This document shows positions 1 through 64,000 of a stretch of DNA of 64,000 nucleotides, piece by piece. Every line of letters starts with the position of its first letter. Position 1 is the first letter of the stretch. Position numbers and translations under genes: made by a program. The notes under the pieces were generated by a model. The model did not search any database and was not told where the DNA came from. It saw nothing but the letters and a program-made list of their open reading frames with translations. The stretch is from NCBI RefSeq assembly GCF_015624505.1, contig NZ_CP061379.1:6324001-6388000 (forward strand). Direction: 5' to 3'. This DNA comes from Bradyrhizobium commune. GTDB lineage: Bacteria; Pseudomonadota; Alphaproteobacteria; Rhizobiales; Xanthobacteraceae.

Positions 1-233
1 TGGCGGAAGAACGCCGCGCATTGCGGCGAGAGCTGGGTCTTCTTCTGGATCATGCAGGTGGTGATGGCATCGACGTTCGGAACGAACTCGCTGCACAGCC
101 GCATCGCATCCGGCGTGCAGGCCTGCTGCTGCTCGGGCGTGTAGGCAAAGCCGGTGCCCGGCTGGATCAGCATGGCCAGGGCAAGCCCGGCGACGGCAGC
201 AACAAAGGTCTTCCCAAAGCGATACGCCGGCAT
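1..233 (-). CDS. Small secreted cysteine-containing protein, partial
   Basis: The reverse strand reads from an ATG to the left edge without a stop, giving about 77 residues that begin MPAYRFGKTF. A hydrophobic stretch (about residues 10-30) ending in GTGFA looks like a Sec signal peptide. The mature part starts TPEQQQACTPD and has four cysteines in the visible part (in QAC, RLC, TTC and SPQC), spaced as in small secreted Cys proteins common in Bradyrhizobium and Rhodopseudomonas. The function of such proteins is unknown to me. The C-terminus lies outside the window. Confidence 0.6.
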   Translation of the reverse strand, partial: MPAYRFGKTFVAAVAGLALAMLIQPGTGFAYTPEQQQACTPDAMRLCSEFVPNVDAITTCMIQKKTQLSPQCAAFFR

Positions 234-547
234 CGATACCCCCAAATGTCGAGTCACAGGGAATAGTGGGTGAACAGCCGTTCATTGGCAACCAAGCGGG
301 ACTACGAAAGCCGGGACCTGTGCGGTCTCGGCAACAGGGGGCACGTCTGGCCACCTGCCCCGCCCGGACAAAAACCGCGAAAACAACCCCATGCACAGTA
401 GCCAGGCCCAGGCGCGCCTTGCGGATTTCGCGCCCCTACGGATTTTACGAAGCCACTTTGACTCGTCGGGCAAAACAGGAGCATGATGCAACAATCGAGG
501 GTGCGTGGGGCGGTCGGCTAAAGATCCCCTTGAGGGCTGAGGGGCGC
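234..547. repeat. Intergenic stretch with a probable dispersed repeat
   Basis: No convincing gene lies here. Read on the reverse strand, roughly 350-490 contains phrases such as TGTTTTGCCCGACGAGTCAA and TGCATGGGGTTGTTTTCGC, which I remember as parts of an intergenic repeat found many times in Bradyrhizobium genomes. There is no second copy in this window, so the call rests on memory of the family. Confidence 0.35.
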
Positions 548-1492
548 ATGGCCACTGTGTTGATCGTCGCGCCGGTATTTGCGCTGATCGCGGCCGGCTA
601 TGCTTCCGTGCTGTTTCGCTTCGTCTCCGAGACCGCGCACAAGGGCATCTCCGAATTCGCCTTCAGCATCGCGATCCCCGCGCTGTTGTTTCGCACCATC
701 GTCGTCTCGGAATTCCCCGATGTCAGCCCGTGGCGGATGTGGGGCGCCTATTACGGCGCGCTCGCCGTCACCTGGATGGCGGCGCTTCTGATCTCGGCGC
801 TGCTGCGCGAACGGCGCGAGGACCGCGAGGACGGCGTCGTGTTCGCGATCGGCTCGGTCTATGGCAACATCGTCATGCTCGGGATTCCGATGACGCTCTC
901 GGCGCTGGGCAACGAGGCCGCGGGGCCGATGGCGCTGATCCTGTCGGTGAACACGCCGCTGCTCTGGCTCTGCGGCATTTTGCAAATGGAGCTCGTCAGC
1001 CGCAAGCGGACCGGCTCGGCGCTGTCAGTGATCCGCCCCGTGCTCGCCGATCTCGCGCGCAATCCGCTGATGCTGGGGATCGGTTTCGGTGTGGTCTGGC
1101 GCTTCACCGGCCTTGGCCTGCATCCCGTCGTCGACCGCACCATCGAGCTGCTCGCGCAGGCGGGAACGCCGGCCGCGCTGATCGCGCTCGGCATCAACCT
1201 GTTCCGCTTCGAGGTGAAGGGCGAGATGCTGAGCGTCGTCGTGATGAGCGCGCTCAAGCTCTTGGCGATGCCGGCGGCCGGCTTTGTGATGGCAAGACTG
1301 TTGAACCTGCCGCCGATCGTGACCGGCGTCGTCGTGCTGTTCGCGGCGATGCCGACGGGCGCGAACGCGTACATCTTCGCGGTTCAATATCAGCGGCTGG
1401 CGAACCCGGTGTCGGGCGCGGTGGCGCTGGGGACGCTGCTGGCGGCGGCGACGCTGCCGGTGGTGGTGATGCTGGTGGCGGGGATGAGGTAG
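548..1492 (+). CDS. AEC-family (auxin efflux carrier type) permease
   Basis: This 314-residue integral membrane protein has about ten hydrophobic segments in two blocks (residues about 1-125 and 165-314) around a charged central loop containing RERREDREDG, the usual AEC architecture. The family exports or imports small organic acids; the substrate cannot be told from sequence. The frame stays open far upstream, but the ATG at 548 begins MATVLIVAPVFALIAAGY, a normal AEC N-terminus, and the longer upstream extension is not hydrophobic or conserved-looking. It stands alone, with no operon partner. Confidence 0.85.
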   Translation: MATVLIVAPVFALIAAGYASVLFRFVSETAHKGISEFAFSIAIPALLFRTIVVSEFPDVSPWRMWGAYYGALAVTWMAALLISALLRERREDREDGVVFAIGSVYGNIVMLGIPMTLSALGNEAAGPMALILSVNTPLLWLCGILQMELVSRKRTGSALSVIRPVLADLARNPLMLGIGFGVVWRFTGLGLHPVVDRTIELLAQAGTPAALIALGINLFRFEVKGEMLSVVVMSALKLLAMPAAGFVMARLLNLPPIVTGVVVLFAAMPTGANAYIFAVQYQRLANPVSGAVALGTLLAAATLPVVVMLVAGMR

Positions 1493-1554
1493 GGCTCGTG
1501 TCTGCTCGCGACCTCATGCCGGAACTCCCGAAAAGGACCTTTCTCTAGCGGCTT

Positions 1555-1681
1555 TCGGGGCATATATTCGGATTAGATACTTAAATATATCTACATTAAA
1601 ATATATTGAATATATATAGATATCCATGATAACGATATATGGATATATATTCATATCCAAATTCGACCCGCATCTCGATAG
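1555..1681. promoter_or_regulatory. AT-rich promoter/operator region of the mobile mystery gene pair
   Basis: This stretch is strikingly AT-rich in a GC-rich window. It carries repeated ATATCC/GGATAT half-sites: ATATCC at 1620-1625, GGATAT at 1641-1646 and ATATCC at 1653-1658. The last two form an inverted repeat with a 6-nt spacer just upstream of the HTH gene. This is what an autoregulated HTH gene's operator would look like, but binding is inferred. Confidence 0.5.
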
Positions 1682-1693
1682 ATGAGCCGACAA

Positions 1694-2161
1694 ATGAGCG
1701 TGAAAACCATCGTTCAGCAGCAGTATCGCAACATCGTCGACAGCGCTGCCGCAAAGCTGGGCGGCCTGAAAGCGCCGCCGGAAGGCTGGCTGCGCACGGC
1801 CCGCACCGCGCTCGGCATGTCGGGGGCCGACGTCGCAAAGAAACTGGGCGTCACCCGCGCACGCGTCACCACGGCAGAACGCGCCGAACTCACGGGCGGC
1901 GTCACCCTGAAATCGATGCAAACCACAGCTGAAGCGATGGGGTGTCGCTTCGTCTATGCGATCATTCCCGCATCAGGGCATGTCGAGGATATCATTGCGG
2001 CCCAGGCTCGAAAAAAGGCCACGGCGATCGTCGGCACAGCCAGCCAGCACATGGCCCTCGAAAACCAAAAACTGCCGGACGACAAAATTGCTCAGGAAGT
2101 CGAACGTCTCACCCGCGAGATCGCGCTGGAAATGCCTCCGAATTTCTGGAGCGATCGATGA
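1694..2161 (+). CDS. Mobile mystery protein A-like HTH protein
   Basis: The 155-residue protein has a helix-turn-helix of Xre type in its first half (RTALGMSGADVAKKLGVTRA) followed by ERAELTGGVTLKSMQ and MGCRFVYAIIP. This is the pattern of the TIGR 'mobile mystery protein A' family, which is always paired with a Fic-domain protein B on mobile DNA. It probably represses its own promoter and acts as an antitoxin-like partner. An ATG 12 nt upstream in frame would add MSRQ. Its stop overlaps the next start as ATGA. Confidence 0.75.
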   Translation: MSVKTIVQQQYRNIVDSAAAKLGGLKAPPEGWLRTARTALGMSGADVAKKLGVTRARVTTAERAELTGGVTLKSMQTTAEAMGCRFVYAIIPASGHVEDIIAAQARKKATAIVGTASQHMALENQKLPDDKIAQEVERLTREIALEMPPNFWSDR

Positions 2162-2760
2162 TCGGGGATCTCCAATATCCGGAGGGAGCGACGCCGCTCG
2201 ACCCGAACGAGCTTGGTGGGCTGAAGCACAAGCACATCACGACGCAAGGCGAACTCGATCAACTGGAGCAGGCCAACATCGAGTCCGGCTTACGTTGGCT
2301 TGGTCGACAGCGGTCATACGTTCTGACCGACGGCTTTGCCGTCACGCTGCACAAGCGATTGTTCGGCGCCGTGTGGGACTGGGCAGGAACGTTTCGAAAG
2401 ACTGGAAAAAACATCGGCCTCGATCCCGTCCACATCCCTGTAGAACTTCGCACCCTCATGGATGACGCCAAATATTAGGCTGACAACAAGACCTACCCGT
2501 CCTCTGAGGCTGCAATTCGATTGCATCACCGCCTCACAAAAATTCATCCGTTTCCCAATGGTAACGGCAGGCACGCGCGCATCATGGCGGATGCGGTCCT
2601 GGATCGCGTCTACCATGCAAAGCCGATCGATTGGGCCGGCGGACATGATCTTCAAAGGATGAACGAGCGGCGTATCGCTTACATCTCGGCCCTCAAGGCC
2701 GCGGACCGGGATGATTTTGGTCCTCTGATCGCGTTCGTTGGATCGCGAGATGATCTCTGA
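2158..2760 (+). pseudogene. Mobile mystery protein B (Fic domain), interrupted by an amber codon
   Basis: The reading frame begins MIGDLQYPEG and shows Fic-family features: LRWLGRQRSYVL, LHKRLFGAVWDWAGTFRKT, then after the break the Fic core HPFPNGNGR (start of HPFx[DEN]GNGR). A TAG at 2476-2478 stops translation after KY; the same frame continues ADNKTYPSSEAAIRLHHRL to a TGA at 2758-2760. A tryptophan normally sits there, so TGG to TAG is the simplest explanation. Fic proteins transfer AMP or related groups to targets. The truncated product would lack the catalytic core, unless the stop is read through or is a sequencing error. Confidence 0.8.
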
Positions 2761-2950
2761 AGCGCGATGAGATTGTCTTCTCCAAGCGCAATTCGGGCGG
2801 CGACCGTACCTCGTAGCCCGATCCGAGGAGTTATACTCAGTTCGCGAAATGAGTACAACGCTCTCCCTGAGTTTCGAGCGCTGCTCGGGGCCTTTCTTTG
2901 CCAACCCGGAAACGATAATGTGCCTTTTCTGGTGTGACTTTTTGATTGTG

Positions 2951-2983
2951 TCTTGTTGAATATGTCTTGTTGAATATGTCTTG
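2951..2983. repeat. Short tandem duplication
   Basis: Two perfect copies of TCTTGTTGAATATG (2951-2964, 2965-2978) are followed by a partial third (TCTTG). They lie just upstream of the binding-protein gene. This looks like a replication-slippage product; no function is evident. Confidence 0.7.
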
Positions 2984-3004
2984 GGCTGACGCTTGGGGGC
3001 GGGC

Positions 3005-4000
3005 ATGAGGCGACGAGATTTCATGATCGGGGCTGCGTCGTTGGCCGCGACAGCGCGTGTCGCGGCAGCGCCTGCCGCTAGCAGCCCGCGCTTGGCCATC
3101 GTCAACATATCGACGCCGACGGCAAACATGCGCGAGGACAGCAATAGCTATTACCGTGTGCTTTTTGGCGAGCTTCGGCGCCTCGGCCGCATTGAAGGAC
3201 AAAACCTGACCGTCGAGCGCTACGGAAAGGAGCAGTACCACCAGGACCGAGACGCATTGGCCGAAGAGGTCGTCCGCAGCAATCCGGATGTCATCAACAT
3301 CCTCGATCCACCCGCCATTGTTTTCAAACCAAAGACAACGACGATCCCGATCGTCACGATATCGTACGATCCCGTCGCGATTGGTCTCGCTCAGAGCATG
3401 GCCCACCCCGGAGGCAACTTTACCGGTGTCAGCGTCAACCCCGGCCCGTCCATTCACGGCAAACGCATCGCATTGCTGCGCGAAATGTTTCCGGCGATGT
3501 CGAAACTGGGTTGCGTCTCCCCGGCAGGCGCATGGGAAAACACGGTGGGCGAGCCTGTGCGCGCCGCCACGGGCGCGGCGGGGATTTCCGTCGCCAATTT
3601 TCCGGTCGATCTTCCCGGCAGCGCAACGACCTATCGCAACGCCATCATGCAGGCCGCCCGCGACGGATCGGACGCGATCATGATGGTGGATAGTCCGGAT
3701 GCAATCGCCAACCGCGTCGCGATCAATGAAGCCATCGCGGAGGCGCGCATCCCGTCGATCCAGTGCTTCACCGAGGCCGTCGAGGGTGGCGGCCTGATGG
3801 CTTACGCCTTCGACCTGAAGGAATTGACCAGGCATATGGCCGGCGAGATCGACGCGATCCTGCGCGGCGCCAACCCCGCCGAGATCCCGTTCTACCAGGT
3901 CTCGAAATTCGATCTGTCCATCAACCTCAAAGCAGCCAAGGCACTCGGGCTGACGGTGCCGGCAACACTGCTGGCGACGGCGGCGAAGGTGGTGGAATAG
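3005..4000 (+). CDS. ABC transporter substrate-binding protein, ABC_sub_bind (TrpX-like) family
   Basis: The 331-residue protein starts MRRRDFMIGAASLAATARVAAAP, a twin-arginine-like signal peptide, and then has the two-lobe periplasmic fold of the ABC_sub_bind family: RLAIVNISTP, LRRLGRIEGQNLTVERY, IVTISYDPVAIGLAQS, HPGGNFTGVS, and a C-terminal FDLSINLKAAKALGLTVP. Orphan copies of this family are numerous in Bradyrhizobium and usually lack permease and ATPase genes, as here. The ligand is unknown. The ATG at 3005 was preferred to one 12 nt upstream because it places RRRDF at the very N-terminus. Confidence 0.85.
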   Translation: MRRRDFMIGAASLAATARVAAAPAASSPRLAIVNISTPTANMREDSNSYYRVLFGELRRLGRIEGQNLTVERYGKEQYHQDRDALAEEVVRSNPDVINILDPPAIVFKPKTTTIPIVTISYDPVAIGLAQSMAHPGGNFTGVSVNPGPSIHGKRIALLREMFPAMSKLGCVSPAGAWENTVGEPVRAATGAAGISVANFPVDLPGSATTYRNAIMQAARDGSDAIMMVDSPDAIANRVAINEAIAEARIPSIQCFTEAVEGGGLMAYAFDLKELTRHMAGEIDAILRGANPAEIPFYQVSKFDLSINLKAAKALGLTVPATLLATAAKVVE

Positions 4001-4025
4001 ATGCGCCACGAGGCGATGAGCGGGC

Positions 4026-4196
4026 CTAAGCAGCCCAATCCATGATCGCGTCGATAAAGGTCTGAGCCTGGCGGATCGCATCGCGCCTGGTCGCACAGAC
4101 ACCGACCGACACGGTTCGCCCCTGTCCGACAGTCCACTTCCAGCCGGAAGGGTAGCTCATTTCAACGATCGAGAATCTGACGCCGCGATGTTCCAC
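4026..4196 (-). CDS. Small conserved-looking hypothetical protein, 56 aa
   Basis: A GTG start preceded by GGAGG six bases upstream opens a 56-residue frame containing RFSIVEMSYPSGWKWTVG followed by RTVSVGVCATRRDAIRQAQ and an amphipathic end FIDAIMDWAA. The phrase EMSYPSGWKWTV matches my memory of short Bradyrhizobium proteins of unknown function. It is a plausible single small gene; an internal ATG would give 45 residues. Confidence 0.5.
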   Translation of the reverse strand: MEHRGVRFSIVEMSYPSGWKWTVGQGRTVSVGVCATRRDAIRQAQTFIDAIMDWAA

Positions 4197-4574
4197 GGAG
4201 GACCTCCGCTGACATGTTGCTGTGTTCGTAAAGGTTACTCCAAGTGACGAATATGGTCCAGCCGAACACGGCCGGCAGGCAAAATGTCGGCTGGCGCCTG
4301 CGGGAAGCGCGAACCAATCCCCACAGGATCAGGCATGGACGCTGACCTCGTTCATCGTGGTGCGCGCGCCAATCCGAACAGCCCAGGGTCAAGGGGATAG
4401 CGCGACACACGGATGCGGGCCGCGTGCTTGGGTGTCGAATTGACGACGTCGTTTTTTTGCGCGAACGGCGACGTCCGCGTTTGACCCGATGCTCCTATCG
4501 GAGGTGTCGAGGGTGTGATACGCCCTGCTGGTCTCCAGCTCGGCGACGAACGCGCGTCCAGGTAAGGGTAGGTC
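4197..4574. other. Intergenic stretch, no gene seen
   Basis: I see no convincing coding frame, tRNA or repeat here; short frames lack ribosome binding sites and protein-like composition. It probably contains the promoter of the SHOCT-domain gene. Confidence 0.5.
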
Positions 4575-5504
4575 ATGCAACAGTTGACGGACGAAGGTCG
4601 GCGGGTCGTCGACGATGTGGCGCGGCGGCACGGATTTTCGAGTGATGCTGTGCTGTGCATGCTTCTGGCGGTTTCGGCCGGATACGGCAACCAGGCCCAA
4701 TTCAATCATCCCGAATTCGGCGGCATGGGCCAATGGTCCATGGGCGGGATGACCATGATCGGCGACATGTTCAACAACTACCTGAAGGGCCGCGTCGATT
4801 CGCTGTGCCAGGAGTTGGCGAGCCATATCCAGGGACAACCGCTGTTCCAGGTGCCCGCCCAAAGCCAGAGCCAATCCCAGGGCGGCGGCTGGCAGGGCCA
4901 GACCGGAGGCAGCCACCAGCAGCAAAGCAACGGCTACGGCGGCACCGGCTCGAGCCTTTTCGTGCCCAGTGCATCGAGCAATTGGTGGCCGGCCGATCTG
5001 GGCATGGCCGGTTCGACGGGTGGTCAAAACAATCTGCGCTATGCCTACTTTCCCGCGGCGCGGCGGCTGGCCGTCGACATCAACGGTCAGGTGTCGGTTT
5101 ATGATACGGGCCAGCACCAGATCGGCGGCTTCTCGCAGCAGCAGAGTGGCGATCAGTCGATTACATTCACCAGCCAGTTCGGGCTGGTGCGCGTCGCCGA
5201 CCTGCCGCGGATCAACCCAGTGAATCCGGGCGCCGCCCCGCAGCAGCCCTATGCCAGCCAACCCGACCCCTGGGTGCCGCCCGCGCAGAGCGCGCCGGCG
5301 CCGATGCCAGCGCCGCCACCGCCACCGCCACCGCCCATGGCGAATTCAATGGCGAGTTCGCCCCCGAACCCATTCGGCCCGCCGCCCGCTCAGCACGACG
5401 AGATCGTTTCGCTGATCGAGAAGCTCGCCGAACTGCACAAGAAGTGCATCCTGACGGATAGCGAATACGAAGCGAAGAAGGCCGAGTTGCTCAGCCGGCT
5501 CTAG
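4575..5504 (+). CDS. SHOCT-domain protein with Gln/Pro-rich middle
   Basis: The 309-residue protein has an N-terminal globular part (LTDEGRRVVDDVARRHGFSSDAV), a low-complexity Q/S/G-rich stretch (about 95-125), a beta-like region (RYAYFPAARRLAVDINGQVSVYD), a proline run (about 246-258) and a C-terminal SHOCT motif from about residue 275 (IEKLAELHKKCILTDSEYEA). SHOCT is a short C-terminal oligomerisation-type domain of uncertain role. No signal peptide is evident, so it is probably cytoplasmic. It is monocistronic. Confidence 0.75.
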   Translation: MQQLTDEGRRVVDDVARRHGFSSDAVLCMLLAVSAGYGNQAQFNHPEFGGMGQWSMGGMTMIGDMFNNYLKGRVDSLCQELASHIQGQPLFQVPAQSQSQSQGGGWQGQTGGSHQQQSNGYGGTGSSLFVPSASSNWWPADLGMAGSTGGQNNLRYAYFPAARRLAVDINGQVSVYDTGQHQIGGFSQQQSGDQSITFTSQFGLVRVADLPRINPVNPGAAPQQPYASQPDPWVPPAQSAPAPMPAPPPPPPPPMANSMASSPPNPFGPPPAQHDEIVSLIEKLAELHKKCILTDSEYEAKKAELLSRL

Positions 5505-5512
5505 GCTTCTTC

Positions 5513-5630
5513 GATTACGGTGACAGTCCGCGATTGCGGTGACGGCACTCATTGATCTTGCCGGGTGTCCGCAGGTGCCTTGCCGCAGCTAGCGAGCGTC
5601 GGCCGACCGTTCGGCGACGACCGCGCTGCG
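5513..5630. repeat. Dispersed intergenic repeat, copy 1
   Basis: It contains GATTACGGTGACAGT (5513-5527) and GATTGCGGTGACGGC (5532-5546), then a body with GCCGCAGCTAGCG and TTCGGCGACGACCGC. The same order of elements recurs at 6607-6723 in the same orientation with many substitutions. The GATTRCGGTGACAGT phrase is one I associate with Bradyrhizobium intergenic repeats. Confidence 0.65.
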
Positions 5631-5634
5631 CCTC

Positions 5635-6339
5635 CTACTGCGGCGTCAGTTGAAGCAGCGTAAATTCTCCTTGCATCGCTTTGACCGAGGCGTATTCGCT
5701 GACTGACAATTTATTGGTCTGCGCAAGCAGACGCAGCTTTTCAGCGTCCCCGAATTCACCAAATCCCACAAAGACTCGTCCGTCAGGAGCCAGCCAGTTT
5801 GTAACCTGACGTAAGAAGCGTTCGGTAAGACGATACCCGGGATCAAAAGCGGCCTTCTCCAACACGGAACGATATTGATAATCGTCTTCGACATAGACGA
5901 ACGGAATATTCCAAAAGATCGTATCGAACTTTTCGCCGCATAAGAGCGGGTCGAAGACGTCCCCTTCCAGACAACGAACAATGTCCGAAACTCCATGCCT
6001 TGTGGCGTTGATGTGCGTGTTGGCTACGGCGTCAGAATTGATGTCAATCGCGACGACCTTTCTCGCCCCTCGAAGCGCCGCAATGACAGATATGGCGCCC
6101 ATGCCGGGCCCAATCTCGAGAAATGCGTTCTCAACGCGATATGGGATGGCATTGCTGAGAAACTCGGTCGCAGCGAAAAACTGCGGCGAAGGGACATCTG
6201 GCAAGACCGTGAACTGCAAGCCGGCGACAACCACCTCATGGCTCTGCCTAACCAGCTCGTTTGCCTTCAGCACGAACCGGGTCGCGCCGATTTGATCATC
6301 GCTGGACATGTGTTGAAGCCTTCCATGCCTGTCGGACAT
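5635..6339 (-). CDS. Class I SAM-dependent methyltransferase
   Basis: The 234-residue protein has the SAM-binding glycine motif FLEIGPGMGAISVIAALRGA (about residues 73-92), the acidic ribose-binding residue in VVAIDINSDAV and a catalytic-type FWNIPFVYVEDD (about 142-153) resembling the NPP[FY] motif of N-methyltransferases such as PrmC/RsmC. Substrate is unknown; protein or rRNA nitrogen is the family precedent. An internal start (MSSDDQIGATRF, 30 nt downstream) is also possible. It stands alone between two repeat copies. Confidence 0.75.
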   Translation of the reverse strand: MSDRHGRLQHMSSDDQIGATRFVLKANELVRQSHEVVVAGLQFTVLPDVPSPQFFAATEFLSNAIPYRVENAFLEIGPGMGAISVIAALRGARKVVAIDINSDAVANTHINATRHGVSDIVRCLEGDVFDPLLCGEKFDTIFWNIPFVYVEDDYQYRSVLEKAAFDPGYRLTERFLRQVTNWLAPDGRVFVGFGEFGDAEKLRLLAQTNKLSVSEYASVKAMQGEFTLLQLTPQ

Positions 6340-6606
6340 TCGACCACCTCAGCAAAACTGCTTAAATTGCATGGACTGCCGCCGGTTTGCTGGACGCCGG
6401 GTTGCTGCAGCAGAAGCACTTAGGGAGCACACCGGTGCAATTGGGTGGGTGCTGGGCTTCCACCACTCAGGCGTTGAAAATGCTCAACTACCCTCTCTCG
6501 ACCGATCAGCTCTTGTTGCGGGTCTTGTATTAGCACAAGGCTGCACGGCGCAGCGTCAACCCATAGTCATTTGACATTGTGCGGATTGCGTTTCTCGACT
6601 TCTTGC
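6340..6606. other. Intergenic stretch, no gene seen
   Basis: Short frames here have no recognisable motifs or ribosome binding sites. I see no tRNA or hairpin of note. Confidence 0.5.
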
Positions 6607-6723
6607 GATTGCGGTGACAGTGCGTGCACCAATTGATGTAGTCGGGTGTCGCAGGCGCCTCGCCGCAGCTAGCGTCAGCCGTCCGCTCGGCGACGACCGC
6701 GTCTTCCGAATTACGGTGACAGT
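6607..6723. repeat. Dispersed intergenic repeat, copy 2
   Basis: GATTGCGGTGACAGT (6607-6621) opens the copy and AATTACGGTGACAGT (6709-6723) closes it. Between them lie GTCGGGTGTCGCAGGCGCCT, GCCGCAGCTAGCG and CTCGGCGACGACCGC, matching the copy at 5513 in order and orientation. Confidence 0.65.
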
Positions 6724-6830
6724 GCACAAAATTATCGTTGACCGGCGTCGCGGATACCGGCGCGCTGGGGTGCAGTCCAGCACGGTTACCGCAACTTCCA
6801 ACCTGTGATGTCTGATTAGATCATACCGGC

Positions 6831-6885
6831 GCTGGTACAGTTGGGTGGGCTCGAACCACCGACCTCCTGTTCCACAGACACAGCA
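6831..6885 (-). other. Attachment site (tRNA 3'-end direct repeat), left copy
   Basis: These 55 bases are identical to 50180-50234. Read on the reverse strand they end in TGTACCA and contain a T-arm (GGTGG-TTCGAGC-CCACC), a 5-nt variable loop AGGTC and the anticodon-stem 3' strand ACAGG. The implied anticodon loop CTGTGGA gives anticodon GTG, i.e. tRNA-His. The 5' half of the tRNA is absent. An intact integrase gene begins 142 bases away. This is the standard signature of a tyrosine-integrase attachment site in a tRNA 3' end. Confidence 0.85.
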
Positions 6886-6996
6886 TGGGTCCCGCCGGGG
6901 CTACGCTATTTCCGCCGTCGCTGCGAAAATGGCAATATTATCAATAAATAAGCTCGTCGTGCCCCGCCTTACCTGCGCTGCAATTGGCGCTATGTT

Positions 6997-7015
6997 GGTA
7001 GCTATGTGGTAGCTA
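6997..7015. repeat. GGTAGCTA-N3-GGTAGCTA pair before integrase 1
   Basis: Two GGTAGCTA octamers separated by TGT sit 12 bases before the integrase start. Equivalent pairs occur at 44018, 49914 and 50346. Spacing suggests an integrase or regulator binding site. Confidence 0.65.
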
Positions 7016-7027
7016 CAGAGGCGATCG

Positions 7028-8287
7028 ATGGCTGTTTCGAGTGTAACGATCCGCGCAGTGCAGGCGCTCAAGCCGGGCGAGACTATTTGGGACGCAGACC
7101 ACCGCGAAGCGGTGCGGGGCTTTGGCGTTCGGCGTCAACGCGAGCAGGCGACCTACGTCCTTAAGTACCGGGTCTTCGGTCGGCAGCGCTTCGTCACCAT
7201 CGGGCCTCATGGCGCCCCCTGGACACCCGAGCTAGCACGCAGGGAGGCCAAACGGCTTTTGGGCCTGGTTGCCGATGGCAAAGACCCGGCGGACGAGAAA
7301 GCCAAGGCGCGCTTGCAGGCGGCCGACACCCTCCGGGTGATCGCGGATCAGTATCTCCGGAACGCCAACCAAAGGCTGAAGCCACGGACCTATTCTGAAA
7401 TAGAACGCTACTTGTTGGTCAGCTGGAAACCGCTGCATCCGGTCTCGGTTTTCCAGATCACCCGTCGCCATATCTCGTCTCGTATCGCCGACATCGCTTC
7501 CGCTCATGGAACGGTCTCAGCAGCCCGCGCCCGTACAGCGCTGTCTTCAATGTTCAACTGGGCAATACGCGAGGGCCTCGACATTGCCGCGAACCCGGTT
7601 CTCGGCACTAATCGACCCGTGCAGCCGGGAAGCCGCGAACGGGTCCTGACGGAGACGGAGCTATTGGCAATCTGGCGGGCCAGCGGCGATGACGATTACG
7701 GACGCATTGTGCGTTTGTTGCTGCTCACAGCCCAACGCCGTGATGAAGTAGGCAGTATGCAATGGGCCGAGCTTGATACCAGTTCGGGGCTCTGGACGCT
7801 GCCGGGCGCCCGGACCAAGAACCATCGCGAGCACATGCTACCGTTGGTTCCCGCCGCCTTGGCGCTACTCCCGCCCCGCCGAAACGGCCGAGACTTTCTC
7901 TTTGGTGACGGACCCCGACGCAGCGGTGACCCTCATCGTGGGTTCTCCGGCTGGTCAAAGTCGAAAACGGCGCTTGATGCGCGCATCGCGGACGCCCTGG
8001 GCGAAGCCCTGCCCCATTGGACAGTTCACGATCTTCGGAGATCGGCGTCCACGGTGATGGCCGACCGGCTTGGCGTGTTGCCACACATCGTGGAGGCGAT
8101 CCTAAACCACGTCAGCGGTCACCGGGCTGGCGTTGCCGGTGTATATAACCGCGCCCGGTACGCGGTCGAAATGCGCGAGGCGCTTGAACGCTGGGCAGAG
8201 CACGTCACGGGCCTGTCAGCCCAAAAGCCCGAGGCCATTCGTCTTCGCATCGGGGCCAACCGTACCGGACTTGCCGATGGAAGCTAG
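7028..8287 (+). CDS. Tyrosine integrase of P4 type, island 1
   Basis: The 419-residue integrase has an N-terminal arm-binding domain (residues about 5-90, with WDADHREAVRGFGVRR and YRVFGRQRFVTIG), a core-binding domain (about 105-200) and a catalytic domain. Catalytic residues visible are Arg near 237 (TAQRRDE), the HxxR box at 334-337 (HDLRR) and the tyrosine near 373 (VYNRARY). It appears intact. It lies directly inside the left attachment site and probably mobilises the 43-kb island. Its N-terminal domain is almost identical to that of the integrase at 50377. Confidence 0.93.
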   Translation: MAVSSVTIRAVQALKPGETIWDADHREAVRGFGVRRQREQATYVLKYRVFGRQRFVTIGPHGAPWTPELARREAKRLLGLVADGKDPADEKAKARLQAADTLRVIADQYLRNANQRLKPRTYSEIERYLLVSWKPLHPVSVFQITRRHISSRIADIASAHGTVSAARARTALSSMFNWAIREGLDIAANPVLGTNRPVQPGSRERVLTETELLAIWRASGDDDYGRIVRLLLLTAQRRDEVGSMQWAELDTSSGLWTLPGARTKNHREHMLPLVPAALALLPPRRNGRDFLFGDGPRRSGDPHRGFSGWSKSKTALDARIADALGEALPHWTVHDLRRSASTVMADRLGVLPHIVEAILNHVSGHRAGVAGVYNRARYAVEMREALERWAEHVTGLSAQKPEAIRLRIGANRTGLADGS

Positions 8288-8714
8288 AATCGCGACTACC
8301 CGGCGAGAGCTTGATTCAGCGGGACAGGGTGACTTGGCGTTAGTGTGCCGGCCTCTCATCCTGGCGTCCCGCATGAGTAGCCTGACTGCGCTGTATGGCA
8401 CTCCCGTCGGTTCGCAACCTGAGCGCCCGAATGCTCAGCCGAGCGCCGAAAACAGCAACGCCACGCAGAAGGCCTTGTGGAATCAGGCATTGATCGGTGG
8501 TGGCGATGGGAAGCCTGTCATTTTGGACAGGTCAGAAATGCTCTTTCTTCAGAAAGGGACTAGAGCTAACCTGCCCAAGATAGCCCCACGCTGATTTGGC
8601 TGTCGAACAAGCGACGCAATCAGGCTAGACTAGATACCTTCGTCTGCAGTTCTATGTGTGGCCTTCGTCGAACGGGAATCGGTCGGGAAGGTTCGGGCAC
8701 GGCGGCTTGAAATA
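8288..8714. other. Intergenic stretch with one hairpin
   Basis: No convincing gene. A perfect 6-bp hairpin CCTGTC-ATTTTG-GACAGG lies at 8514-8531, without a T run. The rest probably holds the promoter of the DUF2946/SPFH gene group. Confidence 0.45.
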
Positions 8715-9098
8715 ATGAATTGGCTCCGATCGAGACTTCGATCTTGTACGCAATTGGCGCTGTTTGCGCTGGCGGTGCAGATGGTCCTTTCGTTTGGCCA
8801 TATCCATCGCGACGATTTGGGGCTGCCGCCACCACCCGCATCCGATGCAACGCAACTTATATCGGGTATAGCGCACGCGCTGGGGGATCCGGCCGATCAG
8901 GACCATCATCCCGCCTCGAATGATTGTTGTCCGATCTGCGCCAGCGTGGCGCTCGTCGCGACGGCGCTTCCGTCACTACCCCCGGTGCTTGTCGAGCCGA
9001 TACCAATCCGCCGTGCTCGTCTGCTGGAAACACCGGTCCAGCCGCCATCGACACAAGTCTGGCGTTCATTTCAAGCCCGTGCTCCACCTATCGCTTAG
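8715..9098 (+). CDS. DUF2946-type small protein
   Basis: The 127-residue protein begins MNWLRSRLRSCTQLALFALAVQ, a membrane anchor or signal peptide, followed by SFGHIHRDD and the signature-like DCCPICASVAL preceded by DQDHHPAS. His residues near CPIC are typical of DUF2946, which is found beside copper, cobalt and zinc transport genes; metal binding is an inference. A longer frame starts 57 nt upstream, but this ATG puts the hydrophobic segment at the N-terminus. It precedes the SPFH operon by 183 bases on the same strand. Confidence 0.65.
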   Translation: MNWLRSRLRSCTQLALFALAVQMVLSFGHIHRDDLGLPPPPASDATQLISGIAHALGDPADQDHHPASNDCCPICASVALVATALPSLPPVLVEPIPIRRARLLETPVQPPSTQVWRSFQARAPPIA

Positions 9099-9281
9099 CT
9101 CATTGCCAGCTCGGCTCCTCGCCGGCATCGAGTACGCCCCGGTTCACCCGGGGTTCGCTCGATCAATCGCCGAGGATGATTGACGCTTCGTGCGCAATCC
9201 CGACTTCGGGCACCAGCCGGCCCGACGATTGAACAGCACTCACCCGCCATTCTTCGCCAACAAAGAGCTTGATGCAATCCC

Positions 9282-11441
9282 ATGAAATCCTCTGCCAAAG
9301 CGCACCGCGCGCAGCGATCGGCGGGCAACTTCGGAAAGGCGCCCGGGATGCTGGCCGAGCTGCCACATTTCAACAATGCCGGGCGGTATGTTGGCGCGCT
9401 CCTGATCATCGGTGCGATCTTTGCCTCAATCGGGTTGGGCTTGATTGGGATGGTCTACGCGCCACCGGTCTACGCGCCGCCACATCTCTATCGATCTTTC
9501 TATCTCATCATTCCGTCGGCATTCGCCTATGTGGGAGCGGCGCTTTTGATCGCAGCTGCGGGATTTCTCTCAGCCGGTATCGTCGCCTCCATCCGCGCCC
9601 ACTTGCTGGCGTCCGACCGCCAAGGGGTCGCGCAAGCGGAAAATTCCGTCTTCGCCGTACCGGACTGGGCCAGAAGCGAGCGGTTGAGGCGTCGTCTTGC
9701 CATTGTGCGCGCATTATTGATGCCAAGCGCAGCCTCCCTGGCGAACTGGCCGGCGACGCTTGTCGTCCTGCTGTTCGGCGGCCTGGCGGCCGGCGGTGTC
9801 ATCGTCGGCTGGCTTGCGCCGCCAATGCGCATTGCCGACCCGCTGCCTCGACAAGTGTTGAGTGGCGTGCTGCTCGTCGCGGCGTTCCCGCTCTTGGTAT
9901 TGGAGCGCTCCTACGCGGCGATCCCGGCCGAGATGCTACCGGAGGCGCGACAGCTCAATCGGTTGTTAAGGGTCCCGCTCACCACATGCCTTGGAATTGG
10001 CATATCGATGGTCCTGCTCTCGCTCGGATTCACATGGGCGATCTGGATCTACGCTGGACTGGGTCTGTTGATTGTCGTCGTCGCACTCGAATTGACACTG
10101 CGCAGCATGGCGATGCTTTTCATCCCGTTCGCGCCCATCGACCGATTGCGAACGGTGGCAGACAGCAGTGTGGCCGGACTGCTCCGCTTTTCCATACCCA
10201 ACTTCCACGCCTTCAACACCGCCGTGCGTCAGCAGTTCGGCATCGATCTGTCGCGCAGCTGGGCGCTCGCCTTCATCCAAAGGGCGATGCTGCCAGTGGC
10301 GGCCGGGATGGCCCTCATGGCCTGGGGGCTTACCGGAGTTACGGCGCTCAGCCTCACTCAGCGCGCGGTTTACGAACGGTTGGGTGTCCCGGTCGCCGTG
10401 TTTGGGCCCGGACTGCATTTTCATCTCCCATGGCCGATGGGCGTGATGCGTGAGGTTGAGCTTGGCATCATCCACGACATTCCGATCGCGATATCGCCTG
10501 GCGACGCTTCGATCGATCTCCAGCAGCCCAGTGCCGGCGTCGGTCAACAGCAGAATTTGGTGGGCGCCGAGGCCCCGGCGCCGCCCAGCGCCGACCGTCT
10601 GTGGAATGCATCGCATCCGTCCGAACAGAGCTACCTGATCGCGAGCGAAGCAAGCGGCCAGCAGAGCTTCCAGATCGCCGATGCGGATTTGCGAATAGTC
10701 TACCGGATTGGCCCCTCAGACGCCGCTGCGATCGACTCTGCCTATCGAGCCGCGGAGCCGACAACTTTCATCCGCGCCGTAGCCGGCCAGCTCCTGGTGC
10801 AATATTTCGCGCGATACACACTCCTCGACGTGCTCGGGCAAAGCCGCGAAACTTTTGCCAATGAATTTCGCACCGCATTGCAGGAGCAATTGGACCGAAT
10901 GTCGAGCGGTATCGAGGCCATCGCGGTGGTGGTCGAGGCGATCCACCCGCCTCCGGGGGCCGCCAACGCATATCACAACGTGCAGGCCGCCGAAATTCTC
11001 GCCACTTCGCAGGTTTCGAAAGAAAAGGCAAAAGCGATCCAAGCCCTCAAATCGGCCGAGACGAACGCGACGGCAGTTCACAATAGTGCGGTCGCGGCGG
11101 CCGTCCAGCTTGTTGACGGGGCCAATAGCGAGAGCGTGCTGTTCGATGCCGATCGCAAGGCAGAGCAGCGCAACAGCGAGGCGTTTCTTCTCGAGCGGTG
11201 GCTCGAACGCCTGGTCGTTGCCCTTACCGGCTCGGACATCATCGTCGTCGATCACCGCCTCAGCGGCCAGAACGCGCCAACTCTCGATCTGCGCAGCTTT
11301 GATGCCGGAAGCCGCGGCGTCCTCCCGCCGTCGGCGGAAAATGACGTCGCGCCGCCGTCCGACAAAAACAACGAGCCGGAAGTCGAGGACAACGAATTCA
11401 CGACACCGAAGTCCACACCCAGACCAGGACCAAAGCCATGA
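9282..11441 (+). CDS. Large polytopic SPFH/HflK-like membrane protein
   Basis: The 719-residue protein has about seven membrane segments in its first half (roughly 36-58, 72-104, 152-177, 190-210, 230-272 as two, 335-360). An SPFH/band-7 domain follows, starting SLTQRAVYERLGVPVAVFGPG and GLHFHLPWPMGVMREVELG, then an Ala/Glu/Lys coiled-coil region (about 570-640) and a Pro/acidic tail. HflK is normally about 400 residues with one membrane helix, so the polytopic N-terminus is unusual. It is the first of four genes overlapping by ATGA and ending in a metal ATPase, which suggests a scaffold for that pump; the role is inferred. Confidence 0.75.
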   Translation: MKSSAKAHRAQRSAGNFGKAPGMLAELPHFNNAGRYVGALLIIGAIFASIGLGLIGMVYAPPVYAPPHLYRSFYLIIPSAFAYVGAALLIAAAGFLSAGIVASIRAHLLASDRQGVAQAENSVFAVPDWARSERLRRRLAIVRALLMPSAASLANWPATLVVLLFGGLAAGGVIVGWLAPPMRIADPLPRQVLSGVLLVAAFPLLVLERSYAAIPAEMLPEARQLNRLLRVPLTTCLGIGISMVLLSLGFTWAIWIYAGLGLLIVVVALELTLRSMAMLFIPFAPIDRLRTVADSSVAGLLRFSIPNFHAFNTAVRQQFGIDLSRSWALAFIQRAMLPVAAGMALMAWGLTGVTALSLTQRAVYERLGVPVAVFGPGLHFHLPWPMGVMREVELGIIHDIPIAISPGDASIDLQQPSAGVGQQQNLVGAEAPAPPSADRLWNASHPSEQSYLIASEASGQQSFQIADADLRIVYRIGPSDAAAIDSAYRAAEPTTFIRAVAGQLLVQYFARYTLLDVLGQSRETFANEFRTALQEQLDRMSSGIEAIAVVVEAIHPPPGAANAYHNVQAAEILATSQVSKEKAKAIQALKSAETNATAVHNSAVAAAVQLVDGANSESVLFDADRKAEQRNSEAFLLERWLERLVVALTGSDIIVVDHRLSGQNAPTLDLRSFDAGSRGVLPPSAENDVAPPSDKNNEPEVEDNEFTTPKSTPRPGPKP

Positions 11442-12499
11442 TATTCGGGCATCATCACCACGGTCATCACCATGGTCATGGTCATGACCATCATGACCAC
11501 GACGACGATTCGGGCCATGGATCGGGGCATGGGCAGGATCGTCGGCGGCAGGGACTGCTCGCGCGCTACGGACGATTCGCGGTCGCTTTCGTGATCGTCG
11601 CAGCTGCCGTCGCCAGCGCCTGCATCGTTCTGGTCAGTCCGGGCGATGCCGTCGTGGTGACCCGCTTCGGCGATCCTATCCACGTGCTCACCGCGCCCGG
11701 AGTCGCATGGAAGATGCCTGCGCCGTTTGAAAGCACGATCGATGTCGATCTACGGCTGCGGACCACGTCGAGCGGCCTGCAGGACGTCGGAACGCGCGAC
11801 GGCTTGCGTATCCTGGTGCAGGCGTATGTGGCGTGGCAGGTCCCCGCTGAAGCCGACCACATCCGGCAATTCCTGCGCGCCGTTCGCAACCAGCCCGATG
11901 TAGCCGCGCAGCAATTGCGAAGCTTCGTCGGCTCGTCGCTAGAAATCACGACCGCGAGCTTCGATCTTGCCGATCTGATAAATACCAATCCCGCCCAGGT
12001 TCAACTGGCTACACTGGAGAGCCGCCTGCGTGAGCGTCTCGATGAGCAGGCGCTCAAGGTCTACGGCGTGACCGTTCGGCAAGTCGGCATCGAACGTCTG
12101 ACCCTGCCGGCTGAAACCCTGAATGCCACCATCGCGCGCATGCGAGCCGAGCGCGAAACCGTCGCGGCCGAACGGCAAGCCGAGGGCAGGCGCGCGGCCG
12201 CGGAGATCGCATCGAACGCCGATCGCGATGCACGCGTTCTGCGCGCCAAGGCCAAGCAGGATGCATCCGAAGTCGAAGCCAAATCACGTCTCGAAGCTGC
12301 CGACATCTATGGTCAGGCCTACAGCAGCGCACCGGAACTCTACAACTTGCTTCGATCCCTCGACACCCTGGACACGGTGGTGGGCGACAATACACGGCTC
12401 ATTCTGCGCACCGATGCCGCGCCGTTCCGCGTTCTGGTCGACGGGCCACCGAATGCGGCCACGCCCGCGCCGCAACCCGCGCAAGGAAGCCGCCAATGA
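11438..12499 (+). CDS. SPFH/HflC-like protein with His-rich N-terminus
   Basis: The 353-residue protein opens with a His/Asp/Gly-rich stretch (FGHHHHGHHHGHGHDHHD, residues about 3-32), a probable metal-binding tail on the cytoplasmic side, then a single membrane helix (about 45-67). The SPFH domain reads VSPGDAVVVTRFGDPIHV and APGVAWKMPAPFE, with an HflC-like VRQVGIERLTLPAETLNATIARMRAE and a long coiled coil (about 230-295). HflC forms ring assemblies with HflK around FtsH. Here no protease is adjacent; the partner is a P1B ATPase two genes on. The His-rich tail is not part of normal HflC. Confidence 0.8.
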   Translation: MIFGHHHHGHHHGHGHDHHDHDDDSGHGSGHGQDRRRQGLLARYGRFAVAFVIVAAAVASACIVLVSPGDAVVVTRFGDPIHVLTAPGVAWKMPAPFESTIDVDLRLRTTSSGLQDVGTRDGLRILVQAYVAWQVPAEADHIRQFLRAVRNQPDVAAQQLRSFVGSSLEITTASFDLADLINTNPAQVQLATLESRLRERLDEQALKVYGVTVRQVGIERLTLPAETLNATIARMRAERETVAAERQAEGRRAAAEIASNADRDARVLRAKAKQDASEVEAKSRLEAADIYGQAYSSAPELYNLLRSLDTLDTVVGDNTRLILRTDAAPFRVLVDGPPNAATPAPQPAQGSRQ

Positions 12500-13539
12500 C
12501 GGCATCCGATATACGCGATGGTGCCGAACCCGAAGGAGCATGGGCTCAATCCGCCAAGATTGCATTCCGATTCCTGTTCCTAGCCGTCTGCTTTGCGGCG
12601 ATCGTTTGGTCACTGTCGGGTATTCGGCAGGTGCCGCCCGAAAGCCGGGCGATCGTCTACCAATTCGGAAAGGTCGAGCGTCAGCAACGGGCCGGACTGT
12701 TGTTCGCATGGCCGCGGCCGATCGAGCAGGTCGTCATCCTGCCATCGGCCGACCGGCAACTCGAATTCCGGATCGACGGCTTCGAACCGGGCTCAAACCC
12801 AAAACACGTCTTCTACTACAACGCCCGAATGAATGGCGCCTTCCTGTTGACCGGCGATGCCAGCGTGGTGCATCTGGAAGCAACGCTGTTCTATCAGATC
12901 GTGGATCCGGCCGCCTATATCCTGCAGGGCGAGCACCTTGGGCCCGCCCTGCAGCGTTTGTTCGTCGCCAGCGCCGTCTCCGTCTGCGCGGCGCGCGACC
13001 TCGATACGATACTGGTCGCGCGCCCCGAATTGGCTACCGGTTCGAATGCCACCGCGCGCGCTGGCCGCGAGCGGCTACGCGCAGATCTGATGAACGCGAT
13101 CAATCGCCGGCTCGGAGATCTCAACGGCGTGGGCGCCGGTCTCGGCATCACGGTGAGCCGGGTCGATCTCGCGGCATCGATTCCGGACGGCGCCAAGGAT
13201 GCCTTCGACAGGGTGCTGGTCGCCTCGCAGGAAGCCGAGCGTGACATTGCCGAGGCTCGTACAGATGCTGCAGCCACGGCGCTCAGCGCCAATCAAGAGC
13301 ACGATCGGATTCTCACGGATGCCGATGCCAAAGCGGCGGAGAAAACGACCCAGGCAAAGGTGCGCACGGCCGCCATCAACGCCCTTGCGCGGGGATCGCC
13401 TGGTTTCTCCGGCATGACGCTCGCCAAGCGGATCTATATCGACCGCATCGGCGCCATATTGGCGAAAGCCGCACGCGTCGATACGGTCGACCATGGCGGC
13501 GGACTTCATCTGATACTGCCCGGGACGACGCCGCAATGA
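12496..13539 (+). CDS. SPFH/HflK-like protein
   Basis: The 347-residue protein has one membrane helix (about 22-45), then an SPFH domain (IRQVPPESRAIVYQFGKVER, AGLLFAWPRPIEQV) and HflK-like ATLFYQIVDPAAYI. A coiled coil rich in Ala, Glu and Lys covers about 235-295. Its start overlaps the preceding stop by ATGA and its stop overlaps the ATPase start the same way, so the products are probably made in fixed ratio. It is taken as the HflK-like half of a hetero-oligomer with the His-rich protein before it. Confidence 0.8.
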   Translation: MTASDIRDGAEPEGAWAQSAKIAFRFLFLAVCFAAIVWSLSGIRQVPPESRAIVYQFGKVERQQRAGLLFAWPRPIEQVVILPSADRQLEFRIDGFEPGSNPKHVFYYNARMNGAFLLTGDASVVHLEATLFYQIVDPAAYILQGEHLGPALQRLFVASAVSVCAARDLDTILVARPELATGSNATARAGRERLRADLMNAINRRLGDLNGVGAGLGITVSRVDLAASIPDGAKDAFDRVLVASQEAERDIAEARTDAAATALSANQEHDRILTDADAKAAEKTTQAKVRTAAINALARGSPGFSGMTLAKRIYIDRIGAILAKAARVDTVDHGGGLHLILPGTTPQ

Positions 13540-15449
13540 CCGCAGAAACCATGACCGCCAACGACGCAAACACGCGGGGCGAGGGCCTGCTCAGCCGATC
13601 TGAACAGATTTCCCTTGGCGTGCGGCTCGTGCTCTCGCTGATTGCCGGCGGATGCCTGATCCTTTCGGCCGGACTGCTGTTCCTGGCGCCGAGCCAGGCC
13701 GAGGTCGCCGAGCTGGTTGCCGGTATTGCGGCATTGCTGGTCGCCATCCCCGCGCTCTCGGCAGCCTGGGAGAGCCTGCGCCATCCGGATCTGCACGGAA
13801 TAACCGACCAGCTCATTGCGCTGGCGTTGGTCGCGGCCTGGGCGGCGGGAGATCTGATGACGGCGGCATTGCTGCCGCTGGTCATGACTCTCGGACACAT
13901 CTTGGAGGAGCGATCGCTCCTGGGCTCGCAAGAGGCGATCCGGGCCCTGAGCCGGTTAACCCAGGTCAAGACGCGCCGCGTGCTGCCGGGTGGGGAGCTG
14001 GAAGAAGTCCCCACGCAGTCCTTGCACCCCGGCGATCTGATCGATTTGCGCGCCGGCGATCTCGTCCCCGCCGATGGCGTCGTTCAAACCGGCAAGTCAA
14101 GCATGGATACGGCATCCATCACGGGAGAATCAGTTCCCGTCGAAGTGCAGCCCGGCAGCGAGGTGTTCAGTGGTTCGATCAATGTCGACGGCCATCTGCT
14201 GGTGAAACTCACGCGGGTCGGCCAGGATTCGACCCTCGGTCGTGTGATAACTCTGCTGCAGGAAGCCGAGAACGCGAAGCCTCCGATTACCCGGCTACTC
14301 GAACGCTATGCCGGACGTTACATGGTGCTGGTGCTGCTGACCGCCGCGGGCACCTGGTTTCTGACCAGCAACACAGTAGCAATGCTGGCGGTGCTGGTCG
14401 CAGCCTGCCCGTGCGCCCTGGTGCTCGCCGCGCCGGCGACGTCAATCGCCGCGATCGCTGTTGCAAGCCGTCACGGAATCCTGGTCAAGGGCGCGGGGTT
14501 CTTGGAGAATGTCGCGACCGTCGATGCGGTCGTGTTCGACAAGACCGGGACCGTCACGCTGGGGCAATTGCAGGTCGTCGATGCGAGACCGGAGTCCGGC
14601 GTCAGCCGGGACGAGCTCGCTACATTGGCCGGCAGTCTGGCGGGCGCCAGCAATCACCCGGTCAGTCGGGCGCTCGTTCGGTTTGCAACGAACGCAAAGC
14701 TCGAACTCGATGACGTCAAAGAAACGCATGGTCTCGGCGTGGTCGGACGGCTGGGCGTGGACACGGTCGCACTTGGTCGCGCCGAGTTGTTCGATGAACT
14801 CGGCATCGCCATTTCGTCTGAGCCGAACCACGACGGTCCGATCGCAGGTGTCGCGCGCGGCAACAAATTTCTCGGTTGGATGCTGCTGGCGGATGAGCCT
14901 CGCCCGGAGGCGCCAGAGGCCATCGCAGACCTCCGCGAGCTCGGTCTTCGGCGGCAGGTGCTGCTGACGGGAGATCGCATGTCGGTCGCCCGCCGCATTG
15001 CGGATGTTCTGGGCCTGCCGAACGTCCGCGCCGAGGCCCTTCCGGCCGAGAAGATGGCTTGCGTGCTCGACGAGATTGGCGCCGGCTATCGCCCAATGGT
15101 GGTTGGCGACGGCATCAATGATTCGCTCGCACTCAAGGTCGGCGCAGTCGGCGTCGCTATGGGCGCGCGTGGCAGCGACGTTGCATTGGCCTCCGCCGAC
15201 CTGGTGCTGATGACCAATGATCTACGACGGCTCGGGACCTGCATCCGTTTGAGCCGACGCTGTCGCCGTACCATCTATGTCAATGTCGCCGTCGGGCTTG
15301 GCTGGACGGTCGTGATCGTGGCCGCTGCGGCGACAGGCGTCATGGGCGCCAGCGGTGCGATCATTGCGGCGCTGCTTCACAACTTCAGCACTTTGGTGGT
15401 GATGGCCAATGCCGGCCGGCTGTTGAAGTTTCAGGAGCCGGTGGCGTAG
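13536..15449 (+). CDS. P1B-type heavy-metal translocating ATPase
   Basis: The 637-residue pump has the actuator motif TGES (196-199), CPC ion-site motif in the membrane (291-293, ACPCALVLAAP), phosphorylation site DKTGT (335-339), the nucleotide-binding HP dipeptide in ASNHPVSRA and the hinge GDGINDS (from 524). There is no N-terminal HMA metal-binding domain. The last helix reads HNFSTLVVMANAGRLL, which is not the copper (Y-N-x4-P / M-S) nor the classical ZntA pattern I know, so the metal is unassigned among Zn, Cd, Co or Mn. Translational coupling to three SPFH genes is the notable feature. Confidence 0.9.
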   Translation: MTAETMTANDANTRGEGLLSRSEQISLGVRLVLSLIAGGCLILSAGLLFLAPSQAEVAELVAGIAALLVAIPALSAAWESLRHPDLHGITDQLIALALVAAWAAGDLMTAALLPLVMTLGHILEERSLLGSQEAIRALSRLTQVKTRRVLPGGELEEVPTQSLHPGDLIDLRAGDLVPADGVVQTGKSSMDTASITGESVPVEVQPGSEVFSGSINVDGHLLVKLTRVGQDSTLGRVITLLQEAENAKPPITRLLERYAGRYMVLVLLTAAGTWFLTSNTVAMLAVLVAACPCALVLAAPATSIAAIAVASRHGILVKGAGFLENVATVDAVVFDKTGTVTLGQLQVVDARPESGVSRDELATLAGSLAGASNHPVSRALVRFATNAKLELDDVKETHGLGVVGRLGVDTVALGRAELFDELGIAISSEPNHDGPIAGVARGNKFLGWMLLADEPRPEAPEAIADLRELGLRRQVLLTGDRMSVARRIADVLGLPNVRAEALPAEKMACVLDEIGAGYRPMVVGDGINDSLALKVGAVGVAMGARGSDVALASADLVLMTNDLRRLGTCIRLSRRCRRTIYVNVAVGLGWTVVIVAAAATGVMGASGAIIAALLHNFSTLVVMANAGRLLKFQEPVA

Positions 15450-15471
15450 ACGTCGCCTGAATTGTCCCGCA

Positions 15472-16413
15472 CTACTCCAGCCTGGAGAGGAGCTGGTCGA
15501 GACTATTGGCGAAGCTGTTGATGTCGAAATTCAAGGGGTCGTCGTGGCCATTGGGAATGTCGGCGTCGATGGCGGCGTGGAACGCAGGCACGAGCCAGTC
15601 CCCTCTGCGGACGCTGGCGATGGTGTAGAGCAAAGCCAGCCGGTCGTATTGTGCCGTGGTGAAAGCCGGATCGGGCGTACGCGCATCATTGCGCACGCCA
15701 TGTCCCGCGGATGTACGTCGCGGCTGCACCATCTCGGTATGCAGGAACAGCCCCTGCAGGGTGCCGCCAAACGCGGCCGCTTGCTCGAACTTAGTCTCGC
15801 GCCATGGGATCGAATAATCGTGCGCCAGCAGCATTTCGCCGGTGCGATTGATGAAGACATGGGCGCGCCCCCAGCCATCCGAGCAAGCATAATAGGCGAG
15901 ATTTTCGTATATTCGACCGGTATCGATGTTGTCGGGAAATGCGCGGCGGCCGTAGTTCGGCCCGCTGGTATCGTGGATCACGAAGTAGCGCGCCATGGGT
16001 GCATTGGGATCGTTATTGCGGGCCCGCGATAACGGCTCCCACAGATGGGCGCCAAAATCCGCCTCCAGGTCTTGCCTAGAGAGATACGCGGCCAGCACTT
16101 CGCGCGAAGGCAAGTCCGCGATCTTGCCGATCCGTCGCGCGAGTCCGGGCGGTAGACTTTCGACGGGCGGGCCGAGATTCCTGCTCGCATCCATGCCGCG
16201 CATGAGACACCTGGCTTGCTGCAGCGGCGTGCCGGCATAGCTCAAAGTCTGCGGGTCGAAATCGCAGACGCCCATACTCTTGATAAGATAAGGTGCGCGG
16301 AAGTGGTGCGGCCTGCATTCCGTGGCAAACACCGCCTTCGCAAAACTGAGCGACAGTGCGGCGCAAATTCCCGCCTTGACGAGGCTGCAATTTGGTTTGA
16401 CGCGGTCGCGCAA
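15472..16413 (-). CDS. Putative N-acetylmuramoyl-L-alanine amidase-like exported protein
   Basis: The 313-residue protein has an N-terminal signal-like region (about 10-31, ending VFATECRP) and no membrane segment afterwards. The pieces ARYFVIHDTSG (His147), RAHVFINRTGEMLLAHDY, GLFLHTEM and PNGHDDPLNFD resemble the Amidase_2 fold, in which two His and one other residue hold a catalytic zinc. I do not recognise a close family, so the enzyme class is tentative. The start is a TTG. It follows the polysaccharide deacetylase by 57 bases and may be the last gene of the Zur-box operon starting at 22642. Confidence 0.55.
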   Translation of the reverse strand: MRDRVKPNCSLVKAGICAALSLSFAKAVFATECRPHHFRAPYLIKSMGVCDFDPQTLSYAGTPLQQARCLMRGMDASRNLGPPVESLPPGLARRIGKIADLPSREVLAAYLSRQDLEADFGAHLWEPLSRARNNDPNAPMARYFVIHDTSGPNYGRRAFPDNIDTGRIYENLAYYACSDGWGRAHVFINRTGEMLLAHDYSIPWRETKFEQAAAFGGTLQGLFLHTEMVQPRRTSAGHGVRNDARTPDPAFTTAQYDRLALLYTIASVRRGDWLVPAFHAAIDADIPNGHDDPLNFDINSFANSLDQLLSRLE

Positions 16414-16470
16414 GCGCTAATTCTCAAACATAAATTCAGATCCCCAGTCGGCGCCGCGCTGCGAGTTTCT

Positions 16471-17475
16471 TCAGAAGCCCTTTGCGCCTCCCAAGCGGCT
16501 TGAGCTTCCTTCGATACGTCGTAAAGCCGCGGCCTTTTTCGCCGGTGCCGTAGTTGACGGCGGCGCGTCGGCGACCGCCGGGTTCTCCTCGGCTCCCACA
16601 GCTCGAGCAGGAGGCAGGCGCCATTGTTCGGGAGTTGTTGCGGTTTTTGCGATCGTCGCATTGGCCGAGACGACCTGCACCACCCTGTATCCCCTTGTCT
16701 TCAACTCGCTCAAAAGGTCGGGAAGTGCCTCGACAGTGCGTTCATGAATATCGTGAAGAAGGAGAATGCCCCGACTTTTCGCCTCCAGTCTCGAAATCGC
16801 CCGTTTAACGATTTCAGCGCTGCTTATTCTCAACCAGTCGTCGGCCGGAACGTCCGCGCTCCACGTCATGAGGCCGCGGGAGGCGATCGCGGCCTCCGTG
16901 CGCTCAGAGGTCAACAAGCCCGGCACCCGGAAAAAGGGAGCGAGCTCCTCCGGGTTTCCGAGCGCAGTCCCGACTGCGACGATTCCTCCGTCGATCTCCT
17001 GGCCTGCCTGGCTTTCCGTCATTCTTCCGAAAGTGAACGGGTGACTCAAGCTATGCGTCCCAACTGTATGGCCGTCAGCCTCAACCTTTCTTGCTTCGTC
17101 CGGAAAGGTCGCTGCCATCCGGCCGACCATGAAGAACGTCGCTTTGACGCATTCAGAAGCCAGTATCTCAAGGACACGGTCCGTGTATCGCGGCGACGGC
17201 CCGTCATCAAAGGTGATGACGACTTCGTGGTCGGCGAGAGGCAGTGTTTCCGGATATTGCATGGTGCCGATCCGCGGATGGTCCTTCGGGTCGACAGCGA
17301 TGACGCGGCTGGTGCCAAGCGCATCGGACTTGCCGTTGCACTGCATGGCCAAACTCGATGTGTTTACGCCAAAGCTCGCGAGGACCAGACCGACAAGAAA
17401 CCTGCGCCCAACGGGTTGAACGGGATTCTTCTTCGCTGCATGTCGGAACACATGGATGGGAGAGACAAGGCTCAT
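16471..17475 (-). CDS. Polysaccharide deacetylase (NodB homology domain)
   Basis: The 334-residue exported enzyme contains all five motifs of the family: TFDDGPSP (88-95), HSLSHPF (141-147), FFRVPG, SADVPADDW and LLHDIH. The Asp91 and the two His of motif 2 are the usual metal ligands. An N-terminal hydrophobic segment (about 26-44) serves as signal. A Pro/Ala/Lys-rich tail of about 60 residues follows the domain. The substrate may be peptidoglycan GlcNAc or an exopolysaccharide. It is 13 bases after znuB in the same operon, which ties a cell-wall enzyme to zinc uptake. The ATG at 17475 was chosen over one 48 nt upstream inside znuB. Confidence 0.88.
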   Translation of the reverse strand: MSLVSPIHVFRHAAKKNPVQPVGRRFLVGLVLASFGVNTSSLAMQCNGKSDALGTSRVIAVDPKDHPRIGTMQYPETLPLADHEVVITFDDGPSPRYTDRVLEILASECVKATFFMVGRMAATFPDEARKVEADGHTVGTHSLSHPFTFGRMTESQAGQEIDGGIVAVGTALGNPEELAPFFRVPGLLTSERTEAAIASRGLMTWSADVPADDWLRISSAEIVKRAISRLEAKSRGILLLHDIHERTVEALPDLLSELKTRGYRVVQVVSANATIAKTATTPEQWRLPPARAVGAEENPAVADAPPSTTAPAKKAAALRRIEGSSSRLGGAKGF

Positions 17476-17488
17476 GATCGCGCTCCCC

Positions 17489-18316
17489 TCATACCGGCTC
17501 TCTCGGAACCTGGACCAGAGCATTGGGAGAGCGGTGGGGCGCCCAGCCGCGGCTGACGAAATAGGCGAGCGCGCTTAGCAATGCGATGCAGAAGCTGACC
17601 GGCCAATCGGTATAATAGGCGATGGCGATCCCGACCCAGGCCTCGGCCAAAGCGAGCCCGACTGAGAGTGCGATTCCGCTCCAAAGCCCGCCGACCAGCC
17701 GCTGTGCGGTCGCCGGCGGACCCACCATAAGACTGAATACCAGGAGAATGCCGACGATCTGGACACTCTCCGACACCGCCAGTGCGACGACTGCCAGGAA
17801 GGCGGTGGAAACAAAGCGCAGCGGCACACCCTTGGCTTCGGCGAGCTCCGGCTGCAGGCTGGCAAAAATGAGCGGCCGCATGATCGCGGCAAGAGCGGCC
17901 ACCGTGACCAGGCCCAGCCCGGCGAGGACCGCGATCGTCGGACGGTCGACTGCGAGCACATTGCCAAACAGCAGCGAAGTGGCTTGGGCTGCGAATGACG
18001 TGTAGTAGTGCAGGAACAAAAGTCCAAAGCCGAGCGACAGCGCCAACACTACGCCAATGGCTACGTCGCGGTCGCTAACGCGCTCGCCCATCATTCCCAT
18101 ACCGATACCGGCGGCGACAGTGAGGCCGACAAGGCCCCAGACCGATGGCACGCCGATCAGGACTGCGCCGGTGGCGCCCGCGAACCCGATATGCCCGAGT
18201 GCGTGCCCGGCAAAGGTCTGTCCACGCAGCACGAGGAAATAGCCCACCAAGCCCGATACCAAAGCTGCAACTCCGGCGGCGGCGAAAGCGTTTCTCATGA
18301 AATCGTATTCAAGCAT
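17489..18316 (-). CDS. znuB: Zinc/manganese ABC transporter permease, ABC-3 family (set 1)
   Basis: This 275-residue permease has about eight membrane helices and the ABC-3 hallmarks MLEYDFMRNAFAAAG, LRGQTFAGHALGHIGFAG and VSESVQIVGILLVFSLMVGPPATAQ. It forms the membrane channel for the ATPase upstream and the binding protein before that. The start MLEYDFMR was chosen because it matches the family; an ATG 30 nt upstream would overlap znuC further. Confidence 0.88.
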   Translation of the reverse strand: MLEYDFMRNAFAAAGVAALVSGLVGYFLVLRGQTFAGHALGHIGFAGATGAVLIGVPSVWGLVGLTVAAGIGMGMMGERVSDRDVAIGVVLALSLGFGLLFLHYYTSFAAQATSLLFGNVLAVDRPTIAVLAGLGLVTVAALAAIMRPLIFASLQPELAEAKGVPLRFVSTAFLAVVALAVSESVQIVGILLVFSLMVGPPATAQRLVGGLWSGIALSVGLALAEAWVGIAIAYYTDWPVSFCIALLSALAYFVSRGWAPHRSPNALVQVPREPV

Positions 18317-19130
18317 GGCGTTCACGATGGTGAGCAGGATGGTCATGCAGATGGCCGGAGCGCTCGATGTTGCGGCCTCGCGACAGCACGAAGATGTGTC
18401 CGTCGGCGTGGACGACGTCGATATCCGCCCCGTAGAGCTTCGATAACACCGGCGCCGTCACCACCTCCGCCACGGTCCCTAGCGCAGCGTGGCCGTTGCC
18501 GAGATAGAGCACGCGGTCGAGCGCGCCAATCAGCTGATTGAGCTCGTGCGCGCTGAATAAGACCGTAATGTTGCGGTCGTGGGCGAAGCGTCCAACAAGC
18601 TCGATGATCGACTCCTGATGGCGTTGATCAAGGCTGATCAAAGGTTCATCGAGCAGCAGCAGTCTCGGTTCGCCGAGCAGCGCTTGAGCCAGCAGCAGAC
18701 GCTGCCGCTCACCGCCCGACATGTCCGACAGCGCACGATCGGCGAGGTCGCGTGCGCCCACCGCCGTGAGCGTCTCGTCAATCGTCCTGCGGTCGGCGCG
18801 CCCAAGCGTCGGCAGACCCCACCGATCGCCGCGGATCGAGCTCGCGACGAAATCGAAGCCACGCACGCGCAATCCCGGCATTACCGTGCGCACCTGTGGA
18901 ACGTACCCGATATCCGCATCGCCGCGCTGCGGGGTACGGCCGAACACCCGGATAGTTCCTGTGCTTGGCCGCAACAGGCCAAGGATGGCGCGCATCAGCG
19001 TGGTTTTGCCGGCCCCGTTGGGACCGAGGACGCCGATGAATTCGCCAGGTTCGATCGCGAAGTTGGCGTTCTCCAGGACGACCTGGCCGCCAATTTCAAT
19101 TGTTACGCGATCGAACTCGATGACGTTCAT
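18309..19130 (-). CDS. znuC: Zinc/manganese ABC transporter ATP-binding protein (set 1)
   Basis: The 273-residue ATPase shows Walker A GPNGAGKTT (about 37-45), a Q-loop in YVPQVR, signature MSGGERQR, Walker B LLLLDEP and H-loop FSAHELNQ. A His-rich tail (GHLHDHPAHHRERHA) follows the domain, as in several zinc-type ZnuC proteins. Its start overlaps the znuA stop (TGATG) and its end overlaps znuB, so the three are co-translated. Confidence 0.9.
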   Translation of the reverse strand: MNVIEFDRVTIEIGGQVVLENANFAIEPGEFIGVLGPNGAGKTTLMRAILGLLRPSTGTIRVFGRTPQRGDADIGYVPQVRTVMPGLRVRGFDFVASSIRGDRWGLPTLGRADRRTIDETLTAVGARDLADRALSDMSGGERQRLLLAQALLGEPRLLLLDEPLISLDQRHQESIIELVGRFAHDRNITVLFSAHELNQLIGALDRVLYLGNGHAALGTVAEVVTAPVLSKLYGADIDVVHADGHIFVLSRGRNIERSGHLHDHPAHHRERHA

Positions 19131-20038
19131 CAGTGATTTCCGGCCAGCGCCTTCTCGGTCGCTTCAAGCTGTGTCAGCATCCAATCCTGGTACGAAAGCC
19201 CGGTCGGCGCGGTTTCCGTCACCCCCACGACTGGAACATTGGATTGATGCGCAAGCCCGACCAGACGCTGCACCATATTATCCGACACCTGCCTGTTATA
19301 GAACAGGACGCGTGCCTTGTGCGTCTTCAGATCCTGTTCGAACGCGGCGATATCGCTGGCGCTCGGCTCGGTATCATTCATGACCGCGAGCTGAAATTGA
19401 TGGTCGAGCATCGTCAGACCTAGCGAGGCGGCCATGTAGCCGAAAACCGGCTCTGTTGCCGTGACCGGGAGCCCGGCATACTGGTTGCGAATGGAAGCGA
19501 TCTTGTCGTCCAGCGGCTGGAGCGAGGCGAGAAAGGATTTTAGCCGCGCGTCGTAATTGTCCGCGTGGGCGGGATCAGCAGCCTTCAATGCGGCGGCGAC
19601 CGCTTTTGCGACCGCTGGCATTGTAGCCGGGTCGTACCACAGATGCGGATTTTCCCCGGCGTTCTTGTGCAAAAGGTCGGCGACCATGATCAGGACGCGC
19701 CCGGATTTCGGCGTGACCTTGAGCAGCCCTTCCATCCACGAGTCGTAGTTGGCGCCATTCTGGATGACGACCTGCGCGGCGGCGACATCGCGAACGATGG
19801 AAGGGGAGGTCTCGAACAGATGTGGGTCCTGATCCGGGTTCTTCAGAATACTGGTGACCGAAACGGAGTTACCCCCGATCTGCTGCGCGACGTCACCGTA
19901 GAAGTTTTCAGCCGCTACGATTGCGATCTTGCCGTCGGCGGCGTATGTGTTCGTGAGAGCGCCAAGTATGATCAGCGCCGCCACGATGCTGATGTTTGTC
20001 TTCTTCGTGATTGCTCGGCCTGCGCTGAGACACCTCAT
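19130..20038 (-). CDS. znuA: Metal ABC transporter substrate-binding protein, ZnuA/TroA superfamily (set 1)
   Basis: The 302-residue protein has a signal peptide (about 13-34, ending TYAADG) and the cluster A-I fold. Metal ligands visible are His in DPHLFETSP and His in NPHLWYDP. The third ligand region reads TATEPVFGYMAA, with Glu where ZnuA has His; some TroA-like subfamilies share this. There is no His-rich loop. It is encoded with its own ATPase and permease, so the transporter is complete. Zinc is the likely cargo from context, but the Glu leaves manganese or another metal possible. Confidence 0.85.
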   Translation of the reverse strand: MRCLSAGRAITKKTNISIVAALIILGALTNTYAADGKIAIVAAENFYGDVAQQIGGNSVSVTSILKNPDQDPHLFETSPSIVRDVAAAQVVIQNGANYDSWMEGLLKVTPKSGRVLIMVADLLHKNAGENPHLWYDPATMPAVAKAVAAALKAADPAHADNYDARLKSFLASLQPLDDKIASIRNQYAGLPVTATEPVFGYMAASLGLTMLDHQFQLAVMNDTEPSASDIAAFEQDLKTHKARVLFYNRQVSDNMVQRLVGLAHQSNVPVVGVTETAPTGLSYQDWMLTQLEATEKALAGNH

Positions 20039-20406
20039 GGCTCACCCGGTCGTTTAGGTCCAAGCGCCAGCTCGAATGCTGCCTTCAGCTCTTGGGAAGT
20101 AACATCCGGAATCGGCTTGTGCACGCGGGCGATGGTTGGCTTTTCGCCCTCCCTCAAAATCGCGACGACAGTTTCAACATCGGGACATCCCGGCTCTCGA
20201 CAGGAAAGTTCCGACACTGAGATCGTCACATCATCCGGCAAGCCAAGCAGCTTCTGCGCCTGCAGCTTGAGTTGCTGAACTGCCTCAGGATAGCCGGTTC
20301 TTCGGATGCGTCGGCCCAAGGCAAAAGCAGTCTTTGACACGATCAGCCTCTGGGAGTTTGCGTTGCGGGTCAGCACAGCATGGCAGGAAACCTCGTCTCC
20401 TGCCAT
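20035..20406 (-). CDS. Hypothetical protein with CREPGCP motif, zinc operon member
   Basis: About 123 residues, soluble, with QLKLQAQKLLGLPDDVTISV, the two-Cys motif SCREPGCPDVETVVAI and RVHKPIPDVTS. I recall similar small proteins beside COG0523 and zinc transporter genes, without a known function. A longer frame overlaps the GTPase gene; the ATG at 20406 (MAGDEVSCHAV), 16 bases after that gene, is preferred. The stop overlaps the znuA start by ATGA. Confidence 0.6.
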   Translation of the reverse strand: MAGDEVSCHAVLTRNANSQRLIVSKTAFALGRRIRRTGYPEAVQQLKLQAQKLLGLPDDVTISVSELSCREPGCPDVETVVAILREGEKPTIARVHKPIPDVTSQELKAAFELALGPKRPGEP

Positions 20407-20422
20407 GCTGTGAGCACTTGCA

Positions 20423-21403
20423 TCAATGACTTGAACTCTGGCAACGGCTAAAGCCGTCCTTGAGAATGTCCTCCGGCAAGTCGCGCCCGATGAAGACCAG
20501 ACGGCTTGTCCTGGGCTCATCGGGTTTCCAGGGGCGTTGATGGTCTCCTTCGAGCAACATGTGCACCCCCTGAATGACGAAGCGATCGGGATCGTCCTGG
20601 AACTGGATGATCCCCTTCAGCCGCAAAATATCGGTCCCGAACTGACGAACGGTCTCCTGCATCCAGGGGAAAAACTTCTCGGGAATGAGAGGTGTCTGCG
20701 ACGTCAAGGACAGGCTCTTGACGTGGCTGTCGTGCTCATGGCCGTGAGCTTCAGTGAGAAAGCCGGGCTCGAACTCAAGAACCCTGTTGAGATCGAACGC
20801 GTTGCGATCCAGGACTTTCTCGAGGTCGAGCGCGCAGCGCTCCGTGCGATGGATTACGGTATAAGGATTGATTGAACGAATTCTCGACTCGACAAGCTTG
20901 AGATCCTCCTCCGAGACCAGATCGGTCTTGTTGAGCAAGACGACGTCGGCGAATGCGATCTGCTCCTGCGCTTCGTGCGCCTGGTCGATCTCTCCGAGGA
21001 GATGTTTTGCGTCGATGACCGTGACGATCGCGTCGAGCTTCGTGTTGCGGCGAACGTCATCGTCGACAAGGAAGGTTTGTGCCACCGGCGCCGGATCGGC
21101 AAGCCCGGTGGTCTCCACGATGATTCCGTCGAACTTGCCACGCCGCTTCATCAGCCCTTCGAGAATCCTGATGAGATCGCCTCTCACCGTGCAGCAGATG
21201 CACCCATTGTTCATTTCGAATATCTCTTCGTCCGCGTTGACGATCAGATCGTTATCAATTCCGACCTCGCCGAACTCATTCACGATCACTGCATAGCGCT
21301 TGCCGTGGGTTTCGGTCAGGATCCGGTTGAGCAAAGTCGTCTTCCCCGCGCCCAGGTACCCGGTGAGGACGGTGACCGGTGTTTGTGAAATCGCGTCGTT
21401 CAT
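20423..21403 (-). CDS. COG0523 GTPase (CobW/ZigA/YeiR type metallochaperone)
   Basis: The 326-residue protein has Walker [10 protein letters not shown] (15-23), the GCICC metal motif (CxCC, Cys68/70/71), Walker B-like [12 protein letters not shown] for guanine recognition and a C-terminal CobW_C domain (from about 235: [14 protein letters not shown]). A His cluster HGHEHDSH precedes that domain. COG0523 proteins deliver zinc or cobalt to client proteins with GTP hydrolysis. It is 12 bases after another COG0523 gene and just before the ZnuABC set, so a role in zinc allocation is likely. Confidence 0.9.
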
Positions 21404-21415
21404 GCTTGGTCCTTT

Positions 21416-22642
21416 TCAGCTTTTCGGGTTCGGTAGATCGTGGATCACGGCAGAGGGTTCGAACTGGGCGGTGGCGCGCTCGTGGAAAATGAGCAAGAGC
21501 CCCGCGACAAGCGCCACGCCGAGAAGGCTCAAGCCAGCGGCAGTCAGCACCAGCTCCGCTTTCGCGCGCGTTGAAAGGCCTGTTATCGTGGTGAACAGGT
21601 TCTTGACGGTCGCTTCATCGATACCGTGGGTGATGACGACCATTCGCGTGCGACGATCGTCCGACGGCCAGGCCGGCAGTCGATATTGATGGATCGCATG
21701 CTGAACGCCGTGCACGACGAGGGGCCGATCCGGATCGTCCTCGAGTCCAACAAGGCCCTTGAGACGGAGCAGTTGCGGGCCGGCCACGGCATTGAGCAGC
21801 TCAACGAACGTGGCGAGGTTTCGTGCCGATACGGGGCGGCTTTCCAGCAACGCCAGAGTTTGGATGCCCGCCGCCGCATGGCGGCTTGCGCCCGCGACAC
21901 TGTCGTGAGCTTGCCCTTGCTCGGCCAACGCCTGCTCAAGAGCCAACCATCCTTCAACATCGGACCCCTGCTCGGAGGGAACGTAGCCGCGCGGCGCAAA
22001 CACTGTGGCGAGGTCGAAGCCAGCTCCATGGCGATCCACGATGGGCGCCGCCGCATTGATCTGGCGGATTTCCTGCGACAGTTCAGAATTGGGGCGACGT
22101 TCTGCGGGCTCTGCGTCTACATCGGTCTTGGTGAGCACGATGAGGTCCGCGAACGCCACCTGCTTCATGCATTCGAAGTGCCGCTCCATCGACTCTTCGA
22201 TCGTGGTCACGTCGATTGCGCAGACGACGCCGGACAGCCGGAAGCATCTTGCCACGACATGATCCCGAAAACCCGCGGCCGGAAGCCCGCCGGGCGTGAT
22301 CTGATTGATGATCGGAGCGGGGTCGGCAAGACCGGTCGTCTCGACGATCACGCGCTTGAACGGCGGGACAGCCTTGCTCTCCACAGCATCGTAAAGTTCG
22401 AACAGGGAAGTCCTGATGTCGCTCGCGGCCGTGCAGCAGAGGCAGCCCGTGGTCGTCACCATCATTTCGCGCTTGTTGACCCGAACAAGGTCATGGTCGA
22501 TCGATATATCGCCAAACTCGTTGATGATGACGGCGGTGTCCGCAAAGGCCTCGCTTTCCAGGAGCTCGTTGAGCAGCGTGGATTTTCCCGCGCCCAGGAA
22601 GCCCGTGAGGATCGTCACCGGAATCGGTTGGTCTAGCTTCAT
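21416..22642 (-). CDS. COG0523 GTPase with C-terminal membrane anchor
   Basis: The 408-residue protein has Walker A GFLGAGKS (14-21), CLCC (Cys67/69/70), [12 protein letters not shown] and a CobW_C-type domain (about 255-350: SRPVSARNLATFVELL, LLRLKGLVGLEDDP). After VKNLFTTITG a long hydrophobic helix (about 362-386) is followed by a short polar tail, i.e. a predicted C-terminal membrane anchor that ordinary COG0523 proteins lack. The ATG at 22642 is preferred to a GTG two codons upstream. It is first in the operon and lies 29 bases downstream of a Zur-box palindrome. Confidence 0.88.
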   Translation of the reverse strand: MKLDQPIPVTILTGFLGAGKSTLLNELLESEAFADTAVIINEFGDISIDHDLVRVNKREMMVTTTGCLCCTAASDIRTSLFELYDAVESKAVPPFKRVIVETTGLADPAPIINQITPGGLPAAGFRDHVVARCFRLSGVVCAIDVTTIEESMERHFECMKQVAFADLIVLTKTDVDAEPAERRPNSELSQEIRQINAAAPIVDRHGAGFDLATVFAPRGYVPSEQGSDVEGWLALEQALAEQGQAHDSVAGASRHAAAGIQTLALLESRPVSARNLATFVELLNAVAGPQLLRLKGLVGLEDDPDRPLVVHGVQHAIHQYRLPAWPSDDRRTRMVVITHGIDEATVKNLFTTITGLSTRAKAELVLTAAGLSLLGVALVAGLLLIFHERATAQFEPSAVIHDLPNPKS

Positions 22643-22670
22643 TGACACGCAATCAAATCGCCCCGAGTAG

Positions 22671-22688
22671 GTAATGTTATAACGTTAC
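22671..22688. promoter_or_regulatory. Zur-box-like palindrome 1
   Basis: GTAATGTTATAACGTTAC is an 18-bp inverted repeat with one mismatched pair, located upstream of the COG0523-znuCBA operon. It shares its TAACATTAC half-site (reverse strand) with the sites at 26678 and 35760. Confidence 0.75.
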
Positions 22689-22781
22689 ATACACGTGCGC
22701 AACAGCCCCCGGAAGCTCATCACAATGGATTGTGGTCGCCGCCTCACAGCGCGCGGGAAAGAGGGCCAAATCCAAATCGGG

Positions 22782-24227
22782 TCAACGAAATTCCAGCCTC
22801 AGCCGCCGCCACGCGATCACGACTCCGGTGATGCTGAACGCGACTCCAAACGTGCACAGGACGACAACCATCGCCGTGCGTAAGCTTGGGCGTGCCATCA
22901 AGGTGGGGAGATCGAATGTGTGCAGCGCGCGGTACAGCCAGCGATAGGTTCGACGCTGCGCGTCAAGCTTTTCCAGGTTGGCGCCGCTCGCGCCGTCGAT
23001 CTGGTACCATACGTCCCCGCAGACGGATCGATACACCGGAGCCGGCGCAACTTCAGATGCAACGAAGTAATCGTCGTCTCGCTCGACAGCCTTGGTGCTC
23101 GAGCAGCCGCCGACGGCGCGGGAGATGACGGCGTTGACCTCATCGGCCTGCAAGAACGAGGAAGATGGAGCATCAGACGCTGGAACGACGACCGAGAGCT
23201 GCTGCGCATCGACGCCCGTTCGAATGCGTTGGTAGATGCGATCGCCGAAAGCGAACCACTCGATCTCGCGGGCGGCCGGCGAAATGGATCCGGGGACTGT
23301 CGAGGTCAGTTCGCCCCACGCCGGCATCCCCGCGATCCGATCTGCTTCCGATCTGGTGAGCGCGCCGGTGGTGAAGAGACGGCCATGGTCCATCGATAGC
23401 CAGCCGCTGACGATCCAGGTCATCACGAACACCGCAGACGCCAGTCCAAGCCAGTGGTGCCAGGCATGCCACTTTCGGTAGGGAGACACGATACGGTCGC
23501 GCACCCGCCTGAGGCGAAGAAGGCCTACGATCAAGCCCGACAGTGCGGCGATGACAGCAGCAAGCGACAGCCACCAGACCGTGACGTTCCAGGCCATCCA
23601 GTTTTTGCGCAGTGCCGTGGGATAAATCCAGTGCGCGACGCTTCCAACATAGTTCCAGACACGTTCATTGCGGGTCGTATCCCTGACGATCTCACCGGTG
23701 CGTGACGAGACGTAGAGCTCCATCCCCGCAGAATCATTGAGAGCAATGCGATAGAGAGGTCGATGCCCGTCGAGGCCGTTCGGGACCGTCCATTGGTCGT
23801 AGTCCGCTAATTCCGCCAACATGGCGGCAGAGGCGTTCACTCCGCGCAGGCGTGCATACTCGGACGCGATTGCGAGTGCCACTTGCTCAGAGTCGACATC
23901 AGCAGCGCGCAGATCGTCCGCATGCAGAGCTTTCATCCCGGAGGCGGCTGACACCAGGTACACCGGACCGTCGCTGCGCTGCCAGAGACGCACGCGCCTG
24001 ACGTTTTTGAGCGTGCTCGCCGCGACAGCTTCGCCGGGACTGCGCTTCACCATGGACACGTCGATGGCGGACAAACCCGCGAAGCGCTCCGCTTCGGTCA
24101 ATTCCGGAAACGGCACGAAGTGCATCACGATGCCGGATGCAAACCACATCGCGAACAGCAGACAGAGCGGAATGCTCAACCAGCGATGGATGAGAACCAG
24201 AATCCGCAATGGCCGTCGACCGACCAT
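22782..24227 (-). CDS. PepSY-domain membrane protein, partner of TonB receptor
   Basis: The 481-residue protein has four membrane helices (about 12-33, 215-237, 261-283 and 445-468) around two large periplasmic parts, with PepSY-like LYVSSRTGEIVRDTTRNERVW and HWIYPTALRKNW. This is the PepSY_TM family often encoded with TonB-dependent receptors, where reduction or handling of the imported metal complex is proposed. Its start overlaps the receptor stop as TGATG, which fixes the start codon. Confidence 0.8.
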   Translation of the reverse strand: MVGRRPLRILVLIHRWLSIPLCLLFAMWFASGIVMHFVPFPELTEAERFAGLSAIDVSMVKRSPGEAVAASTLKNVRRVRLWQRSDGPVYLVSAASGMKALHADDLRAADVDSEQVALAIASEYARLRGVNASAAMLAELADYDQWTVPNGLDGHRPLYRIALNDSAGMELYVSSRTGEIVRDTTRNERVWNYVGSVAHWIYPTALRKNWMAWNVTVWWLSLAAVIAALSGLIVGLLRLRRVRDRIVSPYRKWHAWHHWLGLASAVFVMTWIVSGWLSMDHGRLFTTGALTRSEADRIAGMPAWGELTSTVPGSISPAAREIEWFAFGDRIYQRIRTGVDAQQLSVVVPASDAPSSSFLQADEVNAVISRAVGGCSSTKAVERDDDYFVASEVAPAPVYRSVCGDVWYQIDGASGANLEKLDAQRRTYRWLYRALHTFDLPTLMARPSLRTAMVVVLCTFGVAFSITGVVIAWRRLRLEFR

Positions 24228-26617
24228 CAGAACTTGAAGGACGTTTCGATTTCGTAGGTGCGCGCCGCGCCGAGGAAGATCTGATCGGGATAGAACGGAT
24301 CGCTCCATGCCGCGTATTTCTTGTCGGTGAGGTTTCGGACCCGGAACGTCACCCGGGTATTGTCGAAGGTCGGGAAGGCCTTCGACTTCGGAATGTCGAC
24401 AAACGCGAAGGCATCCGCCGTGGTATAGGCGAGCATCGTCACGGTATTGGCATCGGTGGTGTAGCGGTCGCCGACATGCCGGGCCGACACCCCGACCTCG
24501 ACCGGCAACCAGCCGGGGTTGGGGAAGCGATAGGAGGCGCCACCGTTCACGACAAGTGCCGGAATGTTCGGCGGCGCATTGCCCGAAAACGAGCCGCCGG
24601 TGAAGTCGTAGTCGGCATAGCGCGCGTGGACGTAGGCGACGTTGCCCCAGAGCTTGAGCTCAGGGACCGGACGGACCGCTGCTGCGAATTCCACACCCTG
24701 CGACTTCACTTTTCCCGCGAGATTGAGGGTTTGACCAGCCTGCGCGGAATAGACGTTGTTGCGCTCGATGTCGAAGGCCGAGAAAGTCCACTCTGCGCGG
24801 CCGTTCCACAGCAGATTCTTGACGCCGGTCTCGTAGCTGCGAGCCGTGGTGAGAGTCAGCGGCTGCGCCGGGCTGAGCAAAAAGATGCTGCCGCCCGACA
24901 GGTCGCTCGCCGTCGCGTACTGGCTGTAGAACGTCAGCCCCGGAAGCGCTTCCCAAGTGTAGCCGATGCGTCCCGTGACAGGGTCCCAGTTTGTCGAATA
25001 GGGAAAGCCGGCCTTGTTCGCACCGAACTTGTCGGTCGAGGTGCGATCGAGTGAGAATGGATTGTAACGCAAGCCGCCGATCAGGGCGAACGTCGGCGTG
25101 ATCTTCAACCGGTCTTCGAGATTGAAGGCTACGCTGTCAATCGCGGCGGTCTGATTTTGCGTGGTCAGCGTGCCATAATATCCCCGGTCGGGATCGACCA
25201 GCGAGACGAAGTCATGGGGGAAGTTCGCCGCCGCTGGCCGGGTGAAGTCGAGGTGATACGCCTCGACACCCGTCACAAGCCTGTTTTCCATTCCGAAGAA
25301 GCCCGAATCCCAGGTCACATCGGTGTTATTGCCGACCGTATTCTGGTTGTGATGCACGAAGAAGCGCTCGCGATCGACCAGATTGTTGCTGGTATTGAAG
25401 GCGCTCACCTCGCTGTTGTACCAGTCGCGGCTGGCGTTGTACTCGTAGGTCTGGCTTCTCAGCGTGACATTGTTCGTCAGATTCCACTCAAAACCGCCGC
25501 GCGCCCAGGTCTCCTTGATGGTCTTGTGGTTGTCGAGCACGTTGTAGTTCGTCGTCAGCGTGCGGCTGTCGATCGTCACCGCTCCGAGATTTGTGCCGTT
25601 GTAGTCAGACACTTTCGTGCCGGACACGATCCCGCTCGTCGCGTAAGGACCACTGAAGGCGACCGGGACCAGCGGTGTCCCCTCGTAGACACGGGCTTGA
25701 TAGTCCTTGTATTCGACGGCGCCGAAGACCTTGAACGATTCCGACAAGCGGTAGTCGAGCTGACCCGAGACGTGCAGATTTTTGGTGTCGGTGTCATCGA
25801 TGAAGCCATTGACGTCCGACCGGCTGATGTCGAAGCGATAATCCAGGCCTTTGATGTTGGTGCTGCCGCCGGACCCGTAGCCGGTGCGATAGCTGCCAAA
25901 GGAGTCGAAGCCGACAAACGCTTCGTTCTGGATTGGGCCCGTGTGCGGCGCCTTGGTGACATAGTTGATGGCGCCGCCGACCGCACCCTGGCCCGACATG
26001 AGCGACGACGGGCCTTTCAGGAACTCCACCCGATCGAGGTTGAACGTCTCCATGGTCAGCGCCGTGAAGCCCGTTGGGCCGATGTTGATGCCGTTGTAGG
26101 TCACGTTGACCTGGTTACCCTGGAAACCGCGCATGGAGAACGACACGTCGTTCGGCGCGTCGCCAGCGGTTACGCCGGTTGCACCTTTTACCGCGTCGAT
26201 CGTGGTGTGGTAGCCCTGCTCACGGATCGTCTCCGCACCAACCACCTCGACGGTTGCGGGAATCTCTCGCGGCGTCAGTCCCAGCCGGCTCGCGCTCGGC
26301 GTCACCACATTGGTGTTGAGCGGCGTCGCCGGCCCCTGTTGTGGGCCTTGCGACTGCGGTGATGCCCCGGCGGTGATCGGGGGACGCGATGTTCTGTTGG
26401 TCTGGGAGACGCGGCGGCCTCGCTGAGAATTCGAAGGGCGAGCGGTCCTTGCAGCTGCTCGTCGTTGCGGCGCGTCCACGGTTACGGGTGGCAGCGATGC
26501 CCCTTGGTTGGCTGCTGACGAAGACGTTTGAGCTTGCGCTTCAGCGACGAAAGGGAGGACACCTGACGCCCCGATCAAGAGACCCGATAGAGACACTGAA
26601 CAAAACAGATAACGCAT
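24227..26617 (-). CDS. TonB-dependent siderophore-type receptor
   Basis: The 796-residue outer-membrane receptor has a signal peptide (about 1-30, ending VAEAQAQT), an extended Pro/Arg/Ser-rich linker, a plug domain (IPATVEVVGAETIREQGY through GPSSLMSGQGAVGGAINYV) and a 22-strand type barrel ending in ...YEIETSFKF with terminal Phe. It resembles FhuA/FoxA-like siderophore receptors. The Zur-box promoter and zinc-island setting suggest a zincophore or other metallophore rather than ferric siderophore; that is inference. The start MRYLFCSV gives a normal signal peptide. Confidence 0.9.
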   Translation of the reverse strand: MRYLFCSVSLSGLLIGASGVLPFVAEAQAQTSSSAANQGASLPPVTVDAPQRRAAARTARPSNSQRGRRVSQTNRTSRPPITAGASPQSQGPQQGPATPLNTNVVTPSASRLGLTPREIPATVEVVGAETIREQGYHTTIDAVKGATGVTAGDAPNDVSFSMRGFQGNQVNVTYNGINIGPTGFTALTMETFNLDRVEFLKGPSSLMSGQGAVGGAINYVTKAPHTGPIQNEAFVGFDSFGSYRTGYGSGGSTNIKGLDYRFDISRSDVNGFIDDTDTKNLHVSGQLDYRLSESFKVFGAVEYKDYQARVYEGTPLVPVAFSGPYATSGIVSGTKVSDYNGTNLGAVTIDSRTLTTNYNVLDNHKTIKETWARGGFEWNLTNNVTLRSQTYEYNASRDWYNSEVSAFNTSNNLVDRERFFVHHNQNTVGNNTDVTWDSGFFGMENRLVTGVEAYHLDFTRPAAANFPHDFVSLVDPDRGYYGTLTTQNQTAAIDSVAFNLEDRLKITPTFALIGGLRYNPFSLDRTSTDKFGANKAGFPYSTNWDPVTGRIGYTWEALPGLTFYSQYATASDLSGGSIFLLSPAQPLTLTTARSYETGVKNLLWNGRAEWTFSAFDIERNNVYSAQAGQTLNLAGKVKSQGVEFAAAVRPVPELKLWGNVAYVHARYADYDFTGGSFSGNAPPNIPALVVNGGASYRFPNPGWLPVEVGVSARHVGDRYTTDANTVTMLAYTTADAFAFVDIPKSKAFPTFDNTRVTFRVRNLTDKKYAAWSDPFYPDQIFLGAARTYEIETSFKF

Positions 26618-26677
26618 ACTTGCCCCCAACCCACCGACCGCCTAGCACCCCGCGTCACGGCTTCACAACCATGACCT

Positions 26678-26696
26678 AGTGTAATAACATTACACT
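26678..26696. promoter_or_regulatory. Zur-box-like palindrome 2 (divergent promoter)
   Basis: AGTGTAATAACATTACACT has perfect 8-bp arms around AAC. It lies between the TonB receptor gene (reverse) and the ABC exporter operon (forward) and could control both. Confidence 0.75.
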
Positions 26697-26747
26697 CGTC
26701 AAGACCCCCCCAGGCGCCGCGACGGCCAATTGGAGTGTACGAGAACC

Positions 26748-27452
26748 ATGCTCGATGCGATTGCGGTGACCAAGCAGTTTGGCGCCAAACGTGCTCTGGA
26801 CAATGTGTCGCTCAACGTCCTGCCCGGCGAAATCTATTGCCTGCTCGGGGCCAACGGCGCGGGTAAGACGACGCTGGTCAATCTGTTCTTGAATTTCCTC
26901 CAGCCGACATCCGGGAGCCTGCAGATCGGCATGATCGACGTCGCGCGCCATCCCCTGGAGACGAAGCGGCTTCTTGCGTACATCCCCGAACAGGTCACGC
27001 TCTATGGCGTGCTTTCCGGCCTGGAAAATCTCGCGTTCTTCTCTTCGCTCGCAATCGGTGAGCGCCTGCCGCGGCCGCGCTTGCTCGAACTGCTTGAGGC
27101 GGCGGGCCTGCCTCGTCAAGCCGCCGATGACCGGGTCGCGACCTATTCGAAAGGCATGCGTCAGAAGGTGGGAATTGCGATCGCGCTGGCCAAGAATGCC
27201 AAAGCCCTTCTGCTCGATGAGCCCACCTCCGGACTTGACCCGTCCGCCGCCAACGAGTTCTCGGAGCTTCTCGTCAAGGCCAGCAACGACGGCGTGGCGG
27301 TGTTGACGACGACGCATGATCTGTTCCACGCCAAGCAGACCGGAACCCGCCTCGGCATCATGAAGCACGGACGGCTGGTGGAAGAACTCAAGAGCGAGGA
27401 CGTCAGCCACGCCGATCTCGAGGCGCTCTACCTCAAGCACATGAAGAGCTGA
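26748..27452 (+). CDS. ABC-2 type exporter ATP-binding protein
   Basis: The 234-residue ATPase has Walker A GANGAGKTT (about 36-44), signature YSKGMRQK, Walker B ALLLDEP and H-loop TTHDLFH. The YSKGMRQK signature is typical of ABC-2 exporters of the CcmA/NosF kind. It heads an operon with two permeases of one family. The ATG at 26748 is preferred over a start 18 nt upstream because the conserved domain begins at once. Confidence 0.88.
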   Translation: MLDAIAVTKQFGAKRALDNVSLNVLPGEIYCLLGANGAGKTTLVNLFLNFLQPTSGSLQIGMIDVARHPLETKRLLAYIPEQVTLYGVLSGLENLAFFSSLAIGERLPRPRLLELLEAAGLPRQAADDRVATYSKGMRQKVGIAIALAKNAKALLLDEPTSGLDPSAANEFSELLVKASNDGVAVLTTTHDLFHAKQTGTRLGIMKHGRLVEELKSEDVSHADLEALYLKHMKS

Positions 27453-27453
27453 C

Positions 27454-28851
27454 GTGTTCGCGATCATCGCCGCCAAGGATATACGAGAGCTGACTCGCGA
27501 CGGGCGCCTGCTCTGGGCGGGAGGGCTGGTCGTCGTCCTCATGCTGGTGGCGCTCGCTGCCGGATGGAATCGGCAGCTTCAGCTGAACAGCGAACGGTCG
27601 GCAGGCCAAGCCCTCGACTATGATGCCTGGCTTCACCAGGGCTATCGGCACCCGCACGATGCGGCGGAACAGGGCATGCACGTCTTCAAGCCCGAACCGC
27701 CGCTCGGCGTCTTCGATCCGGGCATCGGGCCGTTCGTTGGCTCGACCGTCTGGCTACAGGCGCATCGCCAGAGCGAGGTCAAGTTCCGGCCGGCCCAGGA
27801 TGCAACCGGATTGCAGCGGTTCGGCGAATTATCGCCGGCCTGGCTTCTTCAGGTTCTGGTTCCCCTGCTCATTATCGTCGTCGGCTTCAATTCGTTGAGC
27901 GGCGAGCGCGAACGCGGAACGTTGCGCCAGCTTCTCAGCCTGGGCGTCCCCGCGCGGAGCCTTCTCTTCGGCAAGGCGGCAGCACTTGCGAGCTGCGCCG
28001 GCGTTCTGATTGCTCCGGTCGGCATCGGGTTTGCGGTGTTCCTCGTTGCGCGTCTTTCCGCAGGAGAGCGCCTCGACGCGGTCTATCGGATCGCCTGGCT
28101 TGCAGCGGGATACGGCCTCTATCTCGGCTTTTTCGTGTTTCTGACCCTGGCGGTGTCGGCCCTCGTACGTTCATCGCGGGCGGCTCTGGTCTTGCTCCTT
28201 GGCTTCTGGGTCGCAGCAACGCTGATTGCTCCGCGCACGGCATCCGAGACGGCCAATCTGTTCTACCCGACCCCGTCGCGGCTCGCGTTCGACGATCATC
28301 TGTCGCATGACATTGCCGAAGCCGCCGGCAAGGCCTGGGCCGCTCATTTCGGCGTGCGATCGCAGTGGGATCCCTCGCTTCCGCTCAGCAAATGGGGCGC
28401 GGCGCTGAAGGTCGACGACGCGGCGGGTTACAGCGCACTCGATGAAAACTTCGGCGGGCTTTGGGACACATTCGAACGCCAACAGCGCGCGCAAGAGTGG
28501 GTCGGCCTCGTTGCCCCGATCGTTGCACTTCGCGGCTTCTCCATGGGCTTGGCGGGAACGGACTTTTCGCAACATCGCGACTTTTCAATCGCGGCCGAAA
28601 CGCAACGACGAAAGATTCAGGACATTGTCAGCGAGGACCTGATCGAACACGCCGATCCCCTGGGCAACGCGCATTTCACCTACAAGGCCGGCCCCGAGCT
28701 GTGGGCAAGCGTGCCGCCCTTCAAATATCAACTTCCCTCCGTGTCGTTTGCCTTGGCGCACCATTGGACGAGCCTTGCGTTGCTCGCTGTCATGTTCTGC
28801 CTCTCCGTCGCGCTCGCGCAATACGCCCTCTCCCGTCCGCTCATGCGCTAG
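27454..28851 (+). CDS. ABC-2 permease, DUF3526-type, first copy
   Basis: The 465-residue protein starts with GTG directly after the ATPase stop. It has an N-terminal helix (about 22-40), a large periplasmic loop (about 45-130) and a block of membrane helices with the ABC-2 phrase SGERERGTLRQLLSLGVPARSLLFGK, then another extracellular part and a C-terminal helix. This arrangement matches the DUF3526 permeases found in NosY-like systems. The cargo is unknown. Confidence 0.8.
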   Translation: MFAIIAAKDIRELTRDGRLLWAGGLVVVLMLVALAAGWNRQLQLNSERSAGQALDYDAWLHQGYRHPHDAAEQGMHVFKPEPPLGVFDPGIGPFVGSTVWLQAHRQSEVKFRPAQDATGLQRFGELSPAWLLQVLVPLLIIVVGFNSLSGERERGTLRQLLSLGVPARSLLFGKAAALASCAGVLIAPVGIGFAVFLVARLSAGERLDAVYRIAWLAAGYGLYLGFFVFLTLAVSALVRSSRAALVLLLGFWVAATLIAPRTASETANLFYPTPSRLAFDDHLSHDIAEAAGKAWAAHFGVRSQWDPSLPLSKWGAALKVDDAAGYSALDENFGGLWDTFERQQRAQEWVGLVAPIVALRGFSMGLAGTDFSQHRDFSIAAETQRRKIQDIVSEDLIEHADPLGNAHFTYKAGPELWASVPPFKYQLPSVSFALAHHWTSLALLAVMFCLSVALAQYALSRPLMR

Positions 28852-28868
28852 ACATTCGAGTGACGCCA

Positions 28869-30338
28869 ATGAAGTCTCGCACGCTCGCCAACTTGTCGCT
28901 GATCATCCGGCACGAGGCCCGCATCCTTGTTCGCGATCGCACGCTGCCGCTGGTGTGCTGCGTCCTGGCTCTCATGGTGGGTTACGGACTGTTTGTGGGA
29001 CTGGCGCAAGCAACGCTCCGCGACCGCATGGTCGCTCAAGTCGAAAAACACGAACAAGCGACCCAAAGGGCGAACGCCGGAACGCTCCAATCCGTTCTCG
29101 CCGGCAAGAGCGCTCTGGTTCCCTTCTCGAATCCGGCGAATCCCGCTGCCATGGCCGGCACCTTGTCCGGGCGCTTTGCCACGATCCCCAATGCACCGCT
29201 CGCGACGCTGGCGATCGGTCAGTCGGACATGATGCCCAACTACTACCGCATCAGCTATTTGAGCAAAGTCCAGTTCATGTACGACACGGAGATCGAAAAT
29301 CCCTGGAATCTGCTCAGCGGGCACTTCGATCTCGCTTTCGTCATTGTATTCGTATTGCCTCTGCTGGTCACTACGCTCGGGTATAACCTGCTGTCGGCGG
29401 AGCGCGAACATGGCACCTTGCGCATGCTGTGCTCGCAACCGCTTTCCGTCGCCACGTTGCTGACGGGAAAGATCGTCGTGCGCATGCTTGCGCTGCTGAC
29501 GATCGTCATTCCCTTGCCGATCGTGGTCCTGCTCTTGGTCCGCCCCGAAACCCGTGGCGCGGAGCAACTGGGCTTGATGCTGTCGTGGTCAGCGCTGGTC
29601 GCGTCCTATGCCCTGTTCTGGTTCGCAGTCGCGGCCCTGGTCAACGCCACCGGCCTCCCCTCTTCGACCAATGCGCTAATCATGGTGGCACTCTGGACCC
29701 TTCTTGTGCTCATCTTGCCGGTGACGATGAACCTCGTCGTGGGCCTGGTCAGCCCGGCTCCCTCGCGCACTGAACTGGCCAGCCGCACGCGCGTCGCAAC
29801 GGCGGAATCATTGCGCGAATATGAGAGCCTCTATAGTGCGGATTATCGCTACGCGTCGGATCCGGAAGCGCTGCTGGTCAAAGACAAGCGCATCGAAGTA
29901 CCTTCGCGGATGCGTGCATTTTTTCTCGCCAAGCAAAGAGTCGACGAGAAAATCGAGCCCCTTCTGGAACGCTTTGATCAGCAGTTGCTGCAACAACAGA
30001 GGCTTGTTGACCGCCTGAGCTTGCTGTCGCCCGCGATCCTCGTCAACGAAGCGCTGAACTCCATCGCCGGCACCGACTCACGTCGCTTCGTCGCCTTCAA
30101 GGATCAGACAGAGGCTTTTCACGAGGGATGGAGACGTTATTTCTCTCCCCGAATCCTGGAAAGCCGCGCCATGACCGTGCAAGACCTTTCATCCCTGCCT
30201 CAGTGGCACTGGATTGAAATACCTGCGAGCGAAACCAGATGGAGCATCTGGTGGCGGACCGCATTGATGCTGGCGCTCGCGTTCATGGTTGGTGGCGTCG
30301 CGCTTGCGCGCTCATCGCGCGGTTCGGCGGGATTTTGA
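28869..30338 (+). CDS. ABC-2 permease, DUF3526-type, second copy
   Basis: This 489-residue protein has the same layout as the preceding one: N-terminal helix, periplasmic loop, SAEREHGTLRMLCSQPLSVATLLTGK, helix block, and a C-terminal helix. The two permeases probably form a heterodimer with the ATPase. The frame is open far upstream through the preceding gene, but MKSRTLANLSLIIRHEARI at 28869 is the natural start. It overlaps nothing and is followed by mepA after 27 bases. Confidence 0.82.
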   Translation: MKSRTLANLSLIIRHEARILVRDRTLPLVCCVLALMVGYGLFVGLAQATLRDRMVAQVEKHEQATQRANAGTLQSVLAGKSALVPFSNPANPAAMAGTLSGRFATIPNAPLATLAIGQSDMMPNYYRISYLSKVQFMYDTEIENPWNLLSGHFDLAFVIVFVLPLLVTTLGYNLLSAEREHGTLRMLCSQPLSVATLLTGKIVVRMLALLTIVIPLPIVVLLLVRPETRGAEQLGLMLSWSALVASYALFWFAVAALVNATGLPSSTNALIMVALWTLLVLILPVTMNLVVGLVSPAPSRTELASRTRVATAESLREYESLYSADYRYASDPEALLVKDKRIEVPSRMRAFFLAKQRVDEKIEPLLERFDQQLLQQQRLVDRLSLLSPAILVNEALNSIAGTDSRRFVAFKDQTEAFHEGWRRYFSPRILESRAMTVQDLSSLPQWHWIEIPASETRWSIWWRTALMLALAFMVGGVALARSSRGSAGF

Positions 30339-30365
30339 TCGGAGCCGACAGTCAGGTGGATCGCA

Positions 30366-31309
30366 ATGCGTCTTCCGATGAACCGCCGAGTACTCTTAAT
30401 GACCTTGTGTTCCGCAGCCGTCCTGTGGGCGCATCCCGCGCTGGCCCAGGACAAGGGCACGCTGGATCCAAACCGCTGCCGCCGCTGACCAATCCCAACG
30501 ATCCGCATATCGGCGCCAAAGAACTTTTTGGGCGAAAGACACTCCCGGCGCCGTTGGCCGTTCGCTCCATCGGCTTCTATGCCAAGGGCTGCCTTGCCGG
30601 CGCGCAGGCGCTCCCGATCAATGGCAAGACATGGCAGGTGATGCGGTTGTCGCGCAACCGCAACTGGGCCCATCCGGACATGATCGCGTTGTTGGAGCGC
30701 CTGTCCGACAAGGTGCACCAGGTCGCGGGGTGGCCGGGACTGCTGGTTGGCGATCTCTCGCAGCCCCGCGGCGGTCCGATGCTCACCGGCCACGCCAGTC
30801 ATCAAGTCGGGCTGGATGCCGATATCTGGCTGACACCGATGCCGGACCGGGAACTGGCGCCAGAGGAGCGTGAGGAGATGTCGGCGGTTATGATGGTGCG
30901 CCCGGATCGTCTCGACATCGATCCGAAAGCCTGGACCCCGAGCCATCTGCTTGTCATCCGCGCCGCCGCACAGGAGCCCGCCGTGGAGCGCATCTTTGTC
31001 AATGCTGCGATCAAGAAGGCGTTATGCCGCGAGGCCAAAGGCGACCGAAGCTGGCTCTCCAAGGTGCGCCCGATGTACGGGCACGACTATCATTTCCATG
31101 TCCGGATAAAATGCCCGGCGGGGAGCAGCGAATGTCAGCCGCAACCGCCGCCATCGGACAATGAGGGCTGCAGCGCGGGCGATCTCGCCTACTGGTTCAG
31201 CGAGCCGGTACTGCATCCAAAGCCATCGACAGCCCCGGTGAAGCCTCGACGGGGACCAACGCTTGCTGAACTCCCAGCTGCTTGCCGGCAGATACTGGTT
31301 GCACCGTAG
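30366..31309 (+). pseudogene. mepA: Penicillin-insensitive murein endopeptidase, frameshifted
   Basis: A signal peptide is encoded from the ATG at 30366 (MRLPMNRRVLLMTLCSAAV... ending ALAQDKGT), but that frame stops soon after at CRR. The mature MepA continues in another frame from about 30473: KPLPPLTNPNDPHIGAKELF, then the zinc-site motifs TGHASHQVGLDADIW and YGHDYHFHVRI. Inserting one base in the AAA at 30470-30472 (GAT CCA AAA CCG) restores one continuous frame. MepA is a periplasmic zinc D,D-endopeptidase. Either the gene is broken or one base is missing from the sequence. Confidence 0.8.
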
Positions 31310-31328
31310 AGCAGGCAAGCTAAACGAT

Positions 31329-31835
31329 CTAACGCACGGATTCGATCGCACAATCCGCACACTCTCCTTCCAATTCAATGATCGGGTGTAAGGGCTTGAA
31401 GCCGGTCGTCTTCGCCACACCGCGCAAGCCGCGCGCGACCAGGTCCGAGGCTGCTTCCTGAACCGCGCCACATTGGCTGCAGACCATGAAGACCACCATC
31501 TCACCGCTCCCATGAAGGTGATCGCAGGCGAAATACGCCGACTGAGAGGCCAGCCGGTGAACACAGCCTGCCTCCTGAAGGAATTCAAGCGCGCGGTAGA
31601 CCTGAACCGCCTGCACCCTGCGCGCGTCGCTCAACTTCTCGGCGATCTCGTAGGCGGCCATGGGTTTGCCGGATGCCGCAAGCAAGGCCAGCACGCGCTG
31701 ACGCATCGGGGTGAACGGAATTCCCTTCGATGTCGCGTAGGCGCGGGCGCGGCTCTGCACCGCATCGGCGTCGATGGCATGACGATGTGCATCTGCGTGC
31801 ACACCCTTGGAACTCTGATCCGGATCATGAGCCAT
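31329..31835 (-). CDS. zur: Fur-family zinc uptake regulator
   Basis: The 168-residue protein has a Fur winged-helix domain (about 30-100: FTPMRQRVLALLAASGKPMAAYEI, VQVYRALEFLQEAG) and a dimerisation domain with two Cys pairs, Cys119/122 (CSQCG) and Cys159/162 (CADC), the structural zinc site of Zur. HRLASQSAYFACDH carries regulatory-site residues. It is divergent from the ZigA operon, with Zur-box-like sequences between, so autoregulation is likely. An N-terminal extension (HADAHRHA) is His-rich. Confidence 0.9.
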   Translation of the reverse strand: MAHDPDQSSKGVHADAHRHAIDADAVQSRARAYATSKGIPFTPMRQRVLALLAASGKPMAAYEIAEKLSDARRVQAVQVYRALEFLQEAGCVHRLASQSAYFACDHLHGSGEMVVFMVCSQCGAVQEAASDLVARGLRGVAKTTGFKPLHPIIELEGECADCAIESVR

Positions 31836-31862
31836 TTAAATCTCGCCTTGACGACAGAGAGT

Positions 31863-31899
31863 GTAACATTATAACAGTGGCAATGTCACAATATTACAC
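31863..31899. promoter_or_regulatory. Zur-box-like sites 3a and 3b
   Basis: GTAACATTATAACAGTGG (31863-31880) aligns with the reverse complement of site 1. A second site ends ATATTACAC (31884-31899) and matches site 2 at 14 of 18 positions over the aligned stretch. They lie between zur and the small gene in front of zigA; one may serve each direction. Confidence 0.6.
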
Positions 31900-31911
31900 C
31901 TCGGAGCGATC

Positions 31912-32100
31912 ATGACCAAGCCCGAAGTCGCGGAAGTCCCCAGCGTACCCGTCAACTGCGAGCCCATCGCTTGCGAGGCCTTGCCGATGGGTGTGGTCGT
32001 TCTCGGAATAGACTTCAGGTCCAAGCGGCGTGAGCGGGTTTACGACGCGGACAAGGTCTGGTCCGGGGAGCACACGAGCCTGGACTACACCGAAATCTAG
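31912..32100 (+). CDS. Small hypothetical protein, 62 aa, in Zur-box operon
   Basis: It begins MTKPEVAEVPSVPVNCEPIA and ends DYTEI; two Cys (NCEPIAC) lie close together in the N-terminal half, followed by a short beta-like LPMGVVVLGIDF and a charged end. No family comes to mind. Its ATG is 12 bases after the end of site 3b and it precedes zigA by 66 bases, so it is probably zinc-repressed. It may be a small client or chaperone, which is a guess. Confidence 0.6.
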   Translation: MTKPEVAEVPSVPVNCEPIACEALPMGVVVLGIDFRSKRRERVYDADKVWSGEHTSLDYTEI

Positions 32101-32166
32101 CGCCTTTCGGAATCAATCCCATAGCCGCGCAAAGCCCCTCGACTGTCGCAATATCCCGGAGCGTTC

Positions 32167-33396
32167 ATGACCAGCCCCCAAATCGGGGGAGACCGTCGTC
32201 TCCCCGTCACCGTGCTGTCCGGCTTTCTCGGCGCCGGGAAGACCTCGCTGCTCAACAACATCCTCAATAACCGGGATGGGATGAAGGTCGCGGTCATCGT
32301 CAACGACATGAGTGAAGTGAATATCGATGCCGAGTTGGTGAAGCAAGATGGCGGTCTTTCACGCACCGACGAGAAGCTTGTTGAAATGTCGAACGGCTGC
32401 ATCTGCTGCACGCTGCGCGACGATCTCCTAAAAGAGGTGCGGCGCCTCGCCGAAGATGGACGCTTCGATTACCTCGTCATCGAGTCGACCGGCATCGGCG
32501 AACCGCTGCCCGTCGCGACCACCTTCGACTTTCGGGATGAGGATGATCGCTCGCTTGCGGATGTCGCGCGGCTCGACACCATGGTCACCGTCGTCGATGC
32601 GGTGAACCTACTCAAGGACTACTCCAGCCAGGATTTCCTCCGCGACCGCGGCGAGGTCGCTGGCGAAGGTGACGACCGTGCCCTCGTCGACCTCCTCGTC
32701 GAGCAGATCGAATTCGCAGACGTCATCGTGCTGAACAAGGCCGGATCCGCCTCTCTCGAACAACGTGAGCTGGCGCGCAAGATCATCGCCTCGCTCAACG
32801 CAGAGGCCCGGATCATCGACGCCAATTATGGGCGTGTCCCGCTCGGCACCGTTCTCAATACCGGTCTGTTCGATTTCGAGCGCGCGCAAACCCATGCGCT
32901 CTGGTTCAAGGAGCTGAACGGCTTCAAGGACCATGTGCCGGAGACCGAGGAATACGGCATTCGTTCTTTTGTCTATCGCGCCCGTCGTCCGTTCGCGCCA
33001 ATGGCCTTCAACGCCTTCGTCAACAAGTCCTGGCCGGGCGTCGTTCGGGCCAAGGGCTTTTTCTGGCTGGCGACCCGGCCCAACTTTGTCGGCGAACTCG
33101 CCCAGGCCGGCGCGATGGTCCGGACCTCCAAGCGGGGACTGTGGTGGTCCGCGGTGCCGCGCGAGCGCTGGCCGAATAATCCCGAGTGGCACGACAGCAT
33201 GAAACCCTATTTGGATCCCACATGGGGGGACCGGCGCCAGGAGATCGTGTTCATCGGCCTTGCCGATCAGATGGACGAGAAAGCGATCCGCGCCGAGCTC
33301 GACGCCGGGCTGACCGGCATGGTCGATGCCTTCACGCCCGACGCCTGGCGTCACCTCCCCGACCCGTTTCCGCGTTGGGAAAAGCAGGCGGCGTGA
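32167..33396 (+). CDS. zigA: COG0523 zinc metallochaperone GTPase, ZigA type
   Basis: The 409-residue protein has Walker A FLGAGKTS (20-27), CICC (Cys78/80/81), [17 protein letters not shown] and a long CobW_C domain with the ZigA phrases [33 protein letters not shown] and [13 protein letters not shown]. ZigA-type proteins are made in zinc starvation and pass zinc to enzymes. It is the second gene after the Zur boxes. A decayed copy of the same type lies at 45132. Confidence 0.92.
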
Positions 33397-33433
33397 ACGC
33401 GACGCGCCGAATGCCGACGTCATGTGCTAAGAG

Positions 33434-34105
33434 ATGCCGACGGTCGGACACTACTGGCCGTCACCCCCGATGTCCTTCGGCGAACGGAGGCGATCGTTGC
33501 ATTGCGAGCATTTGAATCGACGCGCAGCCGTCGCGGCAATTTGTTGGTGCGTGCTCCCATATTCCGCGGCAGCTCACATCACCTCGACGGGCTCCGGCGG
33601 CTTCGGAAGTGGGTTTGCCCATCCGCTCACAGGGCCAGACCATTTTCTTGCGATGTTCGCCGTCGGGCTGTGGGGCGCCCAGATGGGCGGTCGGCCGGTT
33701 TGGACCTTGCCGGTGACTTTTCCGCTGATCATGGTTGCCGGCGGTGCTGCCGGAATGTTCGGCCTGCCGCTTCCTAGCGTGGAGATTGGCATCGCGCTCT
33801 CGATTCTCGCGCTCGGCTTGGCAATCACTTTTGCCTGGCATCCCGCCGAATGGATTGCGCTTTGTTTGATCGCGGTTTTTGCAATCAGTCATGGATACGC
33901 GCACGGAGCTGAGTTGCCCTTTGCGGCCGATCCGGCGGACTACATCATTGGCTTCGTCCTCGCGACGGGCCTGATCCACGTCTTTGGTATCGGCGTTGGA
34001 TTAGCACTCAACAAACCACTTGGAGGTCGCCTCGCTCGCGGGCTCGGAGCGCTGATCAGCCTCGGCGGAGTCTACTTCCTTGTCACAGCATTCTCCGCCG
34101 CCTGA
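33434..34105 (+). CDS. HupE/UreJ-family membrane protein
   Basis: About 223 residues. After an N-terminal signal-like segment (VAAICWCVLPYSAAAH) come six membrane helices with the HupE signature GFAHPLTGPDHFLAMFAVGLWGAQ and HGYAHGAELP. HupE/UreJ proteins are nickel or cobalt permeases, and related copies appear in zinc regulons. The exact start is uncertain; ATG at 33470 is an alternative. It follows zigA by 37 bases. Confidence 0.82.
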   Translation: MPTVGHYWPSPPMSFGERRRSLHCEHLNRRAAVAAICWCVLPYSAAAHITSTGSGGFGSGFAHPLTGPDHFLAMFAVGLWGAQMGGRPVWTLPVTFPLIMVAGGAAGMFGLPLPSVEIGIALSILALGLAITFAWHPAEWIALCLIAVFAISHGYAHGAELPFAADPADYIIGFVLATGLIHVFGIGVGLALNKPLGGRLARGLGALISLGGVYFLVTAFSAA

Positions 34106-34880
34106 ATCTGCCTTCGCCGGCCTCGCAATAAAATGGAGCGGCCCCGCTCTGACGGCGCTCGGATTGCTCGCGGCGGCAGCAATCGTACTGACCCCCGCTG
34201 CGGGACGCAGCACGCTCATGTGGTGGATATTATCGAGTGCGCTCGCACCTGAGCGGATACTGCCGCTGGTCGGCCTCGGCGTTGCCCTCGCCCTAGTGGA
34301 CCGTCGTTACAGCCTCGGAGCACTTGCGCTGTTCGGCGGCGGCTTGGCCGTCGGCTTTTTCCGTAAAGACTGGTTGCTGTCGGTATTGGAGGCAATTCCG
34401 CGCGCAACAAGCCACCACTTCCTGACCGGGCCAATCTCGACTGTAATCGTCGGCGTGGCACTTGTGCTACCCGCTGCGCGACTGCGTTCATGGTTTTTGC
34501 TCATCGCCGCTGCCGTCGCCGGGAGCATGCTGGCGATCGCGATCGAGGTGAGTGACCCGAGCCTCCACGATGTTACGATTCCTCTGGCGGGAGTGATCGT
34601 CGGGTCTTGGATCGTCGTGGCCATCTCGCTGACCGTACGGGCGTTCTGGCGCATCTGGTTTCCGATTCCAGCGCGTATTCTCGGGAGCTGGCTGATTGCC
34701 ATCGGCCTGCTCTATGGCGGCGTGGCGCTGATGCCGAAGCAAAAGCCTGCAATTCTACCGCCCACTGAATCAACGCCGAACACCTTTCCGTTCCCAGAGC
34801 CGGATCGCCTCTCTCCCGAGCTCCAACCACAGGACAGGCTCGGCGCTCGCATTCCCCCAGCCGGCCTTCAACGACCCTAA
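34080..34880 (+). CDS. Hypothetical polytopic membrane protein
   Basis: The 266-residue protein starts with TTG inside the end of the HupE gene and has about seven hydrophobic segments up to residue 220, followed by a Pro-rich soluble tail. HHFLTGPISTVIVG and IPLAGVIVGSWIVVAISLTVRA are visible but point to no family I can name. Gene order suggests it belongs to the zigA-hupE operon. Confidence 0.6.
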   Translation: MSQHSPPPESAFAGLAIKWSGPALTALGLLAAAAIVLTPAAGRSTLMWWILSSALAPERILPLVGLGVALALVDRRYSLGALALFGGGLAVGFFRKDWLLSVLEAIPRATSHHFLTGPISTVIVGVALVLPAARLRSWFLLIAAAVAGSMLAIAIEVSDPSLHDVTIPLAGVIVGSWIVVAISLTVRAFWRIWFPIPARILGSWLIAIGLLYGGVALMPKQKPAILPPTESTPNTFPFPEPDRLSPELQPQDRLGARIPPAGLQRP

Positions 34881-34951
34881 AGAATCGCCCGATTGAAGAC
34901 GACAGCAAATGTCGCGGCGTTTTCTGGAAGAGCCATTATGATCTGCAAGCT

Positions 34952-34988
34952 GAAACGGCGAGCGCAACTCTGGTGCGCTCGCCGTTTC
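34952..34988. terminator. Strong hairpin between convergent genes
   Basis: A perfect 15-bp stem (GAAACGGCGAGCGCA with TGCGCTCGCCGTTTC) closes a 7-nt loop. It lies between a forward and a reverse operon and can terminate both. There is no long T run, so it may be a rho-assisted or bidirectional terminator. Confidence 0.7.
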
Positions 34989-35009
34989 GACACCAATAGA
35001 AGTCAGATC

Positions 35010-35369
35010 CTAGTTTCGAACGATCTCGACCGGACCATGATCATCACAGTGAGCGCCGTGAGGATGGTGCAAATGGCCGTCGACGAGATAATCGACATGA
35101 TCGCCGTGCGGGACCGCTTCGTGGCCGCAGCCGGGGCCATGGACGTGGGCAGCATCGTGTCCGGTGCAGTGATGGTCGGGTGTGCAACGGTCCGGGTTCT
35201 TGTCGCTCACCTCAATGCGATGCTCGTCCACATGACCGGCGTGCGGGTGGTGAAGATGACCGTCGTGGAGGTAGTCTACGTGGTCGCCATGCCGAATCGC
35301 GACGTGGCCGCATTGTGGTCCGTGCGCGTGATCGTGGTTGGAGTGGTGTGGAAGATTGCGAGTCGTCAT
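35010..35369 (-). CDS. His-rich metal-binding repeat protein
   Basis: The 119-residue protein has two repeats of CGHxAxxHGDHVDYLxDGHLHHPH (about residues 20-50 and 84-111), with many His, Asp and Cys residues between. It has no signal peptide and is probably cytoplasmic. It would bind several zinc or similar ions; a buffer or storage role is inferred. It is 19 bases after the ArsR gene in the same direction. The ATG at 35369 (MTTRNLPHHSNHDHAHG) was chosen over one 72 nt upstream, inside the ArsR gene. Confidence 0.78.
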   Translation of the reverse strand: MTTRNLPHHSNHDHAHGPQCGHVAIRHGDHVDYLHDGHLHHPHAGHVDEHRIEVSDKNPDRCTPDHHCTGHDAAHVHGPGCGHEAVPHGDHVDYLVDGHLHHPHGAHCDDHGPVEIVRN

Positions 35370-35388
35370 TTCACGTCCTTTCCTTGAG

Positions 35389-35700
35389 TCAGTGGTGTTC
35401 GCCAGCATGCGCGACGGCATTCTTGACGAGTTGGAATACATGGTCGTCGGCGATCGAATAGATCGCGTTCTTGCCCTCGCGCCGACGTTTGACCAGCCGC
35501 GCTTGCAGCAACACCTTCAGGCGCGCCGAAACGGTGCCGACTCGGTCGTGTTCAGCTAGGGCGAGTTCGCCGACATTCCGCTCGCCTGCAGCCAGAATGA
35601 TGAGGGTGTGTAGTCGCCCGGGATCAGACAGAGCCTTGAACATGGCTGCGGTCTGCTCAAGGTGAGATCGATCAATCCGCTTGTCCATTGATTCCATCAT
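35389..35700 (-). CDS. ArsR/SmtB-family zinc-responsive repressor
   Basis: About 103 residues with the ArsR winged helix (FKALSDPGRLHTLIILA, GTVSARLKVLLQARLV, YSI). The C-terminal helix carries the alpha5 zinc site of SmtB/CzrA: D-x-H-x10-H-x2-E in DDHVFQLVKNAVAHAGEHH. There is no CVC motif of arsenic sensors. It faces the znuCBA operon across a Zur box and is co-transcribed with the His-rich gene, so it may relieve repression of that protein when zinc is high. Confidence 0.85.
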   Translation of the reverse strand: MMESMDKRIDRSHLEQTAAMFKALSDPGRLHTLIILAAGERNVGELALAEHDRVGTVSARLKVLLQARLVKRRREGKNAIYSIADDHVFQLVKNAVAHAGEHH

Positions 35701-35759
35701 TCCATCGAACGTTAGAATGTTAGACAATGCGCCGCTTGTCAAGCCTTGGCAGGCGTCGT

Positions 35760-35782
35760 GTGACGTAATAACATTACATCAC
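35760..35782. promoter_or_regulatory. Zur-box-like palindrome 4
   Basis: Arms GTGACGTAAT and ATTACATCAC flank AAC, pairing at 9 of 10 positions. The core GTAATAACATTAC is identical to that of site 2. It lies between the ArsR gene and the znuCBA operon. Confidence 0.75.
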
Positions 35783-35810
35783 CCGGTAATCTCCTCCCCA
35801 CAGGCCCTTC

Positions 35811-35936
35811 ATGAGCAAACCCGATGCCCTCGCTGTCTCAACCATGGGCCGCTCGGCGCTTCTACGCCTGGGCGCGGTGAGCGGCACTCTGGCAGGCCTG
35901 TGGCTGGCCATTCTCTGGGCGGTGGCGAGGCCATGA
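35811..35936 (+). CDS. 41-aa single-helix protein in front of znuCBA
   Basis: The frame reads from ATG to TGA with a polar start MSKPDALAVS and one hydrophobic helix (about residues 15-39, GRSALLRLGAVSG then TLAGLWLAILWAVARP). The stop overlaps the znuC start as ATGA, so it is coupled to the transporter. It lies right behind Zur box 4. It could be a small membrane subunit or a leader peptide; I recognise no family. Confidence 0.6.
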   Translation: MSKPDALAVSTMGRSALLRLGAVSGTLAGLWLAILWAVARP

Positions 35937-36688
35937 CCACCGGCGGCATTCATCTGCAAGATGTCACGATCGCGTTCGATCGACATCCCGCGGTTCATCA
36001 TCTCAATGGCTCGTTTGCATCCGGAAGCCTGACAGCAATCGTCGGGCCGAACGGAGCAGGCAAATCGACCCTTCTCAGAGCTCTGATGCACGAACTCCCG
36101 CTTGCGTCAGGTAGGATCGATCGCGGCCACGTGGTGCCGACCGACATCGGATATCTGCCGCAGGCGGCGGACATCGACCGTCGCTTCCCGATAACAGTCG
36201 GCGACGTGGTCCTGCTCGGTGCGTGGCGCCAGACCGGGGCTTTCCACGCAGTCTCCGAGGGGAGCGTGTCGGAGGCGCGACGCGCCCTTTCATCCGTGGG
36301 GCTCACCGGATCTGAACAGCGACTTATCGGCACGCTGTCGGCTGGACAGTTCCAGCGCGTCCTGTTCGCGCGATTGCTGCTGCAGAATGCCAAGCTCATC
36401 CTGCTCGACGAACCCTTCACCGCCATCGATGCTCGCACCACGCACGACCTTCTCCACGTCGTGAGGTGCTGGCACCAGGACGGACGCACGGTGATTGCGG
36501 TGCTGCACGATGTCGAACAAGTGCGCGCGCATTTTCCTCAAACGCTTCTGCTCGCGCGCGAGCCCATCGCATGGGGCCCGACCGTGACAACCATGACGGC
36601 CGACAATCTGCTGCGGGCTCGGCTGATGGCCGAGCGATGGGACGAGACCGCTGCCATCTGTGACATGCTGGACCAGAGCGCTGCATGA
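35933..36688 (+). CDS. znuC: Zinc ABC transporter ATP-binding protein (set 2)
   Basis: The 251-residue ATPase has Walker A GPNGAGKST (about 39-47), Q-loop YLPQAAD, signature LSAGQFQRV, Walker B LILLDEPF and H-loop VLHDVEQ. GYLPQAADIDRRFPITVGDVV is typical of ZnuC/MntB proteins. It overlaps its neighbours by ATGA on both sides. Confidence 0.92.
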   Translation: MTTGGIHLQDVTIAFDRHPAVHHLNGSFASGSLTAIVGPNGAGKSTLLRALMHELPLASGRIDRGHVVPTDIGYLPQAADIDRRFPITVGDVVLLGAWRQTGAFHAVSEGSVSEARRALSSVGLTGSEQRLIGTLSAGQFQRVLFARLLLQNAKLILLDEPFTAIDARTTHDLLHVVRCWHQDGRTVIAVLHDVEQVRAHFPQTLLLAREPIAWGPTVTTMTADNLLRARLMAERWDETAAICDMLDQSAA

Positions 36689-37557
36689 CGCTCTACCAGC
36701 TATTCATCCTGCCGTTCGTCGAGTACGGCTTCCTGCGCCGTGCGCTCATCGCATGCGTTGCACTCGGGCTGGGCTCGGGACCCGTCGGCGTGCTCCTGAC
36801 GCTCCGCCGCATGAGCCTGGTCGGCGACGCCATGAGTCACGCGGTGCTGCCGGGAGCTGCGATCGGATTCCTGATTGCCGGCGGTCTTTCATTGCCCGCG
36901 ATGGGGTTGGGCGGACTGGTCGCGGGCCTGAGCGTGGCGCTACTCTCCGGACTAGTCAGCCGATCCACGCCGCTTCGCGAGGACGCCAGCTTTGCCAGCT
37001 TCTATCTGACATCACTGGCGCTCGGTGTTCTCATTGTTTCGTTACGCGGCTCCAACATCGATCTTCTGCACGTCTTGTTCGGGACGATCCTCGCGATCGA
37101 CGCAAAGGCACTGTACTTCATCGGAGCCACTACCTCGGTAACCGTCGTTACGCTCGCCATCATCTATCGACCGCTCGTGGTGGAATGCTTCGATCCCGGC
37201 TTTCTCCGCGCCGTTGCTGGTCGCGGATCGCTTTACCATTTCCTGTTTCTCTTTCTGATCGTTCTCAATCTCGTTGCCGGCTTTCAAGCCCTCGGGACGC
37301 TGATGGCGGTAGGACTGATGATGCTCCCCGCGACGGTCGCCCAGCTATGGGCTCGATCCCTGCCCGGCATGATGTTGACTGCGGCAGCTACAGCGGCCGT
37401 ATCGGGCTACATCGGACTGATCGTGTCCTATCACCTCGGCTTCGCCTCGGGTCCGACGATCATCCTGACAGCAAGCCTGATCTATGGCTGCTCGCTGCTG
37501 ATCGGACCATCCGCGGCAATGCGCAGGCTTCTCCCGCGACCGCATCTAACTGGCTGA
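36685..37557 (+). CDS. znuB: Zinc ABC transporter permease (set 2)
   Basis: The 290-residue ABC-3 permease has about eight membrane helices and the motifs FVEYGFLRRALIACVAL, RMSLVGDAMSHAVLPGAAIG and GTLMAVGLMMLPATVAQLW. It is coupled to the ATPase upstream and precedes the binding protein by 10 bases. Confidence 0.92.
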   Translation: MTLYQLFILPFVEYGFLRRALIACVALGLGSGPVGVLLTLRRMSLVGDAMSHAVLPGAAIGFLIAGGLSLPAMGLGGLVAGLSVALLSGLVSRSTPLREDASFASFYLTSLALGVLIVSLRGSNIDLLHVLFGTILAIDAKALYFIGATTSVTVVTLAIIYRPLVVECFDPGFLRAVAGRGSLYHFLFLFLIVLNLVAGFQALGTLMAVGLMMLPATVAQLWARSLPGMMLTAAATAAVSGYIGLIVSYHLGFASGPTIILTASLIYGCSLLIGPSAAMRRLLPRPHLTG

Positions 37558-37567
37558 GAAAGAAAAC

Positions 37568-38473
37568 ATGAAAGACGCATCCTTCCGCATTGCATTTTCG
37601 GCTCTGATGATCTGGGGAGCGATGGCCACATCATCGGCTTCGGCCAAAACGCTGAACGTCGTCGCTAGTTTCAGTGTGCTGGCAGATGTGGTGCAGCAGA
37701 TCGGCGGCAGTCATGTGCGGGTGAAGAGCCTGGTCGGGCCCGATGGCGATCCACATCAATTCGAGCCGTCGCCCGACGATGCAAGGAATCTGAAAGACGC
37801 CGATCTTGCCTTTTTCAGCGGCGAGGGCCTGGAACGCTGGTTCGAGAAGCTCGTCACGGCATCAGGCTATCAAGGCACACCGGTCATTGTCTCGACCGGC
37901 ATCAAACTGCGCGAGCGGCAGCGCAACAGCCGGACTTCGGATGATCCGCACATCTGGAACAGCCCGCTCAACGTCCTGGTGTGGGTGGCCAATATCGAGA
38001 AGGCGCTCAGCGCCGCCGATCCGGAAGCTGCCGACGACTTCAAGGACAATGCTGCTCGCTACTCACGAGAATTGCGAGATCTCGATGGCTACGCTCACGC
38101 GCGCATCGACCCGATTCCGCCGCAACAGCGCAAGATTCTGACTAGCCACGACGCCTTCGGATATCTCGGTCGCGACTACGGCATCACCTTCCTGTCGCCG
38201 CTCGGCCTTTCTACCGAGACCGAAGCATCCGCAAGCGGTGTTGCAAGGCTGATTGATCAGGTCAGAGCCGAACACGTGAAGTTCTACTTCATCGAGACCT
38301 CCAATGATCCGCGACTGGTGCAGCAGATCGCGAATGCGACCGGCGCGCAGCCCGGTGGCAAACTCTATGCGGAGGCGCTCTCACGCCCTGATGGACCGGC
38401 CCCGACCTATGCCCGGATGTTTCGGCACAATATCGACCTCCTCGCGAAGGCGATGGTACCTCCAAGCAATTGA
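37568..38473 (+). CDS. znuA: Zinc ABC transporter substrate-binding protein (set 2)
   Basis: The 301-residue protein has a signal peptide (about 1-26, ending SSASAK) and all His ligands of the cluster A-I family: DPHQFEPSP, DDPHIWNSP and LTSHDAFGYLGRDYGI, followed by the IETSNDPR and LYAEALS regions. There is no long His-rich loop. In contrast to the set-1 protein, the third His is present, so the two importers may differ in metal or affinity. Confidence 0.92.
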   Translation: MKDASFRIAFSALMIWGAMATSSASAKTLNVVASFSVLADVVQQIGGSHVRVKSLVGPDGDPHQFEPSPDDARNLKDADLAFFSGEGLERWFEKLVTASGYQGTPVIVSTGIKLRERQRNSRTSDDPHIWNSPLNVLVWVANIEKALSAADPEAADDFKDNAARYSRELRDLDGYAHARIDPIPPQQRKILTSHDAFGYLGRDYGITFLSPLGLSTETEASASGVARLIDQVRAEHVKFYFIETSNDPRLVQQIANATGAQPGGKLYAEALSRPDGPAPTYARMFRHNIDLLAKAMVPPSN

Positions 38474-38484
38474 AACGCATTACG

Positions 38485-39243
38485 ATGACCAACGCCGTCA
38501 ATGAGATGACTGAGCGGATGTTCGACGACGCGCCTATCAGCGCGGGCATGCGTGTGCTCGATATCGGCTGTGGACCCGGCACGGTGTCGCTCATGCTCTC
38601 CAGGCGCGTTGGAGATCACGGCCACGTCTTCGCGGTGGACCGCGATCCTCAAGTACTTCAAGCCGCCCGTGCGCGGGCGCGCGATGCTGGTTTCCTCAAT
38701 ATCACGTTCGTCGAAGGCGGATTCGATGTTGTCGTTCCAGGACACGGCACGCTCGATGGCGCAGTTGGACGCCGTGTCCTGATGTATCAGCCAGACGCAG
38801 CGCAAGCCATAACCCAGCTCGCCCGCGCGGTACGACCGGGCGGCCTGATCGCCTTTCATGAACACGATACGAGTTCCGTGAACGACGACCGCACGCTCCT
38901 GCCGCTTCACGACCAGGTCCGCGGCTGGCTAAGGGACATGTTGCGAAAGGAAGAGGTCAATCTGCATATGGGTTTCGATCTTCATGGCGCCTTTTCAGCC
39001 GCGGGTCTCACGGTCGAATGCGTGCGGGCCGAGGCGAACGTCCTGACGCCGACCGCAGAATACCCGGTGGCTGCGATCATCCGCGCAGTGCTCCCGCGTC
39101 TGCTCAAGCACGGCATCGTGACCGAGACGGAGGCCCAAGTCGATACGCTCGACGAGCGCCTTCTGGCTGAACGCAAGCGAAACAATGCCACCTGTCTGTG
39201 GGAATTGGTGTTCTGCGCGTGGGCACGGAAGCCGGCAAAATGA
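38485..39243 (+). CDS. Class I SAM-dependent methyltransferase, UbiE-like
   Basis: About 252 residues with the SAM motif VLDIGCGPGTVSLMLSRRVG (about 24-43), FAVDRDPQVLQAA and the post-motif RAVRPGGLIAFHEHDTSS. Substrate unknown. It follows znuA closely; a TTG overlapping the znuA stop (38470) is an alternative start. Being in a zinc-transporter operon is unusual, and it could act on a metallophore-like small molecule, but no biosynthetic partner is nearby. Confidence 0.75.
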   Translation: MTNAVNEMTERMFDDAPISAGMRVLDIGCGPGTVSLMLSRRVGDHGHVFAVDRDPQVLQAARARARDAGFLNITFVEGGFDVVVPGHGTLDGAVGRRVLMYQPDAAQAITQLARAVRPGGLIAFHEHDTSSVNDDRTLLPLHDQVRGWLRDMLRKEEVNLHMGFDLHGAFSAAGLTVECVRAEANVLTPTAEYPVAAIIRAVLPRLLKHGIVTETEAQVDTLDERLLAERKRNNATCLWELVFCAWARKPAK

Positions 39244-39303
39244 GCGAGCTGGCTCTGGCCGCCAAATAAGCGCCCCGAAGAACCAGGTTGCCCCCAAGCA
39301 CCG

Positions 39304-40836
39304 CTAGAACGTCAATGCTGCGGTCAGATCGCCCATGGCCGGCTGTCCATTCGCGCTGAGCGCGGCATCGCGCGCCACCAGCCCTGGCAGGACGGGCAGG
39401 TTGAATCGCCGGGTGATGAAGCGCAAAGCGGACGTCGTGTCGTACTGGGTGTGATCGACGTAACCTTTCTTGGCGAACGGCGAGACGATCAGCGCCGGGA
39501 CGCGCGATCCAGGACCCCAGCGATCGGCCTTCGGCGGGGCGACATGATCCCAGAACCCGCCGTTCTCGTCATAGGTGACGAGCACGAGCATGTGCGGCCA
39601 TTGCGGACTTTTTTCCAGATGGGCGATCACGTCGGCGATATGCTGATCTCCCGACATGACATCGGTATAACCGGGGTGCTCGTTGAGATTGCCCTGCGGC
39701 TTGTAGAAGGTGACCTGCGGCAGCGTGCCGGCGTCGATCACCTTGATCAATTCGACCCCGTTCATGCCGCCGTCCTTGAGGTGGTCGGCGCGCGCTGGCG
39801 TGCCGGGTGCAAACTGGGCGAAGTAGTTGAACGTCTGATGATGGAACTGGAAGTTCGGCACCGGCTTGCCGCGACCGCCGTCAAGCGCATCCTGCCAGGC
39901 GCCCGCATACCAGGCCCAGCTCACGCCCCTGAGGCTCAGCAGATCGCCGATGGTGATGTCATGCTGGGGCGGCAACGTGTTGGGCGCATCCGGATCGGCA
40001 AAGCGCGGGTCGCCGTTCTGTGCCGGCTTGTTGTTGCTCGGCTGATAGGGTGGCTGCATCGTATTCACGGCGTAGAAATCCGGCGTAATGGCGCCGTTGT
40101 TGACGAACTTTGGAATACCGTCGATCGCCGATGCCGGCGAGTTGGACGCGAGCGTCAGCGACACGCCATCGGGGTCGACCGCCGCGATCAGCTTTTGGGC
40201 CGGGCTCTTGTCGGCACTCGGATAGACCGGCGTGCAGGCGCACACCAATTGGAAATGATTGAGGAACGAGCCGCCGAACGCGCCCTGGAAGAAATTGTCG
40301 GAGAGCACGTATCGTTGCGCGACATTCCAAAGCGGCAGCTTCGAGCCGTCGTAGTGACCCATCACTAACGCGCCGGAGTCCGCATAGGCCACGAAACGGT
40401 CGTTCTTGCCGCCATGGATCTGCATCTGGTTCTGATAGAAGAGATGCCAGAGGTCGTGCGTGGTGACGCCGAGCGGCGTGTTGAAGCCATTTGGATCGTC
40501 GATCGCGAATGGCTTGTTCGGCAAGTGCTCGGTCTGCGCCTGTGTGACGACCGGCGTGACACCCTTGGCTGTCAACCCGTCCCAGACTGGCGGCAATTCC
40601 TTCAATACGGACCCATCACGGTCGACCTGGGTCGAATTGGCAGGCGTGACGTTCTGCAACCCGTCGGCGCCCGGGAATGATCCGTACAGATTGTCGAAGC
40701 TGCGGTTCTCCGCATAGATCACCACCACAGTTTCGATGTTGGCGATCCCCGAGCCTTGCGCTTGTGCCTGCGCGCGCGCCCCGTCAGCCAGGACGAAAGC
40801 GCCTGCGAGCAATGCGAAATGAATAGCGAGCCTCAT
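39304..40836 (-). CDS. Exported phosphoesterase (acid phosphatase/phospholipase C family)
   Basis: The 510-residue protein has a signal peptide (about 1-23) and the family motifs VVVIYAENRSFDNLYGSFPG near the N-terminus, SDNFFQGAFGGSFLNHF, LVTYDENGGFWDHVAPPK and RVPALIVSPFAKKG. These belong to the phosphoesterase family (PF04185) that includes AcpA acid phosphatase and bacterial phospholipases C. Thr/Ser nucleophile and Asp/His metal ligands are placed in these motifs. The substrate is not evident. Confidence 0.85.
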   Translation of the reverse strand: MRLAIHFALLAGAFVLADGARAQAQAQGSGIANIETVVVIYAENRSFDNLYGSFPGADGLQNVTPANSTQVDRDGSVLKELPPVWDGLTAKGVTPVVTQAQTEHLPNKPFAIDDPNGFNTPLGVTTHDLWHLFYQNQMQIHGGKNDRFVAYADSGALVMGHYDGSKLPLWNVAQRYVLSDNFFQGAFGGSFLNHFQLVCACTPVYPSADKSPAQKLIAAVDPDGVSLTLASNSPASAIDGIPKFVNNGAITPDFYAVNTMQPPYQPSNNKPAQNGDPRFADPDAPNTLPPQHDITIGDLLSLRGVSWAWYAGAWQDALDGGRGKPVPNFQFHHQTFNYFAQFAPGTPARADHLKDGGMNGVELIKVIDAGTLPQVTFYKPQGNLNEHPGYTDVMSGDQHIADVIAHLEKSPQWPHMLVLVTYDENGGFWDHVAPPKADRWGPGSRVPALIVSPFAKKGYVDHTQYDTTSALRFITRRFNLPVLPGLVARDAALSANGQPAMGDLTAALTF

Positions 40837-41061
40837 GGTACCCCCCTCGTTGGACAAATTGGCCCGGTGTGCGATCTTTATCTCAGGTCACAAGACAACC
40901 AGCAACGACAACATTAAACCGGGGTTATGTGGCGGCTGGATGAACGCGAGGCGCTGAGGTAACGAAGCTGTCAGAATACCGCCGCTGGAGCCCGCTCAAG
41001 CAGCGGTCGCCAGCGAGAGTCCCGTCCTTCAGACACTCGCGACAGCTTTAGAGAATCATGC

Positions 41062-42306
41062 ATGAGTGCGTTTGCCGTTGGACGAGCACTGCTGCTTGTC
41101 CTGTTAGGTGCCCTCACCGTCAGCGTCGCCCGCGCCCCCGCGCAGAGCGGAAGCGCCGGCTTGAGCCGCGCGCAAGCCTATGCCCGGGCAGCCGCGCTTG
41201 ACGCGCTCGGCCGCAAGCTGTTCGCCGACCCGTCCCTGTCCGCGTCCGGACGTTTGGCTTGCACCACATGTCACGATCCACGGTTTGGCTACGGCCCGCC
41301 CAACACTCGTGATGTCCAATTGGGTGGCAAGACCATGCGCGAGCCCGGTCTGCGCGCCGTGCCGTCGCTGAAATATCTGCAGGCCGTGCCGCAATTCGCC
41401 GAGCACTACTATGAGTCCGACGATGAGGGCGACCCGAGCGTCGACAATGGCCCGACCGGCGGGCTGACCTGGGACGGTCGCGTCGACCGCCGCCGAGATC
41501 AGGCTCGCCTGCCGCTGCTATCGCCATTCGAAATGGCAAATGACGGAGCGGCCGATGTCGCAGCGAAGGTGCGCAAGGCCGGTTACGCGGACGAAATGCG
41601 CAGGATTTTCAGCGATACGATCTTCGATGATTCCGAGCGGGCCTTCGCCGGCGTGGTCGAGGCACTCGAAGTCTACCAGCAGAACGCCGCGGAATTCTAT
41701 CCATACAGCAGCCGGTACGACGGCTATCTAGCCGGCCGCGTGCAACTATCGCCGCAGGAAACGCGCGGGCTTGCTCTGTTCAACGATCCGGCCAAAGGCA
41801 ATTGCGCAAACTGCCATCGCAGTGCACCCGGCAATGACGGAACACCGCCGCAATTCACCGATTACGGGCTGATCGCCATCGGCGTTCCCCGCAATCGCCA
41901 CATCCCGGCCAATGCCGACCCGAATTTTTATGATCTCGGCGCGTGCGGGCCGTTGCGTTCCGATCTTGCCGGTCGCGGAGAATTCTGCGGCCTGTTCCGG
42001 ACGCCGTCGCTGCGCAACGTCGCATTACGCAAGACATTCTTCCACAATGGATCGGTGCATAGCCTGCGCGAGGCTGTGGCGTTCTACGTCGAGCGCGACA
42101 CCGATCCGGACAAATGGTATGCACGCAACGCCAACGGCAAGGTCCGCAAGTACGACGACGTGCCCACACAATACCAACTCAACATCAACAGCGAACCGCC
42201 CTTTGGCGCGCGCACCGCGGACCAGCCGGCGTTGTCGGCGAGCGAGATCGATGACATCGTCGCGTTTCTCAAGACCCTGAGCGATGCAGAGAGCACCGGA
42301 CGATGA
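41062..42306 (+). CDS. Di-heme cytochrome c peroxidase/MauG-family protein
   Basis: The 414-residue exported protein has a signal peptide (about 1-28) and two c-type heme sites, CTTCH near residue 69 and CANCH near 252. LGRKLFADPSLSASGRLACTTCHDP and RTPSLRNVALRKTFFHNG are characteristic of the CcpA/MauG family. It reduces hydrogen peroxide or oxidises a partner protein in the periplasm. It is divergent from the phosphoesterase gene. Confidence 0.9.
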   Translation: MSAFAVGRALLLVLLGALTVSVARAPAQSGSAGLSRAQAYARAAALDALGRKLFADPSLSASGRLACTTCHDPRFGYGPPNTRDVQLGGKTMREPGLRAVPSLKYLQAVPQFAEHYYESDDEGDPSVDNGPTGGLTWDGRVDRRRDQARLPLLSPFEMANDGAADVAAKVRKAGYADEMRRIFSDTIFDDSERAFAGVVEALEVYQQNAAEFYPYSSRYDGYLAGRVQLSPQETRGLALFNDPAKGNCANCHRSAPGNDGTPPQFTDYGLIAIGVPRNRHIPANADPNFYDLGACGPLRSDLAGRGEFCGLFRTPSLRNVALRKTFFHNGSVHSLREAVAFYVERDTDPDKWYARNANGKVRKYDDVPTQYQLNINSEPPFGARTADQPALSASEIDDIVAFLKTLSDAESTGR

Positions 42307-42377
42307 ACTTGGCATTGCCCTTAGCACAGCGCAGATCGCCGCCTCTCATACCAATGCCGTCCCGCAACTGGCAGACA

Positions 42378-43592
42378 TCATCCCAGCAGCTCGGTTTCCG
42401 TCTCGATCGAGGGCAGCGGCTCGCCATGGAGCTTGGCCTCAAAACTCCGCAGCCGTTGGTAGATCGAAATCAGCTCGACGATCGTGCTCCAGGCGTTGAC
42501 GAGATACTGAAACGAGGTTCGGACCTGCGTGAACGCGTTCAAAATCTGGTTCATCGTTCCCAACGTGATCTTGCCGGCAATGATCGTTGGTGCGAGCAGG
42601 ATGTATGGAAAGATGACGTCGGTCTGCAGATAGACAATGCGACCGATGTTGAAATACATGAAGTTCAGATAGAGGCGAAAATAGTTCCTGCGAATGTCGC
42701 CAAACAGCACGCCCAGTGTTGGTGGATCGGCGCGGGCCGGATCATCCTCGCCGAGCACCAGTTCCTTGCGATAGGAAGCCTCGACCCGCTGGTTGAAAAA
42801 CTCGATTGCAGGCAGGCGTATACCGATCAGCGCCAGAACACCGGTGCCAAACACCGACCAGATCACCGCAGCAAACACCAGCGGATAGGGGATCGAGCCG
42901 ATCACGGGTAGCTCCGTGACGCTGCCGGACAGCTTCACGAGAACGGGGAGGAAGGCCAGGAGCGTAAGCACGGCACTGATGAGATTGACGCCGAGACCTT
43001 CCATGGTGCTCGCAAAGCGCATGGTATCTTCCTGCACCCGCTGCGAGGCGCCTTCGATGGTGCGCAGCCGCGACCAGTTAGCGACGTAGAAGTCGTTCAT
43101 CGCCGTCCGCCAGCGGAAGATGTAGTGGCTGACAAAGAATCGCGTGAGCACGCCGACCACGACTGCGACAAAGGCGATGCCGGCAAAGGTCGATAATTCA
43201 GCGTAGAACCGCTCGACCGTGACCGGCGCCGATTTCGAAAGCGCGGCCTGGATGAGGTCGTAAAACGGTCCGTACCAGCTGTTGATGGCCACGCTGACCT
43301 GAACCTGAAAGTAGGACGTGAACAAGATCAGCGCGGAGCCGAGAATGGACCAGTTCGCCCAGGGATGTGGCGCGAACAGCATCCAGGCAGCCGCGAAGAC
43401 CACGGCGCACACAGCAAAATAGAGGTCGAACCAAAGAGCCGGGGCCGACCAGAACGTCGCCACTCCGATCGGCCTTTGAGTTGCTTCGAACAGATTGCTC
43501 GCGAAGCCATACCAGACCAGCATCGCCAATGCAGTCCAAACGATGGCCGAGAGAAAGAACAGCTTGGGTCGGGGGAAAAACGAGACGAACAT
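42378..43592 (-). CDS. sbmA: SbmA/BacA-family peptide transporter
   Basis: The 404-residue inner-membrane protein has about seven helices and the family phrases [45 protein letters not shown] and [13 protein letters not shown]. There is no ATP-binding domain, so it is the proton-driven SbmA/BacA type rather than the ABC-fused BclA type. SbmA/BacA imports peptides such as antimicrobial and nodule peptides. In this island it could import a peptide-like metallophore, which is a guess. Confidence 0.9.
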
Positions 43593-43742
43593 GGTCAGCA
43601 CTGAGGTCCTAGGAATCTGTGGCCTCTTGTACTAAAGGAAGCCGTCGATGCGGCGAAGAGCTAGGCGCTCAAATAGTTCGGAAGAGCATTTTCATCAGCA
43701 CCCAATCGACCGCGGCGGGCTCCGATCTGACCGACGTAGGCG

Positions 43743-43990
43743 CTATGGGCCTCCGGCTGGAAATGGCGCGACGACTTCCGCGACGAACTCCTCGTGCAGA
43801 GAGAGTTTTCCTTCCGGAAGACAGGCCCTTTGGACGGCGTCAACTTTCGCTATTGCCTCCATCTCGGTCCGCGATCGCGGGGTGTCTGATCGCCGTAGAC
43901 CATCAACGTCGGGATACTGGCCCGTCGCGCCAATGCCAGGGACTGCTCACGTCTCGACCGGATCGAACTCCCCGGTCACGAACCTGATCG
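43743..43990 (-). pseudogene. Remnant of an alpha/beta-hydrolase-like gene
   Basis: Reverse-strand pieces SIPTLMVYGDQTPR in one frame and RTEMEAIAKVDAVQRACLPE with GKLSLHEEF in another read like the C-terminal part of an alpha/beta hydrolase, joined by a frameshift. Further upstream, RFVTGEFDPVET lies in a third frame. No intact gene remains. Confidence 0.4.
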
Positions 43991-44017
43991 ACGGCCGCTT
44001 AATGTCCCACCCGCAGT

Positions 44018-44036
44018 AGTAGCTATTCGGTAGCTA
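44018..44036. repeat. GTAGCTA-TTC-GGTAGCTA pair before integrase remnant
   Basis: The pair shares GTAGCTATTCGGTAGCTA with the copy at 49914. The two copies are in direct orientation and bracket a 5.9-kb segment. Confidence 0.6.
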
Positions 44037-44110
44037 GATGTTCGAGGGAACTGAGACAATCTACTGGTTTTGTTGAACGTTCTAGCTAGATCTCAACTCC
44101 GGACCCCCTG

Positions 44111-45130
44111 TCGGCTGTTTCGAATGTAACGATCCGTGCAGTGCAAGCGCTCAAGCCTGGCGAGACCATTTGGGACGCAGATCACCGCGAAGCAGTGCAG
44201 GGTTTTGGCGTTCGGCGTCAGCGTAACCAAGTGAGCTACATTCTTAAGTACCGAGTGTTCGGTCGGCAACGCTTCGTCACCATCGGTCCTCACGGCGCCC
44301 CTTGGACACCCGAACTGGCACGTAAGGAGGCCAAGCGGCTTTTGGGCCTGGTTGCCAATGGCAAAGACCCGGCGGACGAGAAAGCCAAGGCGCGCTTGCA
44401 GGCGGCCGACACACTTTCGGTAATCGCGGATCAGTATCTCCAGAACGCCAAACAGAGGCTGAAGCCCGGGACCTATTCGGAAATTGAACGCTACTTGTTG
44501 GTCGCTTGGAAACCCCTGCATCCGGTCTCGGTTTTCCAGATTGCACGCCGTCATATCTCGGCTCGTATCGCTGACATCGCATCAGCTCATGGAGCGGTCT
44601 TGGCAGCCCGCGCCCGTACAGCCCTGTCCTCAATGTTCAACTGGGCAATACGCGAGGGCCTCGATATTGCCGCGAACCCCGTTCTCGGCACCAATCGGCC
44701 CGCCCAGCCGGGAAGCCGCGAACGGGTCCTCACGGAGAGGGAGCTATCTGCCATCTGGCGGGCCTGTGGCGATGACGATTACGGTCGCATTGTGCGTTTG
44801 TTGCTGCTCACCGCCCAACGCCGTGATGAAGTAGGCAGCATGCAATGGGCCGAACTTGATACTAGTTCGGGGTTCTGGACGCTGCCCGGCGCCCGGACCA
44901 AGAACCATCGCGAGCACGTGCTGCCATTGGTTCCCGCCGCCTTGGCGCTACTCCCGCCCCGCCGAAACGGCCGAGACTTTCTCTTTGGTGACGGACCCCG
45001 ACGCAGCGGTGACCCGCATCGCGGGTTCTCCGGCTGGTCAAAGTCGAAAACGGCGCTTGATGCGCGCATCGCGGACGCCCTGGGCGAAGCCCTGCCCCAT
45101 TGGACGGTTCACGATCTTCGGAGATCGACG
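44111..45130 (+). pseudogene. Tyrosine integrase remnant (third copy), truncated
   Basis: The translation follows integrase 1 closely from SNVTIRAVQALKPGETIWDA to HDLRRST, including the catalytic Arg (TAQRRDE) and HxxR. Where integrase 1 has ATGGCT the copy has TCGGCT, so the start codon is gone. After GGAGATCG (45120-45127) it switches to a zigA-like sequence, losing the third catalytic box and the tyrosine. Confidence 0.88.
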
Positions 45131-45131
45131 T

Positions 45132-45638
45132 CAGCACCCACTCTGGTACAAGGAACTCTATGGCTTCGCAGAACACGTCCCGGAAAGCGAAGAATACGGC
45201 GTGACGAACTTCGTCTACCGCGCTGTTCGGCCGTTCGATCCGGTTAAGTTCGACCAGTTCATCAAGCAGCCTTAACGGGGTGTCATCCGCGCGAAGGGGC
45301 TTTTTTGGCTCGCGACCCGGCCGCAATGGCTCGGCGAGATCAGCCAGGTGGGCTCGATCGAGCGCACCGAAGCCTTGGGGTTCTGGTGGGCCGCCGTTCC
45401 CGCCGAACGCTGGCCCGACGATCCCGTCTGGCGCAAAAATCTGCGCAAGCAATGGAACGAGATCTATGGCCACCGCCGCCAGGAAATCGTATTTATCGGC
45501 GTCGGTATGGACGAAGCGGCGATCCGCGCACGGCTCGATGCCTGCCTCGTCCCGGGCAGGCCTGCGATGGATGTCGCCGGATGGGCCAAGCTGCCGGATC
45601 CCTTTCCGGCGTGGCGACGGGCCGATCAAGCGGCTTGA
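45132..45638 (+). pseudogene. C-terminal fragment of a ZigA-type COG0523 gene
   Basis: The frame reads QHPLWYKELYGFAEHVPESE and FVYRAVRPFDPVKFDQFIKQP, then TAA (45273-45275), then in the same frame RGVIRAKGLFWLATRPQW to QEIVFIGVGMDEAAIRARL and a TGA. It matches ZigA from about residue 240 on. The GTPase half is missing and a stop lies inside, so it is inactive. It is about as diverged from the intact zigA at 32167 as separate family members are, so it is not a recent local duplicate. Confidence 0.85.
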
Positions 45639-45661
45639 ACGGCAGTTCTGGAGGCGATCCG

Positions 45662-46639
45662 TTGCGGTTTGGATTGCGCTTTCTCATCGGGGGTGTGCTC
45701 GGCGTGACCATCGCCGCGTGGCCGGCGGCTGGAGCCTTTGCGGTGGACCAGCCGCCGGATATCCCGGCTTGGCTGAAGAGCCATGTCGGTGACGGCGAGG
45801 GGCAGATCGCTTCAGTGGTCTTGCAGAGAGCGCGCGCGCTTTATCTGCGAAAGGTGGCCGCGGGCGTCGTCAAAAATCCCTGCTATTTCGCCATGGACGC
45901 GACGCGGCCGAGCGATGGCGGGTTGGGAAAGCGCTTTTACGAGATCTGCGAAGCCGACCGGTCATTTCGCGCGATGTCCGCGGGACACGGCAGCGGGCGC
46001 AATATCAAAGGCGCGTTGAATTTCGTGAACGGAAAGGAGTGCGCGAAAAATTTCGGCAATGCACTGGACTCGAATTTGACGACCGGCGGCGCCTATGTGA
46101 CGGCCGAGACGAAAACCTCCTTCAAGGGCTACTTCCGCAACGCCGCGAAACGGGAGGCCATCCTGATGCGCTCGTTCGTTCAGTTCGATGGCGAGGGAGA
46201 GACTGCCAATGCCAGAGAGCGTGCGATCGGCGGGCATCCAGCCATTGTCCTGAAGGGCATCCATTATCGAAGCATGGCGCGTAGTCCGTATGCCAATGTG
46301 AATGGTTGCGTTCCGGTCGGAACCCTCGTGGACTACGCGAGCGGACGCAGCAATGGATGCACGAGCTGGTCGCTATCCGACGCAGAACAGATCATTCCGC
46401 TGCTCGGTGAACCGGCAACGGTCTACATTTACCCGGAATCCCAGGACATAAAGGCGGTTGAGCAAGCCGTTTCGGCGCGCCGATCGTTTTCGTCCAATGG
46501 ACCTTATTGGAACGCCCTTTGCCTGAAGCGGATCGGCACTCCGAAATTCTGGTCAAGAGAGGTTCTTGAGCCGATCCTCGCTCGATACCATCAAGATCCT
46601 GAGCCTGCCGCGAGTCCTGTGCCGACTTGCAAGCCGTAA
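45662..46639 (+). CDS. Murein L,D-transpeptidase catalytic-domain family protein
   Basis: The 325-residue exported protein starts with TTG behind GGAGG. It has a signal peptide (about 1-28) and motifs AMSAGHGSGRN, SNLTTGGAYVTAE, KGYFRNAAKREAILMRSFVQF, RAIGGHPAIVLKG and RSNGCTSWSLSD. The last resembles the catalytic S/R-x-G-C of L,D-transpeptidases of the YkuD_2 family, with Cys as nucleophile. It would act on peptidoglycan. It follows the zigA remnant by 23 bases. Confidence 0.65.
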   Translation: MRFGLRFLIGGVLGVTIAAWPAAGAFAVDQPPDIPAWLKSHVGDGEGQIASVVLQRARALYLRKVAAGVVKNPCYFAMDATRPSDGGLGKRFYEICEADRSFRAMSAGHGSGRNIKGALNFVNGKECAKNFGNALDSNLTTGGAYVTAETKTSFKGYFRNAAKREAILMRSFVQFDGEGETANARERAIGGHPAIVLKGIHYRSMARSPYANVNGCVPVGTLVDYASGRSNGCTSWSLSDAEQIIPLLGEPATVYIYPESQDIKAVEQAVSARRSFSSNGPYWNALCLKRIGTPKFWSREVLEPILARYHQDPEPAASPVPTCKP

Positions 46640-46668
46640 CTTCTTTTCCGCTCCCTTCGTCTCGGACG

Positions 46669-47781
46669 TTACCGCGCGAACATCCAAAGCTGCTCCGTTG
46701 CCATGTAGCCGGCCAGGAGCAGGGCACCAAAGGCGACAATCGCCACCGACGCCCCGACCTCGAGCGCCCGGATCGCGAGCATGCCAAAGCCGGCCTGAGC
46801 CTTGGCAACACGGCCGGCGATCTCGCGCGCGCTGACCGCGAGCGTTGCGATCGCCGCGACGGTCACCGCCGTGCCGAGGCCCATCAGCAGCGTAGCGCCG
46901 ACGCCGGTCCAGAAAAGGTCTTGCGCCAGTGCAAAGACCAGCAGGATGATCGCGCCCGAGCACGGCCGCAACCCGACCGCGACGACTGCGGAGAGACCGC
47001 GCTGCCAGCCGCCCGTGCCGGCAAGCTCAGCCGGTTCAGGCCCGTGCGCATGTCCCCAGGCAGATTCGTGGTAGTCGTGAGCCTGACAATTAAGATCGTG
47101 GACGTGGCCGCATCCCGGGGCCTGACAGCGACCGGGACGCATTGCCATGGCGCGCGCTGGCGGAACGGGAGGCCGGAGATGCTCCCCGCTTAAACCGGAG
47201 GCGACGGCAAGTGCCGGCGGCTCTTGCCAGGCCACATCACGGCAGGCGACGGCAAAGGCGCGCCCCTTGACGAAGACCAGTCGCAAACCGATGAGGACCA
47301 CGAGCCCATAGCTCATGATCTCGACGACGTGGACGGCCGTTCCGATCGCCGCTGCCGTCGTGTCGAGAAGAAGTGCCGCAATCGTCACGATGACGATGGC
47401 GACGGCGGATTGAAGGGAGGCCGATGCAAACGAAAGAACCACACCCCGTCGCCAGGTTTCGCGGTTAGCGACGAGATAGGATGAGATCACGGCCTTGCCG
47501 TGACCGGGACCGACGGCGTGAAAAACGCCGTAGAGGAGCGAGATGACGAACAAGCTCCATGTGGCTGTGCCGTCATCCTTGCAGGCCCGAATGTAACCCG
47601 ACAGCGAGCGATAGAATTCTGCCTGTTTCGCGAAGATCCACCCTGCAAGGCCAGAAGCAGACATGTTTGCGGTTGGATGCGGGGCGCCGAACGGGGTACC
47701 TTGCGCCCATGCGGTGTCGACTGAGCTGACCGCCGCGACGACGACAAGCGCCAGCAGCAAGGCAGTGCGTGATTTGGTCAT
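46669..47781 (-). CDS. NicO-family nickel/cobalt-type transporter
   Basis: The 370-residue membrane protein has a cleaved signal (ending TAWAQG), six membrane helices and NicO motifs GVFHAVGPGHGKAVISSYLVA and GLRPCSGAIILLVFALAQ. A cytoplasmic His-rich loop (CGHVHDLNCQAHDYHESAWG) lies in the middle, as in RcnA-like efflux pumps. The metal may be Ni, Co or Zn. Its ATG overlaps the DUF1007 stop as TGATG. Confidence 0.85.
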   Translation of the reverse strand: MTKSRTALLLALVVVAAVSSVDTAWAQGTPFGAPHPTANMSASGLAGWIFAKQAEFYRSLSGYIRACKDDGTATWSLFVISLLYGVFHAVGPGHGKAVISSYLVANRETWRRGVVLSFASASLQSAVAIVIVTIAALLLDTTAAAIGTAVHVVEIMSYGLVVLIGLRLVFVKGRAFAVACRDVAWQEPPALAVASGLSGEHLRPPVPPARAMAMRPGRCQAPGCGHVHDLNCQAHDYHESAWGHAHGPEPAELAGTGGWQRGLSAVVAVGLRPCSGAIILLVFALAQDLFWTGVGATLLMGLGTAVTVAAIATLAVSAREIAGRVAKAQAGFGMLAIRALEVGASVAIVAFGALLLAGYMATEQLWMFAR

Positions 47782-48419
47782 GGGCATTTCACCAGGATCT
47801 TATTGGCGAAAGTCTCGCCGTAGGTGCTCAGGGGATCGAGGGGCGCGTTGTCGAGCTGGCTCAGTCGCAACTGTTCGGCAGGTGTTGGCTCATGCGGCAG
47901 ATCGTAGGTCGCAACGCACTGCGGAGCCCCACTAATCGAAACGGGGCTGTCCTTGGCGAACTCGAAGTCGACAAAGATCGAGGGGTCGTAGATCTCGATC
48001 TGAGTGGTTTTGCCAGCGACCGGCGCCTTCAATGGCAATGTGAAATGGAGGACGAGGGCCGGATTCTTGTATTCGAGCCAATAGTCGGCCGGGCCTGAGA
48101 ACTTCAACTTCTTGCCGTCGGCTCGTGCGAAGGTGAAATAGTCGTACTCCTTCAACGACTCTACGTTCAACTGAGCAAGCGAAGCGAGTTCTTCGCGCGT
48201 GTACACGCCTTTCCTGGCGTGATGGATGCCTTGGAGAGCGTAGGCGGAAAACATGTCGTCGAACGCCCATGCATGGCGCACACCCGTCATGCTGCCGTCC
48301 GCCGCGTAGATGACTTCGCTGTGAAACGTCACCCAGACGTGGGGATGGGCTTCCGCGCGGCCGGAGATGAGCCAGGTCAGCAGCGCCGCCAAGCAGTGTC
48401 GATAGATCAGCCTCGTCAT
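47778..48419 (-). CDS. DUF1007-family exported protein
   Basis: The 213-residue periplasmic protein has a signal peptide (about 1-24) and the DUF1007 opening AHPHVWVTFHSEVIYA followed by HAWAFDDMFSAYAL and YDYFTFARADG. DUF1007 proteins pair with NicO transporters and probably handle the metal in the periplasm. It is coupled to the downstream transporter gene. Confidence 0.85.
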   Translation of the reverse strand: MTRLIYRHCLAALLTWLISGRAEAHPHVWVTFHSEVIYAADGSMTGVRHAWAFDDMFSAYALQGIHHARKGVYTREELASLAQLNVESLKEYDYFTFARADGKKLKFSGPADYWLEYKNPALVLHFTLPLKAPVAGKTTQIEIYDPSIFVDFEFAKDSPVSISGAPQCVATYDLPHEPTPAEQLRLSQLDNAPLDPLSTYGETFANKILVKCP

Positions 48420-48596
48420 GATCGCTCACCATTCGTGCAATGGCATCAACGCCGGGGTCGCGCGATATCAGATTGAATGCGAAACCGCTCCGGCCAGCGT
48501 GCGCACTCGTTGAGCGCGCGCAGACTTGCACGGACGAGCGTCCGCGAATTCCGGTCGAGCGCGCCAGCAGCGACCAAGCGGCCGCCAGCGCAATTG

Positions 48597-48995
48597 TCAG
48601 ACGAGGGAAGGAGGTCCGCGGGAGAAAAACGCCGGGCGACGAAGCTCGGATGCAGCGCGCGGGATCGACGTGAATAGGTTGCCCGCGCCGGCAGGATCGA
48701 ACAAAGGAGAATGTCCACGGGCGTCCGGCAACGACGTCGTCGACAGCAGGAAGCCGGAGAAGCATATGCTGCAATGCTCCTCGTCATCATCCAGTCCGGC
48801 GGGATGAGCCTGTGAAACCAGCGACGTCGTCGGAGGCGTGAGGGCGCTTCCCACCACTGTCACGCCGTGCACGGCGTTGCGCGCGGGAGCGACGCCGTGA
48901 TCGTGAGAGTGGCCGAAACAGAGCAGGATCTGGAGGATCAACGCCGCAAGCGCGACCCAGGCGGTCGCACGTCGGGCGGTGTCCCGCGCCACCAT
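48597..48995 (-). CDS. DUF2946-type small protein, second copy
   Basis: About 132 residues: MVARDTARRATAWVALAALI forms a membrane segment, then CFGHSHDHGVAPA and a DDEEHCSICFSGFLL motif as in the island's first DUF2946 protein (DCCPIC). It precedes DUF1007 and NicO in the same direction and probably belongs to their metal-handling unit. An ATG 27 nt upstream is possible. Confidence 0.65.
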   Translation of the reverse strand: MVARDTARRATAWVALAALILQILLCFGHSHDHGVAPARNAVHGVTVVGSALTPPTTSLVSQAHPAGLDDDEEHCSICFSGFLLSTTSLPDARGHSPLFDPAGAGNLFTSIPRAASELRRPAFFSRGPPSLV

Positions 48996-49441
48996 TGGTG
49001 CTGCCTCCGACGCGAACAGCATTCCGCTCCGATCCCCGAAAGCTCCGAGACCCGCGATCTCGAACGCGCAAAAAATGCACAGGTCGCCACAGGATAGCAG
49101 GAATATGGCAACCGATGGGCGGCGGCGGCTGAACGTGTAACGGCGTGTCACTCTTCTTGAGGCGCGTGCTTGCGTTGATTTTCTCCCGCTCAAGCAATTC
49201 GACCAGCAACTGCTCCAACAACAACCAGACGACGAAGCACTTGCTGGCGCTCGGTCTCCTGGGCGCGCACGAGGGCACAGAGCGTGCGTCCAACTATGGT
49301 CCTCCTTGTGGAGGCGATCACCGACAGGATCTCCGCAAAGCCACTGAAGATTAGAGTTTTGCCCGCGCAAGCGCAGCCAACAGCGCGCTACCGCGCACCA
49401 GATAGTACAGGATCGAAGACTCGCGTGGAAAATCGGACAAA

Positions 49442-49472
49442 TGGCGCGGAGAGAGTGGGAGTCAAACCCACG
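49442..49472 (-). other. Degenerate tRNA-Ser 3'-end-like fragment
   Basis: On the reverse strand CGTGGGTTTGACTCCCACTC and CTCTCCG resemble the T-arm and acceptor end of a tRNA-Ser, with a base inserted before the CCA-equivalent. No other tRNA part is present. It may be an old attachment site. Confidence 0.4.
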
Positions 49473-49913
49473 ATTCTCGATCATTCCATCTTGAACAGCT
49501 GCACGTAAGCACCGCCTGCCTCCGTCCTCGACATTTAGATCCAGCGTATGCGCTACAAGCCTCCTCACGCCGCTTGTGGTGAGATTTTTCTTGATCTCCA
49601 GTGCACCTGTTGTGCACGCGCCACCTTCTATAGTTGCCGCACATTGTCACCCTTACCGAACTAGGCGCCGTACAGCTTATCGCCGCCGGCCATCTTTCCT
49701 AGTTGTCGTGAGGAGTTGGACTTCCACTACATCGCCGTCGAACGCGCCGCTTCTCGTTACATTAAGCAGGATTGACGTGGTCCCGCGCAAGGCGCAGGCG
49801 CCCGTCGCCGTCGGTGCCAATATTGCAGTCCATGATCCGCAGCGGTTTTTTGAAGTGTGCTGTCAGACATTGGCGCACCATCGCGTTGCCTCCTCCTCGT
49901 CTTCCGCAGCTGT

Positions 49914-49932
49914 GGTAGCTATTCGGTAGCTA
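49914..49932. repeat. GGTAGCTA-TTC-GGTAGCTA pair without integrase
   Basis: Same element as at 44018, but no integrase gene follows within reach; an integrase start lies 445 bases on, with its own pair. Confidence 0.6.
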
Positions 49933-50179
49933 TTTCTTCGATCAGCACTTGGCTAATATGTTTATTTTGTTATATAATCAGTCAAAATAAAGCTTATGAA
50001 CCTCCTGTCTTAAAGACAGCAAAATGGTACTCGTGGGCTCCCGACTTTCGGCATCAAGTACAAAAATGGCAATATTATCAAGGCCGAACTTCGCCACATC
50101 AGTCTTGTCTGCCCTACAATGGGCACGACATGGCAACAGCTAACGGCTCGGGCTGACGCCAGAACAAGACATTGATTTT

Positions 50180-50234
50180 GCTGGTACAGTTGGGTGGGCT
50201 CGAACCACCGACCTCCTGTTCCACAGACACAGCA
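50180..50234 (-). other. Attachment site (tRNA 3'-end direct repeat), second copy
   Basis: Identical to 6831-6885 over 55 bases, and similar but diverged for about 140 bases further, up to the start of integrase 2. It marks the right end of the zinc island and the left end of the next element. Confidence 0.85.
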
Positions 50235-50345
50235 CGGGCTCCGCCGGGGCTACGCCATTCCCGCCGTTCGTACGAAATACACAGCATTATCAACTAATAA
50301 GCCCGCCGTGTCCCGCCTTGCCTGCGCTGTAATTGGCGCTATGGT

Positions 50346-50364
50346 GGTAGCTACGCGGTAGCTA
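50346..50364. repeat. GGTAGCTA-CGC-GGTAGCTA pair before integrase 2
   Basis: The pair lies 12 bases before the integrase start, the same distance as in front of integrase 1, with a different 3-nt spacer. Confidence 0.65.
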
Positions 50365-50376
50365 CAGAGGCGATAG

Positions 50377-51594
50377 ATGGCTGTTTCGAGTATAACGATC
50401 CGCGCAGTGCAAGCACTCAAGCCGGGCGAGACTATTTGGGACGCAGACCATCGCGAAGCGGTGCGGGGCTTCGGCGTTCGGCGCCAGCGTGAGCAAGCCA
50501 CCTACGTCCTTAAGTACCGCGTGTTCGGCCGTCAGCGGTTTGTCACCATCGGCCCGCATGGCGCCCCATGGACCCCGGAGAAGGCGCGGCGCGAAGCAAA
50601 ACGGTTGCTCGGTTTGGTCGCGGATGGGAAGGACCCGCAGGCCGGGAAGAAGGAGGCCCGCGACCAAGCAGCCGACACACTTGGCAAAGTCGTCGATGGA
50701 TATCTGGCTCACGCCAAGAAACGCCAGCGGCCGAAGACGTATTCAGAGACCGAACGATATCTGCTGGTCGTCTGGAAGCCGCTCCATTCGGTTTCCATCT
50801 TCGCGATCCGCCGACGCGATATGACTGCCCAACTTGCCGAGATCGAAGCCGAACGCGGCGCGGTATCAGCGGCCCGGGCTCGCTCGAAATTGTCTGCCCT
50901 GTTCAACTGGGCCATTCGTGAAGGCTATGAGATTGAAGCCAACCCCGTGAGCGGCACTCATCGACCGGAAGCGCCAAAGTCCCGGAAACGCACGCTAACC
51001 GACGATGAAATCCGCGACGTATGGGCCGGCCTCGACACTGCTCCCGATCTGCCGGAGTGCTATCCGCGCTATGTGCGATCGCTGTTGCTCTGCGCTGCCC
51101 GGCGCAATGAAGGCGCCAGCATGCACTCGACTGAGTTCGAGGGCGACCTCCGGACCATCCCCGGCGAGCGCTACAAGACCAAACTGGATCACGTGATCCC
51201 GCTCACCGACGCCGTGAAGGCGCTGATTGGTGGCAAGCCGCATGGGGCCAACGGCAATTCATGGTTCGTATTCTCGACCACGTTCGGCGCGAAGGCTTTC
51301 TCGGGCTTCTCCAAAGCCAAGCGCGCACTCAACACCGAGATCGCGCGGCGCCGCGAAGCCGAAGAACGCGAGCCAATGCCGAACTGGACCCTGCACGACC
51401 TGCGTCGCACCGCCCGATCGCTGATGAGCCGGGCCAAGGTTCCTGCGGATCATGCCGAGCGCTGCCTTGGTCATGTGATCGGCGGGGTGCGTGAGACCTA
51501 TGACCGGTACGAATATCTGGATGAAAAGCGTGAGGCCTTTGCGGCGCTCGCCGGCTTGGTCAACCGCATTGTGAGGATCACGGGCAATGATTGA
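50377..51594 (+). CDS. Tyrosine integrase of P4 type, second element
   Basis: The 405-residue integrase has catalytic Arg near 242 (AARRNE), HxxR at 340-343 (HDLRR), LGH near 366 and the tyrosine near 375 (ETYDRYEY), so it appears intact. Residues 1-86 differ from integrase 1 at only two positions, while the rest is clearly divergent. The shared part is the arm-binding domain, fitting the shared attachment DNA. It probably serves the element to its right. Confidence 0.93.
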   Translation: MAVSSITIRAVQALKPGETIWDADHREAVRGFGVRRQREQATYVLKYRVFGRQRFVTIGPHGAPWTPEKARREAKRLLGLVADGKDPQAGKKEARDQAADTLGKVVDGYLAHAKKRQRPKTYSETERYLLVVWKPLHSVSIFAIRRRDMTAQLAEIEAERGAVSAARARSKLSALFNWAIREGYEIEANPVSGTHRPEAPKSRKRTLTDDEIRDVWAGLDTAPDLPECYPRYVRSLLLCAARRNEGASMHSTEFEGDLRTIPGERYKTKLDHVIPLTDAVKALIGGKPHGANGNSWFVFSTTFGAKAFSGFSKAKRALNTEIARRREAEEREPMPNWTLHDLRRTARSLMSRAKVPADHAERCLGHVIGGVRETYDRYEYLDEKREAFAALAGLVNRIVRITGND

Positions 51595-51861
51595 ACGATT
51601 GCCCCTTAAGCGGGTGCCGGAGTGGGAAGTTGAAAAGAGTGCGGCATGCCCCCTCTTTAGGCGAGAGCATTCGCTATCCGCCGATGGATGTGGAATGGCG
51701 ACCTTCGCCCCTCGCCGCTGCCCTTGACGTGGGGCCTTTCGACGCACCCGTGGCCGACATGCTTTACCAATCCGCCCAAAAAGCCCCTTTCGTGCGCGAT
51801 CACCGTCGGGTTCCCCCAGGCGCATCATGAACTTAGAGCGCTTATGCTTGGTTCAAGTTGC

Positions 51862-51915
51862 GCTTATTTCGACTATTTCGTTTATTTCGACAGTTGCGTT
51901 TATTTCGAATATTGC
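51862..51915. repeat. Three 18-bp tandem repeats (iterons)
   Basis: Units at 51862-51879, 51880-51897 and 51898-51915 follow the pattern GYTTATTTCGAMWRTTKC. They end 33 bases before the antitoxin-like start, so they are a likely operator for the gene pair. Confidence 0.7.
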
Positions 51916-51947
51916 TTATGTATGAGCCTACAGAGGGGAGAACCACA

Positions 51948-52409
51948 ATGACCATGCCAGCGTACGCTCAGGAGCTGGGGGCGGACAGGCTGCCTTCCGC
52001 GAGCGAGAAGGCGGCGGCCAACCAGCTTCGCCAGATACTCGCGTCCCATGTCGATGGTGACGTCAAGCTGCGCGTCCTCAAGGACGAGCAGAAGAAGCCG
52101 ACCGAGATCAGCCTGTCTCCAGCCCTGTCGGGGCTGCTGATGGAATTGCTGCGACATATCGCGCACGGCGATGCGGTGACGCTGGTGCCCGTACATGAGA
52201 TGCTGACCACGCAACAGGCGGCTGACATCCTGAATGTCTCGCGTCCGTTCCTGATCTCACTGCTTGAGCGCGGCGACATCCATTACTCAACGGTAGGCCG
52301 TCATCGCAGGATCAGGGCAGAAGACTTGTTTGCCTATAAGCGTGTCCGTGACGAGAAGCGCAGCAAAGCGCTCTCTGACCTCGCCGAGTTCGATGCGGAG
52401 CACATATAA
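51948..52409 (+). CDS. Antitoxin-like protein with excisionase/MerR-type HTH
   Basis: The 153-residue protein has an N-terminal region of coiled or helical type (SEKAAANQLRQILASHV) and a C-terminal helix-turn-helix LTTQQAADILNVSRPFLISLLERGDIHYSTVGRHRRI (HTH_17 type, about residues 85-120). Ribosome binding site GAGGGGAG precedes the ATG. It is 3 bases before a PIN-domain gene, so antitoxin and autoregulator is the natural reading. Confidence 0.75.
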   Translation: MTMPAYAQELGADRLPSASEKAAANQLRQILASHVDGDVKLRVLKDEQKKPTEISLSPALSGLLMELLRHIAHGDAVTLVPVHEMLTTQQAADILNVSRPFLISLLERGDIHYSTVGRHRRIRAEDLFAYKRVRDEKRSKALSDLAEFDAEHI

Positions 52410-52412
52410 GCC

Positions 52413-53003
52413 TTGTTTGCCAACCGGTTTACTGCGCTCATCGACGCCTGCACGCTCGTCAGCCCCCTGAAAAGGAATTTGTTGCTGTCGCTGGCGGAGG
52501 CTGGTTTTTTCCGCCTCCGCTGGTCGGTGCGCATCCTTGAAGAGACCGAAGCAGCGATCGAAAAACTTCTCAACGATAAGGGCGAGCATAACGCAGCTGA
52601 GCAGGCAAAACGGGCCCGCGCTAATATGGAGACAGCATTCGAGGACGCCATGGTGACGGACTTCGATAATTTTCTGTCCGTTGCTGCCACCTTGCCCGAT
52701 CCCAACGATGCGCACGTAATCGCTGCCGCAGTCAAGACTCAAGCGGCCACGATCGTGACAGAAAACCTGAAGCACTTCCCCGAGCCAGTGCTTGCGGCGC
52801 TCAACATGGAAGCAAAGTCGACGGACGAGTTCATCGCGGACACGATTGCGCTAGATGAAGGCCGTGCCGTCGCAGCCATCCGGCAAATGCGCGAGCGATT
52901 TAAGAAACCGGCGATTACGGCCGAAGCGTTGTTGCTGAAAATGGAATCGATCGGACTCCTGGAAGCGGCTGACCTGTTAAGGCCATATGTGGATTTGCTC
53001 TAA
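52413..53003 (+). CDS. PIN-domain toxin-like protein
   Basis: The 196-residue protein starts with TTG and has the acidic residues of a PIN nuclease: LIDACTLV, ILEETEAAIEK and DPNDAHVIAAAVKTQA, followed by IVTENLKHFP. A helical C-terminal extension of about 80 residues follows the PIN fold. VapC-like PIN toxins cleave RNA. The pair is directly behind the integrase and may stabilise the element. Confidence 0.78.
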   Translation: MFANRFTALIDACTLVSPLKRNLLLSLAEAGFFRLRWSVRILEETEAAIEKLLNDKGEHNAAEQAKRARANMETAFEDAMVTDFDNFLSVAATLPDPNDAHVIAAAVKTQAATIVTENLKHFPEPVLAALNMEAKSTDEFIADTIALDEGRAVAAIRQMRERFKKPAITAEALLLKMESIGLLEAADLLRPYVDLL

Positions 53004-53359
53004 GACCTCGGGAAGAAAGCTCGCGCCGGCCATCCGCGCCAAGACAGGCGCCGAAATCGCCGGCGCATTTACTAGCCGGTCGGCGCGTCGAGACCGGCGG
53101 TTGGCGGGCCAGTGTAGCTTGGCGACAGCTTCACTGATCGCCTGCTCGACCATCAACTGGCGAATTGTGGCGCACCGCGTCCCTTCCTCCTGACGATCGA
53201 GCTAGTGCTGCCGCCGCTACGCTCGACCGCGGCGGCCTCGGCCCCAAGTGCTGCGATCCTGCACCGATCAAACTCGCGAACGCTCTAACGCCACTTTGCA
53301 GATTGTTGCATCGACAATGCCGCGCACACGTCGTTGTTCAGTTCACACGAAGGTCACTT
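53004..53359. other. Intergenic stretch, no gene seen
   Basis: No convincing frame, tRNA or repeat. A 58-codon reverse frame overlapping the PIN gene lacks support. The end contains GAAGG seven bases before the next ATG. Confidence 0.5.
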
Positions 53360-54439
53360 ATGCCCGGTATCGATATTCATAGGACGCTCACCATGGCATT
53401 CCCCGTTACAGACCACACCGTCAAGACGGCTCGCCACACCACGTGCTATCTCGCCTGCGGACCGGAAGCAGGACCGTTGCTGATCCTTTGTCACGGATGG
53501 CCCGAACTCTCGCTCTCGTGGCGACATCAGCTACCGACCTTCGCGTCCTTGGGCTTTCGTTGCGTTGCGCCCGACATGCGCAGCTATGGCCGCTCAAGCA
53601 CCTATGCGCGTCACCAGGACTTCGCCCAGGAAGAGATCGTGCAGGACATGCTAGAGCTCCTGGCGGCGCTGGGACGTGACCGGGCTGTCTGGATTGGCCA
53701 CGATTCGGGCAGCATAGTCGTGTGGAACTTGGCCGCGCACCATCCCGACAAGACAGTGGGTGTGGCAAACCTCACTATCCCTTACATTGCGCAGGGCTTC
53801 ACGCTCGACAATCTCGTCCCTCTTGTCGATCGTAGGACCTATCCCGAAGCCGAGTATCCCGTGGGCCAGTGGGACTACATCTTGTTCTACCAAGAAAGCT
53901 TCGACCGGGCGTGTGCATGGTTCGATGCCAATACGCGCGACGTCGTCAAGGTCGTATTCCGCAAGGGAAAACCCAATGGCGCCGGCAAGCCTGCACCCTC
54001 TGCGTCCGTGCTCAAGGTTAGCGGCTGGTTCAGCGGCGCACCGTGTCCCGACCTGCCGCGCGATTCTGACATCATCAGCGAGCAGGACCTTGAGACCTAT
54101 ACGTCGGCGCTCATCCGCAACGGCTTCTTCGGCGCGACCTCCTGGTACGTGAACTACGACGCCGATAATGCCGCCTACGCGGCGCGAGCGGTAAACGACG
54201 GCAAGCTTTCCATGCCGGTGCTGTTCTTGCACGCCGCGTACGACTACGACTGCGAGACCATAACATCGAGATTCGCCGAGCCGATGCGGCGCGACTGTAG
54301 CAATCTTACCGAAGTCGTGGTGAAGTCTGGGCACTGGATGGCCCAGGAGAAGCCCGCAGAGGTCAATGCGGCTCTTGTCAGATGGCTCGTCCAGAAATTG
54401 CCGGACTATTGGCCAAGTCAACCAAAGGGACGGAACTAA
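53360..54439 (+). CDS. Epoxide-hydrolase-type alpha/beta hydrolase
   Basis: The 359-residue enzyme has the oxyanion motif HGWPELSLSW (HGxP), the nucleophile Asp near 115 in WIGHDSGS and a catalytic His in KSGHWMAQEKP near the C-terminus, with FLHAAYDYDCET before it. The HDS rather than HDW/GHS nucleophile elbow points to epoxide or haloalkane-type hydrolases. RBS GAAGG supports the ATG at 53360; an in-frame ATG 33 nt later is possible. It has no operon partner. Confidence 0.85.
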   Translation: MPGIDIHRTLTMAFPVTDHTVKTARHTTCYLACGPEAGPLLILCHGWPELSLSWRHQLPTFASLGFRCVAPDMRSYGRSSTYARHQDFAQEEIVQDMLELLAALGRDRAVWIGHDSGSIVVWNLAAHHPDKTVGVANLTIPYIAQGFTLDNLVPLVDRRTYPEAEYPVGQWDYILFYQESFDRACAWFDANTRDVVKVVFRKGKPNGAGKPAPSASVLKVSGWFSGAPCPDLPRDSDIISEQDLETYTSALIRNGFFGATSWYVNYDADNAAYAARAVNDGKLSMPVLFLHAAYDYDCETITSRFAEPMRRDCSNLTEVVVKSGHWMAQEKPAEVNAALVRWLVQKLPDYWPSQPKGRN

Positions 54440-54528
54440 TCGATCGTTGCGCTTAGAGACTCGGAATCTTTGGCGACCAAGTGACCACACAGGAATTTCC
54501 TTACGCGGGGAGCAGGCGCGAGCCCACA

Positions 54529-55377
54529 TCAACCAGCGTGGGGCGGAGGAGAAGGCGGCATATCGCGCAGGAACCGATAGCGGCCGTGCCCTTTGATCGC
54601 GGCTAAGTCGTGCGAGATCAGCCCGCTCGGCCGCTCGATTGTGACCTGGACATCGTCTTGCGAGAAATCGAGGACCGTGACGCCGCAACGGCCATCGCCG
54701 CCATGCGCCTGCGGGGCGGCAAAGGCGACAGCAGGTACCCATAGATGCCTCTGATCGCCGACTGTGCGGTCGCGATGCTGATGCAGGTGACCGCTGACGA
54801 TCAGACGCACGTCGGACTGATTGAGCTTGTTGAGCAGTCGCGTCCGAACCGACGGCACCATGCACGACGGACTCACGTCATCGTCGGTTGGATGTTCGAG
54901 GAAGAGAGGTTTGTGCAGGAAGAGCGCGGTGGGACGTCCGGCGGCACTCAACTGCTCGCTGAGCCACTGGTCCTGTGCGTGTTCCCGCACCAGCCCCGAG
55001 CCGAAGAGCTGCGCGTTGACACCGAGCAGGCGCCAACCACCGGCATCCAGGGTCCAGCGATCGATAACAAAAGAGCTGTCCCACCGTGCGAGCCGATCTG
55101 CGTCGATGATCTGTTCAGTATCCTGGCCGGGTGGCTCGTCGCCGACGTCGTGGTTGCCAGGCAGCGCCATGACACGAGTGCGCAGTTTCGCCAGCGCGGT
55201 GGCCGCGAAGGCGATCTCGGCGTCACTGTCAGGTCCGTTGATCGCGAGGTCGCCATTGACGATCACCGCATCGCCATTCGCGCCGTCGGCAAATTCGCGC
55301 GCCACGCACCAGTTCTCCCAGAAGAAACCATGTGTCGGAGAAAGGTGAATGTCCGATAGAACGACGATGCGGGCCAT
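54529..55377 (-). CDS. Calcineurin-type metallophosphoesterase
   Basis: The 282-residue protein has all metal-binding motifs in order: LSDIHLS (DxH, residues 8-14), NGDLAING (GD), LPGNHDVGD (GNHD), FLHKPLF and SGHLHQHRD (GHxH). The dinuclear site usually holds Fe, Mn or Zn. Likely substrates are cyclic nucleotides or other phosphodiesters, unresolved by sequence. It is monocistronic. Confidence 0.88.
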   Translation of the reverse strand: MARIVVLSDIHLSPTHGFFWENWCVAREFADGANGDAVIVNGDLAINGPDSDAEIAFAATALAKLRTRVMALPGNHDVGDEPPGQDTEQIIDADRLARWDSSFVIDRWTLDAGGWRLLGVNAQLFGSGLVREHAQDQWLSEQLSAAGRPTALFLHKPLFLEHPTDDDVSPSCMVPSVRTRLLNKLNQSDVRLIVSGHLHQHRDRTVGDQRHLWVPAVAFAAPQAHGGDGRCGVTVLDFSQDDVQVTIERPSGLISHDLAAIKGHGRYRFLRDMPPSPPPHAG

Positions 55378-55785
55378 GCTGGCCTCCTACCCCTATGGGA
55401 GCAGGCTAGAACACTGAGGCAACAGCGATGTGAATGCGAGCGGCGTTGATGTCGGCTCGGGGTCACGGGCTGCCTTTCCGAATTGGTTGGCGCCACGCCC
55501 GAAGGCGAGGCGAATGCGTTCATGACGGACGCCTTGACGGGCTGGCGCTCGGATCGCGTGCAGGCGGAGAGCTTCCCGTCGCCAGGATGGCCGCGAGGAT
55601 CTCGCTCTGGCGGTCGTTGAGGCCGAAGCGCCGATAGATGGCGGTGATCAGCAAGTATTCAGGCAGCGTAGTGGCGCGGCGTGGAGCAGAGAAAAGATAC
55701 TTGCCTGGTGCGGACGTGATAGACCGAAATGACACCTTCCGGACTGAGGCGGAGGCGATCGAAAATGAAACGGCAAATTTCCAGA
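55378..55785. other. Intergenic stretch, possible decayed gene
   Basis: Reverse-strand frames here include LPEYLLITAIYRRFGLNDRQ, which has a protein-like look, but no single frame covers the region and I cannot name a family. I leave it unassigned. Confidence 0.4.
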
Positions 55786-56547
55786 TCAGAAGGTCGTAGT
55801 GATGCCGCCGTCCACGGCGATGCTCTGGCCGGTGACGAAAGAAGCGGCATCGCTGGCAAGGAAGACCACGACCCCGGCAATTTCTTCGGGCTTCCCCCAA
55901 CGGCCGAGCGCGGTACGGGTCTTCAGCCAGCCAGTCCACTCCGGATCCTTGGCGAGGTCGGCATTGACCTCGGTGGCAAATGTTCCAGGCGCGACGGAGT
56001 TGACAGTTATCCCGTGGCGGCCGAGATCGACGGAGAGTGCGCGGGTGAGGCCGTCCAGCCCAGCCTTTGCCGCCGGATAGCCGACGTCTCCGGCACGGCC
56101 GAGACGTCCGATCACGGAGGAAACGTTGATGATCCGACCCGACGCGCCGCGATGGATCAATGCACGGGCAATCGCCTGGCTCATCGCGTAGGCGGAAACC
56201 ATGTGACCGTCGAGCATGCGGCCGAATTCATCCGGCGACATGTCATCGAACCCCCGACGGTCGCGTTGGCCCACATTGTTCACCAGGATGTCGATGTCTC
56301 CGAGTCCGGGAATCACCTGCTGCGGGGTGTCGCGCAGCGTGACGTCGAACGGAGCACCGTGAACGTCCAAACCCTCCGCTCGCAATTTGGCGACGACCAC
56401 ATCCAGCGCGGCGGGCTCGCGTCCATTCAAAATCACCCGGGCGTCCGCCTCGGCGAGGCCGCGCGCCATCTCCAGTCCGAGCCCCCGCACCGACCCCGTC
56501 ACTAAGGCGGTGCGGCCGGCGAGCGAGAAATTCACGCAGCGGGCCAT
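55786..56547 (-). CDS. Short-chain dehydrogenase/reductase
   Basis: The 253-residue enzyme has the cofactor motif TGSVRGLG (about 17-24), NNVGQ, catalytic Ser in NVSSVIG and YPAAK for the Tyr-Lys pair, ending TGQSIAVDGG. It oxidises or reduces an unknown alcohol or ketone using NAD(P). It faces a TetR gene and a palindrome lies between, so it is probably repressed by that regulator. Confidence 0.9.
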   Translation of the reverse strand: MARCVNFSLAGRTALVTGSVRGLGLEMARGLAEADARVILNGREPAALDVVVAKLRAEGLDVHGAPFDVTLRDTPQQVIPGLGDIDILVNNVGQRDRRGFDDMSPDEFGRMLDGHMVSAYAMSQAIARALIHRGASGRIINVSSVIGRLGRAGDVGYPAAKAGLDGLTRALSVDLGRHGITVNSVAPGTFATEVNADLAKDPEWTGWLKTRTALGRWGKPEEIAGVVVFLASDAASFVTGQSIAVDGGITTTF

Positions 56548-56558
56548 CCGACACCTCG

Positions 56559-56578
56559 ACTGAAACGACTGTTTCAGT
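56559..56578. promoter_or_regulatory. Probable TetR operator
   Basis: ACTGAAACGACTGTTTCAGT has perfect 8-bp arms around GACT. It lies between the divergent SDR and TetR genes, 12 bases from the SDR start. Confidence 0.75.
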
Positions 56579-56608
56579 TATCTACAGCAAGTACGACAGG
56601 AGCGCAAG

Positions 56609-57181
56609 GTGGCCACGACTGAAGCAGTGACGGACGAACCGTCGCCGCGCCGCGCAGAGTTGCTCGACGCCAGCTATGCCTATGTTCTTGGTCATGGCCT
56701 CAACGGATTGTCTTTGCGCCCTCTGGCTGCCGCGATCGGCTCCAGCCCCCGGGTGCTTCTCTATTTATTCGGCAGCAAAGATAACCTGCTGCGCGAAGTC
56801 TTAGCTCGGGCACGAAGCGAGCAGATCGCGCAATTGGCTTCCGCGTTTCAAGTTAAGGGCCAGGCCCACGGCCTCGAGGGAACGGCCGCACGCCTATGGA
56901 CGTGGCTGTCCGCACCCGAACAGCGCCCCATGGTCCGGCTCACATACGAAGCTTTTATGCTTTCTCTCAGCCATGAACCCGGTCCCTGGGCGGGCTTCGC
57001 CGCGGAAGCGGCCCAGGACTGGCTGAACTTGCTAGTAGATGCTCAGGTTCATGTCACCCAGACCAAGGCCGAGGCACGAGCCACCCTCGTCCTTGCAACG
57101 ATCCGCGGTCTGCTTATCGACCTTCTGGCTTGCGGCGACAGTGAAAGAATTGCAGCCGCGGCGCGCATGAATTGGCTCTGA
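56609..57181 (+). CDS. TetR/AcrR-family regulator
   Basis: The 190-residue protein starts with GTG and has the N-terminal HTH (LLDASYAYVLGHGLNGLSLRPLAAAIGSSPRVLLYLFGSKDNL, about residues 18-60). The C-terminal domain is of uncertain ligand. It is expected to bind the palindrome in front of the SDR gene. Confidence 0.85.
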   Translation: MATTEAVTDEPSPRRAELLDASYAYVLGHGLNGLSLRPLAAAIGSSPRVLLYLFGSKDNLLREVLARARSEQIAQLASAFQVKGQAHGLEGTAARLWTWLSAPEQRPMVRLTYEAFMLSLSHEPGPWAGFAAEAAQDWLNLLVDAQVHVTQTKAEARATLVLATIRGLLIDLLACGDSERIAAAARMNWL

Positions 57182-57281
57182 ATCAAGGCAGGAAGCCGGA
57201 CATGGGATTCCGTTGAGCCTGTCATCAGGCGGTCTACTCAGTTTCGACTGCCCGACTCGTCTGAAGCTCTAGGAGCCCTCT

Positions 57282-58487
57282 CTACCGAACCAGAGCGCAC
57301 CCTCCTTCCGCCATAGGCCGAAATGCCCGGTCGGCTGGAATGGTCGAAATGAGCTTGTAGTAATCGTAGGGATACTTGGATTCCGCAGGTTTTTTCACCT
57401 CGAACAGATACATCGGGTGAATGACGCGGCCGTCCTGCCGGATGGTGATGTCGCCAAACAGCTTGTCCTTGCCTTCGAATTTCTTCATCTGTGGCACGGC
57501 TTCCTTGGCGTCGTCGCTTCCGATCGCGGCGACCGCATTGAGATAGGCGAGCGTTGACGCATAGACGCCGGCCTGGTTTCCGCTCGGCATCTTGCCGTTC
57601 ATGCCCGGTCTTGCGGCGAACCGCTTGGCGAACGCACGCGTATCGTCATTCATGTCCCAATAGAAGGCCTCGAGCAGTTGCAACCCCTGCGCCACTTTCA
57701 ATCCCATTCCGTGCACATCATTTACGAACACCAGGAACGCGACGAGGGATTGGCCATTTTGCTGGATCCCAAATTCGGCCGCCTGTTTCACCGCGTTCAC
57801 TGTATCGCCGCCGGAGTTGGCGAGCCCAATCACCTTGGCTCCTGATCCCTGCGCCTGGAGCAACAGCGACGCAAAGTCCGACGTATTTAGGGGATGTTTG
57901 CTGGAGCCCAGAACCTTGCCGCCGTGGTTCTCGATGTACCTCGTCGCCTCCGCCTCTATGCCCTGACCGAGCGCAAAGTTCACGGTCAGGAAATACCAGC
58001 TATCGCCGCCGTGTCCCATCATCGCCGCAGCGGTCGCGTTTCCGGTAGCCCACACGTCATTGACCCACTGAATCGTATTCGGTGAGCAGGCTTTGCCGGT
58101 AAGGTCGGAGCTCGCCGTCGAAGACGCCAGGAACGTCATGCGTGTGTCGCGCAGCAGGGAATTGATGGTGAGGCCAACGGCCGAATTGGGCACGTCAACG
58201 ATCGCATCCACGCCATCCACCTCGAGCCATTTGCGCGCGATCGTAGAGCCCACATCAGCCTTGTTCTGATGATCGGCGTATACGATCTCGACCTTGATGT
58301 TCTTCCCGCCGCCAGCGAAATCCTCGGCAGCCATGCGCGCCGCCTCTACCGATCCCATGCCCGTCGTGTCCTGGAAGAGCCCCGAGATATCGCTGAGCAC
58401 GCCTATGCGCACCACGTTACCCGATATCTCCGCCCTTGCCTGGCCAAAGGCTAGGCACGCGAGCGCAACGATCATCAGACGAGCCAT
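57282..58487 (-). CDS. Branched-chain amino acid/aromatic-type ABC substrate-binding protein
   Basis: The 401-residue protein has a signal peptide (about 1-20, ending QARAEISG) and the Peripla_BP_6 fold with VVRIGVLSDISGLFQD, EIVYADHQNKADVGSTIARKW and VWATGNATAAAM. Members bind branched-chain amino acids or aromatic acids. It lies downstream of an aromatic-acid gene set, so an aromatic ligand is likely. No permease genes are in the window. The ATG at 58487 gives the natural signal peptide. Confidence 0.82.
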   Translation of the reverse strand: MARLMIVALACLAFGQARAEISGNVVRIGVLSDISGLFQDTTGMGSVEAARMAAEDFAGGGKNIKVEIVYADHQNKADVGSTIARKWLEVDGVDAIVDVPNSAVGLTINSLLRDTRMTFLASSTASSDLTGKACSPNTIQWVNDVWATGNATAAAMMGHGGDSWYFLTVNFALGQGIEAEATRYIENHGGKVLGSSKHPLNTSDFASLLLQAQGSGAKVIGLANSGGDTVNAVKQAAEFGIQQNGQSLVAFLVFVNDVHGMGLKVAQGLQLLEAFYWDMNDDTRAFAKRFAARPGMNGKMPSGNQAGVYASTLAYLNAVAAIGSDDAKEAVPQMKKFEGKDKLFGDITIRQDGRVIHPMYLFEVKKPAESKYPYDYYKLISTIPADRAFRPMAEGGCALVR

Positions 58488-58597
58488 GTCAACCTCCCTC
58501 ATTTTGGTGAACGGCCGTGACCGTTCGCTACGCAAAGCAATATGCCGGCGCAACAACTTGGCGCGGCCCGGCTGGATGCGCGGGCCTGGCCATCGGA

Positions 58598-59926
58598 TCA
58601 GTCGTTGAGCGTTCGATCCTTGGTTTCGGCGGCAACCGTCAGCGCAATGCCCGCGCCGACGGCAAGCACGAAATAGTAGGCGGTGATCGCCGTCGTCGTG
58701 CCGTAACGAGCGTACAGGCTCGCCGCTACGAGCGGTGCAATGCCGCCTCCAAGAACTGTGCCGAACTGTTTGCCGATCGAAACGCCGCTAAACCGGACCG
58801 CCGTCGGAAACAGCTCGGGGAAGAAGCTTCCCTCGGGACCAAACATCATCGGGTGGATGATGCCGGCCGCCACGATGATAGCCACGGTTATCAGCAACGG
58901 ACTCTGGAGGGCCAGAACGTGGTAGAACACCAGCATGGAAAGCGCAGCTGCAGCCAGGCCGACAGCGTAGATCGGCTTTCGTCCTATTTTGTCCGACCAT
59001 GCCCCAAACAACGGTACCAGGAAGAGACCAAAGACGTTGGCGATGAGAACGGCTTGAGCAAGCACGTCGCGGGCAATCCCAAGCTCGCGGGTCGCGTAAG
59101 CAAGAGTAAAGATCGCGGTCAAATAGAAGTAGGACGTTTGAGCAAGTTCGATGAAGAATACGATCAGGATCGGTTTGGTGTGTTTTTTCATCGCCTCGAG
59201 TGCGGGCAACTGCGACACGCCAGCGGATTCCCGGAACGTTCTCGATTCATCGATTCCGTAGCGCAAGTAGAGACCGATACCGACCAGGATGCCGCTGGCC
59301 ACAAACGGCACGCGCCAGCCCCATGATAGCAGTTCGGCTTCGGGCAGTTTGGTGATCAGCAGTGTCGACAGCGATGCAAACACCACCCCGATTGGCCCGG
59401 CCGCCTGAATGATGGATCCGGACAATCCGCGCGACTTCTTCTCCGCCGACTCGATCGCCATGAGCCCGGCAGCGGTGGACTCGCCACCGAGGGCAAATCC
59501 CTGCAGGAAGCGAAGGAAAACGAGGGCTACCGTCGTGGCGATACCCACGGCTTCATATGCGGGGAGAAAGCCGATCAGCATGGTGGCCAACCCCATGATC
59601 AGCATGGTCGTCAGCAACACCGATTTGCGACCGACGCGATCGCCGAAATGGCCGAACACCAGCCCGCCCAGCGGGCGTGCGATGAAACCAACCGCGAAGG
59701 TCGCAAAAACGGCGATGGTCCCCACCGTTGGGTCGACTTTCGGGAAGAAAAGCCGCTCGAAAGCCAGAGGCCCGATCAGCCCATAGATGAAGAAGTCGTA
59801 CCACTCGATGGTGGTTCCGATTGCCCCAGCGATGAGGAGCTTGCGATGAGCCGCCTTGTCAGCGTTCGAAGCTTGCCCGGTAATGAGCTTTGGCGCTGCG
59901 ACAGCTATTTGATCGTTTGTGGACAT
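58598..59926 (-). CDS. MFS transporter, metabolite:H+ symporter (MHS) type
   Basis: The 442-residue protein has 12 membrane helices and the MHS phrases GTTIEWYDFFIYG near the N-terminus, RPLGGLVFGHFGDRVGRK between helices 2 and 3 and RFLQGFALGGESTAAGLM. MHS members import small organic acids such as shikimate or aromatic carboxylates. It is 36 bases after the hydroxylase gene, so an aromatic acid is the likely cargo. Confidence 0.88.
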   Translation of the reverse strand: MSTNDQIAVAAPKLITGQASNADKAAHRKLLIAGAIGTTIEWYDFFIYGLIGPLAFERLFFPKVDPTVGTIAVFATFAVGFIARPLGGLVFGHFGDRVGRKSVLLTTMLIMGLATMLIGFLPAYEAVGIATTVALVFLRFLQGFALGGESTAAGLMAIESAEKKSRGLSGSIIQAAGPIGVVFASLSTLLITKLPEAELLSWGWRVPFVASGILVGIGLYLRYGIDESRTFRESAGVSQLPALEAMKKHTKPILIVFFIELAQTSYFYLTAIFTLAYATRELGIARDVLAQAVLIANVFGLFLVPLFGAWSDKIGRKPIYAVGLAAAALSMLVFYHVLALQSPLLITVAIIVAAGIIHPMMFGPEGSFFPELFPTAVRFSGVSIGKQFGTVLGGGIAPLVAASLYARYGTTTAITAYYFVLAVGAGIALTVAAETKDRTLND

Positions 59927-59962
59927 GTTTCCCCCTAATTTTTTATTGAATACTCTACGGTG

Positions 59963-61159
59963 TCACGGGATGCTTGAATGCGCGCCCGTTTCCGTGCCGG
60001 CATCGGGCTGCCGGCGCGCCTTCCGTCGCTCATATTCGCGGATGAACGCGGGACAGATCGACGCGAGGCGAGTCGGATCGACGCGACCGGAACGACTGAT
60101 GTAGTCCATCGCGAAGTCCCAGGCCGGACGATTCATATTTTCAGCGAAGTGCTCATACCAATCCGCGCTTCTCGACGCGGCATCGAGCAGCTTCTGCACG
60201 ACGGGCCGTCGCCGCTCCTCGTAGAGAGGCAAGGCGGCTGCAATATCACCATCGGTCGAGGCAATCGCGCCGACCAGGGCTTGGACATCCTCGAGGGCGA
60301 GACGCGTACCGGAGCCGATCGAGTAGTGCGCGGTGCGAAGCGCGTCGCCGACCAGCACAATATTCTTGTGGAACCAGCGGACATTCGTGATCTTCGGAAA
60401 CTGCCGCCAGATCGACCGGTTCGAAATCAACTGGGCTCCGTCGAGGTCGTCGGCGAACAACCGTTCACAGAGGACACGAGACTCTTCGAGCGGGAGGCTT
60501 GCGAGAGCGCAGCGCTCGAAATTGTCGGCCGTGGTTTCCACCAGGAAAGTGCTATGGGTCGGCGAAAACCGATAATGGTGCGCGTTGAACGGCCCGTGGT
60601 CGGTGAATTTGAACGTTTGGGTCAACGCATCAAAGGGCCGCGAGGCACCGAACCACGCGAACCAATTCGTCAACATATCGACTCGCGTGCCGAATTCCGC
60701 CTCATACCGGCTTCGCAGCACGGAATTCGCGCCGTCGGCCGCCACGATGAGATCCGCTTCGCCGAGCTCCGAGGGATCTGCGATCGACTTTCCGAAGGTC
60801 GGGATTATGCCCACTTCCCGCACTTTCTCGTTCAGAATGCGCAGCAGCGTTACCCGGCTGATCGCCGTGAAGCCGATCCCGTCGATTCTGATCCGCTCGC
60901 CTCCGACCCTGATCTCGATATCTTCCCAGGATTCCAATCCGGCCGAGATTGATCGGACAAGCTCCGCGTCATCGTCGGCCAAGAACTGGAGGCCCTGCGC
61001 GGAGAAGACGACGCCGAAGCCGAACGTCACGTCGGGCATGTTTTGCTCGATCACCGATACGTTCGCTTCGGGAAACAGGCGCTTGAGCCTGTAAGCGGCA
61101 TAAAGCCCCGCCGGGCCGGCGCCGAGAATCTTGATGTTGCGAGCACCGCCGGTTGGCAT
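59963..61159 (-). CDS. FAD-dependent aromatic (acyl-CoA) hydroxylase
   Basis: The 398-residue flavoprotein has the FAD-binding GAGPAGLYAAYRLKRLFP (about 13-30), VVAADGANSVLRSRY and the second FAD motif VLVGDALRTAHYSIGSGTRLALED. VSVIEQNMPDVTFGFGVVFS is typical of salicylyl-CoA 5-hydroxylase-like enzymes. Together with the ligase, thioesterase and FAH hydrolase around it, hydroxylation of an aryl-CoA such as salicylyl-CoA is the favoured reading. Confidence 0.82.
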   Translation of the reverse strand: MPTGGARNIKILGAGPAGLYAAYRLKRLFPEANVSVIEQNMPDVTFGFGVVFSAQGLQFLADDDAELVRSISAGLESWEDIEIRVGGERIRIDGIGFTAISRVTLLRILNEKVREVGIIPTFGKSIADPSELGEADLIVAADGANSVLRSRYEAEFGTRVDMLTNWFAWFGASRPFDALTQTFKFTDHGPFNAHHYRFSPTHSTFLVETTADNFERCALASLPLEESRVLCERLFADDLDGAQLISNRSIWRQFPKITNVRWFHKNIVLVGDALRTAHYSIGSGTRLALEDVQALVGAIASTDGDIAAALPLYEERRRPVVQKLLDAASRSADWYEHFAENMNRPAWDFAMDYISRSGRVDPTRLASICPAFIREYERRKARRQPDAGTETGAHSSIP

Positions 61160-61164
61160 GACTT

Positions 61165-61596
61165 CTACTCCGGGTTAGGCGGATCGAGATGATCATTCAG
61201 AATGGCGACGACCTCGGGCGGCAAAGGACTTTTGCGAAGTCCATCCTCGCCGTGAACCGACCACACGCGGGTGTCGAGGATCTCAGCATAGGTGCCGCTT
61301 TCGGAGCAGAACCGGTGACGCACGGTGAAGGAGGTCGTTCCGGAGCGGATAACGGCAATCTCGTGCCGGACCGTCGCGTGCAGGCCGGGCGCGCCAAAGA
61401 ACCGCATGTTGAATTCGACGCACGGAATGCCTTCCATTTCCCCATGCGCGAGCTTGCGATTTGGGACGTAGCCAGACGATTGCAACATGTCGTTCAGGCC
61501 ATCGACCGCCCACTTCGCATAGTTCGGAAAGAACACGATCCCGCCAGGATCGCATTCACTCCATTGCAATCGCCGCTCGTACGAATACACGGTCAA
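61165..61596 (-). CDS. 4-hydroxybenzoyl-CoA-type thioesterase
   Basis: The 143-residue protein has the hot-dog fold active-site segment LQWSECDPGGIVFFPNYAKW, with Asp in the family's catalytic position, and CVEFNMRFFGAPG. It would release a hydroxyaryl acid, e.g. gentisate from gentisyl-CoA. The TTG start overlaps the stop of the preceding hydrolase; a GTG two codons later is an alternative. It is 5 bases before the hydroxylase gene. Confidence 0.85.
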   Translation of the reverse strand: MTVYSYERRLQWSECDPGGIVFFPNYAKWAVDGLNDMLQSSGYVPNRKLAHGEMEGIPCVEFNMRFFGAPGLHATVRHEIAVIRSGTTSFTVRHRFCSESGTYAEILDTRVWSVHGEDGLRKSPLPPEVVAILNDHLDPPNPE

Positions 61597-62441
61597 TTTG
61601 CCGTCTCTCCGACCTGGATGTTGAGCTGCCCGATGCCATCGATCTCCGCGACCAACTGATCTCCGGGGGATACCGGTCCAACACCTTCCGGAGTGCCGGT
61701 CATGATGACGTCTCCCGGATACAGCGTGTAGAACGCCGAGGCGTACTCGATCAGGCGCGCAACATCGAAGATCATCCGGCTCGTGTTTGATTTCTGCCTG
61801 ACCTCGCCGCTGACGCTGAGCGACAAGTCGAGCTTGTTCGGGTCGGCAATCTCGTCGGCCGTCACCAGCCATGGGCCGAGCACGGCGAAGGTGTCAGGAG
61901 ACTTGCGGAAGCCCGGAAATTCCTTCCCTCGGACAGTAATGTCGAGGCCGATCGTGTAGCCGAGCACGAAACTCAGGGCCTCTTCGCGGGGTACGCGGCT
62001 GGCCTTCTTTCCGATCACCACGGCCAGCTCGACCTCGTGATCCGTTCTCCGGTCCTGAAACCGCGGCCGGATGGAGTCCGACGGCCCAATCAAAGAGCTT
62101 CCGGCCTTGAGAAACAGACCGAACTCGTCGAGGGACGTGTAGGTCTTTCCCTGGTTGATCTCCCGGTCCGCATTGGCCTCGTCGATGTGGGCCTTGTAGT
62201 TGATGGGCGCGCCGATGATCTTGCCGGGATTTGCGATCGGACTTTCCAGGCGCACACCCGAAAGCGGGATCGAGGTGCGGCCCGCCCACTTGTCCTTGCT
62301 CAGCGCGCCGAGTTGCGGTGCCACCCAATCCCAGGGCGGCAACGGCCACTTCGGGCGCATATCCAACAGGTCGCTGACATCGATCAGGCCGGACCCTTCG
62401 ATGACGCCAATCCTGTCGTTGTTGAATCTGCAAATTCTCAT
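61593..62441 (-). CDS. Fumarylacetoacetate hydrolase-family protein
   Basis: The 282-residue enzyme has the FAH metal motif RTDHEVELAVVIGKKA, GPWLVTADEI, and YPGDVIMTGTPEGVGPVSPG. In a gentisate pathway this family cleaves fumarylpyruvate to fumarate and pyruvate. It is the first gene of the reverse operon, facing the ligase gene. Confidence 0.88.
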   Translation of the reverse strand: MRICRFNNDRIGVIEGSGLIDVSDLLDMRPKWPLPPWDWVAPQLGALSKDKWAGRTSIPLSGVRLESPIANPGKIIGAPINYKAHIDEANADREINQGKTYTSLDEFGLFLKAGSSLIGPSDSIRPRFQDRRTDHEVELAVVIGKKASRVPREEALSFVLGYTIGLDITVRGKEFPGFRKSPDTFAVLGPWLVTADEIADPNKLDLSLSVSGEVRQKSNTSRMIFDVARLIEYASAFYTLYPGDVIMTGTPEGVGPVSPGDQLVAEIDGIGQLNIQVGETAN

Positions 62442-62475
62442 TCCGGCACCCTCCCCAGCCGCATTCAGACGAATG

Positions 62476-62502
62476 CTGCATTTGCATTTAATGCATTTGC
62501 AG
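62476..62502. promoter_or_regulatory. Operator-like repeat between the divergent aromatic-acid genes
   Basis: An imperfect 27-bp palindrome has outer arms CTGCA/TGCAG and an inner TGCATT/AATGCA; TGCATTT also occurs three times in direct orientation. It lies between the FAH-family gene and the ligase. A regulator of this pathway is expected to bind here, but none is encoded in the window. Confidence 0.6.
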
Positions 62503-62583
62503 TATATTGCTGTGACGGGAACGTCAAGGTGCCTGACTTCCGTTTCGGGAAACCCAATGGCAAGGCTCAGGGAGGAAGTGAGA

Positions 62584-64000
62584 ATGACAGGTCCGCGGCT
62601 TCCCTTGGAAGGCGTCGTTTACGCGGATGCAGCAATGGCCGCCCGCTACTTCGCGCAGGGTGCCTGGATCGATCGCAAGATCGATGACCAGTTGAGGGCC
62701 CGGGGCGAAGGCAACCCGCAAGATCCCGCCTTCATCTGCGACGACGACGTCCTGACATTCGGTGAGTTGGATCGCCGGGCCGATGCCTTGGCCAATGGAC
62801 TTCTTCAGAGCGGGCTAAAGGTAAACGATCGTGCCCTGTTTCAGATGGGAACAACGCTCGATACGGTCATCGCCTTTTTCGGCTGTCTAAAGGCAGGCGT
62901 GATACCGGTCTGTACCATCCCGCAATACCGGGAGCTCGAGATAGACCAGTTGGCAACCCTCACACGACCGTCCGCCTACTTCGTGCAGAGCGATGGCGGA
63001 TCGTTCGATCTGGTTGGGTTTGCAAAGCACATGGCGCGACGGAGATCGATACCGCGCGTGTTCGTCGCGGGCGGCCGAGGCGAACCGGACACGATTGGCA
63101 TGTCGGAACTGTCGAACTCCGGCGACCGGATGCGGAGGGCCGTACCGACCGGCAGCGAGGATGTGGCGGTGCTTCAGCTTTCCGGAGGATCGACCGGGAT
63201 ACCGAAGATTATCCCACGGTTTCACGCTGAGTATATGGGACACGTGCGCTTGTGGTGCGACAGGTATCGCATGCGCACGGGCGATGTGGGGATTTGGGCG
63301 CTGCCGCTGATGCACAACGCCGGCATGATGTTTGCGCTGCTCAGAACGGTGATTTACGGCTGCACGACCGTGCTCATGCCACGTTGGGATCCGGCCCGCT
63401 TTTTTGCTCTGATCGAGCGATGGCGCGTGAACCATGCTTTCACAATCGGCCCACACGCCCCAGCGATCGCCGCCTTTCAGGATATCGGCAAGTTCGACCT
63501 ATCCTCGCTGCGCTTCTTCTTCACGTTGCAGGGCGCGTCTGCGATCGAGCGCGCTACCGGCGTCCGCGCCACCAACATGTTCGGCATCACCGAGGGCCTC
63601 GTTCTTACGAGCACGCTCGACGACCCGCCCTCGCTGCGGCACGGAACCGTGGGGGCGCCCTGCTCGGATTTCGACGAAGTCAGGCTGTTGCGCCCTGATT
63701 CCGAGGACGAGGTTGGCCCCGGCGAAGTCGGAGAACTCTGCTTCAGGGGGCCATCTTCGTTGAGGGGCTATTTCGCGGCGCCCGAACTATCGGCCGAGTG
63801 CCTCACCAGCCTTGGATTCTTCAGGTCGGCTGACATGGTGCGACGTGTCGAGCTCGATGGTCGCGTCGCCTATGCTTTCGAAGGTCGAACTCGCGACAAC
63901 ATAAATCGCGGCGGCGAGAAGTTCGGGACCGAAGATATCGAACGCTTGATCGCGCTTCACCCCGACATCGCCGACGGCAAGGTCGTGGCGATGCCCGACG
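62584..64000 (+). CDS. AMP-forming aryl-CoA/aryl-AMP ligase, partial
   Basis: The visible 472 residues have the ANL-family motifs LQLSGGSTGIPKIIPR (P-loop-like A3), NMFGITEG (A5) and EGRTRDNINRGGEKFGTEDIE (A8). The N-terminal region resembles 2,3-dihydroxybenzoate/salicylate-AMP ligases such as EntE. It would activate an aromatic acid with ATP, probably salicylate to feed the hydroxylase opposite. The C-terminus lies beyond the window. Confidence 0.85.
   Translation, partial: MTGPRLPLEGVVYADAAMAARYFAQGAWIDRKIDDQLRARGEGNPQDPAFICDDDVLTFGELDRRADALANGLLQSGLKVNDRALFQMGTTLDTVIAFFGCLKAGVIPVCTIPQYRELEIDQLATLTRPSAYFVQSDGGSFDLVGFAKHMARRRSIPRVFVAGGRGEPDTIGMSELSNSGDRMRRAVPTGSEDVAVLQLSGGSTGIPKIIPRFHAEYMGHVRLWCDRYRMRTGDVGIWALPLMHNAGMMFALLRTVIYGCTTVLMPRWDPARFFALIERWRVNHAFTIGPHAPAIAAFQDIGKFDLSSLRFFFTLQGASAIERATGVRATNMFGITEGLVLTSTLDDPPSLRHGTVGAPCSDFDEVRLLRPDSEDEVGPGEVGELCFRGPSSLRGYFAAPELSAECLTSLGFFRSADMVRRVELDGRVAYAFEGRTRDNINRGGEKFGTEDIERLIALHPDIADGKVVAMPD

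Follow-up and report, generated by a model that had tools for sequence, protein, structure and literature searches.

Why should genes for three SPFH proteins be joined to the gene for a P1B metal ATPase? In the window (the 64,000-nucleotide stretch of Bradyrhizobium commune DNA analysed here, contig NZ_CP061379.1), four genes on the forward strand encode a 719-residue HflK-like SPFH protein with N-terminal hydrophobic segments (SPFH-A, 9282..11441), a 353-residue HflC-like protein with a His-rich tail, one transmembrane segment and an SPFH domain (11438..12499), a 347-residue HflK-like protein with one transmembrane segment and no such tail (12496..13539), and a 637-residue HmtA-type P1B ATPase without an N-terminal metal-binding domain (13536..15449). 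Consecutive genes overlap at ATGA, as the original prediction had it, by 4 bases at 3/3 junctions. Our reading, to which we give a probability of about 0.6, is that they encode a dedicated hetero-oligomeric SPFH assembly around an HmtA-type pump, with uptake of metal likelier than efflux.

The arrangement is a real, conserved unit. Using the SPFH-A protein alone, we retrieved 106 genomes or plasmid records from alpha-, beta- and gammaproteobacteria, and examined 58 of these loci. The search of other genomes that the original prediction called for found gene order and strand identical in all 58; a lack of conservation, which the prediction had named as its refutation, was not seen. As SPFH-A alone served as query, the ATPase played no part in locus selection, and the recurrence of the order throughout the loci examined shows that the arrangement exceeds chance. 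An ORF-calling artefact was considered as the source of the four-gene unit and rejected. Two loci (L101 and L102) were dropped as duplicates of L012 and L013, and no ATPase start was identified in L119. The homology search flagged two stops in the SPFH-A of L099.

The ATPase type also tracks the SPFH-A gene across genomes. With the top three candidates per genome scored, SPFH-A was present in 11 of 398 sampled genomes of the phylum, and the ATPase profile at E ≤ 1e-180 matched exactly the same 11. In two further genera, 32 of 60 SPFH-negative genomes were tested and the ATPase type was absent from all 32 (best profile score 372 bits, against 1019.9–1186.8 for operon ATPases). Distant copies of SPFH-A were detected only after an 11-row alignment had been made; a single-sequence search found it in 1/289 genomes of the class and 2/397 of the order. 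In these samples the pump type never occurred apart from the scaffold genes, which suggests that the scaffold is part of the pump's working, and we consider it probable that the four genes are one functional unit. The genome's other SPFH frame of this kind (L005, 712 residues) had no such operon in the 3.7 kb covered, and reads as a lone SPFH protein.

All three SPFH proteins belong to the SPFH superfamily, as shown by Pfam Band_7 matches with E-values of 2.3e-17, 3.3e-28 and 5.3e-17 (64, 99.4 and 62.9 bits; cut-off 23.6). Among solved structures, all three come closest to a subunit of the FtsH complex, HflC or HflK, with which they share HflK/HflC-type SPFH domains. However, the operon differs from FtsH–HflKC in having a P1B ATPase as partner in place of ftsH, and in its three SPFH paralogues, His-rich tail and multi-helix subunit. 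The HflC-like protein scored 102.6 against the HflC equivalog TIGR01932 (cut-off 134.4), and the other two 83.0 and 43.2 against the HflK equivalog TIGR01933 (cut-off 159.4). A tree built from 24 of the 58 loci grouped each SPFH type in one clade (supports 98/97, 99/99 and 100/99), with the HflC-like clade sister to canonical HflC. The HflC-like and HflK-like rows of L042, where the HflC frame is interrupted, were excluded from the tree and from the HflC/HflK residue counts; two rows, own_stomA and own_stomB, are probably wrong-frame picks, and nothing was drawn from either. A second FtsH–HflKC locus was rejected as the identity of the unit.

FtsH is a zinc protease, and the three SPFH proteins might act on it as versions of HflKC made under zinc starvation, with the ATPase only co-regulated. 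This would fit their closest solved relatives, and authors working on P. aeruginosa take the corresponding genes as FtsH modulators and nothing more (PMC11761036, PMC9431628). We regard it as unlikely: the SPFH scores lie under both equivalog cut-offs, a canonical hflKC is located elsewhere in the same genome, and the ATPase and SPFH-A occurred together in 11/11 genomes and never apart in our samples.

SPFH-A had been described as a seven-helix protein. Hydropathy analysis bears this out for six clear hydrophobic segments; the seventh (residues 335–353) is borderline, with a mean of 1.58 against a threshold of 1.6, so that seven helices are plausible. Its histidines H379, H398, H445, H555 and H565 are kept in 57, 56, 58, 58 and 58 of 58 homologues, whereas E. 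coli HflK has His at none of these five positions and E. coli HflC at one. AlphaFold models, made from three near-identical sequences (window, L012 and L013), had a mean pLDDT of only 40.3 for the HflC-like protein and 32.1 for SPFH-A, and therefore give no structural support.

The His-rich tail predicted for the HflC-like protein is indeed present, with 14 His in residues 1–32 (codons at 11438..11533, forward strand). After the tail comes RRR..R..R and then a single hydrophobic segment, from which we predict by the positive-inside rule that the tail is cytoplasmic. At least 7 His were found in the first 50 residues of the HflC-like protein in 56/58 loci. The two loci without this tail have 5 (L020) and 4 (L099) His among residues 1–40 of their ATPases. 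In contrast, the first 40 residues of the HflK-like protein have a median of 0 His and a maximum of 2. The original prediction proposed that the tail could supply the metal-binding function missing from the ATPase, and on this pattern of conservation it appears to stand in for the absent domain. His-rich N-termini are present in other P1B pumps too (L132, L133), and the tail is thus no proof of uptake.

The ATPase does lack a metal-binding domain of its own, as had been claimed. Pfam found E1-E2_ATPase and Hydrolase domains and no others, and hence no heavy-metal-associated domain; there was no His in residues 1–40 and no CxxC in residues 1–60. Its membership of the P1B heavy-metal ATPases is clear from TIGR01525 (525.7 bits; cut-off 346.25) and the CPx motif, C291-P-C293. 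One transmembrane helix carries this CPC and the final one LHNFST (H615); all 58 operon ATPases have a CPC together with LHNxST in their final helix. An ordinary ZntA/CopA pump was rejected, the scores being 285.6 against an equivalog cut-off of 1240 (NF033775) and 250.7 against 1316 (NF007952). P1B-2 (ZntA/CadA) and P1B-4 ATPases have the P1B core in common with it. In the aligned part, its best solved match, 7qbz (275 bits), has SPC and HEGST instead; in two CadA-like Pseudomonas-type pumps, CPC goes with ADMGAS. The CPC/HNxST signature is unusual.

The claim that no system of this composition had been described was too strong. In P. aeruginosa, PA2439–PA2435 matches it in gene order and names: by locus number, an SPFH gene (HflK family), HflC and an HflC-family gene precede the P-type ATPase, and the window has the same arrangement of three SPFH genes followed by the ATPase gene on one strand. 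The window operon is thus the apparent counterpart of PA2439–PA2435, judged by gene order and published names. The PA2439–PA2434 locus, with three HflC/HflK-family genes and the P-type ATPase HmtA (PA2435), is induced in a znuA deletion, where PA2435, PA2437, PA2438 and PA2439 rise 5.6- to 14.4-fold (PMC4542158); zinc depletion likewise induces it (PMC11761036). PA2436 separates the SPFH genes from hmtA in P. aeruginosa, whereas the window has no such gap. A gap comparable to this slot (600–638 bp) occurred in 9/58 loci, and a Pfam search with the one 150-residue ORF taken from it (L087) gave no family at E ≤ 1. What is new here is the tightness of the module, the His tail on HflC or else on the ATPase, the extra histidines of SPFH-A and the CPC/HNxST signature.

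Which metal is handled? Both the window copy and the Paraburkholderia copy have znuABC and COG0523 genes next to them. A text search of the paper on COG0523 (Haas 2009) for HflC, HflK or SPFH found no match. At the first gene of the P. aeruginosa locus, PA2439, Zur binds the promoter in vitro, with a shift only in the presence of Zn (PMC8531726). A Zur-like palindrome lies upstream in 42/48 copies from inferred gammaproteobacteria, as counted with a regex composed after viewing the best hits of the preset-consensus search; the preset consensus itself gave only 15/58 loci at shuffle p ≤ 0.02. These data favour zinc over copper as the main metal, and we hold this to be likely. That the module handles copper, or copper and zinc, is a weaker possibility, set against the zinc-linked neighbours and Zur sites just described. 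It would agree with the report of HmtA as an importer of both Zn and Cu (credited to Lewinson 2009 by later papers), with the PCu(A)C copper-chaperone gene beside the Paraburkholderia copy, and with one P. aeruginosa study in which Zn did not repress hmtA mRNA, which was attributed to copper import (PMC8531726). A review of zinc homeostasis in Pseudomonas makes an exception of hmtA when it describes promoters as bound by Zur (PMC10393844). Moreover, unlike the PA2439 promoter, the window copy showed no Zur-like box upstream, with at best 11 of 18 matches, as expected by chance; five strong Zur-like boxes lie at other places in the window.

How might the parts work together? The products would form one membrane machine, a P1B ATPase with its own three-paralogue SPFH assembly, separate from that of FtsH–HflKC. 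We infer that the HflC-like, HflK-like and SPFH-A proteins form an HflKC-like periplasmic dome that encloses one or more ATPases, and SPFH-A would anchor it through its multi-helix domain. The SPFH-A histidines, predicted to be periplasmic, may bind Zn(II) or copper and give it to the outer mouth of the pump, or accept it from there. The cytoplasmic His tails of many HflC-like subunits could bind metal in the same role at the inner mouth, replacing the domain missing from the ATPase. In a bolder form, which we think doubtful, evolution has taken an SPFH dome that served a protease and put it to use on an ion pump. A closed periplasmic chamber, with histidine sites on the outer side and His tails in a ring on the inner, would then give the ATPase its own store of metal on either side of the membrane and so let it run as an importer. 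If true, no transporter before this one would have had a dedicated SPFH cage, and the pump would be a P1B importer contrary to the export rule.

Given one unit, we lean towards metal uptake, as the gammaproteobacterial relatives express the operon under zinc starvation. The literature describes P1B pumps as exporting metal (PMC10654040), and the signature motifs of the operon ATPase are those found in ordinary P-type pumps. The ATPase may instead export metal, the His-tailed SPFH assembly being a platform that stabilizes and loads the pump. Mycobacterial PacL–CtpC offers a precedent and a likeness, in that an operon-encoded membrane scaffold with its own, separate metal-binding motif serves a P1B ATPase, and normal CtpC levels require PacL1 (PMC9374683). 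However, PacL1 has 93 residues and is not an SPFH protein, whereas the scaffold proposed for the window consists of SPFH proteins; the mycobacterial platform forms without flotillin (PMC9374683). No PacL (DUF1490)-type scaffold gene lies beside the ATPase, where the neighbours are the SPFH genes and DUF2946 was the sole small ORF tested. PacL–CtpC is also induced by zinc excess, in contrast to the induction of the P. aeruginosa counterpart by depletion. This induction, and the import reported for HmtA, make an export platform improbable in our view. Export during zinc starvation would have the pump feed zinc to periplasmic enzymes, or expel another metal.

Uptake by an SPFH-encased pump would bear on HmtA itself, a disputed P1B metal importer for which the Pseudomonas review wants confirmation (PMC10393844). 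Should the pump need its scaffold, experiments on the ATPase by itself have covered part of the machine, and the question of direction reopens with all four genes. SPFH proteins would also gain a client whose output can be measured, and a second, independent design of scaffold plus metal pump would stand beside the mycobacterial efflux platforms.

A gene for a DUF2946 protein (8658..9098, forward strand) ends 183 bases upstream of the SPFH-A gene. Two more loci from Bradyrhizobium also have it upstream, the Paraburkholderia copy has it nearby, and it possibly belongs to the same transcription unit.

The unit at 9282-15449 consists of four genes on the + strand, joined by 4-base overlaps at all three junctions. 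The first three, encoding SPFH-A, an HflC-like protein and an HflK-like protein, each carry an SPFH (Band_7) domain, and the fourth encodes an HmtA-type P1B metal ATPase without a heavy-metal-associated domain. Hydropathy analysis gave six clear hydrophobic segments in SPFH-A and a seventh slightly below threshold. In the HflC-like protein, residues 1-32 contain 14 His and are followed by an arginine run and then one hydrophobic segment.

The order of the four genes is conserved. Searches with SPFH-A alone, or with an alignment of 11 SPFH-A relatives, found its gene in a total of 106 different genomes or plasmid records, with overlaps between searches counted once. It was present in 11/398 genomes of the phylum (best three candidates per genome scored), 3/146 of its own genus, 13/25 and 71/119 of two genera belonging to one family, 5/119 of another family, and on 10 plasmid records. 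The carriers identified by name are Rhizobium, Burkholderia ubonensis, Paraburkholderia sprentiae, Klebsiella aerogenes plasmids and Bradyrhizobium, where the nearest named relatives at this locus, Bradyrhizobium diversitatis and Bradyrhizobium sp. WSM3983 (SPFH-A identity 92%), are among the three positive genomes. By inference from a PA2436-like gap and from relatedness to the Klebsiella copy, the two copy-rich genera would be of Pseudomonas type and the other family of Enterobacteriaceae type. All four genes had identical order and strand at all 58 loci examined, out of the 106 found; the 4-base overlap occurred at 36, 38 and 41 of the 58 first, second and third junctions, respectively, and at all three in 15 loci. 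At one locus (L042) the HflC-like frame is interrupted and the rest of the operon complete. Another (L087:7155-7607) has, between the HflK-like and ATPase genes, a gene for a 150-aa predicted secreted protein without a Pfam match, a possible counterpart of PA2436, which lies between the hmtA and SPFH genes of P. aeruginosa.

The ATPase tracks the SPFH gene. Applied to the 398 genomes, an ATPase profile (E ≤ 1e-180) recovered exactly the 11 with SPFH-A, every match scoring 1019.9-1186.8 bits; as in the SPFH-A survey, the best three candidates per genome were scored, so an occasional miss is possible. The two copy-rich genera have 60 SPFH-negative genomes; in 32 of these all candidates were scored, and this ATPase type was absent from all 32, the best score, 372.1 bits, coming from other P1B pumps. 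Within the genomes sampled, the HmtA-type ATPase was not found apart from the SPFH gene.

The B. commune genome, a single 7.62-Mb contig, also carries a canonical hflKC as a separate adjacent gene pair at 2.013 Mb (34-35% identity to E. coli HflK and HflC). The top PDB profile match of all three operon SPFH proteins was a subunit of the FtsH complex, HflC or HflK, and none of the three reached the curated HflC/HflK cut-offs. Judged by sequence, they share the HflC/HflK fold yet lie outside those equivalogs. In a tree covering 24 of the 58 loci each SPFH type formed one clade, and canonical HflC was sister to the HflC-like clade with 100/100 support; deeper joins were uncertain. Another reading is that these proteins modulate FtsH, and PA2438/2439 have been interpreted as FtsH partners (PMC11761036); we give this the least weight of three rivals.

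Conserved histidines are concentrated in two of the proteins. The HflC-like protein has at least 7 His among residues 1-50 in 56/58 loci. The two loci without this tail (L020 and L099) have 5 and 4 His, respectively, in ATPase residues 1-40; as the two are sisters in the tree, the shift is one evolutionary event and no statistical test. At least 4 His occur in this ATPase region in 28/58 loci, and the median N-terminal count in the HflK-like protein is 0. Beyond the HflC-like tail, conserved His were found in SPFH-A only, where H379, H398, H445, H555 and H565 are kept in 57, 56, 58, 58 and 58 of 58 loci; E. coli HflK has none of the five and E. coli HflC only the first. HflKC topology places the corresponding region in the periplasm, where the SPFH-A histidines are predicted to lie. 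The ATPase motifs CPC and LHNxST occur in 58/58 loci, the second as the variant LHNVGT in two. LHNxST was absent from four other P1B pumps compared. Two of these have a His-rich N-terminus, so a His tail alone is not diagnostic of transport direction.

The simplest account is that the pump and its own SPFH assembly form one machine, given that the two strictly co-occur, their genes overlap tightly, the clades run in parallel and metal-binding features are shared. The assembly would form an HflKC-like dome and would bind metal. In the mycobacterial PacL1-CtpC platform, which also pairs a scaffold with a P1B pump, flotillin is reported to be dispensable for platform formation (PMC9374683, PMC13043812). 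The literature searched, mostly open-access, yielded no assignment of a role for the SPFH genes in HmtA transport.

What does the machine transport, and in which direction? A zinc acquisition island (17489-38473) contains znuBC and two genes for ZnuA, along with genes for three COG0523 GTPases, a TonB receptor, a PepSY protein, a HupE/UreJ protein and a Fur-family regulator that adjoins two Zur-like boxes. Five Zur-like palindromes (22671, 26676, 31863, 31880 and 35760) precede COG0523, the TonB receptor, the divergently oriented Fur-family and COG0523 genes, and an ArsR-like gene. These five stand out in the window and none is at the SPFH operon; one of the scans for such boxes used a matrix derived from the five themselves. 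Across the 58 loci a preset Zur consensus gave shuffle p ≤ 0.02 at 15, and a GTTATAnnnTAAC-like palindrome, a pattern set post hoc after that scan had been inspected, lies upstream of 42/48 inferred gamma copies versus 0.1 in shuffles. The Paraburkholderia copy adjoins zinc ABC transporter, COG0523, DUF2946 and PCu(A)C genes. Copper in place of zinc, the second rival by weight, is compatible with a single machine, so the odds of the readings overlap.

In P. aeruginosa, PA2434-PA2439 includes HmtA and three HflC/HflK-family genes and has a weak Zur site, and znuA deletion raises PA2435, 2437, 2438 and 2439 by 5.6-, 14.4-, 10.6- and 9.0-fold (PMC4542158). The promoter of PA2439, first gene of the locus, is shifted by Zur with Zn, and hmtA mRNA is reported as low throughout, without Zn repression (PMC8531726). 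Zn depletion gave more HmtA and PA2437-2439 protein, with p < 0.05 in the table for PA2438 only (PMC11761036), a zinc-starvation gene set contains three HflC/K genes (PMC9431628), and calprotectin induces the HmtA system (PMC8557868). Efflux supplying periplasmic enzymes is the heaviest rival: P1B pumps are described as exporters without exception in PMC10654040. PMC10393844 sets hmtA apart from Zur-bound promoters and states that HmtA import requires confirmation. We favour uptake as the more likely direction, because of the zinc-starvation control in gamma relatives and the reported import by HmtA.

The operon lies in a 13-kb block that runs from 8410/8478, reaches at least 21435 (the limit of the DNA compared) and is collinear with two other Bradyrhizobium loci at 92.5% nucleotide identity. 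The block was probably acquired, since SPFH-A occurs in so few genomes of the genus. Three related tyrosine-recombinase-type integrase genes lie at 7028-8287, 44141-45247 and 50377-51594, the second and third with 93% and 56% identity to the first, which suggests repeated island insertion. The interval between the operon and znuB (15472-17523) encodes an unassigned 313-aa protein and a polysaccharide deacetylase, both also present in the two collinear loci.
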